Source of the DNA: a bacterium
GTDB lineage: Bacteria; Cyanobacteriota; Vampirovibrionia; Gastranaerophilales; Gastranaerophilaceae
Reading direction: 5' to 3'
Length of the DNA: 60,498 bases
NCBI GenBank assembly: GCA_017941035.1
Contig: JAGAXG010000011.1
Span: 1-60,498 of the forward strand
Numbering within the stretch: position 1 is the stretch's first letter; every line of letters starts with the position of its first letter. The translations under genes were made by a program, and so were the position numbers. Shown one piece after another: positions 1 through 60,498 of the stretch. A model generated the notes under the pieces. It searched no databases and had not been told where the DNA came from. It saw only the letters and a list, made by a program, of their open reading frames with translations.

Positions 1-2
1 CA

Positions 3-1177
3 ATGCTAAAACGCAGTCGCAGAGCTAATTTCGGGGGGGGGGGCTTTTAGCTAATCTCCTTGACAAAAAGAAGAATGCTTTTACCTTAGCTGAAACATTA
101 ATCGCGTTAGGCGTAATCGGAATCATCGCAGCGTTGACGATACCATCTTTGCTAACGACAATCCGCGATAAAGTAACGGAAAACCAAAAAGCGGTATTTG
201 AGCGAAAATTAGGAAAAGGAACAGATTTATTAAATATAGATAACGGAATCGGACCTTATTATAATGATACGGAATCATTTGTAAAGAGATTATCTGAACA
301 TTTGAAGATAGTCACAATTTGCGGAAAAGATAATTTAAAAGATTGCTTACCATATGAAACAATCCAGCAAGATGGAGCAGAGCCATTTAAGGTAAAAGAT
401 TTAGAAACGGCAGCATTTACCGGGATAGATAAAACAAAATACTTGGATGCAGCGGGATTTGTATTAGCAGACGGAACACCAATGATCTTAACATACATGA
501 ATAAGGATAATTGTCCAATAAGTGATCCTGATGCAGTGGAGTATAAAGGACAAAAAAAAGAAGCTCGTTCAACAAATACCAGATGTATCGCGGGATTTTA
601 TGATTTGAACGGTACCAAAGGTCCTAATAAATTCAATAAAGACATAGTACCATTTGGCGTAACCGGCTTAGCCGAAGTTGGTATAAAACTCGGAGATTCA
701 GGTATAACTTTATTAAGTGAACCACATGTACCTACAACAGTATTAAAGACCGGCGATATATGTACAAATAATAATGGAACTTATAAAATAAAATCTGACT
801 ACAAGACAAAATATAATATAGAGAATTGTTGTACAGTTAGTGATTGTATCAGCAAAGGAGATTATTGGGCGAGTGCGATGGTCGAATGTAAAGATATGGG
901 CGGGCACTTAGCAACAGAAAAAGACCTTGCAAAAATCGCAACCTACTTATATGATGCCCCAAGCCAAATAGGAGATACAGCCAGATATGATGGCACTTTA
1001 AACACCTCCAAACTAGGCACAACTTTTGCCGGTTTAGGCTCGTCCTGGGACATCTTGTGGTCTAGTTCAGAGAGCAGTGCAAGCATCGCATACTACCGCT
1101 ACTTCTACAGTTCGTTCACGGGCAGGTACAACGACTACCGCTTCATCTCGAGCTACAGGGCGGTTTGCGTGAAGTGA
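3..1177 (+). CDS. Prepilin-like surface protein, G11 tract in leader, frame OFF; C-terminal DGR-like variable region
   Basis: The pilin frame contains a prepilin peptidase site and hydrophobic helix (KKNA^FTLAETLIALGVIG, Glu at +5; bases 65-130), so the protein should be processed and assembled by, or anchored like, type IV pseudopilins. The only ATG before this motif (base 3) is in another frame: it reads MLKRSRRANFGGGGF and stops at 48-50, just after an 11-G run (33-43). Nine or twelve Gs would join ATG and pilin frames; no ATG, GTG or TTG occurs in the pilin frame between the G tract and the cleavage site. The middle is Cys-containing and pilin-like. The last third (about 858-1177) resembles C-type-lectin/FGE-fold domains (G-G-H-L-A-T-E, W-S-S-S-E, Y-R-A-V-C-V), with a GC-rich tail. 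An in-frame body of about 370 residues looks intact. Upstream promoter and RBS lie outside the window. Confidence 0.75.
33..43 (+). repeat. Poly-G tract (G11) in prepilin leader
   Basis: Eleven consecutive Gs in an AT-rich genome, between the start codon and the pilin body. Slipped-strand change to 9 or 12 Gs would restore a continuous reading frame. The equivalent tract at 50089-50100 is interrupted by an A. Confidence 0.85.
1063..1174 (+). other. Candidate DGR variable region (VR)
   Basis: The final codons are dominated by NNC and AGY/TAC/TTC/ATC/GAC types (for example TAC TAC CGC TAC TTC TAC), the pattern left when AAC/AAT codons of a template repeat are mutagenised at adenines. Bases 1083-1174 contain 50 G or C of 92, against roughly one third in the neighbouring coding DNA. 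The segment ends with the conserved Y-R-A-V-C motif at the protein C terminus, where VRs of C-type-lectin-fold DGR targets sit. No reverse transcriptase or template repeat was found in this window. Confidence 0.6.
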
Positions 1178-1194
1178 TTAATCATTTTAACTCG

Positions 1195-1226
1195 AAAGTC
1201 GGAATTTATTCCGACTTTTGTTTTTT
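1195..1226 (+). terminator. Rho-independent terminator after prepilin gene
   Basis: Ten-base stem (AAAGTCGGAA / TTCCGACTTT) with a 4-nt loop, followed by a T-rich run. Confidence 0.85.
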
Positions 1227-1227
1227 G

Positions 1228-1243
1228 TGTTACAATTGTTTTT
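1228..1243 (+). promoter_or_regulatory. Extended -10 of leaderless era promoter
   Basis: TGT-TACAAT ends 7 nt before the era ATG and there is no Shine-Dalgarno, so the transcript probably starts at or next to the start codon. Confidence 0.55.
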
Positions 1244-2137
1244 ATGAAAAGCGGATTTGTAGCAATAATTGGCCGTCCAAATGTCGGTAAATCAACACTT
1301 CTTAATCAAGTATTAGGACAAAAAATAGTTATTGCAACTGATAAAGCACAGACTACTCGCAAACGTATAAAAGGTATTTATACCACTTCAGAAGGTCAAA
1401 TTGTTTTTGTTGATACTCCGGGGGTGCATAAACCTTTAAATAAACTGGGGGAATTTTTGTTAGATGAGGCAAAAATTGCTGTACCTGATGCTGACTTAAT
1501 TCTTTTTCTTGTTGATGGCTCTGAACCTGCAGGAAAAGGTGATAAATGGATTGCTAAAAATCTTTTGCAGACGGATATTCCAATTATTATAGTTATGAAC
1601 AAAGTTGACAAAATAAAAAAACCTGAAAAAGTAGAAGCAAATCTTTTAACTTATAAAACTCTTTTTGAAAAAAATATTCCTGTTGTAAGAATTTCTGCAA
1701 AGACAGGAAGAAATACAGATACACTTTTAAAAAATATTTTTCACAAGCTCCCTCAAGGTGATATTTTATACCCCGAAGATGTTGTAACAGAAGAAACAAT
1801 GCGCGATGTAACTGAAGAAATTATTCGCGAAAAAATTCTTCTCAATACTTCTGATGAAATCCCACATTCTGTTGCAGTTAAAGTGGATAATTATTTTGAA
1901 CAGGAAAATATTGATAAAATTTATGCAACAATTTATTGCGAACAAAAAAGTCAAAAAGGAATTCTCATTGGTAAAGGTGGAAGTCTTTTGAAAAAAATCG
2001 GAACAGAAGCCAGAATTGAACTTGAAAAAATTGCGGATAAAAAAGTTTTTTTAAAGCTCGAAATAAAAGTTGAAAAAGACTGGCGCAAAAAAGACGCCAG
2101 TCTGAAAAATTTTGGTTATCAAGAAGAACAAAACTAA
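1244..2137 (+). CDS. era: GTPase Era
   Basis: Era binds GTP and the 3' end of 16S rRNA and acts in 30S subunit maturation. Visible motifs: G1 GRPNVGKST (residues 10-18), G3 DTPG (57-60), G4 NKVD (119-122), and a C-terminal KH domain with the GxxG loop GKGG (about 243-246). At 297 residues it has the usual family length. The ATG sits 7 nt after an extended -10 box with no RBS, suggesting a leaderless message. It converges with the next gene, overlapping it by 4 bases. Sure of identity. Confidence 0.97.
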   Translation: MKSGFVAIIGRPNVGKSTLLNQVLGQKIVIATDKAQTTRKRIKGIYTTSEGQIVFVDTPGVHKPLNKLGEFLLDEAKIAVPDADLILFLVDGSEPAGKGDKWIAKNLLQTDIPIIIVMNKVDKIKKPEKVEANLLTYKTLFEKNIPVVRISAKTGRNTDTLLKNIFHKLPQGDILYPEDVVTEETMRDVTEEIIREKILLNTSDEIPHSVAVKVDNYFEQENIDKIYATIYCEQKSQKGILIGKGGSLLKKIGTEARIELEKIADKKVFLKLEIKVEKDWRKKDASLKNFGYQEEQN

Positions 2138-2640
2138 ATATTCAATGTTCTTAAATCATTTGCTGTTCGAAATTTGCTTATTTCTCTCAAATATTGATCC
2201 AAAGCTTTATATCCATTATAAATTTCATTAGATATCAATGCATATCTGCTTGCTTCAAGATATTTCAATTCTTTTACTCTTATTTCAAGAATCGAATCAG
2301 AATCATTTTGCAATTCTTCATCACCTACAAAAGCCCATTTTTGAAGTAGTGCAAGTTCATGATACATTTCATTCATTGTCATAGATTCAAGCGTTTTGAA
2401 TTCATATTTATCAAGCAAAGCTTTCTCAACATTTGAAATTTTACTTTGACAAACTTGAAATTTAAAAACTTTTTTTATGACCATATAATTATCAGCTATT
2501 TGTTTATGTGATGCAGGAACTTCATTTTTTGCAATAAGCGCTGAAAAAGATCTAGATGTGAAAGAATCAGTTTCATATGAAAAAGCGCTCTTTGAAGTTA
2601 AATCAAAATCTGTTTTATTTTCCAAGATATGTTCTAACAT
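2134..2640 (-). CDS. Hypothetical protein
   Basis: A 168-residue protein, no family recognised. The start was placed at 2640 because GGAGGG lies just upstream (sequence GGAGGGAAT-ATG); the longer open frame to 2757 has no RBS and its extra residues are a low-complexity stretch. It is soluble in character, rich in Glu, Lys and Leu, with a predicted helical second half (residues 85-168). It begins MLEHILENKTDFDL. Its stop overlaps the end of era on the other strand by 4 bases. Probably a lineage-specific cytoplasmic protein; function unknown. Confidence 0.65.
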   Translation of the reverse strand: MLEHILENKTDFDLTSKSAFSYETDSFTSRSFSALIAKNEVPASHKQIADNYMVIKKVFKFQVCQSKISNVEKALLDKYEFKTLESMTMNEMYHELALLQKWAFVGDEELQNDSDSILEIRVKELKYLEASRYALISNEIYNGYKALDQYLREISKFRTANDLRTLNI

Positions 2641-2838
2641 ATTCCCTCCGACTTGATAGTAAAATAATAAAAACTTTTTGTCATGATGTTTTGTCAAATT
2701 TTTTACAAAACTTGACTTTTGATAAAAAAAACTTAAATAAAACATGATAAAAATCATACGAAAGTATGAGTCATTTTATCAAGTAGTATGGTACAAATAA
2801 AGTGTATAAAATCAGACTTAGAGGGCAAATTAAAAAAT

Positions 2839-4344
2839 ATGGGATTGAGTTTAAATAATATTTTGCAAAGACCTTATGTAAACCAAGATGGGCGTTCAAA
2901 TGTAAAACGCCGAGAAGATGGTGAAAAAACAGCAAATGCTCAACAACAAGAACAAAATAACCAAAATTCAAAAAGTAAAGGTCTTCAATATGTTGAAACG
3001 CAGAAGCCTGCATATAAACCTGCCTATACAATTGGTGCTGGAGCTTATAGTAATGTAAATATTAATGCACCTCAAAATAAAAATATTCAAAACCCTCAAA
3101 CAATTAATCCGGCTAATTTAAACAATGAAATTAATATTGCTCAGATTTTGAAAGATTTTAAAAATACTGCTATTGCTATAGGTACACCTGAAGAACTTTC
3201 AGAAGAAGTTAACGGTTACATTTCATTGATAGAAAAACAAGTTACAAAGGATAATCCAAATGTAAAACTTGTAAAATCAAATTTAAAAAATGCAGCTGCA
3301 ATTTTAGACAGTCACATTTCGGAAACTTTGAATAAAAACTCAAAAGTTGTAGAGAATTGGGTTGATACATTATTTTTACAATCTATAAACTTTAAATACA
3401 ATGAAGATGATATCAATGAAAGATTTTTGGTAAAATTTCCGGATGGTTCAACAAGCCAAACAAAACGTCAAGAAGAACTTGAAGCAACATCTCAAGTTGA
3501 ACCAAAACCTGATATAGATGAAAATAATGTAATACCAATTTCGGTAGCAGGTGGAAATGATGTTAAAATTCCTCAGGATAAGGAATTAAAATCTTTATTT
3601 ATTAAAGCAAAAAAATATGCTTATGCACAAAATCCTGAAAAAGCAATTAAAGCTTTTGAAAAAGCTCTTTCTCGCGCTAATGAAATTGATGATACTGAAA
3701 CTTCAGGTAAAATATACTATGAAGTTGGAAAGATTTATGATGATCATGATTATTTAGCTCAAGCGTTAAAAAGTTATAATCAATCCTTAAAACTTTCTAA
3801 AGATGAAAATGTACGTGCAAAAGCTCATTATTCAATGGCACAGATTTATAATGATTTAAATCAAATTACTCCTGCATTAGATCATTATGTCAGTACAATT
3901 TCTCATGCCGGTGAAGCAGAAAATATTCCTGCACAATCTGCATCTTTAACTAAAATGGGTAACATTTATACTGATATGTATGAAAAAGAAGCTTTTGATT
4001 ATTATGATGTTGCACAAGACTTAGCTAAAGAAACAGATAATTATAATTTGCAAGGTTTTGTTTCTTCAAATACAGGCAAAGCTTATATGAAATTCGATGA
4101 ACCTGAAAAGGCTTTAAAATCCTATTCTAAAGCTGTTCAAAATTATACAAATGCCAAATCTCCGGTAAAAACTGCTCAAAATTATCTTGCTGCAGCTGAT
4201 ATTATGGTTGAATTTAATAATATTGATAAAGCCTATAAATTATTGAAAAAAGCACAAAAACAGGCTCAACAAACCGATAATATAAATTTAATGAATGAAA
4301 TAAATATAAAACTTAGTCAATTAAAGGAGTTAGATGTTGAATAA
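2839..4344 (+). CDS. TPR-repeat protein
   Basis: About 501 residues. The N-terminal 230 residues are Asn/Gln-rich and low in complexity; the C-terminal half carries at least five tetratricopeptide-like helical repeats (for example 'AKKYAYAQNPEKAIKAFEKA', 'GKIYYEVGKIYDDHDYLAQA', 'GKAYMKFDEPEKALKSYSKA'). TPR arrays are protein-binding scaffolds; no partner is known. The start at 2839 (MGLSLNNIL) is preferred over the ATG at 2788 because a TATAAA -10-like box lies between the two and GAGGG precedes 2839, although that spacing is long; the 2788 start remains possible. No signal peptide is seen. It is followed, with a short overlap, by a 49-codon ORF. Confidence 0.85.
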   Translation: MGLSLNNILQRPYVNQDGRSNVKRREDGEKTANAQQQEQNNQNSKSKGLQYVETQKPAYKPAYTIGAGAYSNVNINAPQNKNIQNPQTINPANLNNEINIAQILKDFKNTAIAIGTPEELSEEVNGYISLIEKQVTKDNPNVKLVKSNLKNAAAILDSHISETLNKNSKVVENWVDTLFLQSINFKYNEDDINERFLVKFPDGSTSQTKRQEELEATSQVEPKPDIDENNVIPISVAGGNDVKIPQDKELKSLFIKAKKYAYAQNPEKAIKAFEKALSRANEIDDTETSGKIYYEVGKIYDDHDYLAQALKSYNQSLKLSKDENVRAKAHYSMAQIYNDLNQITPALDHYVSTISHAGEAENIPAQSASLTKMGNIYTDMYEKEAFDYYDVAQDLAKETDNYNLQGFVSSNTGKAYMKFDEPEKALKSYSKAVQNYTNAKSPVKTAQNYLAAADIMVEFNNIDKAYKLLKKAQKQAQQTDNINLMNEINIKLSQLKELDVE

Positions 4345-4483
4345 TTTTTGGATAAGTATGCCTGAAGATTTAAATGTCTTTATTTTACCTCAAGTTTGGG
4401 AAGAAATAACTTTGGGCAATTTTATGACAAATATTTTTTCATTTTTAACTTTTAATAGTCAAAAAGCCGGATATAGATTATAG
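4334..4483 (+). CDS. Small 49-aa protein, translationally coupled to the TPR gene
   Basis: The ATG lies 11 nt before the end of the TPR gene and is preceded by AAAGGAG at good spacing. The product starts MLNNFWISMPEDLNVF and has a mixed hydrophobic/acidic composition with two Trp; it may be amphipathic. No family is recognised. The strong RBS and the overlap with the upstream stop support real expression. It is too short for standard gene calling. It could be a co-expressed partner of the TPR protein. Confidence 0.5.
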   Translation: MLNNFWISMPEDLNVFILPQVWEEITLGNFMTNIFSFLTFNSQKAGYRL

Positions 4484-4487
4484 TAAA

Positions 4488-5723
4488 TTAACTTTTTTTC
4501 AGAAATTCACTAATTGTGAAATTTGAAAATGTTTGAGTTTTTTCATTTTCTTTTTTTATGTTATATCTTAAAAATTTATTTAATAATTTTGGTAGTCCAA
4601 AACCAATTAAAATTGTGTTAGTTAGTAAAGAAAACCAATATATTCCGGCTCCGATATTTTTTGTTTTTTTAAGAACTGCAGGGTCTAAATCCTTTACCTC
4701 ATCAAGCATTCGGAAATTTCTGAGATTATGTGTTTTTGGGTCAATAATTTTTGTTTTGAATATTTTATCTGCAATTCTTCCTGCGATATTATTAATAGCA
4801 AAATCGCCTCCAAAGAACATTGTAAATAACCCTATATCTCTTAAAGCTCTGTCTTTTCGTTCATTTTTATCGCGCGATGAAATCAACTTAGCAGGAAAAC
4901 TTGATAAAACCCAAATACTTGCATAAATTGTTTTGGTCATATTTGTTCCTGATGCGTAATCAAAATTATGAGGATTTTTTGTTATTTTTTTTAATATTGG
5001 ATTTTTACTTTTTATGCTTAAACCTTTTGTAACTGTTTTAGCAAAAAGTATACCGGGAATAATTGAAAATCCTATATTCCACAACATTTTTTTTGTTTTT
5101 GATTGAGATTTATTTTCGTCTTTTTTAAGATTAAATCCTGCGGAAAAATCTTTTCTTTTGGTTCTGTGTTCGGTAAATTCTGTTGCTATCCAAGGAATTG
5201 CAGACCACATTGCTCCTGTTGTTATAAAATCTGTCATTAATATTTTTTCATGAACAGAAAGCAAATCTTTTTTTAATTTCTCAGGATTATTATAACGTTC
5301 ATAAATTTCATTAAAAATATTTTTATCCTGTAGTTTTAGTCTTTGCGCAGTTTCTTCAAGCCCCTTTTTCAAATCTCCGTCAGGAGTCAGATATTTTTTT
5401 GGTACTTGTATAATTTTTTTCGCTTCTCCTTCAAGTGATTTTATTATTCCTTTGTTCTTTAAAAAATACTTGTTATATTGCGGTATAAGTAAAATTGGAG
5501 TTAAATACGAAGCTATAAAATAAATACCTCCCATTAAAGCGCGTTCTTGGGCTTCGTATTTGTTATTTGACATGACACATTGAGGAGCAGTGCTTCCGCC
5601 CAATGTCGTAATCCCTCGGTTTATAAGGGTATGATCTTGGACATAAGCCGTTGCATTATATATATTAAATCCTTTAAAGGGTAATGTATAAGAGACTTTT
5701 TTACAATCCATAATCAACTTCAT
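4488..5723 (-). CDS. Multi-pass membrane protein of unknown family
   Basis: A 411-residue protein with several hydrophobic segments ('GGIYFIASYLTPILLIP', 'FITTGAMWSAIPWIATEF', 'NIGFSIIPGILFA', 'IYWFSLLTNTILIGFGLP') separated by Lys-rich loops. It carries the short LPFKGF motif near the N terminus shared with other unrelated proteins in this window. No catalytic motif is seen. The start is uncertain: the ATG at 5723 abuts a TATAAC box; the in-frame ATG at 5711 (MDCKKVSYTL) would leave a more normal distance. It converges with the small ORF ending at 4483. Probably a lineage-specific envelope protein. Confidence 0.75.
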   Translation of the reverse strand: MKLIMDCKKVSYTLPFKGFNIYNATAYVQDHTLINRGITTLGGSTAPQCVMSNNKYEAQERALMGGIYFIASYLTPILLIPQYNKYFLKNKGIIKSLEGEAKKIIQVPKKYLTPDGDLKKGLEETAQRLKLQDKNIFNEIYERYNNPEKLKKDLLSVHEKILMTDFITTGAMWSAIPWIATEFTEHRTKRKDFSAGFNLKKDENKSQSKTKKMLWNIGFSIIPGILFAKTVTKGLSIKSKNPILKKITKNPHNFDYASGTNMTKTIYASIWVLSSFPAKLISSRDKNERKDRALRDIGLFTMFFGGDFAINNIAGRIADKIFKTKIIDPKTHNLRNFRMLDEVKDLDPAVLKKTKNIGAGIYWFSLLTNTILIGFGLPKLLNKFLRYNIKKENEKTQTFSNFTISEFLKKS

Positions 5724-5756
5724 GTTATACAGTGATAATTTGAAGTCAATATTTTA

Positions 5757-6101
5757 TTAATTATAATAAGTAATTCCGTTTCTAACATACATTTGTCTTT
5801 GCGGAACAACGTAATTTCTATCAAATCTTGAGATAGCTCTGGGTCTTGCTATTACCGGAGATGCATAACGATTATTATAATATCTCCTGTTGTTATTGTA
5901 ATATCTGTAATGCTGAGGTACCGGATTATAATTGTTAATTCCGTTATTTATATTATTTTGGTATGTCGCGTAGGGAACCGGAGGTAAATATCCATGTTGA
6001 ACAGATACAGGATTACCTGCCATGTACTTTGTGTAAGTTGTTGCATTAGCGCTAACTGTTGTAACTAATAAAGCAAAAATAATTAATAAAAATTTCTTCA
6101 T
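5757..6101 (-). CDS. Small exported Tyr/Asn-rich protein
   Basis: A 114-residue protein with a clear signal peptide (MKKFLLIIFALLVTTVSANA) and a mature part rich in Tyr, Asn, Arg and Pro (runs such as YRYYNNNRRYYNNRY). The ATG is preceded by AGGGGA at normal spacing. The mature sequence is low in complexity and likely disordered or structural; no family recognised. The gene stands alone between pgeF and the membrane protein, all on the minus strand. Confidence 0.75.
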   Translation of the reverse strand: MKKFLLIIFALLVTTVSANATTYTKYMAGNPVSVQHGYLPPVPYATYQNNINNGINNYNPVPQHYRYYNNNRRYYNNRYASPVIARPRAISRFDRNYVVPQRQMYVRNGITYYN

Positions 6102-6190
6102 ATATGTCCCCTACTTTTCTGTATATGTATAAATATCATGATTTTCAAAAAATTGCTACATTCATAGTAAAAATTTTACTGTTTGTAACA

Positions 6191-6910
6191 TTAAATCAAT
6201 GCCAATATTGCACTATGGCGAAGTGTTGTGCCATGTTCTTTTCTGTATGAAAAGAAATATTCATTGTCACAACATGTACAATAAGGACAAATATCAATTT
6301 TTTTTATCCCGATTTGGGCTAATTGTTTTCTATTAATTTCTTTAAGGTTTAATTTCCGAACTTTCCTATCATAAAGAGTCGGTTCCTGCTTTGTTTTTGT
6401 GGGGTTAAATACAGAATAAACTTCTTCTCCGACTTCATAACAATTCTCGCAAATAGCCGGTCCGATTACTGCACAAATATCATTTATATTTGAATTAAAT
6501 TTCTGTATCAATTTCTTAACTGTTAATTCTCCGATTTTTTGTGCAGTTCCGCGCCAACCGGCATGAGATATTGCTCCGATATTTTGTTTTTTATCGTAAA
6601 AAATTAATGGAACACAGTCTGCAAAATTTAAAAAAATTGCTTGAGAATTATCAATTAAAATTAATCCGTCAGTGTCAGGATAATTTTTTACCAGAGGTTT
6701 GACTATTTGTATGTTTGCGCTATGTGTTTGTGTTGGAGAAATCAGATTATTGCCAAGATAATTTTCAATAATATTTATATTATTTTTAACTTCTAAATTA
6801 TTATTTACTCCTTTGTCGCAAATACAAATCTCACGTGTAGTAAAAAATGCGTTATCAATCAAATCAGATTTTAAAATTTTTTTTCCATTAATTTTGTCAA
6901 AATAAAACAT
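6191..6910 (-). CDS. pgeF: YfiH/PgeF-family (laccase-domain) purine nucleoside phosphorylase / peptidoglycan editing factor
   Basis: A 239-residue protein with the family signature: 'SHAGWRGTAQKIG' with the metal-binding His, 'VIGPAICENCYEVGEEV' with a conserved Cys, and a C-terminal 'CTCCDNEYFFSYRKEHGTT' segment. Family members are Cu/Zn-binding multifunctional enzymes reported as purine nucleoside phosphorylases/adenosine deaminases and, in E. coli, as an editor of peptidoglycan precursors; which activity applies here is not shown. TATAAT lies exactly 6 nt before the ATG with no RBS, so the mRNA is probably leaderless. Confidence 0.9.
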   Translation of the reverse strand: MFYFDKINGKKILKSDLIDNAFFTTREICICDKGVNNNLEVKNNINIIENYLGNNLISPTQTHSANIQIVKPLVKNYPDTDGLILIDNSQAIFLNFADCVPLIFYDKKQNIGAISHAGWRGTAQKIGELTVKKLIQKFNSNINDICAVIGPAICENCYEVGEEVYSVFNPTKTKQEPTLYDRKVRKLNLKEINRKQLAQIGIKKIDICPYCTCCDNEYFFSYRKEHGTTLRHSAILALI

Positions 6911-6922
6911 AATAAAATTATA
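6911..6922 (-). promoter_or_regulatory. -10 of leaderless pgeF promoter
   Basis: TATAAT followed by 6 nt and then the pgeF ATG (minus strand); no Shine-Dalgarno. Confidence 0.6.
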
Positions 6923-7040
6923 AAAAGTTGTTAAAAAAATGCAAATATTAGGGAATTAAATATCATCAAATTAATTATTCTTAATAATTTAGCATTTTTA
7001 AACTTATAAAATTTTTATAAATAATACACGAGGGGAAATA

Positions 7041-7424
7041 ATGGATTATACTTTATTTATTAAAAACAAATTTTTGAATCAATCAGTTAATAACTTTGCG
7101 CAAAGTTTTGACAAGGTTGATTATAACGGGTTTGAAAAAATGGTTTCAAAAAATACTGTTCTCGGAATGGGAAAAGTCGCAGTTAAAGTTTGCAGGAATA
7201 GCGTCAAATCTGTATTTGATTCAGTTGACGGTATTCCTGTCCACTTAAAAAATGAAACAAATTCTGTCGTGAGAAAAGATGGTTACGTTGATAGAGATGA
7301 AATGTATCAGCTTATCAAAGACAGTTATGAAACGGTTTATGGGAAAAAAATTTCCAAAGACGAATTATCAAAAATGTCTGTTCGCGAAGCGATTGATTTA
7401 GTGATGAAAAGCTATAATAAATAA
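7041..7424 (+). CDS. Hypothetical protein
   Basis: A 127-residue soluble protein, no family recognised. The RBS GAGGGG is 5 nt before the ATG. The second half is an acidic helical region (VDRDEMYQLIKDSYETVYGK) that superficially resembles an EF-hand-like loop but lacks a full calcium-binding pattern. It converges with the next gene 15 bp downstream. Likely lineage-specific. Confidence 0.65.
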   Translation: MDYTLFIKNKFLNQSVNNFAQSFDKVDYNGFEKMVSKNTVLGMGKVAVKVCRNSVKSVFDSVDGIPVHLKNETNSVVRKDGYVDRDEMYQLIKDSYETVYGKKISKDELSKMSVREAIDLVMKSYNK

Positions 7425-7439
7425 CATATTATAGTAAAT

Positions 7440-7856
7440 TTATTTTTTTATCTGAATAATATCTTTTCCTATAGCATCAATTGCTACTTTGGAACCGTCT
7501 TTTTTGAAAAGAATTATCTCAGGGCAATCATCATCGTTTATATCTTTTACTATCAATGTATCTTTATCAATTGTTTTATCTTTCATAATGTTATTTATTT
7601 CTTTGTCAAAATTTTGACTATCTGCTAATTTATTTGTTAATTTATGTGCATCAGGAATGATGAATGCTACAAGAGGTAATGCCAATCCCAGATACAAACC
7701 ATGAAACATGCCATTAATTTTTCCGTATTGTTTAGCTTCATTATAGCGATCTTTGTCATAATTTGTTTGGTTTTTGTAACGTGATTTGAACGCTGTGATG
7801 TTATTAATTTTATTATTAAAAGTTTGACTATACAAGGGTTTTGGCGATATCGTCAA
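7440..7856 (-). CDS. Hypothetical protein with one membrane segment and N-terminal FK motif
   Basis: A 138-residue protein: N-terminal Asn-rich segment with ITAFKSRY (the recurrent F-K-G/S motif), a hydrophobic stretch 'GLYLGLALPLVAFIIP' (about residues 53-68), and an acidic C-terminal domain with a beta-hairpin look (LIVKDINDDDCPEIILFKKDGSKVAI in two parts, like FG-GAP/VCBS-type repeats but short). The start is TTG at 7856 inside a perfect hairpin and has no convincing RBS; the true start may lie within the first 20 residues. Function unknown. Confidence 0.55.
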   Translation of the reverse strand: MTISPKPLYSQTFNNKINNITAFKSRYKNQTNYDKDRYNEAKQYGKINGMFHGLYLGLALPLVAFIIPDAHKLTNKLADSQNFDKEINNIMKDKTIDKDTLIVKDINDDDCPEIILFKKDGSKVAIDAIGKDIIQIKK

Positions 7857-7863
7857 AACCCTT
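7834..7863. other. Long perfect inverted repeat
   Basis: AAGGGTTTTG and CAAAACCCTT flank GCGATATCGT, which is itself nearly palindromic, so the whole 30 bp can fold as one hairpin. It overlaps the apparent TTG start of the minus-strand gene. It may be an operator or a terminator for either strand; no long T run follows. Confidence 0.5.
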
Positions 7864-7997
7864 TATTTATAAAATGTTTGGCTAAATCTTGAAGCAGGGC
7901 TTGACAGTAAAATCCAGTAATAATCTAGCTTTCAGCGTTTGTATATATTTATTGTAAATTTTTGTAACGATTTATCAGAAAATTTCCCCAAAAAGTG

Positions 7998-8041
7998 CTT
8001 TTATCATGTTGACTACGAATATTGACGTACTATGATAAAAG
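7998..8041 (+). promoter_or_regulatory. rpoB promoter framed by a perfect 10-bp inverted repeat
   Basis: TTGACT (8009-8014), 16-bp spacer, TATGAT (8031-8036) match a sigma-70 promoter about 190 bp before rpoB. The promoter core is bracketed by CTTTTATCAT (7998-8007) and its exact complement ATGATAAAAG (8032-8041), which overlaps the -10; this could be an operator or a hairpin in DNA/RNA. Confidence 0.55.
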
Positions 8042-8051
8042 AACATGCAAT

Positions 8052-8113
8052 GTAGAGTCGGGTAAATTGCGCCCAAATGCGTGGAAGTTGCATTACAAGC
8101 GGATTTTACCTAC
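8052..8113 (+). ncRNA. Predicted structured 5' leader of rpoB
   Basis: Inside the 367-bp gap before rpoB, GGTAAATTGCGC (8061-8072) pairs, with two mismatches, with GCGGATTTTACC (8099-8110); the outer GTAG/CTAC (8052-8055/8110-8113) can extend it, and an inner AATGC/GCATT stem (8076-8080/8090-8094) caps a 9-nt loop. This gives a two-tier hairpin in the transcript from the promoter at 8009. It could be an autoregulatory or protein-binding leader; no known riboswitch class was recognised. The rest of the gap (7857-7997 and 8114-8223) shows nothing clear beyond the rpoB RBS. Confidence 0.45.
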
Positions 8114-8223
8114 TTTCAAAAAGACTTTAAAAGAGCATGATTTGCCAATTTTGGCAGAGGGTTAACAGCCTTAAGTTAGAAAAATTTTTAGTATGTACAC
8201 CATTTATTTTATGAGGTGATTTA

Positions 8224-11200
8224 ATGTCTACGACAAAATACGAAAAAAGAGTAACGCCAATGGGTATTCCTCATACTCGTTTGGACGATTTACCCGATCT
8301 TATTGAAGTGCAGAAAAAATCATTTGAATGGTTTTTAACAGAGGGTTTAAAAGAAGAGTTATTAGCTTTTTCACCTATTAAGGACTATACAGGAAGATTA
8401 GAATTGCACTTTTTACCAAATTATACTTTTGACAAAGCAAAGTATACGGTAGAGGAAGCAAGAATTCATGACGCTACTTATGCAAAACAATTGCGCGTTA
8501 TGATTAGATTAGTTAACCGTGATTCCGGAGAAATTAAGGAACAGGAAGTTTACATTGGTGATATCCCGACAATGACTGACAAAGGTACATTCATTGTGAA
8601 CGGTGCAGAACGTGTTATCGTATCACAGATTGTTCGTTCTCCTGGGGTTTATTTTGACAAAACTATTTCTCCAAACGGAAAACGTTTGTACAATGCTACA
8701 ATGATTCCTAACCGCGGAGCATGGGTTAAATTTGAAACAGATGCTAATGACATCATTCACGTTAAAATTGATAAAAACAGAAAAATCCTTGCTACAACAT
8801 TATTAAAGGCTATGGGTATTACTGTTGCTGAAATGGAATCAAAATTTACTCATTTTGATTTCTTGAAGAAAACTTTGGAAAAAGACACAGCTGAAACAAC
8901 AGATGAAGCTTTAATTGATTTATATAAAAAATTAAGACCGGGAGATCCTGCATCTCCTCAAGGCGGACGTCAAATTTTAGAATCAAGATTTTTTGATGCT
9001 AAAAAATATGACATTGGTCGTGTTGGTCGTTATAAATTAAACAGAAAATTAAACTTGAACATTCCTAACAACCAAAGAACATTAACTGTTGAGGATATTG
9101 TTTCAAGTATTGAATATTTAATCAATTTAACTTATGACGAAGGTCAATTGGATGATATTGACCATTTAGGAAACAGAAGAATTCGTTCGGTAGGCGAATT
9201 GTTGCAAAACCAATTCAGAGTTGGTCTTTCAAGAATTGAAAGAATTGTTAAAGAAAGAATGACTTTGCAGGATTCTGAAACATTAACACCGTTGAATTTA
9301 TTGAACACTAAACCTTTAGTTGCTTCATTAAAAGAATTCTTTGGTTCTTCACAGTTATCACAGTTTATGGACCAAACAAACCCACTTGCTGAATTAACTC
9401 ACAAAAGACGTATTTCCGCATTAGGACCTGGTGGTTTACAAAGAGAAAGAGCAGGATTCCCTGTTCGTGATATTCATCCTTCTCACTATGGACGTATTTG
9501 TCCTATTGAAACTCCGGAAGGTCCAAACGCAGGTTTGATAGGTTCATTAGCTACTCACGCAAGAGTTAACGATTATGGATTTATTGAATCACCGTTCTTT
9601 GTTGTTAAAGATGGTGTAGTAACTGATGAAGTTGTTTATATGACAGCTGATGCTGATGAAAACTTCCGTTGTGCTCCTGCAGACGTTAAATTGACTAAGG
9701 ACAGAAAATTTGTTGATGATGTAGTTCCTGCAAGATATCGTTCAGAGTTTATCATGTGCGAATCTTCAAAAATTGACTATGTCGGCGTATGTCCTATTCA
9801 GATTATTTCAGTTGCGACATCAATGATTCCGTTTATTGAACACGATGATGCTAACCGTGCATTGATGGGTTCTAACATGCAAAGACAAGCAGTACCTCTT
9901 TTAATTACTCAAAGACCAAGAGTTGGTACAGGTTTGGAAGCTCGTGTAGCAAAAGATTCAGGTATGGTTGTTGTATCTGATGTTGACGGAACAGTTGAAA
10001 GAGTTGTCGGTGAAGAAATTGTAATTAGAGATCAACGAGGTAAAGCTCATTCATATACATTAATGAAATATGTAAGAAGTAACCAAGATACTTGTATTAA
10101 CCAAAGACCTATCGTTAATGAGGGTGATAAAGTTAAAGCAGGTGATGTAATCGCTGATGGAGCATCAACTTGTGGTGGAGAGCTTTCATTAGGTAAAAAC
10201 ATTTTAGTTGCTTATATGCCTTGGGAAGGTTTCAACTATGAAGACGCGATTTTACTTTCAGAACGTTGTGTACATGATGATATCTTCACTTCATTACATA
10301 TAGAGAAATTAGAAATAGAAGCTCGTCAGACAAAACTTGGACCGGAAGAAATAACAAGAGAAATTCCTAACGTTTCTGAAGATGCGCTTCGTCACTTAGA
10401 TGAAAGAGGTATTGTAAGAATTGGTGCCAGAGTTTATCCTGATGATATTCTTGTTGGTAAGGTTACTCCTAAAGGTGAATCTGAACATCCGCCTGAAGAA
10501 AAATTATTAAGAGCAATCTTTGCTGAAAAAGCAAGAGATGTAAAAGATAATTCACTTCGCGTTCCACATGGCGGTGGAGGCAGAGTTCTTGACGTTAAGG
10601 TATTTGACAGAGAAAAAGGCGATGAATTGCCACCTGGTGCAAATACTGTAATCAGAGTTTATATAGCTCAAAAACGTAAGGTTTCTGTAGGTGATAAACT
10701 TTCAGGACGTCACGGAAACAAAGGTATTGTTTCAAGAATTCTTCCAAAAGAAGATATGCCATTTTTGCCTGACGGAACACCTGTTGATATCGTATTAAAT
10801 CCACTTGGTGTACCTTCTCGTATGAACGTTGGTCAGACTTATGAATTATTGTTAGGTTTGGCCGCATACTTAACTGGGAAACACTACGAGGCTCCTGCAT
10901 TTGATGAAATGTATGGTGAAAACGAATCAGAAATTGTTACAAAGGGCGAATTATTAGAGGGCATCAAAAAATCTGGTGCAACTTGGGTAGGAGAAGACGG
11001 TAAAGTTACACTTATTGATGGTAGAACCGGTGAACCGTTTGACAGACCTGTTGCAGTTGGTTTGACATACTTCTTGAAATTAGTTCACTTAGTTGACGAT
11101 AAAATTCACGCAAGAAGTACAGGACCTTATTCACTTGTTACTCAGCAGCCTTTGGGTGGTAAAGCTCAATTTGGCGGTCAGAGATTTGGTGAAATGGAAG

Positions 11201-11541
11201 TTTGGGCACTTGAAGCTTACGGTGCTGCTTATACTCTTCAAGAAATGTTGACTATAAAATCAGATGATGTCAATGGAAGAAACAGAGCATACGAATCAAT
11301 AGTTAAGGGTGACAATATCCCAAGACCTGGTATTCCTGAATCATTCAAGGTACTTGTAAGAGAATTGCAAAGTATCGGTTTGGATATAACAGTAGCTAAG
11401 AAAGATGGTACAGAAGTAGATTTGATGACTGATATGGATGATTTGAGAAAATCAGCACCAAAACGTACGTTGTCAGATGTGGATTCAGAATTGTTGAACA
11501 TTAACTTTTTTGAAACACCGACTACTTTTGGAGAATTATAA
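8224..11541 (+). CDS. rpoB: RNA polymerase beta subunit
   Basis: A 1105-residue beta subunit of DNA-dependent RNA polymerase. Recognisable landmarks: the rifampicin-pocket region ([20 protein letters not shown], then [14 protein letters not shown]), '[20 protein letters not shown]', '[15 protein letters not shown]' and the C-terminal '[20 protein letters not shown]'. The rifampicin region reads [21 protein letters not shown], the drug-sensitive type. RBS GAGGTGA precedes the ATG. The length and the short lineage-type insertions fit the cyanobacterial form (about 1100 residues). It heads the rpoB-rpoC1-rpoC2 operon; unlike in many bacteria, rplJ/rplL are not immediately upstream. Confidence 0.98.
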
Positions 11542-11552
11542 TAAGTATATTT

Positions 11553-11572
11553 AGGGGGATTTATTTCCCCCT
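11553..11572 (+). other. Intercistronic hairpin between rpoB and rpoC1
   Basis: AGGGGGA and TCCCCCT form a 7-bp GC-rich stem around a 6-nt loop, with no T run after it. It may tune relative rpoB/rpoC1 expression or be an RNA-processing site. Confidence 0.45.
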
Positions 11573-11598
11573 TGAAATAAAAAGGAGAACATTTAAAA

Positions 11599-13305
11599 AT
11601 GTCAACAAGCATAGATTATTTTGACTATATACGAATCAGTATTGCTTCTCCGGAAAGAATACTTCAGTGGTCACACGGCGAAGTTACAAAACCGGAAACA
11701 ATTAACTATCGTACATTAAAACCGGAAAGAGACGGATTGTTCTGCGAAAGAATTTTCGGGCCAACAAAGGATTGGGAATGCTATTGCGGAAAATATAAAA
11801 GAGTAAGACACAAAGGTATTATCTGCGAAAGATGCGGTGTTGAAGTTACAGATTCCAAAGTTCGTCGTCACAGAATGGGTCATATTAAATTGGCTGCTCC
11901 TGTGTCACATATTTGGTTCTTGAAAGGTATTCCTTCATATTTGGGTTTACTTCTTGATATGACTTTAAAAAATCTTGAACAAGTTATTTATTTCAACAGT
12001 TATGTTGTTTTAGATGGCGGAGATTCTGATTTTAAAAAACTTCAATTGTTAACTGAAGAAGAATATGAAGATTTTATGGCAGAAAACGAAGATTCTACTT
12101 TAAAAGTAGGAATTGGTGCCGAAGCAATCAAAGAACTTTTGGGTGAACTTGATATTAAAGCATTAGCTGAAGAAATCAGAACTGAATTAGAAGGTAGTGT
12201 TTCTGTTCAGAAAAAATCAAAATTAATTAAAAGATTAAGACTGTTAGATAATTTAATTCAATCAGGAACGAACCCTACTTGGATGATTATGGATGTTGTA
12301 CCGGTTACACCTCCTGATTTAAGACCAATGGTACAATTAGATGGCGGCAGATTTGCTACATCTGATTTAAACGATTTATACAGACGTGTAATTAACAGAA
12401 ATAACCGTTTACAAAGACTTTTGGAAATGGGAGCTCCTGAAATTATTGTAAGAAACGAAAAAAGAATGCTTCAAGAAGCAGTTGATGCTTTAATTGACAA
12501 CGGCAGACGCGGAAGAACAGTTGTTGGTCCGAACAACAGAGCACTGAAATCTTTATCTAACATAATTGAAGGTAAACAAGGTCGTTTCCGTCAAAACTTG
12601 TTAGGTAAACGTGTTGACTATTCAGGTCGTTCAGTAATCGTTGTAGGACCTTCATTAAAATTAAACCAATGTGGTTTGCCTAAAGAAATGGCTATAGAAT
12701 TGTTCAAACCGTTTGTTATTAATAAATTAATAGAACGCGGTTATGTTCAAAATATTAAATCTGCGAAGAAAAAGATTGAAAGATCTGATTCAGTAGTATG
12801 GGATATTTTAGAAGAAGTTATTGACGGACACCCTGTATTATTGAACCGTGCACCAACTCTTCACAGATTAGGTATTCAAGCATTTGAGCCAAAATTGGTT
12901 GAAGGTCGTGCTATTCAATTACACCCGTTAGCTTGTACAGCTTTCAACGCTGACTTCGACGGTGACCAGATGGCAGTTCACGTACCTTTATCTATTGAAG
13001 CTCAGGCAGAAGCAAGAATGTTAATGTTAGCTACTAACAACTTGTTAGCTCCTGCAAATGGAAAACCTATTGTTTCACCTTCTCAGGATATGGTCTTGGG
13101 TATGTATTATTTAACTACTATGAAGGACCCTAATCAAGAAGTACAAGGCTATTTCTACAATTTTGAAGATGCAATTTCAGCATTTGAAGTCAAAGTAATT
13201 AAATTACATGACAAAATTGTGGTAAGGGATGAAAAAGGCGAAAGAATAGAAACAACAGTTGGTAGAATAATATTCAACCAAGAGATTAGAAAAGCACTAG
13301 TTTAA
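11599..13305 (+). CDS. rpoC1: RNA polymerase subunit gamma (N-terminal beta')
   Basis: A 568-residue protein equal to the N-terminal part of beta'. It carries the first zinc site ([19 protein letters not shown]), the DNA-binding clamp/lid region, and the catalytic magnesium motif NADFDGD (residues 450-456). It stops soon after the bridge to the active site (…[14 protein letters not shown]). The split of rpoC here is the hallmark of Cyanobacteria and their non-photosynthetic sister classes. RBS AAAAAGGAG precedes the ATG. The rest of beta' is encoded 41 bp downstream by rpoC2. Confidence 0.98.
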
Positions 13306-13346
13306 GTGGTGTGGTGTTAGGAAATAACTAATTGAGGAAAATTAGA

Positions 13347-16300
13347 ATGGAAAGAACATATACAAATACAAAAAAGACTCCTGAGTTCATTAACAAACAA
13401 ATGGATAAAGGTTCATTAAAAAAATTGTTAGGTCAAATGTATTTGGAATACGGTGGAGCTAAAGAAGCAAATCTTGCAGATGCTTTAAAAGCATTGGGAT
13501 ACAGATATGCTACGGTTTCAGGTACAACTATTTCAATTGCAGACCTTTCAGTACCGCCTGAGAAGAAAGCTCTTTTAAAAGCTGCGGAAAAAGAAATTGA
13601 AGTTTCTCAAAACCGATATTTAAAAGGTGAAATTACTGAAGTTGAAAGATATACTAAGGTTATTGATACTTGGGCAGAAACAACTGCGAAATTGACTGAG
13701 CAGGTTGTTCAAAATTTTGACAGATTGAACCCTGTATATATGATGGCATTCTCAGGTGCCAGAGGTAACTTATCTCAGGTTTCACAGTTGGTTGGTATGC
13801 GTGGTTTGATGGCTGATACACAAGGTCAGATTATCGACTTGCCTATTAAATCAAATTTTAAAGAAGGTTTGTCTGTAACAGAATATATTATTTCATCTTA
13901 CGGTGCAAGAAAAGGTCTTGTTGATACAGCGTTAAAAACGGCCGATTCAGGTTATTTGACAAGACGTTTGGTTGACGTTGCTCAAGATGTTATAATAAGA
14001 GATGAAGATTGTCATACTGATAAGTATATTGATTTAAAACCTATTACAGATGGTGATGCAATCATTGTTCCTTTAATTGACAGATTATTAGGAAGAACAG
14101 TTGCTCAAGATATAATGGATAAAGATGGCAATATAGTTATAACAAATGGTACAACATTAAATAGAGATGATATTAAGAAGATTTCAAATCTTGATTTGAA
14201 TGTATTGAGAGTGCGTTCAGCATTAACTTGTGGTTTGGAATATGGTGTATGCCAAAAATGTTACGGTTGGGCAATGACAACACAAAAAATGGTAGATGTT
14301 GGAGAATCAATAGGTATTATTGCTGCTCAATCAATTGGTGAACCTGGTACTCAGCTTACGATGAGAACATTCCACACCGGTGGTGCTGTAGGTGTTAAAG
14401 AAGCTATGAAAGAAATTAAAGCTTACGAAGCGGGTACTGTTATTTCTAAAATCAAAACAAGAGAATTGAGAACCCGTCACGGGGATGTTGTACAAGTTGC
14501 TATGTACGAAGCTGATTTAGAAGTTAAAGGTGAAAAAAGAACTTCTAAATATCATATTCCTGCAGGTGCAACTGTATTTGTTAAAGATGGAGATAAGGTT
14601 ACTAAGGGCTTTAAAATGGCTGAACATGCTCCTCAATCAAGTAGTGATTCAAGTCGTTTAACTGAAAAAGCTCAAAAGGATATTATTTCAGATATAAGCG
14701 GAGAAGTTGTGTTTGATGGCTTTAAAGCAGATGAAAAGAAAGACAGACAAGGAAATATTCTAAGAACTACAAACGTTCAAGGTATTGTTTGGGTTCTTGG
14801 AGGTGATGTTTATACATTACCTGGAGGTTCAAAAGTTCTTGTAAAAGATGGTCAAAAAGTATCTGAAGGTGAAAAACTCGCTGAAACTCTAACAATTTGC
14901 GAACATGGCGGAGAAGTAAGAGTTGGCAGTGATTTAGTTGTTGAAGATGCTAAATTTGATGGCAAGAAAATCAAGAAGATTATTTCAGGTAAAGAATTAA
15001 CAATTGTTATTGCTTCGTTACAACCTGAAAATGCTACTTTTGAACAAACTAAGAAAGAACAAATTTGGACAGTTAATAAAACTGGTGAAAAATATATTGT
15101 TAAAGCTGTTGTTGATACAACAGTTGAAAACGGTATGATTATCGGTGAACTTATTGATGATGATTGCACTGTTCCTTCTTCAGGTGAAATCAGATATGTT
15201 GATGTTGAAGTTGATGAAAATCAAATCATTACTAAACCTGGTAAAGTTGTATTTATTCCTGAAGAAATTCATCAAATTAATAAAGATTCAACATTAAAAA
15301 TGGTTGAAAACGGTACAACAGTTACAGCCGGTACTGAGGTTGTAAAAGATGTATATTGCCATATTGACGGTGTTGTTGAATTTAAGGAATACAATGATGT
15401 AATCCACGAAATTACAATTAGACCTGGAGAAGTTCATACTTTGTCAAGTATTTCAGAATTGAAAGTTGATGAAGGTGAAGTTATTAAAAAAGGTACTTTA
15501 ATTGCTGAAGGTGTTAAAGCTAAAACAACTTCTGTTGTAACAATTATGGATTCCTCAGCAGATGAATTACCTATTGATGATTTGGATGAAGAAATTGATT
15601 CTTCGCTTGGTTTGGATGAAGATTCAATTGAAAATCAACCTATTCAAATTCTTGTAAGACCTGTTCAAGTATTGGATATTGAGCAAAAAGATGTTTCTAT
15701 AAAATTTAATTCATCTGATGAATTAATTGATGTTGTTCCTGTTACTCAATTACAGTACAAAGATGGTGCAAGAGTTAGAAATATTGATGGTGCAACTATT
15801 ACCAGAACAAGTTTAGTTCTTCAAATGCAAGGTTATTTATCACATCTAAAAGGTGTAGTAGAACTTGATTCTAAAGGAGAATTAAGAATAGTTGTATTAG
15901 AAAACTTGATAGTTCGCCGTGATATGGAAGGTGCTCAATCACTTCAAACTGAATTACTTGTGAAAGACGGTCAGGTTATTGAACCTCATACCCCTGTTGC
16001 AAAAACTCAAGTTTTAGCGGTTCATGATGCTGTCGCTTCAATCAAAGATTCTGAAGGTGATGCAAGAAGATTATTGCTAATTTCTAAAGATTCATATACT
16101 AATATTCCAATTAAAGGTAAAGCAACAGTTAAGAAAGGTCAATTAATCAAAACGGATTCTATAATTTCTGAAAATGGTGAAAAATCTACTGTTTCCGGAA
16201 TAGTAGCTTCTGTTTCAAAAGATGAAGTTTCAATAAGAAATGGTCGACCTTATTTAATTAGCCCAGGTACAATGTTGATTGTTAACTCAGGATCATTGGT

Positions 16301-17213
16301 ACTAAGAGGTGACTTGATTGTATCTTTAACTTATGAAAGAGAAAAAACAGGTGATATCGTTCAAGGTTTGCCAAAAGTTGAAGAATTACTTGAAGGCAGA
16401 CGTCCAAAAGATTGTGCGATTCTTGCAGAATATGATGGAACAGCTAAAATTGAAGTTGATGAAAACGGTTTCCCTAGATTATATTTAATTGATGATGAAA
16501 ATGGAACTTCAAGTGAAATTAAATACACAATTGATGCTAATGTAATTGTTTCAAATGGACAAAAAGTTGTTAAAGGACAAGCATTAACATCCGGTTCACC
16601 TGATCCTCATGATGTAATGAGATTACGTGGACCAGAAGCGGCTCAAGCTTATCTTGTAGATGAAGTACAAAGAGTATACCGCTCTCAGGGTGTAGAAATT
16701 TCTGATAAACATATTGAAGTTATTGTTCGTCAGATGACTAAAAAAGTCAAAGTTCTCGATGCAGGTGATACAAACTTGCTTCCTGGAGAATTGATTGAAG
16801 TTCAAACATTTGAAAAAGAAAACAAAGATGCACAAGAAGCCGGTAAAACTCTTGCAACTTGTGAACACATGTTGTTAGGTATTACAAAAGCATCTTTGAA
16901 TACTGAATCATTTATTTCAGCTGCATCATTCCAGGAAACAACAAGAATTTTGACAGAAGCTGCTGTTGAAGGTAAAAAAGACTTATTAAGAGGTTTGAAA
17001 GAAAACGTTATTATCGGTCGTTTGATTCCTGCAGGTACAGGCTTCCATCATTTGATCAATGCTAACGAAGAACGCGACAAGGAAGAAAGAAAACAAGCTG
17101 TCGCACAAAGAAATCAAGCTAGAAAACCTTCTGCTATTTTAGAAGAAATTGAAGGAATGTTTGGTTCTCCTGAGTTCAGTGTTGAAGATGAATTTGGCGA
17201 TGATGAGGAATAA
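13347..17213 (+). CDS. rpoC2: RNA polymerase beta' subunit, C-terminal part
   Basis: About 1288 residues, completing beta'. The ATG at 13347 with GAGGA 8 nt upstream is preferred to the TTG at 13332. Seen: the second zinc site (C…'TCGLEYGVCQKCYGW'), bridge helix/trigger loop entry 'SIGEPGTQLTMRTFHTGG' (near residue 340) and trigger-loop exit 'GDIVQGLPKVEELLEGRRPK' (near 1001). About 650 residues lie between them, the size of the cyanobacterial SI3 insertion and more than three times that of E. coli; it looks like repeated sandwich-barrel hybrid motifs (many 'VKDGxxV..G' units). A terminator follows. Confidence 0.97.
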   Translation: MERTYTNTKKTPEFINKQMDKGSLKKLLGQMYLEYGGAKEANLADALKALGYRYATVSGTTISIADLSVPPEKKALLKAAEKEIEVSQNRYLKGEITEVERYTKVIDTWAETTAKLTEQVVQNFDRLNPVYMMAFSGARGNLSQVSQLVGMRGLMADTQGQIIDLPIKSNFKEGLSVTEYIISSYGARKGLVDTALKTADSGYLTRRLVDVAQDVIIRDEDCHTDKYIDLKPITDGDAIIVPLIDRLLGRTVAQDIMDKDGNIVITNGTTLNRDDIKKISNLDLNVLRVRSALTCGLEYGVCQKCYGWAMTTQKMVDVGESIGIIAAQSIGEPGTQLTMRTFHTGGAVGVKEAMKEIKAYEAGTVISKIKTRELRTRHGDVVQVAMYEADLEVKGEKRTSKYHIPAGATVFVKDGDKVTKGFKMAEHAPQSSSDSSRLTEKAQKDIISDISGEVVFDGFKADEKKDRQGNILRTTNVQGIVWVLGGDVYTLPGGSKVLVKDGQKVSEGEKLAETLTICEHGGEVRVGSDLVVEDAKFDGKKIKKIISGKELTIVIASLQPENATFEQTKKEQIWTVNKTGEKYIVKAVVDTTVENGMIIGELIDDDCTVPSSGEIRYVDVEVDENQIITKPGKVVFIPEEIHQINKDSTLKMVENGTTVTAGTEVVKDVYCHIDGVVEFKEYNDVIHEITIRPGEVHTLSSISELKVDEGEVIKKGTLIAEGVKAKTTSVVTIMDSSADELPIDDLDEEIDSSLGLDEDSIENQPIQILVRPVQVLDIEQKDVSIKFNSSDELIDVVPVTQLQYKDGARVRNIDGATITRTSLVLQMQGYLSHLKGVVELDSKGELRIVVLENLIVRRDMEGAQSLQTELLVKDGQVIEPHTPVAKTQVLAVHDAVASIKDSEGDARRLLLISKDSYTNIPIKGKATVKKGQLIKTDSIISENGEKSTVSGIVASVSKDEVSIRNGRPYLISPGTMLIVNSGSLVLRGDLIVSLTYEREKTGDIVQGLPKVEELLEGRRPKDCAILAEYDGTAKIEVDENGFPRLYLIDDENGTSSEIKYTIDANVIVSNGQKVVKGQALTSGSPDPHDVMRLRGPEAAQAYLVDEVQRVYRSQGVEISDKHIEVIVRQMTKKVKVLDAGDTNLLPGELIEVQTFEKENKDAQEAGKTLATCEHMLLGITKASLNTESFISAASFQETTRILTEAAVEGKKDLLRGLKENVIIGRLIPAGTGFHHLINANEERDKEERKQAVAQRNQARKPSAILEEIEGMFGSPEFSVEDEFGDDEE

Positions 17214-17238
17214 TTCATAAAAAAAATGAATAAAATAG

Positions 17239-17268
17239 AAAAAGACGACTTTTTAGAGTCGTCTTTTT
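17239..17268 (+). terminator. Terminator of the rpoB-rpoC1-rpoC2 operon
   Basis: Twelve-base perfect stem AAAAAGACGACT / AGTCGTCTTTTT with a 6-nt loop and terminal T run. Confidence 0.9.
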
Positions 17269-17361
17269 CTATTTTAAAATCTAATTTTTATCTTAAATAT
17301 AGTTTATTGCAAAAGCTGGTTTTTACTTGTATAATTATTTTGTTGATTAGGAAAGAGAATT

Positions 17362-17847
17362 ATGTTATCAGTTAGTCATATTTTAAGAGAATCTATAGGT
17401 TATGACGGAAAATCCGTAAAATTTATGGAGGAAATTTCACGAAAAACATTTAATGAAAATAAATATCTTCTGGAGCAGTCAAAAAGAGATATTGCAACTA
17501 TTACAAAATTATATGATATATCTGTAAAAGATAAACCTGTATTACTAAGAAAAAAAATAAATATTTTTCAGGGCATTTATAGAGAACATTATGTTTATAA
17601 TCAAAAATTCGCAAATAGTTATTTCCCCAAAAACGGAAATGGCCAGTTTTATTTTTTTGGTAAATCAAAAGGACATGAACTAGTTGATTTTATGAGCGGA
17701 TATTTTTATAATTGGGATTTAAAACCTTTTCTTAAATCATTTAAAATTGCAGAGAAGGCTGGTAAACAAATATTTTGGGAGCTTGGCGGAGGCTCAAAAT
17801 ACATTTTTAATAAAATTTTGAAATCTTTATCTAAAATAAATATTTAA
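17362..17847 (+). CDS. Hypothetical protein
   Basis: A 161-residue basic, soluble protein with no recognised family. It is rich in Lys, Phe and Tyr; residues 65-125 are aromatic (GIYREHYVYNQKFANSYF, FMSGYFYNWDL). RBS AGGAAAGAG precedes the ATG at 17362. It stands alone after the rpo operon terminator and before the CNNM-type gene. Codon use is like that of its neighbours. Function unknown. Confidence 0.6.
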   Translation: MLSVSHILRESIGYDGKSVKFMEEISRKTFNENKYLLEQSKRDIATITKLYDISVKDKPVLLRKKINIFQGIYREHYVYNQKFANSYFPKNGNGQFYFFGKSKGHELVDFMSGYFYNWDLKPFLKSFKIAEKAGKQIFWELGGGSKYIFNKILKSLSKINI

Positions 17848-17935
17848 TATTCGAAATTAATTTAGTTATTGCCGGCTTGCTTTTTTTATAGGCTTTTTAT
17901 ATAATTAAATTTAAGAGGACATAAAAGAAAGAGTA

Positions 17936-19279
17936 ATGAGCGACCCGAGTTATAGTATAATTATTGTAAACTGGATTATAGTATTTTTCTTATTACTGGT
18001 GAATGCGTTTTTTGTTTCTGCAGAATTTGCGGTTGTTCGTGCAAGAAAAGCGAAAATTGAGCAATTAAATAAAGAAGGTAATATTGATGCTAAATTAGCA
18101 CTTAAAGCTTTAGATGATGTAAATTTTTTTATTGCTGCGGTTCAAGTTGGTGTTACAATAGCAAGTATCGGTATTGGTTGGTTTGGCTCTCCTACTATAG
18201 AAAAAATGCTTGAACCTGTTATGGGTAATATCCCTGATGCTCAAATTTATATTGCGCAGGCAGTTGTTGCAGTTGTTGCATTTTTAGTTATTACTTTTTT
18301 ACATGTTGTTATAGGAGAACAAGTTCCAAAATGTATTGCGCTTCAATATCCTGAAAAAATTGCTCTTTATGTCGCAAAACCGATGAATGCTTTTATGGCA
18401 TTTTCAAAGCCGTTTGTTTGGCTTTTAAATAAATCTTGCAACGGAATTTTAAAAGCATTAAAAATTCCTATAAATCCTTCATTAAAAACTGTTCATACTA
18501 TCGATGATTTAGATTTGCTTGTTGATACAAGCTATGATGAAGGTGTTTTAAATGAAACCGAAAAGGACATGTTCCATAATGTATTTCAGTTTTCTGATTT
18601 AACTGCGCATGAAGTTATGACCCCGAGAACCGATATGGTTTGTGTGCCTATTGATACACCACTTGAAGAATTAAATAAAATAGCGACAGAAAATCAATAC
18701 ACTCGTTATCCTGTATATTCAGAAGATATTGATCATATTACAGGTCTTGTGCATGTTAAAGATTTATTTAGGTTGTCTTTAAACAATGAAACGTGTCCTA
18801 TTGAAAAAATAAAAAGAGATATTCAACTTGTACCTGAAACTATTACTCTTGATAAACTTGTCAAAATTTTTAAAAAAACAAGAAGTCAAATGGCTGTAGT
18901 TGTTGATGAGTTTGGTGGAACTTCCGGAATTATTACTCTTGAAGATGTTTTAGAAGAAATTTTTGGTGATGTACAGGATGAGTTTGATATTGATGAAGAA
19001 GTTAATATTAAAGAAATTAAACCAAATCATTATATAGTTAATGGTTTAATGCGTCTTGATGAACTGGCAAATTATTTTGATATGCCTGAAGAAGATTGGG
19101 AAATAGAAGATATCGATACAGTCGCAGGTCTTGTGGTAAAAGAACTTGAACGAATTGCAAAAGTTGATGATATGATTAAATATAAAGATTTTACTTTTAC
19201 CGTAAAAGAGGTTGATGGTGCAAGAATTACTAAAATTCTTCTTTTAAAAAACCAATCTGAGTCTGAAGTGGAAAATTAA
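17936..19279 (+). CDS. CNNM/CorC (HlyC-like) family transporter with CBS pair
   Basis: A 447-residue inner-membrane protein: N-terminal DUF21/CNNM transmembrane domain with about four helices (residues 10-150; 'NAFFVSAEFAVVRARKAKIE' is typical), a pair of CBS domains (about 205-330; 'VMTPRTDMV', 'FGGTSGIITLEDVLEEIFGD') and a C-terminal CorC/HlyC transporter-associated domain (about 355-440). The family exports Mg2+ (and perhaps Co2+) or regulates this, with nucleotide binding by CBS domains; 'hemolysin' labels are historical. Full family length, no defects. Confidence 0.93.
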   Translation: MSDPSYSIIIVNWIIVFFLLLVNAFFVSAEFAVVRARKAKIEQLNKEGNIDAKLALKALDDVNFFIAAVQVGVTIASIGIGWFGSPTIEKMLEPVMGNIPDAQIYIAQAVVAVVAFLVITFLHVVIGEQVPKCIALQYPEKIALYVAKPMNAFMAFSKPFVWLLNKSCNGILKALKIPINPSLKTVHTIDDLDLLVDTSYDEGVLNETEKDMFHNVFQFSDLTAHEVMTPRTDMVCVPIDTPLEELNKIATENQYTRYPVYSEDIDHITGLVHVKDLFRLSLNNETCPIEKIKRDIQLVPETITLDKLVKIFKKTRSQMAVVVDEFGGTSGIITLEDVLEEIFGDVQDEFDIDEEVNIKEIKPNHYIVNGLMRLDELANYFDMPEEDWEIEDIDTVAGLVVKELERIAKVDDMIKYKDFTFTVKEVDGARITKILLLKNQSESEVEN

Positions 19280-19330
19280 TTCCTATAGTTGTTGGGTTTA
19301 CTTTTTAAATAAAATCATTATTATATTTAT

Positions 19331-19891
19331 ATGAAAAAGTTTTGTTTGTTTATCTTGTTTATTTTACTAACTTGTCCTATTGTGTTTGCAGAGGATGCCT
19401 CTTGGGATAGTTTTAACGGTGATATTACAGGCGGGAAGAAACAAAAATTTGTTACGGATGAAGAATTTGAAGAAGCGGTAAAAAAAATAGATAATAAAGT
19501 AAATAAATGGAGAAATCGTGTTCAACGTTGGCGTCAGCCAAAGGGAACTAATTTTAGTCAAAGTAATGAAACCGAACAAATCAGTAAAGGTCAAGGTGAA
19601 AAAGCCTCTTTGCCTGTGATATCTTTACCTGTTCGGATAAAAATGGGCGAAGAAATTATCCCTGTGGGACATTATCAAGTTAAAGGAGAAATAGTTGACC
19701 AAAATCCTGTTTTAAGTTTTTACCAATCAGGAGAACTTATTTGTAAAATAAATGCACACGAAACTAAGGAAGATTATGATCAGCAAGAAATCCTTTTTGC
19801 CTCATGGATTGCCGAAGGTGATAATCAGGTAAAAATTATTTACGGATCTCTTGATTTTAATGCTTATGCAATTGTTGATATCGCAAATTAA
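19331..19891 (+). CDS. Exported hypothetical protein
   Basis: A 186-residue protein with a signal peptide ([20 protein letters not shown]) followed by a Lys/Asp-rich, possibly coiled region (30-75) and a C-terminal beta-rich domain (90-186). No family recognised. It follows the CNNM gene by 51 bp and meets thrC tail to tail with a 4-base overlap. Confidence 0.7.
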
Positions 19892-20940
19892 ACATTCATA
19901 ACTTTTAAAATATCATTTAATTCTGCTGAGGTTTTCTTAACATCAGTATTAGAATATTTAATTGCATTATCAGGATCTTTTAAACCGTTTCCTGTTAATA
20001 TACAAACGATTTTAGAACCTTCTTTAATTTGGTTTTTAACTTTAATCAATCCTGCTACAGATGCTGCTGAAGCTGGTTCTGCAAGAACTCCTTCACAAGA
20101 GGCTATTAATTTATAGGCTTTAACAATTTCTTCGTCCGTTACAAAATTAATCATACCGTTGCTTTCGTCTCGTGCTTGAACTGCTTTATCCCAACTTGCA
20201 GGATTACCTATTCTAATTGCAGTAGCAAGAGTTTCAGGATTCATAATGCGTTCACCTTTTACAATTGCTGCAGCGCCTTCTGCTTCAAACCCCATCATTT
20301 TAGGGAGCGTATGAATTTTATTTAATGAAAACCATTCTTTATAACCTTTCCAATATGCAGTAATGTTGCCTGCGTTCCCCACAGGGATAAAGTGGTAATC
20401 AGGAGCTGTGCCTAATGCTTCGCAAATTTCAAAAGCTCCTGTTTTTTGACCTTCTATACGATAAGGATTTACAGAATTTACAAGGGTAATTGGGTATTTG
20501 TCAGAAATTTCACGAACCATTTCAAGTGCTTTATCAAAATTCCCTTGAATAGCGATAATTTCTGCACCATACATCATTGCTTGAGAGAGCTTGCCCAAAG
20601 CGATATATCCATCTGGAATTAAAACATAAGTCTTTAAACCTGCCTTTGCTCCATATGCTGCAGCCGAAGCTGAGGTATTACCTGTTGAAGCGCAAATTAT
20701 TGCTCCTGATCCTGCTTCTTTAGCTTTAGTAACTGCCATTGTCATCCCGCGGTCTTTAAAGCTTCCTGTCGGATTGCATCCTTCAAATTTTAAATAAACC
20801 TCTGCATTTAAGCCGATTTTTTTAGCAAGATTTTCGGCTTTTATTAATGGAGTATTTCCTTCATTTAATGTAACTATCGGAGTTGATTCCGTTACAGGCA
20901 AAAATTCCTTATACTTGTTTATTAATCCTTGATAATACAT
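19888..20940 (-). CDS. thrC: Threonine synthase
   Basis: PLP-dependent enzyme converting O-phosphohomoserine to threonine, the last step of threonine biosynthesis. The PLP lysine is K62 in '[14 protein letters not shown]'; the glycine-rich phosphate loop resembles '[15 protein letters not shown]', and '[17 protein letters not shown]' and '[12 protein letters not shown]' are also typical of the short (350-residue) bacterial type. GAGGGAATGT precedes the ATG. Confident of identity. Confidence 0.95.
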
Positions 20941-21005
20941 ACATTCCCTCTTTTCTTGTTTTATTGTACTACAAATATAAAAATAGTTATTTTTTTAAAA
21001 TTAAA

Positions 21006-21026
21006 AGATCGGCAATTTGCCGATCT
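21006..21026 (-). terminator. Terminator after minus-strand small protein
   Basis: AGATCGGCAA / TTGCCGATCT, an almost loopless 10-bp inverted repeat, followed on the minus strand by a T-rich run. Confidence 0.75.
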
Positions 21027-21062
21027 GTAAAAATTGTGAGTAAATATATATCTATAAGTTTT

Positions 21063-21485
21063 TTATGCTTGTTTTGCAAACAAATCTGCAAACGGTCCTT
21101 TAGGATCTTCAATTCTTGCAGCAATTGCTTGTTTATCTGCTGCATCCATAGCCGGTAATACAACAGTATTTACACCGTTAGCGACACTTTCAACTTGTCT
21201 TGATGTTACTTTGTAGTTAAATCCTAAGCTTGCTAAAATCTCATTTGTTTTGTCAGCCATTGATTTGTTATCTGCTGTGTATTTTGAAATTTTTATACCG
21301 TACAAATTTTGAGCATTTTTTGTTAACAAATCAGTTTCATTTTCTAAGCCTTTGAAAGATGAATGATTTTGGTTAATTTCTTTCGCTTCTTCTTCCTTAG
21401 TCTGTTCTGCTTTTTTGGTAGTGTCTTGACTTATTTTGATATTATAATTTCCATAATTCCCAAATTTGTTAAATTCAATTGCCAT
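21063..21485 (-). CDS. Lineage-specific protein, paralogue of the divergent gene at 21710
   Basis: A 140-residue protein. N terminus: Asn/Lys/Glu-rich with SSFKG (the recurrent motif). Its C-terminal 75 residues share a clear pattern with the divergent neighbour: S-[MI]-A-D-[KE]-T-N-x-x-L-A-S-L-G, then Y-K-V-T-S-x-Q-V, V-V-L-P-x-M, and G-P-F-A-D-[LI]-F. The two genes are an inverted duplicate pair. No function known; no membrane segment or signal peptide. A terminator follows at 21006-21026. Confidence 0.75.
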   Translation of the reverse strand: MAIEFNKFGNYGNYNIKISQDTTKKAEQTKEEEAKEINQNHSSFKGLENETDLLTKNAQNLYGIKISKYTADNKSMADKTNEILASLGFNYKVTSRQVESVANGVNTVVLPAMDAADKQAIAARIEDPKGPFADLFAKQA

Positions 21486-21709
21486 AACTTTGGTCTCCTA
21501 TAATTTTACTCACATTATTCTTATCGACATGTTTTTTAATAATCTTTAAAGATTTTGCAAAAATTGTAAACATTTGTTAACAAAACCTATAAAATCATGC
21601 AATTATGCAGATTTGAAATACTTTATATATACAAGAGATGGAAAATCTTTAATAGGATGAACGATAAAATAAAATATTAAGAGTATGTGAGTACAAAAGG
21701 AGATTGACA

Positions 21710-22114
21710 ATGGGCGAATTTACAATCGGCGGACAAGGAAATTACAACAGAGTTGACGGTTTTTGGTCAAAACCAAGTTTGGCAGGTGCACAAAAAGCAA
21801 TAAAAAGTGATGAATTGAGTCAAACTTTAGCAAATTTTACAGAAAAAGGTTCAAAACTTCTTACTGAAACACAATCTTATTTCAGTGGTATTACTCATGT
21901 AAATAATGCAAATTATAAATCTATCGCTGATGAGACAAATAATACTTTGGCAAGTTTAGGAATTGATTATAAAGTAACATCAGCACAGGTTGCAAGTGTT
22001 GATTATGGGATGAATAATGTAGTTCTGCCTGGGATGAAGTCAGCTGAAGATGGCGCTGTTGCTGCTAATATGCAAAGAGAAGACGGACCTTTTGCGGATA
22101 TATTCGTTGCTTAG
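21710..22114 (+). CDS. Lineage-specific protein, paralogue of the gene at 21063
   Basis: A 134-residue protein starting MGEFTIGGQGNYNR. The ATG at 21710 has GGAG 7 nt upstream, so it is chosen over the TTG at 21704. The C-terminal half matches the divergent neighbour (SIADETNNTLASLG, YKVTSAQV, GPFADIF). The N-terminal half differs and lacks the FKG motif. The 224-bp intergenic region between the pair probably holds both promoters. Function unknown. Confidence 0.75.
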   Translation: MGEFTIGGQGNYNRVDGFWSKPSLAGAQKAIKSDELSQTLANFTEKGSKLLTETQSYFSGITHVNNANYKSIADETNNTLASLGIDYKVTSAQVASVDYGMNNVVLPGMKSAEDGAVAANMQREDGPFADIFVA

Positions 22115-22145
22115 TAATCAAATTTAATCTTCTTTCACATATATT

Positions 22146-22178
22146 AAAGACCGATTTTTAAAATTGGTCTTTTTTTTG
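22146..22178. terminator. Terminator between converging genes
   Basis: AAAGACCGATTTT pairs with AAAATTGGTCTTT (one G-U) and is followed by a run of Ts; on the plus strand it serves the gene ending at 22114 and may also stop lepA transcripts from the other side. Confidence 0.85.
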
Positions 22179-22220
22179 CATTATCAATTATAGACAGATA
22201 TTATTTTCTCTATTTTCTTT

Positions 22221-24023
22221 TTATTCTTCTTCGAGGCTTAAAATAGCCATGAATGCTTCTTGAGGAATTTCTACACTTCCAACGGATTTCATACGTTTTT
22301 TACCGCGTTTTTGTTTTTCCAGAAGTTTGCGTTTACGTGTAATATCACCGCCGTAACATTTTGCAAGTACGTTTTTGCGCATTGCTTTAATATTAGTTCT
22401 GGCAATAATTCTTCCTCCGACAGCAGCTTGTATTGGTACTTCAAAAAGTTGTTTCGGGATAATTTCTTTCAATTTTACGGTCAATTTTTGACCGATATAG
22501 TATGCACTATCTGTATGGCATATAACGGAAAGTGCGTCAACGACTTCTCCGGAGAGCATAATATCAAGTTTTACAAGATTTGAACGCTTATACCCGCAGA
22601 ATTCATAATCCATACTTGCATAACCCTTTGTGCGTGATTTTAATTGGTCATAAAAATCTGTAATGACTTCACTTAAAGGAATTTCGTAGGTTAAATCAAC
22701 ACGTACTTTGTCTAAATAAGTCATATTGATGAAAATTCCGCGTTTAGATTGAGCCAAATCCATTAAAGTCCCGACATAATCGTTTGGTGCAAGTATCTGA
22801 ACTTTTACATAAGGTTCTTCAATAAAATCTCTGTATTGAGCATCAGGCAAGTTTGACGGATTATCAATATCCAGAACTTCGCCATTTGTTTTATGCACTT
22901 TGTAAACAACAGATGGAGCAGTTGTAATAAGTGATAAATCATATTCACGCTCTAATCTTTCCTGAATGATTTCCATGTGAAGCATTCCCAAAAATCCGCA
23001 TCTAAACCCAAATCCAAGTGCATTAGATGTCTCTGGTTCAAAAGTAATAGAACTGTCATTAAGTTTTAATTTTTCCAATGCTTCTTTCAGGTTTGCGTAA
23101 TCTTCGTTATCAACAGGATAAAGTCCGGAAAATACCATCGGCAAAGCTTCTTTGTAACCTGCTAAAGGCTCAGATGCCGGATTTTCAATGGTAGTAAGAG
23201 TATCACCAACAAATCTTGTCAATTCTTTAATTGATCCTGCAAAATATCCTACATCTCCGCATGTTAATTTTTTAACTGGAACTCTTTGCGGATTTTGATA
23301 TCCGAGTTCAACTATCTCGCATTCTTTTCCTGTTGCCATGAATCGAACTTTATCTCCCAAATTCATAGAACCATCAACGACTTTGAAATAGCATACTGTT
23401 CCTAAATATTGATCGTAAACACTATCAAAAATCAATGCTCTTAGAGGTTTATCTGAATTATCTTCAGGGGCAGGGATATAGTCAACAATTGCTTCTAAAA
23501 CTTCTTCAATTCCAACACCGGTTTTTGCGCTGACAGGAATTGCAATTGATGTATCAAGGCCTAAGATTTCTTCAATTTCTTTTTTTACTTTATCTACATC
23601 AGCTGATGGAAGGTCAATTTTATTAATAACCGGAATAATTTCCAAATTTTGTTCTATTGCGAGATAAACATTTGCTAATGTTTGAGCTTCAACTCCTTGG
23701 GTAGCATCTACAATTAATAGAGCACCTTCGCATGCTGCTAGAGAACGTGAAACTTCATACGAAAAATCAACGTGTCCAGGGGTATCAATTAAATTAAGTT
23801 CATATTCTTTGCCATCGTGAGCTTTATAATTCATTCGAGCTGCATTTAATTTAATGGTAATACCACGTTCACGTTCAATATCCATCGAATCTAAAAGTTG
23901 TTCTTGCATATCACGCTGAGAAACTGTTCCTGTTTTTTCTAATAATCTGTCTGCAAGTGTTGATTTCCCGTGGTCTATATGTGCTATTATACAAAAATTT
24001 CTTACATTTTCTCTTACTGTCAT
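22221..24023 (-). CDS. lepA: Elongation factor 4 (LepA)
   Basis: A 600-residue translational GTPase: G1 '[10 protein letters not shown]', '[12 protein letters not shown]' switch I, 'DTPGHVDF' G3, '[10 protein letters not shown]' G4, and the LepA-specific C-terminal domain ('[20 protein letters not shown]'). EF4 acts on stalled or mis-translocated ribosomes. Usual family length. TATAAT is exactly 6 nt before the ATG with no RBS, so its transcript is likely leaderless; it is divergent from hydF, which has the same arrangement. Confidence 0.97.
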
Positions 24024-24035
24024 AACTTGATTATA
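24024..24035 (-). promoter_or_regulatory. -10 of leaderless lepA promoter
   Basis: TATAAT then 6 nt then ATG on the minus strand; no Shine-Dalgarno. Confidence 0.6.
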
Positions 24036-24053
24036 TATGAAAAATTTTTATTG

Positions 24054-24068
24054 TGCTAGAATCATTCT
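24054..24068 (+). promoter_or_regulatory. Extended -10 of leaderless hydF promoter
   Basis: TGC-TAGAAT followed by 6 nt and the hydF ATG; no Shine-Dalgarno. It lies back to back with the lepA promoter in a 45-bp gap. Confidence 0.6.
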
Positions 24069-25241
24069 ATGAATACACTTAAATCAATGCGATTACATAT
24101 AGGTTTTTTTGGTAAAACAAATGTGGGCAAATCATCAATACTTAACAGAATTACTAATCAAGAAGTTTCAATAGTTTCTGAAATTGCTGGCACTACAACA
24201 GATATTGTTGAAAAATCTATGGAGCTTCTTCCTATAGGTCCGGTAAATTTTCTTGATACTGCTGGGATTAATGATTTAACTGAGCTGGGGGCAAAAAGAC
24301 TTGAAAAAACATTTAACACTCTCCATCGTGTAGATGTAGGTATAATTGTATGTGATTATACAGGGATAGGTGAATATGAAAAACAACTTATAGAAAAAAT
24401 GAAAGAATTAAATATCCCTTATTTTATTATTGTAAATAAGACAGATATCACACAGGCTCCTGAAATTGCGGATGCTATTTATACATCTGCGCTAAAAGAT
24501 GATACATTGATTTATAAATTTAAATCTGCATTAATAAAACTTTTGCCGGAAGAATTTGTAAATTCTCCAAAAATTGCTGGAGATCTAATTCCTCAAAAGA
24601 GCACGGTAATAATGGTTATTCCAATAGATAAAGAAGCTCCTAAAGGTAGAATTATTTTACCTCAAGTTCAGACATTACGCGATTTACTTGATTCAAATTG
24701 TATTACTCTTGCGGTAAAAGAAAGTGAGCTTACAGAAGCAATTAAAAATTTAAAAATTCCGCCTGCTCTTGTAATAACTGACTCGCAAGCTTTTAAAACG
24801 GTATCTGAAATTGTTCCGGCAGATATTCCTTTAACATCTTTTTCAATTCTTTTTGCCAGATTAAAGGGTGATTTAAGAGCATTTATACAAGGGGCGAAGG
24901 CAATTGATACTTTGAATGACGGAGACAAAATTTTGATTTTGGAAAGCTGTACTCATCATGCGATTGATGATGATATCGGTCGTGTAAAAATCCCTAATCT
25001 TTTAAGAAAAAAAACAGAGAAAAATTTAATATTTGAGAATATTTCAGGACATGATTTTCCTGATATTTCGGGATATAAATTAATAATACACTGCGGTGCA
25101 TGTATGACAAACAGGCGGGAAGTTTTATCCAGAATTTTGCGTGCCTCTCAGAACGGAGTGCCGATTACAAACTATGGTATAGCGATATCTTATTGCTTGG
25201 GAATTTTGGATAGAGCAACAAAGATTTTTAATCTTGAATAA
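24069..25241 (+). CDS. hydF: [FeFe]-hydrogenase H-cluster maturation GTPase HydF
   Basis: A 390-residue scaffold/GTPase that delivers the 2Fe subcluster to the hydrogenase apo-enzyme. N-terminal GTPase domain: G1 'GKTNVGKSSI' (15-24), 'AGTTTDIVEKSMEL' switch, 'DTAGI', 'NKTDI'. The C-terminal FeS-binding domain has 'SCTHH' and 'HCGAC', the ligand motifs of HydF. HydG is encoded 30 kb away; hydE and the hydrogenase are not in the window. This indicates H2 metabolism in a fermentative anaerobe. Confidence 0.95.
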   Translation: MNTLKSMRLHIGFFGKTNVGKSSILNRITNQEVSIVSEIAGTTTDIVEKSMELLPIGPVNFLDTAGINDLTELGAKRLEKTFNTLHRVDVGIIVCDYTGIGEYEKQLIEKMKELNIPYFIIVNKTDITQAPEIADAIYTSALKDDTLIYKFKSALIKLLPEEFVNSPKIAGDLIPQKSTVIMVIPIDKEAPKGRIILPQVQTLRDLLDSNCITLAVKESELTEAIKNLKIPPALVITDSQAFKTVSEIVPADIPLTSFSILFARLKGDLRAFIQGAKAIDTLNDGDKILILESCTHHAIDDDIGRVKIPNLLRKKTEKNLIFENISGHDFPDISGYKLIIHCGACMTNRREVLSRILRASQNGVPITNYGIAISYCLGILDRATKIFNLE

Positions 25242-25321
25242 AAGTTTTGTTTGTTGTAGTTTATATTTGTAGGTCGGCATTTTGACACCGACAGAGGATT
25301 AAAAAGAAGGAGAAATTCAAA

Positions 25322-26281
25322 ATGGCTGAGAGAAAATTAGTCGGAACTAACGAAATGTTCAAAAAAGCACTAGCTGGCGGATATGCAATTGGTGCTTACA
25401 ATGTTAACAACATGGAAATTTTGCAAGGTATTGCAGAAGCTGCTGAAGAAACTCAATCACCTATTATTCTACAAGTTTCAGCAGGTGCAAGAAAATATGC
25501 TAACCAAACTTATCTTATTAAATTGGTAGAAGCTGCATTAGCTACAACAACAGTACCAATAGCACTTCACCTTGATCACGGTGCTGATTTTGAAATTTGT
25601 AAAGCTTGTATTGACGGTGGTTTCTCATCTGTTATGATTGACGGATCAAGATTCCCATTTGAAGAAAACGTAAGAGTTACAAAACAAGTTGTTGAATATG
25701 CTCACGAAAGAGGAGTTTCAGTTGAAGCTGAACTTGGTAAACTTGCAGGTGTTGAAGATGACGTTAAAGTATCAGATAAAGATGCTAAATATACAAACGT
25801 TAAAGAAGCTGTTGAATTTGTAAAACAAACAGGTTGTGATTCATTAGCTATTGCTATCGGAACTTCTCATGGTGCTTACAAATTCAAAGGTGAAGCTAAA
25901 TTAGACTTTGAAAGATTAAAAGAAATTAAAGATGCTTTGAAAGAAGCAGGTTTTGGAGATTATCCGATTGTATTGCATGGTTCATCATCAGTTCCTAAAG
26001 AATTTGTTGAAAAATGTAATAAATTCGGTGGAAATTTACCTGATGCTCAAGGTGTTCCTGAAGAAATGCTTAACTATGCTTCAAAACATGGTGTTGCAAA
26101 AATTAATATTGATACAGATTTAAGACTTGCAATGACTTCAACAATCAGAGAATTCTTTATTGAACATCCTGAAAAATTTGATCCTCGTGAATATATGGGA
26201 CCTGGCAGAACAGCTGTTAAAGAAATGGTTATGCACAAAATGAGAGATGTATTAGGAACTGCTGGTCACGCAAAAGACTAA
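25322..26281 (+). CDS. fba: Class II fructose-bisphosphate aldolase
   Basis: A 319-residue zinc aldolase of glycolysis/gluconeogenesis, cleaving fructose-1,6-bisphosphate to DHAP and GAP. Zinc and substrate motifs: 'ALHLDHGADF' (His 83 and His 86), 'GTSHGAYKF' and 'VLHGSSSVP', then 'KINIDTDLRLA'. The long protein form with 'FDPREYMGPGRTAVKEMV' fits the class IIB type. RBS AAGGAGA. GC content and codon choice suggest high expression. A terminator follows. Confidence 0.96.
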   Translation: MAERKLVGTNEMFKKALAGGYAIGAYNVNNMEILQGIAEAAEETQSPIILQVSAGARKYANQTYLIKLVEAALATTTVPIALHLDHGADFEICKACIDGGFSSVMIDGSRFPFEENVRVTKQVVEYAHERGVSVEAELGKLAGVEDDVKVSDKDAKYTNVKEAVEFVKQTGCDSLAIAIGTSHGAYKFKGEAKLDFERLKEIKDALKEAGFGDYPIVLHGSSSVPKEFVEKCNKFGGNLPDAQGVPEEMLNYASKHGVAKINIDTDLRLAMTSTIREFFIEHPEKFDPREYMGPGRTAVKEMVMHKMRDVLGTAGHAKD

Positions 26282-26300
26282 TATTTTGGTTCATATATTT

Positions 26301-26333
26301 AAAAAAGAGTTCGCTTTTTGCGGACTCTTTTTT
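26301..26333 (+). terminator. fba terminator
   Basis: AAAAAGAGTTCGC / GCGGACTCTTTTT stem (one G-U) with a T5 loop and T run. Confidence 0.88.
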
Positions 26334-26342
26334 GTATATTTA

Positions 26343-26436
26343 TGTCATTGCGAGGACGAACATAGTGAGGACGTCGCAATCTCATAATAGAACACGATGA
26401 TGAGATTACTACGTCGCTTCGCTCCTCGTAATGACA
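26343..26436. repeat. Palindromic interspersed repeat ('TGTCATTGCGAGGA' type)
   Basis: Imperfect 94-bp palindrome: TGTCATTGCGAGGA at the left end matches the complement of TCCTCGTAATGACA at the right end (one mismatch), with an inner ACGTCGCAATCTCAT / ATGAGATTACTACGT pair. Elements with this 'TGTCATTGCGAGGA…CAATGACA' signature are common as non-coding, MITE-like palindromes in many bacterial genomes. It lies between fba and the next gene. Only one copy was noticed in the window. Confidence 0.75.
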
Positions 26437-26555
26437 ATATTGAATATGTAAACAAATGTAACGAAACATGTATCTTGTTTTAAAGATTTTAATTTAAAAT
26501 GCCGTAATACTACATGAAAGATTGTTTACACAACAAACTCTAAGAAAGGAAAACA

Positions 26556-28190
26556 ATGGGATTAGCAGCAGCACAAGCAAGACTATTAACCATAACAGCC
26601 AGAAAATCTGACTGTGAATTCCAATCTATGAGTTTATCTCATCAGAAGATAGCTCTTTCACGTGATATGGAAAATATTTCTCAAGAGTATCAAAATGCGT
26701 TAAACAAGACAAAATTAGTTTATGATTTTTATGGATCAGGAACTGCGCCTATGGACTTGGATTATGGGTTATTGATGCGCCCTTCTATATATAATGATTA
26801 TTATCCTAAATTATTAACTGATCAAGGTAATAGAATTGTTTTGGATTCTAAATATGCAGCGGCTGCAAGATATGCCGGTATTCCTAATGAGGGTTATTTG
26901 GGTGTGCCGTCAACATCAATTCGTGATGCTTTTATTCAAGGTTTGGAAGCTCAGAATGTTATCACCAGTGATATAGCTGAAGAAGTACAAAATACATCTT
27001 ATGCTAATACTGCAGGATTGGGTGTTTACTCATATGCCGGTGATGTTTATACTACCGAAATCTCTTATAATAAGTTACTTGAGTTGATTAAAGATAATAC
27101 GGTTGCAGTATCTAAAGAAAATAATCCGTATTTGTGGGATTATGCCAATGATGAAAATGAAAAATATTATGGTAATACAGGTGATGCGAAATATAAAGAT
27201 GATATTGCTAATGTCCATTCTTCAACTAAAACATCTTATACATTATATGATTTATTGACCACTAATTCTGGTACTTATGAATATGGACTTGGTCCCGGTG
27301 AACCAGAAGAGAATAAAAAATATATGCAGAATGTTATTGCAGGAGCCGGTGATTCGTTTTTAAATTGGATGTCAGAACAGTTTGAGACTGTTTTGGGCGG
27401 TACAAATTTATCTGATTTAGCTTTGCAATACGCTTATGATACCATTAAATCTCTAATAATTCCTGATGCTGAAGTTACAAAGGATAATTGGACTAATAAT
27501 TGTGATCAGCTTAATCCTTGGACATGGAGGGCATGGAATTTTAAAAAATCTTCAGGTCCTTTTATCAGTGAAAAATATAGATATGTCGGATTGTTAGACG
27601 AAAATGGAGAAGGTAAGTATGTTAACTTGAATAACCTTGCAAAAGCTTATTTGACAGCATATATTTCATTTATGTCGAATGATGCAGAGAAGTATTCTGT
27701 AGTATATGGGACTAATTCAAAGTTGTTTAACCCTGCCGCAGACGACTATCAATTCACTGTACTAGCAGAAGCATCAGAGGAAGAAAATAGTGAACCAACG
27801 ATCAATTCAACTTTTTATGATACGTTATTTAACCAAATATGTACCCACGGCTGGACGCAGAATAACAATGTAAATGATTCTTCATATATGCAGGAAATGC
27901 TCAAAAATGGTGCGATGTTTATTTCGTCAATTTCTAATGATGGAAATTACTATCAAAACGGATATGCTTTGGATACATATATTTCTGAAGTAGCTGATAC
28001 TGATGCTATTGCACAAGCTGAAGCTAAATATAATACCGAAAAAGCTAAAATTGAAAATAAAGAAAACAGAATTGATTTAAAAATGAAAAATCTTGATACA
28101 GAGATAAATTCTCTTACTACCGAATATGATTCTACTAAATCAATAATTTCTAAAGCTATTGAAAAAGGTTTCAAACGTTATGATGCATAG
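26556..28190 (+). CDS. Large lineage-specific protein of unknown function (MGLAAAQARLL type)
   Basis: A 544-residue protein beginning MGLAAAQARLLTITARKSDC with an N-terminal helical region (about 1-60), a long Tyr/Asn/Asp-rich middle (65-480) and a C-terminal coiled coil (490-540: AEAKYNTEKAKIENKENRID…). Helices at both ends around a variable middle recall flagellin/hook-type or secreted filament proteins in layout only; no sequence match is claimed. No signal peptide. RBS GAAAGGAAAAC. The gene is flanked by two different palindromic elements. Confidence 0.75.
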   Translation: MGLAAAQARLLTITARKSDCEFQSMSLSHQKIALSRDMENISQEYQNALNKTKLVYDFYGSGTAPMDLDYGLLMRPSIYNDYYPKLLTDQGNRIVLDSKYAAAARYAGIPNEGYLGVPSTSIRDAFIQGLEAQNVITSDIAEEVQNTSYANTAGLGVYSYAGDVYTTEISYNKLLELIKDNTVAVSKENNPYLWDYANDENEKYYGNTGDAKYKDDIANVHSSTKTSYTLYDLLTTNSGTYEYGLGPGEPEENKKYMQNVIAGAGDSFLNWMSEQFETVLGGTNLSDLALQYAYDTIKSLIIPDAEVTKDNWTNNCDQLNPWTWRAWNFKKSSGPFISEKYRYVGLLDENGEGKYVNLNNLAKAYLTAYISFMSNDAEKYSVVYGTNSKLFNPAADDYQFTVLAEASEEENSEPTINSTFYDTLFNQICTHGWTQNNNVNDSSYMQEMLKNGAMFISSISNDGNYYQNGYALDTYISEVADTDAIAQAEAKYNTEKAKIENKENRIDLKMKNLDTEINSLTTEYDSTKSIISKAIEKGFKRYDA

Positions 28191-28194
28191 TTGA

Positions 28195-28270
28195 AAGGGT
28201 AATACCCTCTTTTGTCGCTACGCGACATCCTCCCCCAAGGGAGGTAGAACTATCTCCCCTTCGGGGTGTA
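28195..28270. repeat. Triple-hairpin GC-rich element
   Basis: Three consecutive hairpins in an otherwise AT-rich gap: GTCGC-TAC-GCGAC (28214-28226), CCTCCC-CCAA-GGGAGG (28229-28244) and CCCC-TTC-GGGG (28256-28266). The composition differs strongly from the flanks. This resembles dispersed palindromic (REP/BIME-like) elements; it could also terminate or stabilise the upstream mRNA. Confidence 0.65.
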
Positions 28271-28341
28271 TAACTTTGAATTTCCAATTTTTACCTAAGA
28301 AAAATATTAATCCCTCTATTGATAATCTCTTTTTTTTTAAC

Positions 28342-28353
28342 TAAAATCTATTT
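28342..28353 (+). promoter_or_regulatory. -10 of leaderless lptF/G promoter
   Basis: TAAAAT then 6 nt then ATG; no Shine-Dalgarno. Confidence 0.5.
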
Positions 28354-29490
28354 ATGTTTAAAAAGTTTTTGGAATATATAGCTGAAAAATTTGCAAATAT
28401 GAAAGTTTTAGATAAATATTTGCTAAAACAAGTAACTGTTATGTTCTTAATGGGTGTTTTTGTTTTTTCAACTATTATTTTTGCTTCTGATACTTTTATA
28501 ACCTTGATTAAACAAATTTCTCAATTTGGAATACCTTTTAAAGTAGCTTTAATTATGGTCCTTTTAAATTTACCTTCAGTTATTGTTTTATCTATTCCAA
28601 TGGGTGTTTTATTATCAACGGTTATGGTTTTGAATAGGCTCAGCCTTTCTTCCGAAATTACTGTTATGAGAGCCTGCGGTATCGGATTAAACAGAATTGC
28701 AAAACCAATATTTGCATTTGCAATAGTTATGGCGCTTTCAACATTTTTTATAAATGAAAGTGTCGCGCCTATTATGACAAAACAGTCTAAAGATTTGGCA
28801 CTATGGGCTTTGGGACAAAAAAATATTCCGGAAGGTAAGCAAAACTTTGTATTTAAAGAAATCGGTGAAGGCGGATATCTAAAACGACTATTTTATGTCG
28901 GTAAATGTGAGAAAAAAACTCTATATAATGTTACGGTATTAGATAATTCAAAAGCAGATACTATTCAAGTTCTGCAAGCCAGAGAAGGTAAAACTTCTCC
29001 TAAAGGATGGGTATTTAAAAAAGGCGCTATGTATACAGTCGCTGACAAAGGTAATGTTTTAAATACGACTTTGTTTGATAATTCAGTTGTAAAATTTGGA
29101 CTCGATTTGTCAAAAGAGTTAAATAAAAATCTCGCAGGTGAAATGAATTTTATTGAACTTTCAAAATTCTTATTATTAAATGATATTACACCTGAAGACA
29201 GACGAGCATATACAGTCCAATTGTTTGATAAATTAGCTTTGCCTATGGCAACTTTAGTTTTTGTGCTTATAGGTGTTCCGCTTGCTATTACTCCGCCGCG
29301 AGTAAGATATAACAGAGGATTTTTATTTAGTATTTTGATTATTTTCGTATTCTATGTCTTAAGAGCTCTGGCTATTTCTTTCGGAAATGCAGGTTCTATC
29401 CCTCCTGCTATTTCTGCTTGGCTTCCTGATGCAATTCTCGCTTCTTGGGGCGCTTGGTTATATTATAGAAAAGTTTATACGATTACTTAA
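28354..29490 (+). CDS. LptF/LptG family permease (YjgP/YjgQ)
   Basis: A 378-residue integral membrane protein with the family architecture: three N-terminal transmembrane helices (about 28-125, 'VFVFSTIIFASDTFITL', 'SIPMGVLLSTVMVLNRLS'), a large periplasmic beta-jellyroll (140-265) and three C-terminal helices (290-372; 'GVPLAITPPRVRYNRG'). LptF and LptG form the membrane part of the ABC machine that extracts lipopolysaccharide for transport to the outer membrane, so a diderm envelope is implied. In this lineage a single gene often covers both roles; which one it is cannot be told. Start chosen by the 6-nt -10 spacing. Confidence 0.92.
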   Translation: MFKKFLEYIAEKFANMKVLDKYLLKQVTVMFLMGVFVFSTIIFASDTFITLIKQISQFGIPFKVALIMVLLNLPSVIVLSIPMGVLLSTVMVLNRLSLSSEITVMRACGIGLNRIAKPIFAFAIVMALSTFFINESVAPIMTKQSKDLALWALGQKNIPEGKQNFVFKEIGEGGYLKRLFYVGKCEKKTLYNVTVLDNSKADTIQVLQAREGKTSPKGWVFKKGAMYTVADKGNVLNTTLFDNSVVKFGLDLSKELNKNLAGEMNFIELSKFLLLNDITPEDRRAYTVQLFDKLALPMATLVFVLIGVPLAITPPRVRYNRGFLFSILIIFVFYVLRALAISFGNAGSIPPAISAWLPDAILASWGAWLYYRKVYTIT

Positions 29491-29538
29491 GATATAAAAA
29501 TCATACTTTTAATGGTCAAAAAATATTTTTTTTAGGTT

Positions 29539-29550
29539 TAAAATGTATGT
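29539..29550 (+). promoter_or_regulatory. -10 of leaderless promoter
   Basis: TAAAAT then 6 nt then the ATG at 29551; no Shine-Dalgarno. Confidence 0.5.
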
Positions 29551-30195
29551 ATGGATAATGGCGGAAAAAATAATAATATTAATAACCCTTTTAGTGCAGG
29601 AGTTAATCCTTTTGATTTTTCTGCTCAAGATGTTAATAATGTCCCAAAAAGATTAAATGGCTATGATTCAACTATTTTAAATAAAACTACTTTCGATAAT
29701 TCTGAAGAAAAAGAAGTTAGTATTGAATACAGAATTAAAGAAAAAGAAATTTTATTAAATGATTTAAATGAAAAAATTAAATTGGCAGATAATTATGGCA
29801 CTCAAAATGAAGCTTTAGGACTAAAAGCAAAGCGCCAAAGAGTTTTTGAAGAATTAAATAACCTTCAAAGACAAAGAGCAAACGGAGAAAATTTTTTGTT
29901 GAAAAATGAATTCTCTCATAAAAGTTTTAAAGAAAAAATGCCAATTATTTATAAAATCCAAAATTTTATTTCACGTTATATTCTTGCTAAAGTATCTAAA
30001 AAAGTTAAATCAGTTGTGACATTGAGTGATTCTTTAGAACAGCTTTCAGATATTAGCAAAAATGTAGATGAATTGATTGATATGAATGTTCCATATGGTG
30101 AAAAAATACAAAATTATGAAAAATTAACTGAGTATCTTAGCCGTGCTAATGCTATTCATTCTAAAATTGTAAAGTCAATTAATAAATCCGTTTAG
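29551..30195 (+). CDS. Coiled-coil hypothetical protein
   Basis: A 214-residue soluble protein: N-terminal Asn-rich low-complexity segment (1-50), an acidic/basic coiled-coil (about 60-115, 'EYRIKEKEILLNDLNEKIKL') and a basic helical C-terminal part. No family recognised. It lies 60 bp after lptF/G on the same strand but has its own leaderless-type -10. It converges with the next gene 2 bp away. Confidence 0.7.
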   Translation: MDNGGKNNNINNPFSAGVNPFDFSAQDVNNVPKRLNGYDSTILNKTTFDNSEEKEVSIEYRIKEKEILLNDLNEKIKLADNYGTQNEALGLKAKRQRVFEELNNLQRQRANGENFLLKNEFSHKSFKEKMPIIYKIQNFISRYILAKVSKKVKSVVTLSDSLEQLSDISKNVDELIDMNVPYGEKIQNYEKLTEYLSRANAIHSKIVKSINKSV

Positions 30196-30197
30196 AA

Positions 30198-30845
30198 TTA
30201 TTGCGATTCTCTTATAAGCAAAATAGTTTGTTGAATTTCAGTTTTTAAATATCCAAGTTGTTCTTCAATGTTATTTGGATTATATATGTATCCTGCACCC
30301 CCGTAAGCAAGATATGGGTTGTATCTTTCTGCTTCATTACGTAAAAGCGCAATTGAACGAGCATGGATACTCAGTTCTATTATCCGTTTGTATGAAATAA
30401 ATTGGCTTTCAGGTTTATCTGCATATTTATCTCTAAAATAATCAACCAATTTGTTAAAATAAAAAACTTTTGCATTGAATAATTGAACATTTTCATTATC
30501 TTCAATCATGTCATATATATTTTCTAATGTAATTATAAATTCATTTAAATCATTAGCATATTTTGAAGTCTTATCAGTTTTTAAAATCATATTTACAAAT
30601 GCAGGATCATCATTAGGTATAGGTTTTATTTCATTTTCAGAATTAAAATCCTTTGATGGTATTGCCGGAATCGATTTTTGCTCCTGTTCTTTATAATTAT
30701 CTTCAACTCCGTAATCCTTTGTCAGTTCCGGCAAAGTTCCTAAATATCCTTTGCCGTTAGTGTCAATTTTGTCTTTAGCACAGGATATTGCACTGTTAAA
30801 AAATATAAGCAAAAATATTAGTATTACCGGATTGTATTTGCGCAT
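30198..30845 (-). CDS. Exported hypothetical protein
   Basis: A 215-residue protein with a signal peptide (MRKYNPVILIFLLIFFNSAISCAKDK; the 'AISC' may act as a lipobox). The mature part is helical, with a region of Asp/Glu/Lys-rich sequence and 'YNPYLAYGGAGYIYNPNN' near the end. No family recognised. TATAAT is 6 nt before the ATG. It lies upstream-adjacent to another exported protein on the same strand. Confidence 0.7.
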   Translation of the reverse strand: MRKYNPVILIFLLIFFNSAISCAKDKIDTNGKGYLGTLPELTKDYGVEDNYKEQEQKSIPAIPSKDFNSENEIKPIPNDDPAFVNMILKTDKTSKYANDLNEFIITLENIYDMIEDNENVQLFNAKVFYFNKLVDYFRDKYADKPESQFISYKRIIELSIHARSIALLRNEAERYNPYLAYGGAGYIYNPNNIEEQLGYLKTEIQQTILLIRESQ

Positions 30846-30857
30846 ACTGATATTATA
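30846..30857 (-). promoter_or_regulatory. -10 of leaderless promoter
   Basis: TATAAT then 6 nt then ATG (minus strand); no Shine-Dalgarno. Confidence 0.55.
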
Positions 30858-30878
30858 ATTATTTTTATAAAAAAATCA

Positions 30879-31265
30879 TCATTTATTCGCTTTATTTTCT
30901 TGTGGTTCAGGATTTCCAAATCTTGGCAGGCATGGATTTGATTTGTAATAGTCTTTTTCTTTTTTCTTAAAATCTTCTTTTTGGAGTTTTCTTATCATAG
31001 AATATTTAGCTTTTTGTGGACCTGTTAAAATTTTTTTTAATTCATGATCTTTTTTTCTCAAATCTTTATCAGGCTCGTTATTGTATATTTCTTCAAACTT
31101 TTCAACTTGTTCAGGACATAAATTTAGTCCGTTATATAGTAAAGCTCTCCATTTGTGAATATTTTTCAGATATTCTGATTTATCAGAGTTTTGAATTTGA
31201 GAAGAATATACCGGTGTACAAATTAAAATCAAAATTATAATAGTTATTTTCAAATAATATTTCAT
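30879..31265 (-). CDS. Exported protein, possibly CpxP/Spy-like
   Basis: A 128-residue protein with a signal peptide (MKYYLKITIIILILICTPVYS). The mature part is an alpha-helical, Lys/Glu-rich domain with 'LNLCPEQVEKFEEIYNNE' and 'LKKILTGPQKAKYSMIRKLQ', a pattern like the LTPEQ-type periplasmic helical proteins (Spy/CpxP, LTXXQ motif). This resemblance is weak. If true it would be a periplasmic chaperone or stress sensor. Confidence 0.65.
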   Translation of the reverse strand: MKYYLKITIIILILICTPVYSSQIQNSDKSEYLKNIHKWRALLYNGLNLCPEQVEKFEEIYNNEPDKDLRKKDHELKKILTGPQKAKYSMIRKLQKEDFKKKEKDYYKSNPCLPRFGNPEPQENKANK

Positions 31266-31326
31266 ATTTAAAATATTTTTGCACTAATCTAAAATAATTA
31301 AAATAGAACAACAGGATATTTTGTAG

Positions 31327-31338
31327 TAAAATTTTACT
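31327..31338 (+). promoter_or_regulatory. -10 of leaderless mrnC promoter
   Basis: TAAAAT then 6 nt then ATG; no Shine-Dalgarno. Confidence 0.5.
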
Positions 31339-31698
31339 ATGGAAGACATAAATTTGCGAAATTATGCATATTTAGGTGATGCAGTTTGGGAATTGTTTAT
31401 TAGAGAAAAAACAATTTTGCAGACTAATAACGCAAAAAAACTCCATAAAATTACTACTGAACTTGTTAAAACTAATACACAATGTGAACTTTTACACAAT
31501 ATTGAAAACTGTTTAACAGAAGAAGAACAAGATATATCCAAAAGAGCTCGTAATCTCCCTATCCCTGTCGGGAGAAGAAATATTCAATTAGAGTATCGTC
31601 AGGCTACCGCCTTTGAAGCATTAATCGGTTGGTGGTATACTCACGACAAAAATAGGTACGATGAAATAATAAATATTCTTGAAAAATTTTTACAGTAA
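31339..31698 (+). CDS. mrnC: Mini-ribonuclease III
   Basis: A 119-residue stand-alone RNase III catalytic domain without the dsRNA-binding domain: 'YLGDAVWELFIRE' (signature with catalytic Asp), 'RARN' and 'YRQATAFEALIGWWY' (catalytic Glu). Mini-III matures 23S rRNA ends in Firmicutes and is widespread in Cyanobacteria. The usual family length. A terminator overlaps its stop codon. Confidence 0.93.
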   Translation: MEDINLRNYAYLGDAVWELFIREKTILQTNNAKKLHKITTELVKTNTQCELLHNIENCLTEEEQDISKRARNLPIPVGRRNIQLEYRQATAFEALIGWWYTHDKNRYDEIINILEKFLQ

Positions 31699-31727
31699 AA
31701 AAGCCCCTTGTAACCAAGGAGCTTTTT
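31697..31727. terminator. Bidirectional terminator after mrnC
   Basis: AAAAAAGCCCCTTG / CAAGGAGCTTTTT stem with one mismatch and T runs on both strands, between converging genes. Confidence 0.8.
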
Positions 31728-31747
31728 ACCTTATTATCTCGGTTTAC

Positions 31748-32806
31748 TTATTTGCCTTGATTTTCTACATAATCCTTTTGAATTACGTATAAGTTTTTCC
31801 ATGATTCATCACTTACAGCATTGATGACTACATCACTTAAGTGCGAATTATTATCATATCTGCCAATTAAGTTTCTTAATAAAATAGTATCATCTCCGAT
31901 ATAACCTTCTTCAGCATTGCCATCTTCAATGAATATACCATTTTCATCAGGAGTGTATACTTTTAATTTGTCTCCGACAGTTTGGACAAAATATCTTCTC
32001 TTTAAATCGCAGTCAATTAAGTCTGCAAGAGGTTTATTTGTTGGATTAGAATAAATTTCTAAATACAAACCTTTTGGATTTCTTACTCTTGAACCATCAG
32101 CATTACGTACATTTATGTTTTCAGGAGGTTGTCTTAAAACCATTTTACCGTATGAAACATGTTTATCGGTATAATCAAGAAGTTCTGTATCATAAACTAA
32201 TCTTGTTCTTCTTGAATTGTATGCATCAGCATCACCTATAATTCTTGAATTATATTCCCATTGGCGTGTTGCTTCAAAATGTGTGATATTACGTTTTGAA
32301 CTAGGATCTTTTGGGTCTACTGATTTATCTATGTCCCAATGTTTCATGTTATTCATAAATGAATCTAAAGGCTCTGGTCTTACATAATCATCTTTTACTT
32401 TATATATTGTATCAGGTGGTAATTTAATTGTATCAGGAATAGTTATTGTATCGTATTTTGTAATATAAGTTATGTCATGGTAATAGTTAATAGTATCCTT
32501 TTGACTTACAGAGTCTCTTAATGAACCTGTAATTTCTCCATAAAGTTCTACATTACTATATGTCGAAGAATCATCTTTATCACAAGAAGTTATTCCGCCT
32601 GCTAAACCCATAACAGCAATAGGTATCATAATATATCTCATTGCACTTCCTGCATTTTTTTTACCGTCTCCGGTAAAATATAATGAAGCAGTTTGTTTTT
32701 GTTCTTCATTTGGAGTTTGCGGTGCTTGTGGTTCTTGCTCTATTCTATTAGCCATTAAATTTGCTGATGGCTTAACACTATAGCTTGTAATTGAATTAAT
32801 TTGCAT
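31748..32806 (-). CDS. Lipoprotein-like protein with N-terminal extension and possible internal start
   Basis: A 352-residue reading frame. The first 55 residues (MQINSITSYSV…, with LYFTGDGKKN) are disordered; residues 56-75 (MRYIMIPIAVMGLAGGITSC) look exactly like a lipoprotein signal peptide with lipobox ITSC, followed by DKDD. Two translation starts are plausible: AGGAGG before 32806 and AGGA 6 nt before an ATG at 32641; the second would give a 297-residue lipoprotein. A DTI-rich stretch (YDTITIPDTIKLPPDTIYKV) follows, and a C-terminal domain of unknown fold. The SC-xKDD start resembles Bacteroidota lipoproteins, so transfer is possible. Ends near a shared terminator. Confidence 0.75.
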   Translation of the reverse strand: MQINSITSYSVKPSANLMANRIEQEPQAPQTPNEEQKQTASLYFTGDGKKNAGSAMRYIMIPIAVMGLAGGITSCDKDDSSTYSNVELYGEITGSLRDSVSQKDTINYYHDITYITKYDTITIPDTIKLPPDTIYKVKDDYVRPEPLDSFMNNMKHWDIDKSVDPKDPSSKRNITHFEATRQWEYNSRIIGDADAYNSRRTRLVYDTELLDYTDKHVSYGKMVLRQPPENINVRNADGSRVRNPKGLYLEIYSNPTNKPLADLIDCDLKRRYFVQTVGDKLKVYTPDENGIFIEDGNAEEGYIGDDTILLRNLIGRYDNNSHLSDVVINAVSDESWKNLYVIQKDYVENQGK

Positions 32807-32964
32807 TATATTTTGCCTCCTATTTTTATTTCTTTGTTTTTTTTAAAACAAAACAATATTTATGTTGCTAGCATGAATTCTAAACAATTTGCCATAAGAA
32901 GCAAAAATCAAGCTATGACTCTATTCTAGTACTAAAAATTCTTTTTACAATTCTTAATAATTTA

Positions 32965-33978
32965 TTATTGAGCCAATTTTTCGCGAACTAAAGTTTCAAC
33001 TTGATTCAAAATTTCGGGGTTTTGTTCTAAAAATTCTTTTGCTTTTTCGCGCCCCTGACCAAGTTTTTCTTCATTAAAACTAAACCATGCTCCGGCTTTA
33101 TTAATGATATTAAGATTCACGGCTACATCAAGAATATTTCCTATTTTAGAAATCCCTTTACCAAAAATAATATCAAATTCAGCAGATCTAAATGGAGGGG
33201 CGACTTTATTTTTCAAAACTCTTACTCTAACATGGATACCTACTTCTCCATCGTCACCTTTAAGAGTTTCTGTCTTCTTAATTTCCATACGTACTGAAGC
33301 ATAATATTTAAGAGCATTTCCTCCTGTTGTTGTTTCAGGGTTTCCATACATTACACCTATTTTCATACGTAATTGGTTAATAAATATAACTGTCGTATTA
33401 GTTTTTCCGATAATACCTGTCAATTTTCTTAATGCTTTTGACATCAAGCGAGCTTGTAAACCCATTTGTTGATCTTCCATTGAGCCTTCAATTTCCGCTT
33501 TTGGAACTAATGCTGCAACTGAGTCAACCACGACAATATCTACAGCACCTGAGCGTACAAGTTCTTCTGTAATATCAAGAGCTTGTTCACCTGTATCCGG
33601 TTGTGAAATAAGTAAATTATCAACATCTACGCCTAAATTTCTTGCATATTCCGGATCAAGCGCATGTTCTGCATCTACATATGCAGCAATACCGCCTTTT
33701 TTCTGGCATTCTGCAACAATGTGCTGAGCAAGGGTTGTTTTACCAGATGATTCCGGTCCATAAACTTCAATAATACGTCCGCGTGGAACTCCACCAATAC
33801 CTAAAGCAACGTCAAGTGATAAAGCTCCTGTTGGTATAGCATCAACACTTACTGTTGCTTTATCGCCAAGTTTCATTATAGAACCTTTACCAAAATCTTT
33901 TTCAATTTTTTCAATAGCAAGTTTTAAGGCTTTATTTCTTTCTTCGCTAATATTTATTTCTGGTGCATCTTTTGCCAT
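32965..33978 (-). CDS. recA: Recombinase RecA
   Basis: A 337-residue DNA-dependent ATPase for homologous recombination and SOS induction. Walker A '[13 protein letters not shown]' (residues 74-82 core), Walker B '[14 protein letters not shown]', L1/L2 region '[20 protein letters not shown]' and '[21 protein letters not shown]'. RBS GAGGA. The segment between this gene and the upstream gene contains two palindromes that may be operators. The acidic C terminus seen in many RecAs is shortened here. Confidence 0.98.
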
Positions 33979-34009
33979 AATAATATCCTCTTTTTTTTGA
34001 CGGCACGAA

Positions 34010-34049
34010 AAGTTAAAGTTATCTTTAACTTAACAACTTTTCAAAAGTT
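34010..34049 (-). promoter_or_regulatory. Paired palindromes upstream of recA
   Basis: AAGTTAAAG-TTAT-CTTTAACTT (34010-34031) and AACTTTT-C-AAAAGTT (34035-34049) lie 32-71 bp before the recA ATG on the minus strand. They could be a LexA-type operator or part of a weak terminator of the upstream gene. Confidence 0.35.
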
Positions 34050-34061
34050 TAATTTACTTTC

Positions 34062-34592
34062 TTATTCCCAAACGTAGATTTCTTTTTTCTTGTAAAACCC
34101 TAAACCAACTGATCTAAAGCTATTTACTTCATTTTTCAATTGATATATTTCTTTATTTAAATCAACAATCTTTTGTTTAAGAGTTTCATTATCTGTTTTG
34201 CAACGGATAAGTTCAACTACGACATCATCCATTCCTTCTAATTTTTCATCAATAACTTTAGAAATTTTTTCGCTTAATTTTGTTTCTAATGATTGTAAAG
34301 AACTCAAAATGCTTTTAACAGCAGCCTGATTACTTGCTGAAAGTGATGAAACATCAACTACTGCAGGTAAATTTACTTCTGATGGGTTTGATGCGTAATT
34401 ATTAATTTCGGATTGTACTTTTCTTAAATTCTTTACTTCATCATAAGAAAAATATGTATGTCCTTTATCATTCTTTCTAGGTTTTATTGATGCTTTCTTA
34501 CATAGTTCAACAATTTCTTTATTATCTGTTTTCAAAATAGTTCTAACTTCCTGAGGTGTTAGTGTTCTTTCTTTCAATTTATCTTGTATCAT
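34062..34592 (-). CDS. HTH (MerR-like) plus coiled-coil protein
   Basis: A 176-residue protein. The N terminus looks like a winged-helix/MerR-type DNA-binding domain ('LTPQEVRTILKTDNKEIVEL', 'YFSYDEVKNLRKVQSEI'; residues 12-62). The remainder has a low-complexity linker and a coiled coil (about 95-150). RBS AAGGGAT. MerR-like HTH plus coiled coil is a common form in regulators and replication/partition accessory factors; no ligand domain is seen. It lies just upstream of recA on the same strand, but with palindromes in between. Confidence 0.65.
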   Translation of the reverse strand: MIQDKLKERTLTPQEVRTILKTDNKEIVELCKKASIKPRKNDKGHTYFSYDEVKNLRKVQSEINNYASNPSEVNLPAVVDVSSLSASNQAAVKSILSSLQSLETKLSEKISKVIDEKLEGMDDVVVELIRCKTDNETLKQKIVDLNKEIYQLKNEVNSFRSVGLGFYKKKEIYVWE

Positions 34593-34696
34593 TCTACCTA
34601 TCCCTTAAAAATATGAAACATTCCCAATAGTATATTATTATATTTTTTTAATTAAGACAATTTTTTAACATATATTCATGAAGAAATGTAAAGACT

Positions 34697-35269
34697 TTAA
34701 TTTTGTGTAAAGAATTTTAAAATTGGCTCATTATATCTGTTATTAATTGCACTAAACGGAAAAACTTCTCCTCCAAATTCTTTTTTTACATAAGCGACAG
34801 CTTGTGCGACTTTATTGTGTGAAGAGATATGATCAACTTTTGTGACTACTGTTATAATTGGCAAATTATAGGATGAAACCCATTCTCTCATTTGAAAATC
34901 GTTTTTTTGGATTTCATGTCTGGCATCTATAAGTTGTACCAAATATTTTATCTGTTCACGTTTTAAAAGGTATTCTTCGAGATTTTCCTGCCAATTTTTT
35001 TGTGTAGCAGCAGAAACTTTAGCATAACCATACCCCGGCAAGTCTGCCAGCATAAATTTATCATTAAAATTGAAATAATTTATTAATCGTGTTTTTCCTG
35101 GGGTATTTGAAGTTTTTGCAAGTTTTTTGTGGTTTGCAAGACCATTTATAAATGAAGATTTACCAACATTAGATCTCCCCAAAAGTGGAAATTCCGGTAA
35201 GTCAGTTTCAGGGCATTGGGAGAGTTTTTCTGCGCTTTTTATAAATTTTGCCTGTAAAAAGTTTATCAT
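34697..35269 (-). CDS. engB: Ribosome-biogenesis GTPase EngB (YihA/YsxC)
   Basis: A 190-residue TrmE-Era-EngA-EngB-Septin-like GTPase for 50S assembly: G1 'GRSNVGKSSF' (31-40), 'TSNTPGKTRLINYF' switch region, 'ADLPGYGYAKV' G3, 'TKVD' G4, 'SAI' G5. Standard length. RBS AAGGAATAG precedes the ATG. Sure of identity. Confidence 0.96.
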   Translation of the reverse strand: MINFLQAKFIKSAEKLSQCPETDLPEFPLLGRSNVGKSSFINGLANHKKLAKTSNTPGKTRLINYFNFNDKFMLADLPGYGYAKVSAATQKNWQENLEEYLLKREQIKYLVQLIDARHEIQKNDFQMREWVSSYNLPIITVVTKVDHISSHNKVAQAVAYVKKEFGGEVFPFSAINNRYNEPILKFFTQN

Positions 35270-35338
35270 TTTTCTATTCCTTACTGTATAGTATATAAAA
35301 AATAATATTAATTAGGAACAAGAAGAAATATAAATTTA

Positions 35339-35590
35339 TTATTGTTTATGGAAGTCTTTATTTTGTAGTAACTTTTTTTTATGCATAACTGTTGCAAACA
35401 TATTATACATCTTTGGGTTATTTACAACTGTTAATTGGGTTTTGTTTTTCACAAAATCTATATTAAATGATGAGGTAAATATATTTGGAGAATCAATATT
35501 AACAATTTGAAACAGCCCCTCAGTTAAAATACTAAGAGGCTCTCTCAAAAATGTTTCAAATGTTTTTCTTATGTCGAATTTCTTTTTCAT
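35339..35590 (-). CDS. Small hypothetical protein
   Basis: An 83-residue basic protein (MKKKFDIRKTFETFLREPLS…) with no recognised family and no signal peptide. No clear RBS is seen before the ATG, though codon use matches the neighbours. It lies 44 bp downstream of the exported TPR gene on the same strand and may be co-transcribed with it. Moderate doubt whether it is real. Confidence 0.5.
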   Translation of the reverse strand: MKKKFDIRKTFETFLREPLSILTEGLFQIVNIDSPNIFTSSFNIDFVKNKTQLTVVNNPKMYNMFATVMHKKKLLQNKDFHKQ

Positions 35591-35633
35591 AATGTGTAAA
35601 AACTTAACGACTTAACGTCTTATCGACTTTATT

Positions 35634-37442
35634 TTATATTTTTTGTCTGAATACATTGATTCTTTGTTCAACTGCAGCTTTATCTGAAGCATTAGGTGCT
35701 AATGCTAAGTACTGAGTGTAGTATTTAACAGCACCTTCGTAATTCTTTTCTGCTTCATATGCTTGAGCTTTAAGTTTTGCAATTGAAGGCGCATTGTGAT
35801 AAAAGTCGATTGCTCTGTTGCAATATTCGATTGTTGAAGCGTAGTTACCTTCTTTGTATTGTCTTAGAGCAATTTCAAAGAATTCGTTTGACTTCATTTC
35901 ACACAAATCAATGTAGTGAATACCATTCAATGCAATTTTATTGTCAGAATCAGACATTAAAACTTTCTGTAAGGCTTTTCTTGCTGTTCTGAACTGTTTA
36001 TGTTGAACAAGAATTTCTGATAAGTATAATTCATCATCAATATTATTTGCAAAGTTGATAGCATTTTCGAATGTATAAACTGCATCAGCTTCACGACCTA
36101 ATGATAAATATGCTTCACCTTTAATTACTGTATCCATCAAGCTATCTGTTGCTGATTGAACTATGTAATTTAAATTATCTTCAGTTAATTCTAATTGGTG
36201 AGTCAATTTGCCCAGCTTAATTTTAGCCAAATGAAGTTTTAAATCATTAGGAGTTTTTTGAATAGCTTCATTTACATAATCGTAAGCTAAGTAAACATCT
36301 TTATTAGTAGTAAAGTCACGACTGTCTGCGGTGTCTTTAGACATTTCGTAGTATGTGTTAGCCAAACCTACGATAGCATCGTTATTATAAGTTGCATCTC
36401 CTAATAATCTTGAATAGTATTCAAGAGCTTGAGGATATTTCTTTGTAATTAAAGACATATTAGCAACTCTAAAAATACCTTCTTTATAGTTAGGGTTAAT
36501 AACAATAGCTGTTTTCAATTCTTCCATTGCAAATTCGTGGTCATATCTTCTTTCATATACACCTGCGAGGTTTACGTAAGGTCTGAAGTTTTCAGGTTTT
36601 ACGTAGATAGCTTTTTTGAATGAATTTATAGCTGCAGGTTGGTTGCCTTGTTTCAAGTATAATTCGCCCTGTAAATTCCATCCAGGAGAAGATTGAGGAT
36701 TGATGTGCAATGAGTGGTTCAACCAAGTTAATGCTTTTGTGTAATCTCCGCGTCTTGATTCAACTTGTCCCATATGGTACATAGAAGTTGCGTTGTGGGA
36801 ATTGCATTTAATGGACTGAAGATAATACTTTTCAGCTTGATCTAAATCTCCATCCAGCATTGCAATATTACCTAAATTATCATAAGCAGGAGCAAATTTA
36901 GGATTGATTTTTAATGCTACATTAAATAAATCTTGGGCATCTTTCTTGTTCCCAAGTTTTAAAGTTGCGACCCCCATAGCATTGTATGCTTCAAAATATG
37001 TGCTGTCTAAATCAACAGCTTTTACAAATTCTGCAATAGCTGCATTTGAAAGGTTTGTAATATTTTTAATGTATTCAACGTCTGAAGATGTTTCTCTCAT
37101 CAAATATACTAAACCTTGAGCATAGTGAAATTGAGGGTTGTTAGGATATTTTGCTAATAATTTATCTAATTCTGCCTGTGCAGGTGCTAATTTCCATTGT
37201 TTAGCAAATGACATCAACTGAAGTGCTTTTGCTTCTAAATCATTTGGATTCTTTGTCAAAATTTCTTTCAATTTTGCGTCAGCTTCAGCATAATTGGTAT
37301 ATTCAATCATTCTGCCTATATCTACATAATTTTTAGAAATCTGAGCTTTAATAGGTTGTTGTGCGGCAGCAAACGACTGAGGTGCGCAAAGAATGCAAGA
37401 TGTTAAAATCATTGACGTCACTAATAATTTTTTACAATTCAT
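35634..37442 (-). CDS. Exported TPR-repeat protein
   Basis: A 602-residue protein with a signal peptide (MNCKKLLVTSMILTSCILCAPQSFA) and at least twelve TPR units over residues 35-600 (for example 'AYNAMGVATLKLGNKKDAQD', 'AYDNLGNIAMLDGDLDQAEK', 'FRPYVNLAGVYERRYDHEFA'). Exported TPR arrays act as periplasmic or surface scaffolds for pilus, polysaccharide or secretion machines; the partner here is unknown. The signal peptide contains a Cys that is not a canonical lipobox. Start codon preceded by AGGAGAAAAC. Confidence 0.92.
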   Translation of the reverse strand: MNCKKLLVTSMILTSCILCAPQSFAAAQQPIKAQISKNYVDIGRMIEYTNYAEADAKLKEILTKNPNDLEAKALQLMSFAKQWKLAPAQAELDKLLAKYPNNPQFHYAQGLVYLMRETSSDVEYIKNITNLSNAAIAEFVKAVDLDSTYFEAYNAMGVATLKLGNKKDAQDLFNVALKINPKFAPAYDNLGNIAMLDGDLDQAEKYYLQSIKCNSHNATSMYHMGQVESRRGDYTKALTWLNHSLHINPQSSPGWNLQGELYLKQGNQPAAINSFKKAIYVKPENFRPYVNLAGVYERRYDHEFAMEELKTAIVINPNYKEGIFRVANMSLITKKYPQALEYYSRLLGDATYNNDAIVGLANTYYEMSKDTADSRDFTTNKDVYLAYDYVNEAIQKTPNDLKLHLAKIKLGKLTHQLELTEDNLNYIVQSATDSLMDTVIKGEAYLSLGREADAVYTFENAINFANNIDDELYLSEILVQHKQFRTARKALQKVLMSDSDNKIALNGIHYIDLCEMKSNEFFEIALRQYKEGNYASTIEYCNRAIDFYHNAPSIAKLKAQAYEAEKNYEGAVKYYTQYLALAPNASDKAAVEQRINVFRQKI

Positions 37443-37532
37443 TGTTTTCTCCTACCTTCTAGCTTAATAATTTTTATAATTCTATAAAAGTATTGTATAA
37501 TATTAATGTTAAAAAAGCAATAGAGCATATAT

Positions 37533-38447
37533 ATGGCATTTAATGAACAATCAAAAACAGATTTAGAAAATTTTAAATCTTATATATTGGTAGAAAAAAA
37601 TTTTTCACAACATACGGCAAAGGCTTATTGCTCGGATATTTTGGGCTACTTGATTTGGCTTGGCGAGACTCCTTGTGAGCAGGTAAATTTTTCAAAAATT
37701 AGAGAATATTTACATTTTTTGCAAAAATTTAATTATAAAAAAACAACTACCGCAAGAAAGATTGCATCGCTTAGAACCTTTTATAAATACTTGTTTCGGG
37801 AGAAGCGTGTTGATAATAATCCTGCTGAAAACTTAATTTCCCCTAAACGGCCTAAGTCACTTCCAAAATTCCTCTCTTCGGATGAGGTTGAAGAAATTTT
37901 AAGTAATATTAATATTTCTTCTCCTGCCGGTTATCGCAACAGGGCAATATTGGAACTTTTATGGGCAAGTGGTATGCGTGTTTCCGAGTTGAGCGGTTTG
38001 AATTTTGGCAATTTAAATCTTGAAAATAATGAGATTACTGTTTTTGGTAAAGGTGCAAAAGAGAGAATTATATTGATTACTGATAGGGCAAAAGATTATT
38101 TGCAAAAATATATTGATTTCGCACGTCCTCTTGTCGCAAAAGGTTATACTCTTGAGCCAATAACAGATATAACTCCGGTTTTTATAAATAAAACCGGATA
38201 TCGTTTGCAAACAAGGATGATAAGGAATGTTATTAATGAAATTGTAGAAAAAATTGAACTCCCTAAACATGTAACTCCACATATGTTTCGACACAGTTTT
38301 GCGACGCATTTGATAGAAAACGGAGCTGATTTAAGAGTTGTTCAGGAGCTTTTAGGGCATGCAAGCATTTCTAATACACAGATTTATACTCACATATCAC
38401 TTCAGCATATGAAAGAAGTTTATGAAGAGACACATCCGCGAGGATAA
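37533..38447 (+). CDS. XerC/XerD-family tyrosine recombinase
   Basis: A 304-residue site-specific recombinase: N-terminal SAM-like domain (1-105) and catalytic domain with Arg in 'ASGMRVSELSG', Lys in 'FGKGAKER', 'HMFRHSFATHL' (H-x-x-R), 'LGHASISNTQIYTH' (His and Tyr). All catalytic residues are present. This form resolves chromosome dimers at dif; XerC versus XerD cannot be told from one gene, and a phage/integron role cannot be excluded though no att site is seen nearby. It lies next to a prepilin gene. Confidence 0.93.
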   Translation: MAFNEQSKTDLENFKSYILVEKNFSQHTAKAYCSDILGYLIWLGETPCEQVNFSKIREYLHFLQKFNYKKTTTARKIASLRTFYKYLFREKRVDNNPAENLISPKRPKSLPKFLSSDEVEEILSNINISSPAGYRNRAILELLWASGMRVSELSGLNFGNLNLENNEITVFGKGAKERIILITDRAKDYLQKYIDFARPLVAKGYTLEPITDITPVFINKTGYRLQTRMIRNVINEIVEKIELPKHVTPHMFRHSFATHLIENGADLRVVQELLGHASISNTQIYTHISLQHMKEVYEETHPRG

Positions 38448-38500
38448 AAATTGACGATAATTAAAATAAGTGATATTATATTTTTAAGGTGGTTAGAGTT

Positions 38501-39184
38501 ATGAGAATATTTAAAGGTTTTACATTAGCAGAAGTACTTATTACAGTTGGAATTATAGGGGTTGTTGCATCTTTGACTATACCTACTCTTATTACTTCAG
38601 TTTCTAAAAAAGAACAATTAGCGCAATTTAAAACAATATACTCTCAAATGAAAACTGCTTTAGAAAAAATTTCATCTGATAGACGTGTTTATTTTTGCTA
38701 TAATTCTGCCAGTGAGGATCAGGTTGAAAAGTATGGTCTTGAATATTCATTAAAAGGTGGAACACCGGATTTTGAATCGAAGGAATGTGGTAAATTTTGG
38801 AAAAATTTTACTGAAAATATAGGTGTTGCGCGAACTTGCGAGGATGATGATGTTTCAAGATGTTTGGGAGAAACTTATATAGCTAATTTAGATGTAAGTA
38901 ATTCTTGCGATAAAACATTTGAAAATTTTCACAGAGCTTGGATTTTAGAAAATGGAATGTATATTTTTCAAGATGGTATGGGCGAAGAAATGTTTGCTGT
39001 AGATATAAATGGGAAAAAAGGCCCTAATAAGTGGGGAGAGGATATTTACCCATTTGATATTGTAGCTGTTGCTTCAAATAAAATCGGAGGAAAAGTTTAT
39101 GCAACTAAAGTTGATATTCTGCCTCTGAATTGTGAAGAAGGAGTTTATACCGCTCAAATGCTTGAAAAAATGTCAGGGAAATAA
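38501..39184 (+). CDS. Type IV prepilin-like protein
   Basis: About 227 residues. Short leader ending in KG^FTLAEVLITVGIIGVV (Gly -1, Glu +5), the classical prepilin peptidase site. The body has Cys residues that may form disulfides (C-E-D-D-D-V-S-R-C and others) and a Gly/Asn-rich end. Start at 38501: AAGGTGG 8 nt upstream; the GTG at 38489 lies in that RBS. A TATTAT -10 precedes it. Unlike the 1-1177 copy, it has no G tract or variable tail. The hydrophobic helix is like that copy (same FTLAE.LI..GIIG), so the proteins may share one assembly apparatus. Confidence 0.85.
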   Translation: MRIFKGFTLAEVLITVGIIGVVASLTIPTLITSVSKKEQLAQFKTIYSQMKTALEKISSDRRVYFCYNSASEDQVEKYGLEYSLKGGTPDFESKECGKFWKNFTENIGVARTCEDDDVSRCLGETYIANLDVSNSCDKTFENFHRAWILENGMYIFQDGMGEEMFAVDINGKKGPNKWGEDIYPFDIVAVASNKIGGKVYATKVDILPLNCEEGVYTAQMLEKMSGK

Positions 39185-39553
39185 TTATTTAATAAGATTT
39201 GATGTTTCATTATACATGATCATATTAAACTCAGAAGCTGTCATATTTGGGTTGTTTTTCATAAATTTCTTCACATCAAACTTTGACAAAAATTTGTTTA
39301 ATTTTGCAAGAATTTTATCATTATCTGAATATTCAGATTTCAATTTAGAGATGTATTCATTTGTTAAATACATAATGTCATCTTCACTTAAAACAGGTCT
39401 TGATGTTATTTGAACTTCATCTTTATCGTTATCATCAAGATGTCGTTTTTCTTGCTCTTGGTCGTTTTGTTGTTGTCGTTTGTTTTCTTGACCAGTAGAA
39501 ACTGCAGATTCAATTTTTTGATTAAAAGGATTTCTATTTACGGAATTGAACAT
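39185..39553 (-). CDS. Hypothetical protein
   Basis: A 122-residue hydrophilic protein: residues 1-50 very rich in Gln/Asn/Asp/Lys (low complexity), 55-120 helical with a mixed charged pattern. No family recognised. RBS AAGGAG precedes the ATG. It ends one base after the prepilin stop (converging). Its own 5' end lies 20 bp after the endonuclease-like gene, so the two minus-strand genes may be one operon. Confidence 0.65.
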   Translation of the reverse strand: MFNSVNRNPFNQKIESAVSTGQENKRQQQNDQEQEKRHLDDNDKDEVQITSRPVLSEDDIMYLTNEYISKLKSEYSDNDKILAKLNKFLSKFDVKKFMKNNPNMTASEFNMIMYNETSNLIK

Positions 39554-39573
39554 TTGTCCTTCTCCTTACATTT

Positions 39574-40407
39574 TTATATTGAGTAATAATAATCGCGCAA
39601 AATTTTAGTATCTGTTTCAATATTAGGGCTTTCGCAAACAAGAGCACCCCTTACCCCAAAATTTTTTAAAGCTTTCAATAAATCTTTATAATTCATATCG
39701 GCTTCTTCAAAAATCAAATGTCTTCTTTCTCCTTTTGCATTATATTCAATTCCAGCAAGGTGTGCATGAAAATTGTTTATTGCTTTATCGCCTAATTCTT
39801 TTGAAATTCTGTCTAATATATGGCAAAATTCGTCATAAGTATTATATTGCCCGCCTGTTCTGGCATGAATGTGTGAAAAATCTATGCAAGGCAAAACTTG
39901 ATTAAATTCTTTAGAAAGTCTTATGATTTCTTCATAATCTCCCCACTGAGTTGATTTCCCTGTAGTTTCAGGGCGAATCCAAATATCAATATTTTCTTTT
40001 TCAAGTGTTTCTACAATTTTTTGTGTTTGAGTTCTTACTTGATTATATACAGATTCTTTGTCTCCTCCCATATAAAATGCTGCATGATAAGTGATGCTGT
40101 AACCACCGAATTCATTTGCTGTGCGTGCTGTTTCAAGTATCCTTTGAATGCTTGCTTCAACTTTTTCTTCTTCTTTAGAGTTTAAATTTATATAAAATGG
40201 TCCATGTGCTGTAAAGACCAAATTTTGTTCTTTTACGGTTTGTTTTAAAAGTTTACGTGTATCGTCAGACATTCTGACCCCGTGAACGAATTCAACTTCA
40301 AGCCCGTCAAGCTCCATATTTTTTAAAATCTCAAACGCACCAGTGTAGCCTGTATTTTTAGGAGTTGATAAAGGTATTCCTGCTGTTAGAAAATTTAATT
40401 TATCCAT
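39574..40407 (-). CDS. Endonuclease IV / xylose isomerase-like TIM-barrel protein
   Basis: A 277-residue AP endonuclease family 2-like protein. Sequence features: 'DGLEVEFVHGVRM', 'VFTAHGPFYINLNSKEEEKV', 'ITYHAAFY', 'WIRPETTGKSTQWG', 'PCIDFSHIHARTGG', 'FHAHLAGIEYNAKGERRHL'. The His/Glu/Asp metal ligands of Nfo-type enzymes are present in order, so AP-site cleavage in base-excision repair is the best guess; sugar-isomerase activity is also possible. TAAAAT is exactly 6 nt before the ATG. Confidence 0.8.
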   Translation of the reverse strand: MDKLNFLTAGIPLSTPKNTGYTGAFEILKNMELDGLEVEFVHGVRMSDDTRKLLKQTVKEQNLVFTAHGPFYINLNSKEEEKVEASIQRILETARTANEFGGYSITYHAAFYMGGDKESVYNQVRTQTQKIVETLEKENIDIWIRPETTGKSTQWGDYEEIIRLSKEFNQVLPCIDFSHIHARTGGQYNTYDEFCHILDRISKELGDKAINNFHAHLAGIEYNAKGERRHLIFEEADMNYKDLLKALKNFGVRGALVCESPNIETDTKILRDYYYSI

Positions 40408-40419
40408 ACTTGTATTTTA
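40408..40419 (-). promoter_or_regulatory. -10 of leaderless promoter
   Basis: TAAAAT then 6 nt then the ATG at 40407 (minus strand); no Shine-Dalgarno. Confidence 0.5.
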
Positions 40420-40444
40420 TAAAATTTTATATTTTAGTGCAAGT

Positions 40445-40846
40445 TTATTTAGTTTTCACTTTTATCAATTCTTCTAAAATATCACAAGCATCAGAAACAA
40501 ATTTAGAGCAATGCATTTTACGTTCACTTCCGCTGTAACCGGCTGACAAAATTCTACAGCAGGTGACTTTGTTTCTGTTTTTAAATTCTTCTACAAATTC
40601 TGATGCTTTTTCTCTTGCTGAAATATTATTCCCGAACTTATTCTCTCTTCCAAAAATATATCCCAATATAATTTGTGCGCCTGCTATAGAACCACATGAA
40701 CATCCGGATGACATTCCGGCTGAAAATGTTGTTGAACATGGGAGTAATAATGCATCACAAATTCCTGCATCTATACAAGCTTGAATTATGCATTCAGAAC
40801 ATGAATATCCGTTCATAAAATATTTTATTGCATTTTCTTTTATCAT
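40445..40846 (-). CDS. C_GCAxxG_C_C family protein
   Basis: A 133-residue protein with a Cys-rich core 'NGYSCSECIIQAC', 'SAGMSSGCSCGSIAGAQ' and 'CCRIL', the C-GCAxxG-C-C pattern of a small family of putative redox/FeS or split-Soret-cytochrome-like proteins found in anaerobes. RBS AAGGAT precedes the ATG. No partner redox protein adjoins it. Function is unproven. Confidence 0.85.
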   Translation of the reverse strand: MIKENAIKYFMNGYSCSECIIQACIDAGICDALLLPCSTTFSAGMSSGCSCGSIAGAQIILGYIFGRENKFGNNISAREKASEFVEEFKNRNKVTCCRILSAGYSGSERKMHCSKFVSDACDILEELIKVKTK

Positions 40847-40860
40847 AGTTATCCTTATTG

Positions 40861-41268
40861 TTATTGTTTTATATAAAACTGATTCGATGTTAAAATCTTT
40901 GTTGGATTATCTTTTGAATATACATTCATTAAATATCCTCCTGTTTCGTTAAATACTACATAATCAGTATAATAATATATTTGTTCATCTCGTAATTTTA
41001 CTTGTTTGCCCCAAACAATATCATAACCTAATCTATCTTCCTTACCGAGCTTAAAAATTTGTATAAGCAATCTTTGTGTCTCCACAGGTTTTGGAAGTGT
41101 TACTAAATAATAAACTCTTTCACCCGGTTTAAAAACGTTTGTTGTTGAAGTCATTGTATCAGGTGTAAATGGATGTTTATTAAATAAAATATATGATTTT
41201 TGATTGTCGCATCCACTTGTAAATATGAGAATAATAAAAGCTATTATCGATACTAAAAATTTCTTCAT
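40861..41268 (-). CDS. Lipoprotein, unknown
   Basis: A 135-residue protein with a type II signal peptide (MKKFLVSIIAFIILIFTSGC). The mature domain looks like a small beta-sandwich with Tyr/Lys-rich strands (YYLVTLPKPVETQRLLIQIF). No family recognised. The ATG is 2 bp after the stop of the TPR gene upstream, so the two are co-transcribed, and the lipoprotein is a likely partner. Confidence 0.78.
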   Translation of the reverse strand: MKKFLVSIIAFIILIFTSGCDNQKSYILFNKHPFTPDTMTSTTNVFKPGERVYYLVTLPKPVETQRLLIQIFKLGKEDRLGYDIVWGKQVKLRDEQIYYYTDYVVFNETGGYLMNVYSKDNPTKILTSNQFYIKQ

Positions 41269-41270
41269 AA

Positions 41271-43349
41271 TTATTGTAATTGTTTGATTTTATCTTGAAC
41301 AATGTCAATATACTCTTTATTTTTATTATGTTTTAAAAAAGTTTTATAATTTTTAACTGCTTCCTGTTTTTTACCCTGATTTTCGAATGCTAAACCTAAT
41401 GCGAAATAAGCATAACCCTCGTTATAATTTGAATCAAGTTCTATTACATGCTCAAAACTTTTTTGTGATTCAATCAAATTATTTTCGTTTGCGTATGCAA
41501 GTCCTAAGTTAAACCACCCGTCTGTATAATCAGGATTTACTATAATAGATTTTTGATAATAATTAATAGCTTTAGTATTATCTTCTTTTAATTTATATAT
41601 ATTGCCTATTTTCAAAAGTGTAACCGCATCATTAGGCACGAGTTGAAGGGCATCTTGATAATCTTTTATAGCATTATCGAAATTTTTGTTCTTATAATTT
41701 TCATCTCCTCTGGCTATAAATTCTTCACTCTTTTTAAGTGCAATATCAGAAGTTTTTTCTTCAGCTTTTTTAATTGGCTCAATTTTCTTTTCTTCTGGAT
41801 TTTCAGTGTTTATTGAAAGATTAATTGTTGGAAGTTCACTTTCGGAATTTCCTTGCTGAACATTAACTTGAGGTTTATACAGCGAAGAAATGAAATCACT
41901 ATATTCTGCACTGTATATTGTTTTGTCCGGATCAAGAGCAATGGCTTTTTCATAATTTTCAGAAGCTTTTGTATTATTACCGATTGCTCTGTATGCTTTT
42001 GCCATTCCATAATAAACATAACCGTCAGTATATCCGCCTTTTATTGCCGTTTTGAAATCATTTATTGCTTCTGTATTTTCTCCTTGTACAACAAGTTCAT
42101 GTCCACGAGATACAAGAGCATTATTTAAGTTGTTTTTTATGGATTTTTCGTTTTTAACTGTAAGAAGTTCTTTGTATATATTTATTGCATCGTTATATTT
42201 TTTTAATGCATGTAAAGCTAGTGCTTTATTGAATTTTATATTGAAATCGTCAGGTTGAACTTCTAAAATTTCATCATAAAATTCAAGAGCTTTTGCGTAG
42301 TCTTTTTTGTTGTGATAACAATTTGCAATATCTTTTTTCAAATCAATATTTTTATCGTCTTTTGAAATAGCTATTTGATAATTTTCTATTGCTTTATCAT
42401 AGTTTTTCAGTTCTTTATAAACATCTGCAATTGAGATATAACCCCTCATATCATCAGGAAAAGCTTTAATATACATATTGTATTGATCAATTGCCTCAGT
42501 ATTTTTGTTCATGTCTGCTAAAAGATTTGCATAATCAAGACGAACAGTATTTAAATTTGGAACAATTTTTAAAACTATTTGGTATTGCTCATAAGACATA
42601 TCCTTTTTCCCTAAATCTTGATATGCCTGTGCTAAACCTAAATGCGCAGAATTATTTTCAGGGTCTATTTCTATTGCTTTTTCAAGAAATTCTACTGCTT
42701 TTTCAGAATTATCAGTATTTAAAAGTGCAATTCCATATTCATATTGATGTTTAAAACTGTCAGGACTTTTGTCATATAGAACTTTATACTGCTTCTCTGC
42801 ATTACTATAATCTTTTATAGTGAGGTATGAAGATGCAAGATTTTCGCGAGCTTCAGTGTGTCCTGAATATGTTTCAAGAAATGAATTATAATTTTCTATT
42901 GCTTCTTTGTAATTTTTCAGCTGATATTGTACATTCCCTATATTATAATAATTATATTTGTATTCAGGGAAAATATCTAGGGCTTTTGAATATGCTTCAA
43001 GCGCTTCTTTGTATTTGCCTTGATTTTCATAAATACTTCCAATACTTATATATACAAAAGCATCATCCGGAACAATGGATATAACTTTCTTATAAGTTTC
43101 TAATGCTTTATCAAATTCATCAATCTCAGAATATATGCCGGCAAGTTTTCTGTAAAGCATTGGTTCTTGATTTGAAATAGTGATGGCTCTTTCGAGTTTT
43201 GAAATAGCTTCTTTTAAATCCTGCTGATGTTCTGCAGAGCACGCTTCTTGATATAGCATACGTGCTTCCGGTGTCATAACCGCATTAGCTGATATCGTAC
43301 CAAGTGATAAAACCAAAATAGTAGTAAGTAATTTATTTTTTATTTTCAT
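41271..43349 (-). CDS. Exported TPR-repeat protein
   Basis: A 692-residue protein with a signal peptide (MKIKNKLLTTILVLSLGTISANA) and about sixteen TPR units in two blocks (approx. 25-480 and 555-690; for example 'AYVSIG', 'YKYNYYNIGNVQYQLKNYKE'), linked by a Pro/Glu/Lys-rich segment (490-550). It is followed 2 bp later by a lipoprotein gene on the same strand. This is the second exported TPR protein of the window and suggests a periplasmic/outer-membrane assembly complex. -10-like TAGAAT lies 18 nt upstream with AGGG as RBS. Confidence 0.9.
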   Translation of the reverse strand: MKIKNKLLTTILVLSLGTISANAVMTPEARMLYQEACSAEHQQDLKEAISKLERAITISNQEPMLYRKLAGIYSEIDEFDKALETYKKVISIVPDDAFVYISIGSIYENQGKYKEALEAYSKALDIFPEYKYNYYNIGNVQYQLKNYKEAIENYNSFLETYSGHTEARENLASSYLTIKDYSNAEKQYKVLYDKSPDSFKHQYEYGIALLNTDNSEKAVEFLEKAIEIDPENNSAHLGLAQAYQDLGKKDMSYEQYQIVLKIVPNLNTVRLDYANLLADMNKNTEAIDQYNMYIKAFPDDMRGYISIADVYKELKNYDKAIENYQIAISKDDKNIDLKKDIANCYHNKKDYAKALEFYDEILEVQPDDFNIKFNKALALHALKKYNDAINIYKELLTVKNEKSIKNNLNNALVSRGHELVVQGENTEAINDFKTAIKGGYTDGYVYYGMAKAYRAIGNNTKASENYEKAIALDPDKTIYSAEYSDFISSLYKPQVNVQQGNSESELPTINLSINTENPEEKKIEPIKKAEEKTSDIALKKSEEFIARGDENYKNKNFDNAIKDYQDALQLVPNDAVTLLKIGNIYKLKEDNTKAINYYQKSIIVNPDYTDGWFNLGLAYANENNLIESQKSFEHVIELDSNYNEGYAYFALGLAFENQGKKQEAVKNYKTFLKHNKNKEYIDIVQDKIKQLQ

Positions 43350-43382
43350 ATCTGTAAAACCCTGTATATTCTACCATAAATT

Positions 43383-44294
43383 TTAGACTTGTGCAAAACT
43401 GTCAGAATATATTTTTTTATTTAGCAAAATTTCTGCGGTTTTTATAATTTTTAATTGTTCAGAATCCATCTTGTTAAATTTTATATCTTCAAGTTCTCCA
43501 AAACATTGTACCATATTTACAAGATTTATGTATAAATTATCTATTTCAGAATGTGGAGATGAATTTTCAAGCATTTCGAATATTCTTATAAGTTCACAAT
43601 CTTTTGCATCCATTATTACAGAGTCAAGACCGGCTCCAAATGCTAAAACACCATAAACGCGATTGACTAAAGCTCGCAATTCATTTGCCATGCCGTTTGA
43701 AATATTCGATAATCCAATTATTGTTTTTACGGGCGGATCAAAACTTTCTTTGATCATTTTTATAGTATTCAAAGCTTCAATTGCTTGCGATTGATCAGCT
43801 TTAACAGGCAAAACCAAAGGATCAAAGAAAATTTTATCTGATGATATCCCTTTCTCCAAACATTTTTCGTAAATTCCAAAAACAAGTTCAAGCCTCCCGT
43901 CCGCTGTTTTTGGAATTCCTGTGCCTTTAGACATTGCAAGTGCAATTAAATTACAATTATGTTCAATTGCTAAATCGGTAAGCCTTTCGAGTTTTTCTAT
44001 ATCGCCAGAAGTACTGTTAATAAAACAATTTTGTGGGTTTGGCACAATTTTTAACCCTCTTTCAATTGCAGAAATGTTTGAAGAATCAAACGAAATACTT
44101 GCTCCATTTGCATAGGAACAAAGCCATTCAAAAATGTTGTCAAGTTTTCCTTTTGCAGGCCCAATGTTGAAATCCATGCCATCACAATTTTGCTGAATTT
44201 TTATCAAATTTTTGACAAAATTTTCATCTTTTTCTTCAAGAGCACAATGTACTTTTTTTGAAATTATATGTATATTTTCACCTAATATTATCAT
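43383..44294 (-). CDS. Methyltetrahydrofolate methyltransferase-like protein (DHPS fold, AcsE/MetH-like)
   Basis: A 303-residue TIM-barrel protein of the pterin-binding family. Typical features: 'MIILGENIH', 'GMDFNIGPAKG', 'SFDSSN' (like the 'ID/S' motifs of AcsE), 'CFINSTSGD', 'KIFFDPLVLPVKADQSQ', 'TIIGLSNISNG'. The best match is the corrinoid/FeS protein methyltransferase of the Wood-Ljungdahl pathway, or a stand-alone MetH-like methyl-H4folate domain. No corrinoid protein is adjacent. TGA-TAAAAT lies 6 nt before the ATG: leaderless. Confidence 0.8.
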   Translation of the reverse strand: MIILGENIHIISKKVHCALEEKDENFVKNLIKIQQNCDGMDFNIGPAKGKLDNIFEWLCSYANGASISFDSSNISAIERGLKIVPNPQNCFINSTSGDIEKLERLTDLAIEHNCNLIALAMSKGTGIPKTADGRLELVFGIYEKCLEKGISSDKIFFDPLVLPVKADQSQAIEALNTIKMIKESFDPPVKTIIGLSNISNGMANELRALVNRVYGVLAFGAGLDSVIMDAKDCELIRIFEMLENSSPHSEIDNLYINLVNMVQCFGELEDIKFNKMDSEQLKIIKTAEILLNKKIYSDSFAQV

Positions 44295-44309
44295 ATTAAA
44301 ATTTTATCA
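44295..44309 (-). promoter_or_regulatory. Extended -10 of leaderless promoter
   Basis: TGA-TAAAAT then 6 nt then the ATG at 44294 (minus strand); no Shine-Dalgarno. Confidence 0.55.
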
Positions 44310-44439
44310 TAAAAATACCAAAATTTTATCAAAATTTTTCTTATTTAACAAATGTTTATAAAAACAATTTGTCTTAACAAAATTTTACAATTTAAACCCG
44401 CTCATAGTAGCAAAAAAAATAATTATCGTGTTTTATAAC

Positions 44440-44468
44440 TTTAAAATTATTAAAATCCATGTTATAAT
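44440..44468 (+). promoter_or_regulatory. Promoter of the 52-aa protein gene
   Basis: TTTAAA, 17-bp spacer, extended TGT-TATAAT, about 45 nt before the RBS-led start. The 225-bp gap before it shows nothing else clear. Confidence 0.5.
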
Positions 44469-44519
44469 AATATGCATAATAGGGTAACTTAATATAAACG
44501 TATTTAAAGGAGTGTATTT

Positions 44520-44678
44520 ATGGTAACAGTAATTTCAGAAAAAGAAGTTAAAAAGGTTAAATCTCCCTTTATGGATGAGTTTGAAGACTATTTAAAACAT
44601 CAGTGTACAAAAACAACTTTTAATGGTACTGAGCTAGAATCATTCACTTGGTACAAAAAAGTTTTGGGTTTGATGTAA
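44520..44678 (+). CDS. 52-aa small protein, monocistronic
   Basis: Starts MVTVISEKEVKKVKSPFM and ends with a Trp-containing motif (FTWYKKVLGLM). AAAGGAG is well spaced before the ATG; a strong extended -10 promoter lies upstream and a perfect terminator follows. A complete transcription unit around one tiny gene is a good sign that it is real. It is basic, Lys-rich, with one Cys, and has no membrane segment. Likely a regulator or small binding protein; not recognised. Confidence 0.72.
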   Translation: MVTVISEKEVKKVKSPFMDEFEDYLKHQCTKTTFNGTELESFTWYKKVLGLM

Positions 44679-44703
44679 TTAGCACTAAGAAAAAGATCTA
44701 TAT

Positions 44704-44737
44704 AAAAAGAGTGCGCAGATATGTGCACTCTTTTTTT
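44704..44737 (+). terminator. Terminator of the 52-aa protein gene
   Basis: AAAAAGAGTGC / GCACTCTTTTT stem with an 8-9 nt loop and a T7 run. Confidence 0.88.
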
Positions 44738-44790
44738 AATATTTTTTTTGTGTTATGAATTTGTCAGGGTTATCTTCTAAAGGAATGAAA

Positions 44791-45207
44791 ATGAAAATAT
44801 ACAGTATTTACGGTGGATATTATAATACTAATACTCAGCCTGTTTTTAAGGCGGTAAGCGTACCTACTCAAAAACAGGTAAATGAACTTCGAGTATTTTC
44901 TCATCATATTTATGAATATGAAAAAGGTTTAAGATCATTAATTTTAACTACCGAAAAACTTTCAAATATAGATATTATCGAATCAAAGTTGAAAAAAAGA
45001 AATATTGATTATTTAATACAAAAAATTAGTGATAGGAATATTAATGTTTTTTTCGGAAGACCTGAAGCTGTAAATGTAATTCGCTCTTTTAACCAGCCAA
45101 AATTAAATAAATATACTCCTGAGCAGGATTTTATACTTGGTACTTTACTTGGTTATGACAAGCTTCAACAATGCGAAAGATATCTTAAATTTTTAAATAA
45201 AAAATAA
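44791..45207 (+). CDS. Hypothetical protein with N-terminal FKA motif
   Basis: A 138-residue protein beginning MKIYSIYGGYYNTNTQ with PVFKAVSV close to the N terminus. RBS AAAGGA 6-7 nt upstream of the ATG at 44791 (the ATG at 44755 and others in between lack one). Its remaining part is a helical, Lys-rich domain. No recognised family. A hairpin (GGCGCAGA-AAAC-TCTGCACC, 45212-45231) follows it, without a clear T run. Confidence 0.68.
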   Translation: MKIYSIYGGYYNTNTQPVFKAVSVPTQKQVNELRVFSHHIYEYEKGLRSLILTTEKLSNIDIIESKLKKRNIDYLIQKISDRNINVFFGRPEAVNVIRSFNQPKLNKYTPEQDFILGTLLGYDKLQQCERYLKFLNKK

Positions 45208-45411
45208 AAAAGGCGCAGAAAACTCTGCACCCAAGAAGATTGATTATGATGGATGATTCGATTTTATTTCCCCTTAAAATTTTCCCCTGACTTAATCATC
45301 GTCATTAGAAAAACTTGTTTGTATATTTCCCCAAATTCTTTTTCTTTAATATCCCTTACATTTATATAAACAATTTAATGTATAAAAAATTGCTATATTT
45401 ATTATATATTG

Positions 45412-46167
45412 TTAAGAAATTTTAACAGGAATATTCTGTTTATTTTCAGAGACTGCCTGAACCAATGAATTAAATAAAATCGGGTGAATTTCTCCTGAAT
45501 TAACTTCTTTATATAGAATGGTCAAAGCTTGTTGAGGAGAATATGCTTTTTTATAAACTCTTTGTTCAGTTAAAGCTGAGAATTTATCTGCAAGATTTAA
45601 AATTTCGGTGTTAATATCCGGTAATTTCATTTTTTGTGGATTATGGTGGTATCTTACTAATTTTAAAATTTCTTGGTTTACTCCGCTGAATTTTAGCAAT
45701 TGGTAACCTAGTTCCGAATGAAGGTTCATGATTTCGTGTTCTTGCTTGGTTAATTCCCCGTTTTTGTTCAGAATTTCATTAGGGATAAGTACTTTCCCAA
45801 AATCATGAAGCATAGCACCTTCTTTGAGGTTTTTAACATTTACTCCGGATTTTAGTGATAGCGGAAGTTTGTTGTATATTTTCATACAAATATCTTGAGT
45901 ATCTTTACAATGTCCATTTTGAAGTTCTTTTAATTCTTTCATATTTAAATGAACAGTCAAATCATATAGAGAAAGTAATTTTTTAATATTAGGATTTTGA
46001 TTAAGCATAGTTTTAATAGTATTTTCGTTGAATAATTTTTCAACGGAAGTACTTTCAAAACTGTCTGTTTTACCTACATTGCCAAAATGTACGGCATTTA
46101 AGTTATTCAGTTGTATTTTAGGATTCAAATCGACGGCAAATCGATTAGGACTAAATGCTATTCCCAC
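45412..46167 (-). CDS. HD-GYP-like phosphohydrolase domain protein
   Basis: A 251-residue protein. Residues 1-45 are a disordered N-terminal segment with AVHFGNV; residues 100-230 are an HD domain: 'GAMLHDFGKVLIPNEILNKN' (HD…K), 'HEIMNLHSELGYQLLK', 'RYHHNP', 'ADKFSALTEQRVYKKAYSPQ'. These are the HD-GYP family positions, so a cyclic-di-GMP phosphodiesterase is possible; the GYP motif itself is HHN and hence may be altered or inactive. GTG start at 46167 has no clear RBS; no sensor domain is seen. Confidence 0.78.
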   Translation of the reverse strand: MGIAFSPNRFAVDLNPKIQLNNLNAVHFGNVGKTDSFESTSVEKLFNENTIKTMLNQNPNIKKLLSLYDLTVHLNMKELKELQNGHCKDTQDICMKIYNKLPLSLKSGVNVKNLKEGAMLHDFGKVLIPNEILNKNGELTKQEHEIMNLHSELGYQLLKFSGVNQEILKLVRYHHNPQKMKLPDINTEILNLADKFSALTEQRVYKKAYSPQQALTILYKEVNSGEIHPILFNSLVQAVSENKQNIPVKIS

Positions 46168-46284
46168 TAAAAAACCACACTACTAATTTTTACACACTAC
46201 ACTTATTTATATAAAATATTTTTAGTATTTATAATTGCGTTCATATTAAAATAATATTAAAATTTTTTAACAAAGTTTTTTTAA

Positions 46285-46300
46285 TGATAAAATTGTAGCT
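46285..46300 (+). promoter_or_regulatory. Extended -10 of leaderless panE promoter
   Basis: TGA-TAAAAT then 7 nt then ATG; no Shine-Dalgarno. Confidence 0.55.
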
Positions 46301-47212
46301 ATGCTGGAAATAAACAAAGTTTTAATATGTGGAATTGGAGCAATCGGCTCTATTTATGCTAATAAAATTAATAAATATTCGCCTAACAATTTGAGAATTC
46401 TTGTAGATAAAGACAGATTAGAAAAATATATAAAATCTCCAAAGATTTTTAATGGTAAAGAATTAAAATTAAATTATATATTACCAGAAGTAGAAAATTA
46501 CAAAGCAGATTTAATTATAATAGCTACCAAGTACGATGGTCTTGCTGATTCTATTAAAAATATCAAAAATTTTGTAAAAGATGATACTATAATCATTTCT
46601 TTACTAAACGGTATAAATAGTGAAGAAATAATTGCAAGAGAATACGGTAAAGAGCATATTTTACCTGCATATTTTATAGGACACAGTGCAATGAGAAAAG
46701 GAAATATCATTTCTCATGACGGTGTTGGGGTTATTGTTTTTGGCGGAAACAATTATGATGTAAATCTTGTAAAAACTTATTTTGATAAAGTTGGTATAGA
46801 TTATAAAATACCTGATGATATAAAGCGTTCAATGTGGCTTAAATTTATGTTAAATGTAAGCTCAAATCAAACTTCTGCAATTTTAAATATGACTTTTGGC
46901 CAAATGCAGCAAAATGTTAGATACAGAAAAATTATTAAAAATATTATGCAGGAGGTTTTATTAGTAGGTAAAGCTTGCGGGTTAAGTAATACTGATAATA
47001 TGATTCAAGAAGCATTTGAATCCTTTGATAAAATGATTCCTAATGGTAAAACATCTATGCTTCAAGATGTTTTATCAAAAAGGAAAACAGAGGTTGATAT
47101 GTTTGCCGGAACTGTTATAGAATTAGGTAAAAAATATAATATTCCAACTCCTTATAATAATATTTTATATGAATTTATAAAAATTATAGAAAGTAATTAT
47201 GATAATTTGTAA
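46301..47212 (+). CDS. panE: 2-dehydropantoate 2-reductase (ketopantoate reductase)
   Basis: A 303-residue NADPH-dependent reductase of coenzyme A (pantothenate) biosynthesis. Rossmann fingerprint 'LICGIGAIGSIYANKI' near the N terminus; active-site Lys in 'SMWLKFMLNVSSNQTSA' (with Asn), and C-terminal helical domain 'FDKMIPNGKTSMLQDVLSKR' (Glu/Asp, 'KTSM'). Normal family length. It belongs to the widespread PanE/ApbA family, whose members vary in substrate, so the exact substrate is inferred. Confidence 0.9.
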   Translation: MLEINKVLICGIGAIGSIYANKINKYSPNNLRILVDKDRLEKYIKSPKIFNGKELKLNYILPEVENYKADLIIIATKYDGLADSIKNIKNFVKDDTIIISLLNGINSEEIIAREYGKEHILPAYFIGHSAMRKGNIISHDGVGVIVFGGNNYDVNLVKTYFDKVGIDYKIPDDIKRSMWLKFMLNVSSNQTSAILNMTFGQMQQNVRYRKIIKNIMQEVLLVGKACGLSNTDNMIQEAFESFDKMIPNGKTSMLQDVLSKRKTEVDMFAGTVIELGKKYNIPTPYNNILYEFIKIIESNYDNL

Positions 47213-47230
47213 CAATATCAATATCTTTAT

Positions 47231-47259
47231 TTGACATGCATTTGGGGTTATTTTAATAT
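47231..47259 (+). promoter_or_regulatory. Consensus sigma-70 promoter of the 47.4-50.0 kb cluster
   Basis: TTGACA (47231-47236), 17-bp spacer, TAATAT (47254-47259). This is the best promoter in the window. Confidence 0.75.
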
Positions 47260-47281
47260 CATGAAACAAAGAGGAAATGAA

Positions 47282-47371
47282 GTGAATATCTTCAGCTGCT
47301 GCCGCAGCCGTAATAGCCGGAATGCTCATAAAAATTTAATTTTTCACGTGCAGTATGAAGAATTAAAGTGA
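47282..47371 (+). CDS. Possible leader peptide (29 aa)
   Basis: Between the promoter and the hairpin, GTG at 47282, preceded by GAGGAAA, opens a 29-codon frame (VNIFSCCRSRNSRNAHKNLI…) ending at 47371, 4 bp before the hairpin. The ATG at 47261 of the same frame lies too close to the -10 to be transcribed. Cys- and Arg-rich; could be an attenuator peptide. Weakly supported. Confidence 0.3.
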   Translation: MNIFSCCRSRNSRNAHKNLIFHVQYEELK

Positions 47372-47375
47372 GTAT

Positions 47376-47399
47376 CCTCTTTTAAAAAGAGGTTTTTTT
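47376..47399 (+). promoter_or_regulatory. Hairpin with terminator form overlapping the Shine-Dalgarno
   Basis: CCTCTTTT / AAAAGAGG stem followed by T7, and the next base starts the ATG at 47400. The downstream arm (AGAGG) is the only Shine-Dalgarno for that gene, so the same structure can act as transcription terminator or as SD-sequestering element. Confidence 0.6.
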
Positions 47400-48074
47400 A
47401 TGGCTGTTGGAGCACCGGTACATGTTCATAATACAAAATTAGGCTGTTGTCCGCATGGTTTGCCTGCCGGAGCATGCCCTATATGCAGTGGTATGGCAGG
47501 CGGTAATTCTACAACAAAACGTGATACCCCGCGCAATGTTGGTGAAATGACTTATAATCAGTGCGCCGCAATCGGTGCTATGCTCAAGGCTCAAAAAGCG
47601 TCTCAAAAAAGAGCGGAAAATGCTGAGCAAAATCGACTTCAAGCTATGGCTGAGTTTGCAAAAAATATTTCAAACACTCAAACTCGTATTGCAGAAATGA
47701 CTGCTAAAATTGCAAATTCGATGCCTGTAATAATATCCAAACCTATAAATTTTGTATTAAATTCTTTTTCAAAAGTTTTGAATATTATTTCAAACATTCC
47801 GACTATCTTTGGTAATGTATTCAAAAACATAGGACAAAAACTTGCAGATATTTCTGATAAACTATCAGCAATTTATGGAGAAATAAAATCAGCTGTTGAA
47901 AAAACCGTTTCAGAGACTTTGGGGAAATTAAAGAAAAAATTTAAATCCTTGTTATTTGGTGTTGAATTCGGAGAAGAAGAACAAAAAGTTGAAGAAGCAA
48001 AAGAAACTTTTAACTTAAAAACATTTATTCACAAGCTTTCAAAAAGATTAAAGGGGCAAGAAGATGCAAATTAA
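47400..48074 (+). CDS. Unknown protein with N-terminal Cys cluster (gene 1 of 3-gene cluster)
   Basis: A 224-residue protein. N-terminal segment has 'HNTKLGCCPHGLPAGACPIC', four Cys/His close together and thus a likely metal-binding site (zinc or FeS). Residues 80-190 form a helical/amphipathic region, and the end is Lys/Glu-rich. No family recognised. The ATG follows a hairpin with the SD inside it. Its stop codon overlaps the start of the next gene by 11 bases, so the two are translationally coupled. Confidence 0.75.
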   Translation: MAVGAPVHVHNTKLGCCPHGLPAGACPICSGMAGGNSTTKRDTPRNVGEMTYNQCAAIGAMLKAQKASQKRAENAEQNRLQAMAEFAKNISNTQTRIAEMTAKIANSMPVIISKPINFVLNSFSKVLNIISNIPTIFGNVFKNIGQKLADISDKLSAIYGEIKSAVEKTVSETLGKLKKKFKSLLFGVEFGEEEQKVEEAKETFNLKTFIHKLSKRLKGQEDAN

Positions 48075-49551
48075 TCCTTTTCAAAATGAAAATATAATAC
48101 AGCATCGTAATTTAACTAATTCACAACGCCGTAATATTAATACCACAAGAGAAGGTGTTGTAGTGAATAGTTTCGTTAAAGAAAATGAAGTATCCTTAAA
48201 TAATACAAAAGATACTTATATAATATCAGATAATGTCGAATTACCTGAAGCTTTGTATCAGGATAATCAAATAGTTGATAAAAAACTGGTGCCTTTAAGC
48301 GCGATTGCTTTAGGAGTTATGGGTGCAGTTACGGTATTAACAGCATTTGTAAGCCACAGTTCAAAGGTCGCAACAAATATTGCAAAAGAGAAATGGCTTC
48401 CTGCAGTTACCAGAAATGTCAATTTAAGTAAAGAAAAATACCAAGTTATTTATCAAATGGTTCAAAATCCTAACAGAAAAACATTTACTGCCGGAGCAGG
48501 TGTACTTACTATGTCTGCTATGGCATTTATGGGAAAAACATTTTTTGATGGATATAAAGACATTTGGATAAAGCGTAAAGAAGCTGATATTCAAAAGAAT
48601 TTGCAAGAGAATTTAATTAACGTTGAAACACAGGCTTTTTCAGGGAAAATGCAAATTATACGAAATATGCTTTCAAAATATACAAAAGATTTTGAAAAAT
48701 ATATCAATCCTTCAGGAGAGCAAGTTATTCCTGATTTTGGGCAAAAAAGATTTTCTCAATTTCATTTTACTTCTAATTCTCAGTCACAAAAGAAAAATAA
48801 ATCAATTTTTGGGAATTTAATTCTAGGAATTGTTACCTTAACAGGAATTGTTGGTCTTGGTTATTTGTCTTTGAAAAATTTATCAAAAAGTAAACAGCAT
48901 TTAGCTAAATATTTTGATGATACAAAAAATGGAATTGTTGAACTTGTTAAAAATTCTACAGAAAAAACAAAAAAGATTGATTCTGAAAATTTAGAGCATT
49001 TGTTTTCTGCTGCTGAAGCTGATGAAGAATTTATAAAAGAACAAGTCATGAATTTAAATTGGGAATCGATAGAAGAAAAAGAGAACTTTTTGCATAAAAT
49101 AATTTCAAAAATGAAAATGTCTGCGACCAAAGTTAATCCAAATATAGGAGGAGACGGAACTCCAAGGCCTGCATTCAATTCTTTTGTTGATGATTATAAA
49201 GCGTTTTTCTATAATTGGCTTTTAGATACTTCAAATCCACAGTTTAAGCAATTATTTTTGGGTATTACCGGAATTACTGCAGTGAGCTATGGTGGTAAGC
49301 TTGCCGGGGATGCATTAAAGGATGTTCAAGTAAAAAAGATAAATGCAGAAACTGAATTAAATTTGCAAAAGCGTCTTGTTTCAACTGAATTAAGGAATTT
49401 TAAAGCAAAAAAAGATTCAGCTATTGCTCCGCTGGTAGAAGAATTTTACAAACAGGTCGATAGCGGATCTCGTTCAAAAGAAGATCTAAAAACGATGGCT
49501 GAAAATATTTTATTTGAAATTAAAAACGGACCGCCGTTTGTATATTCATAA
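48064..49551 (+). CDS. Multi-pass membrane protein of unknown family (gene 2 of 3)
   Basis: A 495-residue protein with about four membrane segments: 'LVPLSAIALGVMGAVTVLTA' (near 80-100), 'AGAGVLTMSAMAFMGKTFF' (150s), 'FGNLILGIVTLTGIVGLGYL' (255), and 'QLFLGITGITAVSYGGKLAG' (405), separated by long Lys/Glu-rich helical loops. No catalytic motif is seen. Starts inside the end of gene 1 (RBS AGGGGCAAGAAG). The layout (inner-membrane scaffold with coiled loops) resembles accessory proteins of secretion or envelope machines. Confidence 0.78.
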   Translation: MQINPFQNENIIQHRNLTNSQRRNINTTREGVVVNSFVKENEVSLNNTKDTYIISDNVELPEALYQDNQIVDKKLVPLSAIALGVMGAVTVLTAFVSHSSKVATNIAKEKWLPAVTRNVNLSKEKYQVIYQMVQNPNRKTFTAGAGVLTMSAMAFMGKTFFDGYKDIWIKRKEADIQKNLQENLINVETQAFSGKMQIIRNMLSKYTKDFEKYINPSGEQVIPDFGQKRFSQFHFTSNSQSQKKNKSIFGNLILGIVTLTGIVGLGYLSLKNLSKSKQHLAKYFDDTKNGIVELVKNSTEKTKKIDSENLEHLFSAAEADEEFIKEQVMNLNWESIEEKENFLHKIISKMKMSATKVNPNIGGDGTPRPAFNSFVDDYKAFFYNWLLDTSNPQFKQLFLGITGITAVSYGGKLAGDALKDVQVKKINAETELNLQKRLVSTELRNFKAKKDSAIAPLVEEFYKQVDSGSRSKEDLKTMAENILFEIKNGPPFVYS

Positions 49552-49567
49552 AATTTAAAGGTGAATT

Positions 49568-50056
49568 ATGAGCAATTTTTTACAGATAAATAGTGCATAT
49601 AAATATTACAATACACCAAATTATTATCAAAGTAGTGTTCAAATGCCTGTGCAGAATAGGAACTACTGTCTTTTTGATCAAAATAAAGTTGATTATTTTG
49701 TAAAACAAAGAGAAAATGCACTGCCTTATTTAACTGATATATTAGAGCATTCTAATAATGAGGCACAAGTAACTGAAACTTTATACATAATGGATAGAAT
49801 GATTGATAACGGGACAAAAGGAATTGACAAATTATACCCTGTATTTTCAAGATTCAATCAAACCAAATCACCTTGTATTCAGACATTTTTGGCAGGTATT
49901 TATCGCAAAATTCAAGTCCCTGACGCATTTGGTCCTTTAGTTAATATGCTAATAAAAAATTCTTTAGCTCCTAGAAATCCCAATCAGGCTTTTGACCCTA
50001 ACGAAGAAATAGGTGGAGCGATATTGAGTTACATTTCTCCTCAATGGCGGAGATAA
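49568..50056 (+). CDS. Helical-repeat-like protein of unknown family (gene 3 of 3)
   Basis: A 162-residue soluble protein: a Tyr/Asn-rich N-terminal 35 residues, then alternating helices (ENALPYLTDILEHS, TETLYIMDRMIDNGTKGIDK, PVFSRFNQTKSPCIQTFLAG, DAFGPLVNMLIKNSL) that resemble HEAT-like repeats. It follows gene 2 by 16 bp (RBS AAAGGTG). The decayed prepilin copy begins right after its stop, overlapping the 3' end. Function unknown. Confidence 0.72.
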   Translation: MSNFLQINSAYKYYNTPNYYQSSVQMPVQNRNYCLFDQNKVDYFVKQRENALPYLTDILEHSNNEAQVTETLYIMDRMIDNGTKGIDKLYPVFSRFNQTKSPCIQTFLAGIYRKIQVPDAFGPLVNMLIKNSLAPRNPNQAFDPNEEIGGAILSYISPQWRR

Positions 50057-50454
50057 AATATACTAAAACGCAGTTGCAGAGCCAATTTTGGGGGGAGGGG
50101 GCATTTTTAGCTAATCTCCTTAGTAAAAAGAAAAAAGCATTTACCTTAGCTGAAACATTGATTGCTCTTGTCATAATTGGTGTCGTATCAGCGCTGACAC
50201 TGCCAACTTTACTAACGAAAATAAATGATACAGTAACCAAAAACAAAATAGCAGTCTTTGAACGTAAACTATCTAAAGGAACAGATTTATTAAATATAGA
50301 ATACGGCATTGGACCATATTATAACGGAGCAAATCCGAGTTATGTAATGGTGAGCTAGCAGGGAGATGGGATTATCAACTGAATTCTACAGGGCACGCAA
50401 TAACTACCGCAACTACGAGAGGTAATTCGACATTCCGAACTTTGTGTCTAAATT
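50044..50454 (+). pseudogene. Decayed copy of the prepilin gene with G tract
   Basis: Bases 50062-50340 repeat the start of the 3-1177 gene, including ACTAAAACGCAGT, a G-rich tract (G6-A-G5, 50089-50100), the leader and helix (AFTLAETLIALVIIGVV) and 'FERKLSKGTDLLNIEYGIG'. The copy of the start codon is ATA. An open frame of 104 codons from 50044 ends at 50358. Beyond the break, frame 3 keeps the C-terminal remnant 'AITTATTRGNSTFRTLCLN' (stop at 50452-50454), whose F-R-T-L-C-L ends like Y-R-A-V-C-V of the full copy. The middle (about 700 bp) is deleted. It is therefore a pseudogene. Confidence 0.75.
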
Positions 50455-50462
50455 AGAGCAGA

Positions 50463-51338
50463 CTATGGTTTTTGGAATACAAAAATATATTCATGATTGA
50501 AAATTGAGAATCCACCTGCTAGAGCTCTATATCTCCAAAGGTTTGCAGTTCTCCCTTTACCGCGTTCGTTTCCTTGAATATCTTTTACAATAGTTGATTT
50601 TAGAACAAAACCCAATTTTCTCATTCTGTTCATGCATTCAAAACCAAGAGGTTGTACTTCAGAATTTTTGTAACTGTCACCAATAATTAAGCATGCAAAA
50701 CGGCCTCTTTCCAAAAGTTCATAACCGTTTTTTGCGACTTTTTCAAACATATCATAAAATTCTTCTGTACTTTCACAGTTAGAAAGGTCTTCTTTTTTAT
50801 CGGAAAATTTTATAATATCGTCATAAGGAGGGTGAAGCATTAAAAATTGCGCTTTTTCTTCTCCCATTATTTCAAGTCTTGCTTGAACTTTTTCATATGC
50901 ATCTTGACTTGTTGAATCTGCACAAATAAGGTTTACATCTGTTACAAGTTCTTTTTGAGTAAATTTTTGTGAAACAGAATCAACCAAATCTTGTTTTAAT
51001 TCAACACCTATACAGCGTCTATTCATGTTGATTGCTTCAATTCCTGAAGTCCCGGAACCAAAAAACATATCAAGAACAATATCATTTTTCTTTGTATAGC
51101 GTTCATACATCTGCTGGGCAATTTGAGGTATATAGTTTCCGTGATATTCATTCGAATGTCCATGTTCTTTAAGCCTTGATGGAAATAACCATAAAGAGCT
51201 TGTTAAAATATGTCCGTAATTTTTCCAATTTTTTAAATTAATGTCACTGTATTTTGTAGTTTTGACATCAGGTTGTTTTACTATCTGTAAATCCGCTTTT
51301 TTTTGCGGTTTGAGTCTTGTATTAATAAGTCTAGCCAA
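50463..51338 (-). CDS. Orphan DNA methyltransferase (N4/N6 type)
   Basis: About 291 residues. Motif I 'VLDMFFGSGTSGIEA' (SAM binding) and motif IV 'HPPYDDIIKF' (catalytic; the usual DPPY/SPPY) are present, in the class-beta order (motif I before IV reversed in some). The start TTG at 51338 has GGAGGG 5 nt upstream; the ATG at 51362 has none. No restriction gene adjoins it. It is next to the prepilin pseudogene. Specificity is not known; it may act in regulation or anti-restriction. Confidence 0.85.
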   Translation of the reverse strand: MARLINTRLKPQKKADLQIVKQPDVKTTKYSDINLKNWKNYGHILTSSLWLFPSRLKEHGHSNEYHGNYIPQIAQQMYERYTKKNDIVLDMFFGSGTSGIEAINMNRRCIGVELKQDLVDSVSQKFTQKELVTDVNLICADSTSQDAYEKVQARLEIMGEEKAQFLMLHPPYDDIIKFSDKKEDLSNCESTEEFYDMFEKVAKNGYELLERGRFACLIIGDSYKNSEVQPLGFECMNRMRKLGFVLKSTIVKDIQGNERGKGRTANLWRYRALAGGFSIFNHEYIFVFQKP

Positions 51339-51449
51339 AATGCCCTCCCGATAAATTAACATTTAAATCTTATAAAATTTGTTAAAATTTGACATCAAAC
51401 ATTTATATGATTTTGTGCTATGATTTATATAGATTAAGGGATTGATATT

Positions 51450-53228
51450 ATGGCCAGAATCAAACAATTATCAAAACATTTGATTAATCAAATTGCAGCA
51501 GGCGAAGTTATTGAGAGACCTGCATCTGTTGTAAAAGAATTAACTGAAAATTCAATTGATGCCGGAGCTTCAAGAGTTAGTATTGATATTACAAATGAGT
51601 GTCGCAATATTAGAATTGCGGATAATGGTTCGGGGATTCATCCTGATGATATATTGCTTGCTTTTTCAAAACATGCAACCAGTAAAATCAATGAAGATAA
51701 TGATTTATTTGATATTCACACTTTTGGATTTAGAGGAGAAGCTTTAGCAAGTATAATTTCAATTTCAAAAGTCACTTGTACAACACGCACTTCTGATTTT
51801 GAAACAGGAACAAAAGTTGTTTGTGAAAATTCAGAAGTTAAACAAGTCGAAACAGGATGCGCAGTCGGGACGATTATGGATGTTAAGGATTTATTTTATA
51901 ACTTACCTGTTCGACTGAAATTTTTAAAAAGTCCAAGTACTGAGTTTTCATATATTCAAGAAGTTGTTCAAAATATTGCTCTTTCACATCCTGAAGTCTC
52001 ATTAGAACTTAAAAAACTTGGTAAAACTGTTTTAAAAACTACAGGACAAAATAATCTTACTCAAACAATTAAAGAGGTTTATTCATATGATGTAACAAAT
52101 AATTTGAAAGAAGTATTAAAAACAGACGAAATTTCAGGACTTAAAATTAGCGGATTCGTTTCTACTCCTGATTACACCCGTTCCAGTAAAAAAAGCTATC
52201 ATACCTATATAAATTCAAGAGCTGTAAAATGCCCTGTTTTTCAAAAAGCAATTGACATGGTTTATAAAACCCTTACCGCAAATAATAAATATCCTTTTGT
52301 AGTTTTAAATCTTGATATTCCTCCTCATGATGTAGATGTAAATGTTCATCCGACTAAAAAAGAAGTCAGATATAAAAATCCTAATCAAATATTTAATTTT
52401 ATTTTTTCTGCAATACAAGGGGGGTTATCGAATTATACTGAAAAAGGAACTCTGGAATCTTTTTCAAAACCTATATATAAACAGTTTGAACAACCTGATA
52501 ATAAAGATAATCTTTTATCTTTCCCTAAGACAAATGTTAATAATGTTTATATAGATGAAAAGTCTGATTCAATGTATATTCCGGCAAGTTTTAATGAAAA
52601 TTTCACAAAAACAATAAACAATCAAAAAGTAAACCAACAACAAATTTTTATTGAACAATCCCCAATTGAAGAAAATGCTGATAAAATAATCGGACAGTAT
52701 CGTGATACTTATATATTGATTGAAACTGAAAAAGGTCTTGAAATTGTTGATCAACATATCGCGGAAGAAAGATATAATTATGAAAAACTTCAAAATGAAA
52801 AAGATATTGTATCTCAAATGCTTTTTGTGTCTGATGTAATTGAAGTTTCAGTTACCGAAGCGGAAATCATAAAAGAAAATCTTTCAAAATTTGAACGCTT
52901 TGGTTATGGAATAGAATTTACTTCAGATAATGAAGTTATTTTCCGAAAAATACCGCAAATACTTTCAAAAGTGAGCCCTAAAGAGATTCTTGCAGACATT
53001 TTAGAAAATATAGAAGGAAATATCGATAATCTTGAAGAAAATATTTTAAAAACAACAGCCTGCAAAGCATCTGTAAAAGCTAATACACCGCTTTCAATAT
53101 GGCAGATGCAGGAAATTATAAAAAAATGGCGTACTACAAAAATGCCATACACATGTCCTCATGGACGTCCTGTTTGTCATACAATTTTGCATAAAGAACT
53201 CGCAGGATTTTTTCAAAGAGCCAAATAA
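51450..53228 (+). CDS. mutL: DNA mismatch repair protein MutL
   Basis: A 592-residue protein: GHKL ATPase ('ELTENSIDAGASRV', 'DNGSGIHPDD', 'GFRGEALASI'), transducer domain, Pro/Asn-rich linker and C-terminal dimer/endonuclease domain. It has 'DQHIAEERYNYE', which fits the DQHA(x)2E(x)4E nicking motif with Ala to Ile at one site, 'ACKASVKAN' and 'CPHGRP', so it is the endonuclease-type MutL used without MutH. RBS AAGGGA. glmU follows 11 bp later. Confidence 0.96.
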   Translation: MARIKQLSKHLINQIAAGEVIERPASVVKELTENSIDAGASRVSIDITNECRNIRIADNGSGIHPDDILLAFSKHATSKINEDNDLFDIHTFGFRGEALASIISISKVTCTTRTSDFETGTKVVCENSEVKQVETGCAVGTIMDVKDLFYNLPVRLKFLKSPSTEFSYIQEVVQNIALSHPEVSLELKKLGKTVLKTTGQNNLTQTIKEVYSYDVTNNLKEVLKTDEISGLKISGFVSTPDYTRSSKKSYHTYINSRAVKCPVFQKAIDMVYKTLTANNKYPFVVLNLDIPPHDVDVNVHPTKKEVRYKNPNQIFNFIFSAIQGGLSNYTEKGTLESFSKPIYKQFEQPDNKDNLLSFPKTNVNNVYIDEKSDSMYIPASFNENFTKTINNQKVNQQQIFIEQSPIEENADKIIGQYRDTYILIETEKGLEIVDQHIAEERYNYEKLQNEKDIVSQMLFVSDVIEVSVTEAEIIKENLSKFERFGYGIEFTSDNEVIFRKIPQILSKVSPKEILADILENIEGNIDNLEENILKTTACKASVKANTPLSIWQMQEIIKKWRTTKMPYTCPHGRPVCHTILHKELAGFFQRAK

Positions 53229-53239
53229 AAGGAGAAAAA

Positions 53240-54514
53240 ATGAATATAAAATCAGTAATATTAGCGGCAGGAAAAGGTACAAGAATGAAATCGGAAACTA
53301 CTCCGAAAGTTTTACATCAAATTATGGGAAAAACTTTGCTCGGGTACGTTTTAGATAATGTAAAACATTTCTCATCTGAGGAGTTTGTAGTTGTAGGGCA
53401 TCATGCTGATGAAGTTGAAAAATTCGTTAAAGATAATTATGAACATGCTCAAACTGTTCTTCAATCTCCTCAGCTTGGAACAGGTCATGCTGTTTCAATG
53501 GTTTGTCCATATTTAGAGAATTTTGACGGGTTTGTGCTTATTTTATGCGGTGATACTCCTTTAATAAAAGAAGAAACTCTTAAAGATTTTATAGAATTTC
53601 ATAATAATACAAATTCTGATTTAACTGTAATGAGTACCATATTTGAAAATCCAACAAATTACGGAAGAATTATAAGAGAAAAAGATAATTCTTTAAAATG
53701 TATAGTAGAAGAAAAAGATGCAACCTCTGAGCAAAAAGCCGTAAAAGAAGTTAATGCGGGCATTTATTGCTTAAATTGGGGCAAAGTAAAAAATGCATTT
53801 TCTCAATTAAAAAGCAATAATGCGCAGGGTGAATATTATTTAACGGATATTATTTCCTGGGGTAAAGAACAAAATCTTAATGTAAACGCTTTTATTTTGG
53901 AAAACAGTGATGAGATTTATGGTATAAATTCCCGTTCAAATCTTGCGACAGCAACAAAAATTATGAATAAGCGTAATCTCGAAAAATATATGGAACAGGG
54001 AGTTACAATTGTTGATCCTGATTCGACTTGGATTAGCGAAGATACAAAAATAGGTCAGGATACTATTATTTATCCTGCAACTTATATAGAAGGGAAAAAT
54101 ATTATTGGTAAAAACTGCAAAATCGGACCTTGCGCTCATTTGAGAGGCGGGGTTGAAGTTTGTGATAATGTAAAAGTTGGTAATTTTGTTGAAGTTAAAA
54201 AATCTAAGATTTGTTCAAATACAAATGTCGGGCATCTTTCTTATATCGGAGATTCAGAACTAGGGCAAAGGGTTAATATCGGTGCAGGAACAATTACTGC
54301 AAATTATGACCCGATTTCAAAAATAAAATCAAAAACAATTTTAAAAGATGATGTAAAAATCGGTTCTAATACGGTGCTTGTTGCTCCGGTAACTGTTGAA
54401 GAAGGTGCAAATGTTGGCGCAGGATCTGTGATAACAAAAGATATTACTGATTGGGCTCTAGCAATTACCCGTGCTCCGTTGAGAGTTATAGAAAATTGGG
54501 TAAAAAGAAAGTAA
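53240..54514 (+). CDS. glmU: Bifunctional GlcNAc-1-P uridyltransferase/glucosamine-1-P acetyltransferase
   Basis: A 424-residue enzyme making UDP-GlcNAc for peptidoglycan and LPS. N-terminal nucleotidyltransferase: 'LAAGKGTRMKSETTPKVLHQ' and 'GTGHAVSMV', 'LCGDTPLI'. C-terminal left-handed beta-helix with hexapeptide repeats ('GKNCKIGPCAHLRGGV', 'VGNFVEVKKS', 'GHLSYIGDSELG', 'NIGAGTITANYD'). About 25 residues shorter than the usual 450, at the C-terminal end, but the acetyltransferase motifs are there. RBS AAAGGAG; likely cotranscribed with mutL. Confidence 0.95.
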   Translation: MNIKSVILAAGKGTRMKSETTPKVLHQIMGKTLLGYVLDNVKHFSSEEFVVVGHHADEVEKFVKDNYEHAQTVLQSPQLGTGHAVSMVCPYLENFDGFVLILCGDTPLIKEETLKDFIEFHNNTNSDLTVMSTIFENPTNYGRIIREKDNSLKCIVEEKDATSEQKAVKEVNAGIYCLNWGKVKNAFSQLKSNNAQGEYYLTDIISWGKEQNLNVNAFILENSDEIYGINSRSNLATATKIMNKRNLEKYMEQGVTIVDPDSTWISEDTKIGQDTIIYPATYIEGKNIIGKNCKIGPCAHLRGGVEVCDNVKVGNFVEVKKSKICSNTNVGHLSYIGDSELGQRVNIGAGTITANYDPISKIKSKTILKDDVKIGSNTVLVAPVTVEEGANVGAGSVITKDITDWALAITRAPLRVIENWVKRK

Positions 54515-54526
54515 AAAATTTTTATT

Positions 54527-54734
54527 ATGGATGTAAAAGGCGAAGTTAAAAGTTTAATAGCTAAAAAAAAGTATAACATTGAAACATGTTTGTGCTGTTT
54601 TAGCGGAACAAAAAGCTGTAAAAATAACCACGAATAATATTACAAACAAATTTCGAAGAAAAACAATAAAGTTTGAGTGAGTTCAGGATATTATTAATGC
54701 ATTAGGTTATCATATTGAATTTATAAAAGATTAA
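54527..54734 (+). pseudogene. Remnant of a small HTH-type regulator
   Basis: ATG at 54527 opens 'MDVKGEVKSLIAKKKYNIET', then a frameshift near 54585 moves into another frame: 'VLAEQKAVKITTNNITNKF', 'RRKTIKFE', a TGA, and 'VQDIINALGYHIEFIKD' with stop at 54732-54734. Together the two parts look like a small XRE-type HTH protein (about 68 residues) broken by a frameshift and a stop codon. Confidence 0.6.
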
Positions 54735-54776
54735 AAATTTTCTTTTGTATTATAATCAAGTTAACAGGAGAAAATT

Positions 54777-56192
54777 ATGTACGATGTAAAATCCCCGCAC
54801 GCTACTGAATTTATTGATGATAACGAAGTTTTACAAACTTTGGAATATGCGGAAAAAAATAAAAATAATATTGAACTTATAAATAAAATTTTAGAAAAAG
54901 CAAAACTCGGAAATGGCCTTACTCATCGTGAAGCATCGGTTTTATTAGATTGTGAAATCCCTGAAAAAAATGCAGAAATTTTCGCTCTGGCAAAAAAAAT
55001 TAAGAACGAATATTACGGGAACAGAATTGTACTTTTTGCACCTTTGTATTTGTCAAATTATTGTGTAAATGGTTGTGTTTATTGTCCATATCATGCAAAA
55101 AATAAACATATCCCGCGTAAAAAAATGACACAAGAAGAAATTAAACAAGAAGTTATTGCTCTTCAAGATATGGGTCACAAACGTCTTGCTCTTGAAACAG
55201 GAGAGGATCCTGTTAATAATCCGATTGAGTATGTTTTAGAATCAATTAAAACAATTTATTCAATAAATCACAAAAATGGCGCAATACGTAGAGTTAATGT
55301 AAATATAGCTGCAACTACGGTTGAAAATTATCAAAAACTTAAAAAGGCAGGTATTGGAACTTATATTTTGTTTCAAGAAACTTATAATAAAGAACGCTAT
55401 GAAAAACTTCATCCGACTGGGCCTAAGCATAATTATAATTATCATACAGAAGCTATGGACAGAGCCATGGAAGGTGGTATTGATGATGTTGGTATGGGTG
55501 TGTTGTTTGGGCTTTCGACTTATAGATATGAATTTTCGGCATTGTTAATGCATGCAGAGCATTTGGAAGCAAGATTTGGCGTTGGACCTCATACAATTTC
55601 TGTCCCTCGTATCAGAAAAGCTGATGATATTGATCCTTCAACATTTGAAAATGGAATTGATGATGATACTTTTGCAAAAATCGTTGCTTGTATAAGAATT
55701 GCTGTTCCTTATACAGGAATGATTATTTCAACCAGAGAAAGTAAGAAATGCCGTGAAAGAGTTTTGGAACTTGGAATTTCTCAAATTAGCGGTGGTTCGA
55801 AAACAAGTGTAGGCGGTTATGCACATCCTGAAAATGAATCAGAAGAGGAAACTGCTCAATTTGATGTTGAAGATAGGAGAAGTCTTGATGAAGTTATAAA
55901 ATGGCTTATGGAGCTTGGATATGTCCCTAGTTTTTGTACTGCATGTTATAGAGCGGGAAGAACAGGCGATAGATTTATGGAAATTTGTAAAGAAAAGCAG
56001 ATTCACAACTTTTGCCATCCTAATGCAATAATTACTTTGAAAGAATTTTTGCAAGATTATGCTTCGGAAGAAACTAAAAAAATCGGGAATGCTCTTATTG
56101 AACGCGAAATTGAAACTCTTACTAACGTAAAATCTAAAACTAAAGAGTATATTAAAAAAATTGAACAAGGTGAAAGAGATTTTAGATTTTAA
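54777..56192 (+). CDS. hydG: [FeFe]-hydrogenase maturase HydG (radical SAM tyrosine lyase)
   Basis: A 471-residue radical SAM enzyme that makes the CO and CN ligands of the H-cluster from tyrosine. CX3CX2C motif 'NYCVNGCVYCPYH' (Cys 96, 100, 103) for the SAM 4Fe-4S cluster, and a C-terminal CX2CX22C motif beginning 'CTACYRAGRTGDRFM' for the second cluster, which is diagnostic of HydG (ThiH lacks it). RBS AACAGGAG. HydF lies 30 kb away, and HydE and the hydrogenase are outside the window. Confidence 0.95.
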   Translation: MYDVKSPHATEFIDDNEVLQTLEYAEKNKNNIELINKILEKAKLGNGLTHREASVLLDCEIPEKNAEIFALAKKIKNEYYGNRIVLFAPLYLSNYCVNGCVYCPYHAKNKHIPRKKMTQEEIKQEVIALQDMGHKRLALETGEDPVNNPIEYVLESIKTIYSINHKNGAIRRVNVNIAATTVENYQKLKKAGIGTYILFQETYNKERYEKLHPTGPKHNYNYHTEAMDRAMEGGIDDVGMGVLFGLSTYRYEFSALLMHAEHLEARFGVGPHTISVPRIRKADDIDPSTFENGIDDDTFAKIVACIRIAVPYTGMIISTRESKKCRERVLELGISQISGGSKTSVGGYAHPENESEEETAQFDVEDRRSLDEVIKWLMELGYVPSFCTACYRAGRTGDRFMEICKEKQIHNFCHPNAIITLKEFLQDYASEETKKIGNALIEREIETLTNVKSKTKEYIKKIEQGERDFRF

Positions 56193-56288
56193 TTAACTTA
56201 ACAAATATTTACTTAATGTAAATTATTTAGCAATAAATTCCTTGTTTGGTTTTTGCTATAATGTGAGTGTGCAGAAGGCAAAATTAAA

Positions 56289-57077
56289 ATGTTAAATAGA
56301 ATTTCGACTCAACAAATTGATAATTCAAAATATTATCTGAATACAGCCCCGCAAAATTCAGGCAGTAAGAAAATGTCTGCAACACAAAAAGCTTTTGTTG
56401 CAGGAACTTCAGCTTTAGGTATGGTCCCTGTTATTGCATATTGGGCAAAAGGGAAAGGTTTTTCTCTTAATCCGGTAAAAATAGCTAAAACAAATATTAA
56501 GGATTGGGCATTATTTAAGTCTGAACCGCTTGATAAAGTCATAAATTTTGGCTGGAAAGAAATTCTTTCTGTAGCCGGCGGATCTGTTGTCGGCGGGTTT
56601 CTTGGCGGAATTATTATTGACCCTGAAAACAAACGTGCTAAAAAAAGAGAATTCTTAAATCAGCTTTTGGGTGATGTGATTGTTCCGATAGGTTGTGTTG
56701 CAGTTGGGAGTAAATTGTTTAATAAATATTCTGCCACTTTGCATAAAATAATGCCAAAAATAAACTCAGAAAATAAATTTTCAAAAATATTTAATACAAT
56801 TAGTGAGAATATTCCTGATACAATTGCGACTCTGGGTTCTCTTGCTATAGGTATTATTGCGGGTAATAAAGTTTCGAATGAAATAAATGAAAAACTTTAT
56901 CACAAAGAAGTTGATCGTGGAATAAAAGCAACTGACTTTGCTCCTCACGTAGACGATTTGTGTATGTCAATATCCATGGTAAATGAGGGTTCAACATTTG
57001 CTTCAAAATTGGGTCGTATAATACCATTTGCACTTCTTGTCCCAGGATATGAAACAGGAACAGCAAGAGAAAATTAA
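56289..57077 (+). CDS. Membrane protein of unknown family
   Basis: A 262-residue protein with several hydrophobic segments: 'FVAGTSALGMVPVIAYWAKG' (38-57), 'GGSVVGGFLGGIIIDP' (about 97-112), 'VIVPIGCVAVGSKLF' (128-142), 'ATLGSLAIGIIAGNKV' (178-193). The N terminus is disordered (Ser/Asn/Gln-rich). No family recognised. It starts 96 bp after hydG and no promoter is seen, only a TATAAT near 56257-56262; so it could be a separate unit. Lineage-specific. Confidence 0.7.
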   Translation: MLNRISTQQIDNSKYYLNTAPQNSGSKKMSATQKAFVAGTSALGMVPVIAYWAKGKGFSLNPVKIAKTNIKDWALFKSEPLDKVINFGWKEILSVAGGSVVGGFLGGIIIDPENKRAKKREFLNQLLGDVIVPIGCVAVGSKLFNKYSATLHKIMPKINSENKFSKIFNTISENIPDTIATLGSLAIGIIAGNKVSNEINEKLYHKEVDRGIKATDFAPHVDDLCMSISMVNEGSTFASKLGRIIPFALLVPGYETGTAREN

Positions 57078-57172
57078 TTTTTTAACTGAGAGTCTTGTAT
57101 TTACTGAATTGTAATTATTACGGAATGTAAATATTATTTTACAAATGGTTAAAACGCAATTATAATCTGCTA

Positions 57173-57192
57173 TATGATATGATATGATATGA
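57173..57192. repeat. (TATGA)4 microsatellite
   Basis: Four perfect TATGA units followed by TG, in the 293-bp gap before dnaG. Pentanucleotide repeats can slip. No gene is directly attached to it. Confidence 0.8.
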
Positions 57193-57274
57193 TGTAGTGC
57201 CCTATTGTCAAATTTTTTATCTTTTTATTGTTTAATAAATTGTAGATAAATTTATTATAACAAAGGAGGCATTT

Positions 57275-57292
57275 ATGTCGGTTTTTAATTGA
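57275..57292 (+). other. Five-codon ORF with strong Shine-Dalgarno
   Basis: AAAGGAGG, 5 nt, then ATG TCG GTT TTT AAT TGA (MSVFN). It could be a remnant of a deleted gene or a very short leader upstream of dnaG. Confidence 0.3.
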
Positions 57293-57355
57293 TTTATTTA
57301 GCAATAGTTTAAATGTATGAAAAATTTTTTAATTCTTACAAAATAGTTATATTAG

Positions 57356-57370
57356 TGCTAAAATTATAGT
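57356..57370 (+). promoter_or_regulatory. Extended -10 of leaderless dnaG promoter
   Basis: TGC-TAAAAT then 6 nt then ATG; no Shine-Dalgarno. Confidence 0.6.
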
Positions 57371-59257
57371 ATGGTTGGAACGTGGGATGAAATAATTGCA
57401 CAAATAAAAGAGCGTTTGGATATAGTGGATGTTGTATCTGAACAAGTTGTTTTAAAAAAGAGAGGTTCTCAATATTGGGGTTTATGTCCTTTTCATAAGG
57501 ATAAAAATCCATCGTTTGCAGTTACTCCGCATATGGGCATATATAAATGTTTTAGTTGCGGGGAAGCAGGTGATGCAATTAAATTCATTATGAAAACAAA
57601 AAATATGGAATTTCGAGATGTAATTGAAGAATATGCGGAAAAATTTGGATTGGAAGTTCCTGTTTCTCACAAATCAGACGGCTCAACTCGTGAACTTAAA
57701 GAACAAATGATGAAAGCGACTGAAATTGCATCGATGTTTTATAATGACTTGCTTCTTCATGATAAATCAGATAATGCAAAAACGGCTCTTGATTATTTAA
57801 TAAAAAGAGGAATAGGAACTGATATAATCAAGAAATTTTATCTTGGTGTTGCTCCTAAAGGTTTGTCAACTTTGTATGATGAATTAAGAAAAGATTTTTC
57901 TAATGAGGTTTTAGAAAAATGCGGTTTGATACTCAAGAGTGAAAAAGATGGATATATTGATCGTTTTAGAGGGCGCATAATTATTCCTATTCAGGATGAG
58001 AACGGGAAATTTGTTGCATTTGGAGCCAGAGCACTTGAAGAAGGTCAATCTCCAAAATATTTAAATTCTTCGGATTCATTAATTTATAATAAAAGCCGTT
58101 TATTATACGGTTTGTATACTGCAAAAGAATCAATAAAAAGTGAAGATGCGGTTATTCTTATGGAAGGATATTTTGATGTAATTTCTTCTCAAGCTCATGG
58201 GATTGAAAATTGTGTTGCGTCCTGCGGAACTTCTTTGACAGCTGATCATGTCAAATTACTTTCTCGTTACACCAAATCAAGACGCATTTATTTGTCATTT
58301 GATACAGATGGAGCCGGACAAAAAGCTACAATTCGAGGAGCTTCTATTATAAAAGAAGTTTTTGCAGGGCTGGGAGATGTAAAACAATTTGATGAAAGTT
58401 ATCTTTCTTCAGGTAATGACAGATATGCATGCGAAATAAGGGTAATTGCGCCACCTGAGGGAAAAGATCCTGACGAATTTATTCGATCTGTTGGTCCTGA
58501 AGCATATAAAATGTATATGGAAAATGCACCTTTATTTATTGATTTTCAGATACAAAATATTTTAAATGATAAAGACAAATACAAAACTCCACAGGAAAAA
58601 GCTCAGTATATTTCTACGATTATTCCTGTGCTTGCTGAAATTCAAAATAAAATTATTCAAGCTGAATACATTGAAATGATTTCGCAGGTCCTTGGTATTG
58701 AATCTTCAGTGCTGACAGTAGAAACAAAATCTTTTGAGCGTGCTAATCTTCCAAAAGTAGAAAGAATTGTTAAAAATGTAACAAAAAATAATTCTGTATC
58801 GCAAAAAGCGCAAAAATTTTTATTGAGCGTTTTTCTAGTATCCGACAGTCATTATTCATTTAAACAAATAAGTGAAATGATGTCAGACGTTGCATTTGAT
58901 GATGAAGTGTTAATAATTGTAAAATCTGCAATTGACAAATTGATATGTACCGTAAATAATGTGAAGGAATTAATCGAACATTTATACACTGAATTTATTG
59001 ATAATCCTGAAGCGCAGGCAGTTTTGCCGGAACTTGCAGAGCATGCTCAAAGCTATTCCGGATTAAGTGATGAAGATTTCGAAAACGCAATTAAAGAAAC
59101 AATCGCAAAAATAAATAAGTGTAAACATACTAAAGAAGTTCAACACATTAAAAAAATGTATAAAGGGATTGATGATAACGATCCTGAGGCTTTAAAAATT
59201 CAAATACAACTAAGAGATAATATAAAGAAAAAAAGACAAAAATCGGAGATGAATTAG
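57371..59257 (+). CDS. dnaG: DNA primase
   Basis: A 628-residue primase. Zinc-binding domain CHC2 ('CPFHKDKNPSFAVTP', 'YKCFSCGEAGDAIKF'), catalytic core with 'RFRGRIIIPIQDENG' and TOPRIM motif 'ILMEGYFDVISS' and 'LSFDTDGAGQKA' (DxD), then a helical C-terminal region for DnaB contact. Usual length. The ATG is 6 nt after an extended -10 box. The stop codon directly abuts the rpoD ATG: a dnaG-rpoD macromolecular synthesis operon without rpsU. Confidence 0.96.
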   Translation: MVGTWDEIIAQIKERLDIVDVVSEQVVLKKRGSQYWGLCPFHKDKNPSFAVTPHMGIYKCFSCGEAGDAIKFIMKTKNMEFRDVIEEYAEKFGLEVPVSHKSDGSTRELKEQMMKATEIASMFYNDLLLHDKSDNAKTALDYLIKRGIGTDIIKKFYLGVAPKGLSTLYDELRKDFSNEVLEKCGLILKSEKDGYIDRFRGRIIIPIQDENGKFVAFGARALEEGQSPKYLNSSDSLIYNKSRLLYGLYTAKESIKSEDAVILMEGYFDVISSQAHGIENCVASCGTSLTADHVKLLSRYTKSRRIYLSFDTDGAGQKATIRGASIIKEVFAGLGDVKQFDESYLSSGNDRYACEIRVIAPPEGKDPDEFIRSVGPEAYKMYMENAPLFIDFQIQNILNDKDKYKTPQEKAQYISTIIPVLAEIQNKIIQAEYIEMISQVLGIESSVLTVETKSFERANLPKVERIVKNVTKNNSVSQKAQKFLLSVFLVSDSHYSFKQISEMMSDVAFDDEVLIIVKSAIDKLICTVNNVKELIEHLYTEFIDNPEAQAVLPELAEHAQSYSGLSDEDFENAIKETIAKINKCKHTKEVQHIKKMYKGIDDNDPEALKIQIQLRDNIKKKRQKSEMN

Positions 59258-60346
59258 ATGACAAGAAAAAGACAACCCGGATCTTCAGTAATCAGTGTTG
59301 AGGAAGATGATGCACTTGATTTGCAGGAACTTGGCGAAGATTCAATGGAAAATGATTCTATCAACTATATGAATGTTGATATATCTACGGACAATATTGA
59401 AGATATTGTTACCTCTAAAATAGGGGATAAGGTTTCTTCTGATGATATCTATATGATGCATTCTTCAGAACTTCCAAATCCAAGGGATTTAGCTGTTCCG
59501 AAAGGTGTTGCTATAGATGACCCTGTAAGATTGTATTTAAGAGAAATCGGAAGAATTAAATTGTTATCTGCTAGTGAAGAAATTGCGCTTGCAAGACAAA
59601 TTCTTGAAGGAGGTACTCCGGGGGCTATTGCAAAAAGAAAACTTGTTCAAGCTAACTTACGTTTGGTAGTTAGTATAGCTAAAAAATATATCGGACGCGG
59701 AATGTTGTTCTTGGATTTGATTCAGGAAGGAAACTTAGGTTTAATCCGTGCAGCAGAAAAATTTGACCATGAAAGAGGTTTTAAATTTTCAACTTATGCG
59801 ACATGGTGGATTAGGCAGGCAATTACTCGTGCTATTGCCGATCAAGCAAGAACAATTAGAATCCCTGTTCATATGGTTGAAACTATTAATAAATTGAAAA
59901 AAGTAACAAGAAAACTAGCTCAAGAACTTTCAAGAAAACCAACCGAAGATGAACTCGCAGCAGAAATGAATGTATCTATTTCAAAGCTTCGTGAAATTAT
60001 TAAAATTGCACAAGAACCTTTATCTTTAGAAACTCCTATCGGAAAAGAAGAAGATTCAAGATTAGGTGATTTTATAGAAGATAAGGAAGCTGATGCTCCT
60101 GTAAAAATGGTTGCATCAGAATTGTTAAAAGAAGATTTGGCAGAAGTTTTGTGTACATTATCTCCTCGCGAACGTGATGTATTAAGATTGCGTTTTGGGA
60201 TGGATGACGGCAGACAAAGAACTTTGGAAGAAGTTGGTCAGTTGTTTGGTGTAACAAGAGAACGTATCAGACAAATTGAAGCAAAAGCTTTAAGAAAACT
60301 TCGTCACCCGAACCGTAAAAAACGTCTTGAAGAATATGTAGAATAA
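59258..60346 (+). CDS. rpoD: Primary sigma factor RpoD/SigA
   Basis: A 362-residue group 1 sigma factor. Region 1.2 '[20 protein letters not shown]', 2.1-2.4 '[16 protein letters not shown]', '[17 protein letters not shown]', '[19 protein letters not shown]' and '[16 protein letters not shown]', region 3 and region 4.2 '[20 protein letters not shown]', '[13 protein letters not shown]'. N-terminal 70 residues are acidic. It starts directly after the dnaG stop. The -10 and -35 boxes found elsewhere in the window (TTGACA/TAATAT, TATAAT) fit its expected specificity. Confidence 0.97.
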
Positions 60347-60360
60347 TAATCAAAAATAAA

Positions 60361-60389
60361 AAAGACCCTTTTAAGGGTCTTTATTTTTT
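60361..60389 (+). terminator. dnaG-rpoD terminator
   Basis: AAAGACCCTT / AAGGGTCTTT stem, 2-nt loop, then T-rich run. Confidence 0.9.
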
Positions 60390-60412
60390 GATTAATTTTT
60401 TATATCAATCTC

Positions 60413-60441
60413 TTGCGAAAAATAAAAACATAGTTTATAAT
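60413..60441 (+). promoter_or_regulatory. Promoter of third prepilin copy
   Basis: TTGCGA, 17-bp spacer, TATAAT (60436-60441); 41 nt later the gene starts after AAAGGAG. Confidence 0.65.
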
Positions 60442-60482
60442 AAGAATACAGAGGAATTAACGGAATAAAAGGAGATATAATT

Positions 60483-60498
60483 ATGCTAAAACGCAGTC
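60483..60498 (+). CDS. 5' end of third prepilin-family copy (cut by window end)
   Basis: ATGCTAAAACGCAGTC is identical to the 16 bases at position 3-18 of the window. RBS AAAGGAG lies 8 nt upstream and a promoter is seen at 60413-60441. Hence this 5' end is a real translation start, supporting ATG at base 3 as the family's start. The flanking bases differ, so it is a different locus. Confidence 0.7.

Follow-up and report, generated by a model that had tools for sequence, protein, structure and literature searches.

Cyanobacterial DGR cassettes with remote C-type-lectin targets have been described previously (Vallota-Eastman et al. 2020, PMC7517822). The locus reported here resembles them in that genome-dispersed paralogues carry variable regions (VRs) near the 3′ ends of lectin-fold genes and are tied to a DGR template, but here prepilins preceded by a poly-G leader are targeted, and no reverse transcriptase (RT) was found in the genome concerned; the terms 'pilin' and 'type IV' are absent from the text of PMC7517822. 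An earlier mention of DGR targets includes putative pilin structures carrying DUF1566 domains (PMC6642488). DGR-diversified tip pilins are further reported from the type V pili of Bacteroides (Macadangdang et al., cited in PMC12632263) and have in common with our case a pilus-associated protein of a gut bacterium under targeted hypermutation, although theirs are type V lipoprotein pilins and those described here are type IV prepilins. Poly-G tracts are associated with phase-variable surface proteins such as HmbR of Neisseria (PMC3786947), where, as here, expression would be switched by a homopolymeric G tract within the reading frame; the present case differs in that the tract belongs to the leader of a multigene prepilin family with DGR-type variable C-termini, and its switching is unobserved. 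Among the titles and abstracts of the open literature, we found none describing DGR-diversified type IV prepilins and none combining a DGR with poly-G phase variation (subscription papers were outside the search).

The window, i.e. the whole stretch of 60,498 nucleotides analysed, is contig C2 of a 1.80-Mb draft genome (hereafter G000) in 48 contigs, estimated to be 98.4% complete. Its beginning is organised as follows:

3..61, + strand: 5′ leader with an ATG at 3, the peptide MLKRSRRANF and then a poly-G tract; conserved in prepilin copies
33..43, + strand: tract of 11 G in the leader (sequence reading)
62..1177, + strand: prepilin coding region, the first gene of the window, with a type IV prepilin N-terminus (KKKNAFTLAETLIAL)
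671..1174, + strand: C-type-lectin-like C-terminal domain, residues ~204–371 (structure model, VIA-align matches)
1049..1158, + strand: DGR variable region in which hypervariable codons, mostly NNC, interrupt a fixed scaffold (codon alignment, NNC count, codon-position conservation, template-A columns)
1157..1177, + strand: conserved 3′ end of the VR (AGGGCGGTTTGCGTGAAGTGA), common to other copies (codon alignment)
1195..1218, + strand: inverted repeat AAAGTCGGAA-TTTA-TTCCGACTTT, then T-rich sequence; probably an intrinsic terminator, on sequence reading only

The N-terminus of the gene scored above the cut-offs of both Pfam N_methyl (PF07963; 21.7 bits vs 21.2) and TIGR02532 (17.8 bits vs 16.3), which satisfies the criterion of a type IV prepilin cleavage/methylation motif. 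The product is predicted to be a pilus-type surface protein, its assembly into a pilus fibre being inferred only. As the contig begins at the leader, the ribosome-binding site of this prepilin is cut off. An era-like GTPase gene (1244–2137, named from its sequence) is located 66 bases after the prepilin gene.

The initial annotation had placed a DGR-like VR at 1030–1177, at the C-terminus of the prepilin, on the grounds of base composition, codon endings and terminal residues. The VR is real and spans 1049–1177, the variable part proper being narrower (approx. 1049–1158); it reaches the stop codon and thus occupies the 3′-terminal part of the coding sequence, as is required of the VR of a DGR target. 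The GC fraction of 50/92 given for 1083–1174 proved exact on recounting and compares with 37.5% for 62–1080 and 31.7% for the whole window. The gene end is indeed rich in NNC codons, with 23 of the last 42 codons ending in C vs 56 of the 329 before them, and it terminates in YRAVCVK, in keeping with the Y-R-A-V-C-V ending reported. The richest 41-codon stretch within the VR holds 24 NNC codons; elsewhere, in window ORFs of at least 150 amino acids, the maximum is 13.

Searches of G000 with the window 3′ end revealed 14 strong matches including itself (E < 1e-13), and the whole prepilin protein gave 71 matches. At least 11 core copies share, in a codon alignment, a common fixed scaffold interrupted by mostly NNC codons that encode many residues, so that the VR pattern is demonstrated within G000 itself. 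Codon-position conservation is inverted: in these 11 copies, the mean pairwise identity at positions 1, 2 and 3 is 0.83, 0.85 and 0.64 upstream of the VR, and 0.69, 0.71 and 0.84 inside it. That third positions should be the most conserved is expected neither from drift nor from ordinary positive selection, but it is expected if the segment is replaced by copies of a template altered mainly at A. Compared with a template inferred for the genome, seven of the 11 copies have only 2–3 non-A differences (over 70–78 sites), a further copy has 4, and the remaining three 8–12 (L012, L002 and L021 are among the VRs in this range). It should be noted that this template was derived from the same VRs, which lowers the count. 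Older copies (L015, L018, L053 and L054) have lost most of the scaffold codons. Such a spread is consistent with some copies having seen recent DGR activity and others being in decay.

The inferred template, in which the variable codons were set to AAC, was searched at the DNA level against 46 genomes of the genus and matched non-coding sequence in two of them, G024 (L065), where the template repeat (TR) reads ENSANNAYNRNFNSSNSNRNNNNRNNSSFRAVCVGD, and G020 (L066), which has a near-identical form. A template deduced from the VRs thus retrieved true TRs in congeners, and in both genomes the TR is followed by an Avd gene; that of G024 scores 55.9 bits with PF22296 (above the cut-off of 40) and 62.7 with NF033474 (below the cut-off of 80). 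Altogether, Avd was present in G024, G020, G005 and G007. In G005, a prepilin VR, Avd, TR and RT occur together at one locus (L070). A complete cassette, understood as RT, TR, VR and Avd, is therefore found in G005, and also in G024 across two contigs, C30 and C18, which are joined by a 22-nt overlap. The order in G024 is SPOR-like gene, RT, prepilin, TR, Avd and ABC-type binding-protein gene (names assigned by eye). We considered whether the RT and TR of G024 might lie at unlinked sites, but dropped this option in view of the overlap and of the flanking genes being neighbours in G000. In G020, an overlap between the RT contig and the TR contig was sought and not found. The G007 assembly holds a TR and Avd with a prepilin VR nearby (L358, G007:C101:26000–32386), and no RT was found in it. 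The RT of G024 is an RVT_1 by Pfam, and the RTs of G020, G024, G025 and G005 possess LPIGNLTSQ and a YVDD motif; these we take to be of DGR type. Visual inspection of their motifs led us to leave aside the other RTs of the genus. Of 191 genomes sampled from the family, 28 contain RTs similar to that of G024 (E up to 1e-20), and the 4–5 weakest of these matches may represent other kinds of RT. A search of contigs with the VR scaffold pattern gave matches that mostly look like chance; the useful ones among those listed come from rumen MAG contigs RUG13924 and possibly RUG12020. A scan of viral contigs gave 11 matches.

Adenine-specific change between TR and VR was observed directly in G024 and G005. 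In G024, comparison of the TR with five VRs placed 93 of 102 substitutions at a template A, with change rates of 42% at A sites vs 2.1% at C, 0.6% at G and 2.9% at T. No template being found in G000, its VRs were compared column by column with the template of G024, i.e. of another species: three or more bases were seen in 29 of 40 columns where that template has A vs 12 of 100 others (Fisher p=6e-12). Some scaffold adenines (e.g. in ACG and AGT) are nearly invariant, and selection or context is therefore needed in addition to adenine mutagenesis.

The suggestion that the VR belongs to a C-type-lectin fold was supported by a model of the C-terminal domain, in which residues ~220–371 reach a block-mean pLDDT of 84–97, whereas confidence is poor before 210. 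The best VIA-align matches were the C-terminal domains of Bd2740 (Z 9.6) and of Legionella Lcl (Z 8.2), followed mostly by C-type lectin and formylglycine-generating-enzyme (FGE-type) domains. Since the best Foldseek E-value was only 0.022, the assignment rests on the consistency of the match list. As far as a predicted structure allows, the criterion that a DGR variable protein holds its VR in a C-type-lectin-type (or Ig-like) scaffold is fulfilled.

We are confident that the lectin-like C-terminal domain of the prepilin ends in a DGR VR, produced by an RT that miscopies the adenines of a template. The non-coding TR would hold AAC-type codons wherever variation is intended; the error-prone DGR RT, helped by Avd, would copy the TR and misread its adenines, and the mutated cDNA would replace the 3′ end of prepilin genes, one template potentially serving many dispersed genes of this kind in the genus. 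We infer that a system of this kind, using a template of G000 itself, produced the VRs of that genome, and that it has either been lost recently or falls in a gap of the assembly. The VR is, in our reading, DGR-made, while ongoing DGR activity in this strain is unproven. Counting against a DGR explanation are the missing RT, Avd and TR, the state of the two sites that hold cassette genes in relatives, the nearly constant scaffold adenines and the 8–12 non-A differences of several VRs.

The initial annotation had recorded no RT, Avd or template in the window, and our renewed search found none there either. It had also called for a search of the full genome, which we could carry out only in a draft: queries with PF00078 and the G024 RT gave no RT match in the G000 assembly, Avd had no match in it, and DNA queries with VRs, the inferred TR and TRs revealed no non-coding template in it. 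None of the three components of a complete cassette (RT, TR, Avd) is thus satisfied in this draft of 98.4% completeness and 48 contigs. Of the refuting condition set by the initial annotation, the half that concerns RT and template is fulfilled, though for a draft and not for a complete genome. Avd is not a component of every DGR. One match of the VR and inferred-TR queries (C39:68465–68605) lies inside a broken prepilin copy, and C47:35348–35621, considered as a possible template, contains stops and was rejected, as it reads as a decayed prepilin end.

The VRs may accordingly be relics of a DGR since lost from the lineage, with prepilin copies that now only drift and recombine; we regard this as a serious possibility, falling slightly short of an even chance. 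Besides the lack of RT, Avd and TR in the assembly, it is favoured by the state of the cassette sites. The genes flanking the G024 cassette abut in G000 (C19:2597–5781), an occupied vs an empty site, and therefore no cassette exists at the G024-type position. A phosphomannomutase-like gene precedes the RT of G020; in G000, the corresponding gene is followed by a prepilin-type promoter-like stretch instead, and then by the contig end, with no RT visible. The divergent VRs L012, L002 and L021 and the older copies without scaffold codons point the same way. Against the loss stand the seven of 11 core VRs with only 2–3 non-A differences, a level of the order of that in the RT-bearing G024 (~1.8%), albeit with the lowering effect of the inferred template, and the example of the G007 assembly, which also lacks an RT and yet has TR and Avd. 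Furthermore, 27 of 96 contig ends in G000 have a prepilin match within 800 bases, in 21 cases reaching within 10 bases of the end, so that at least 21 ends fall inside prepilin genes (the contigs with such ends are C3, C5, C7, C8, C12–C15, C19, C21, C26, C28, C30, C31, C33, C38, C40 and C41), and the smallest contig is 2.57 kb with nothing shorter in the assembly; a cassette situated between prepilins could therefore be missing. Whatever the case, loss and assembly gap cannot be told apart for the RT, TR and Avd of G000. DGR targets are nevertheless recognisable, and their template predictable, even in a draft genome without RT and TR.

The promoter-like stretch (TTGCGA...TATAAT...GGAATTAACGGAATAAA) is found repeatedly ahead of prepilin leaders and was seen at the ends of contigs C36 (L330) and C19 (L057) of G000. 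At the C36 end (L330), the sequence also folds back as its own reverse complement, apparently through faulty assembly.

A second potential source of variation, which the initial annotation did not mention, is the poly-G tract of the leader. The prepilin of the window is in frame with the ATG at 3 only at 9, 12 or 15 G, and with 11 G as assembled this copy is therefore out of frame; no in-frame ATG, GTG or TTG occurs between 29 and the first listed start (134) ahead of the prepilin motif. The window copy thus meets the criterion for a homopolymer phase-variable gene, namely that tract length sets the frame. There are 16 tracts of at least 9 G in G000, a genome of ~32% GC. In the cases examined, the tract is preceded by a shared leader, ATGCTAAAACGCAG.CGCAGAGCCAATTTC, which varies slightly, and tract lengths differ among prepilin copies (10–13). 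In all 13 testable tracts some length yields a stop-free frame into the prepilin; as assembled, two are in the prepilin frame and 11 are not. G020 and G024 have similar G tracts in their prepilin leaders, and in G005 a like leader is followed by 8 G. We conclude that these tracts are probably phase-variable, the switching itself being inferred and not observed. Draft assemblies can miscount homopolymers, and several contigs end at or near a tract, but we consider it unlikely that the tracts are assembly artefacts or fixed features without phase variation, given their number in a GC-poor genome, the length differences between copies, the existence of a frame-opening length in every testable case and their presence in prepilin leaders of G020, G024 and G005.

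An explanation that dispenses with a retroelement, in which paralogous lectin-type prepilins vary through ordinary positive selection and recombination, could invoke the large multicopy family and the frequent variability of lectin loops, but we hold it to be highly improbable, as it leaves unexplained the third positions more conserved than the first and second, the restriction to NNC and the variable columns that match the template adenines of another species.

For DGR-diversified prepilins, the lectin-like domain would, by inference, be displayed on a pilus-like fibre and bind variable ligands, and the leader tract would add a random on/off choice among the prepilin copies. If both were active, two variant-making routes, targeted adenine mutagenesis and poly-G phase variation, would act on one multigene prepilin family. 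That they amount to a combinatorial display, in which one template rewrites the lectin tips of at least a dozen dispersed prepilins while poly-G slippage randomly selects the copies expressed, giving each cell its own set of tips, is proposed only tentatively, at slightly less than even odds.

The window contains, in addition, a decayed and internally shortened prepilin copy at approx. 50060–50395 (+ strand), consisting of a leader with an interrupted G tract, a prepilin N-terminus, a stop and what looks like the remains of a VR (AACTACCGCAACTACGAGAGG).
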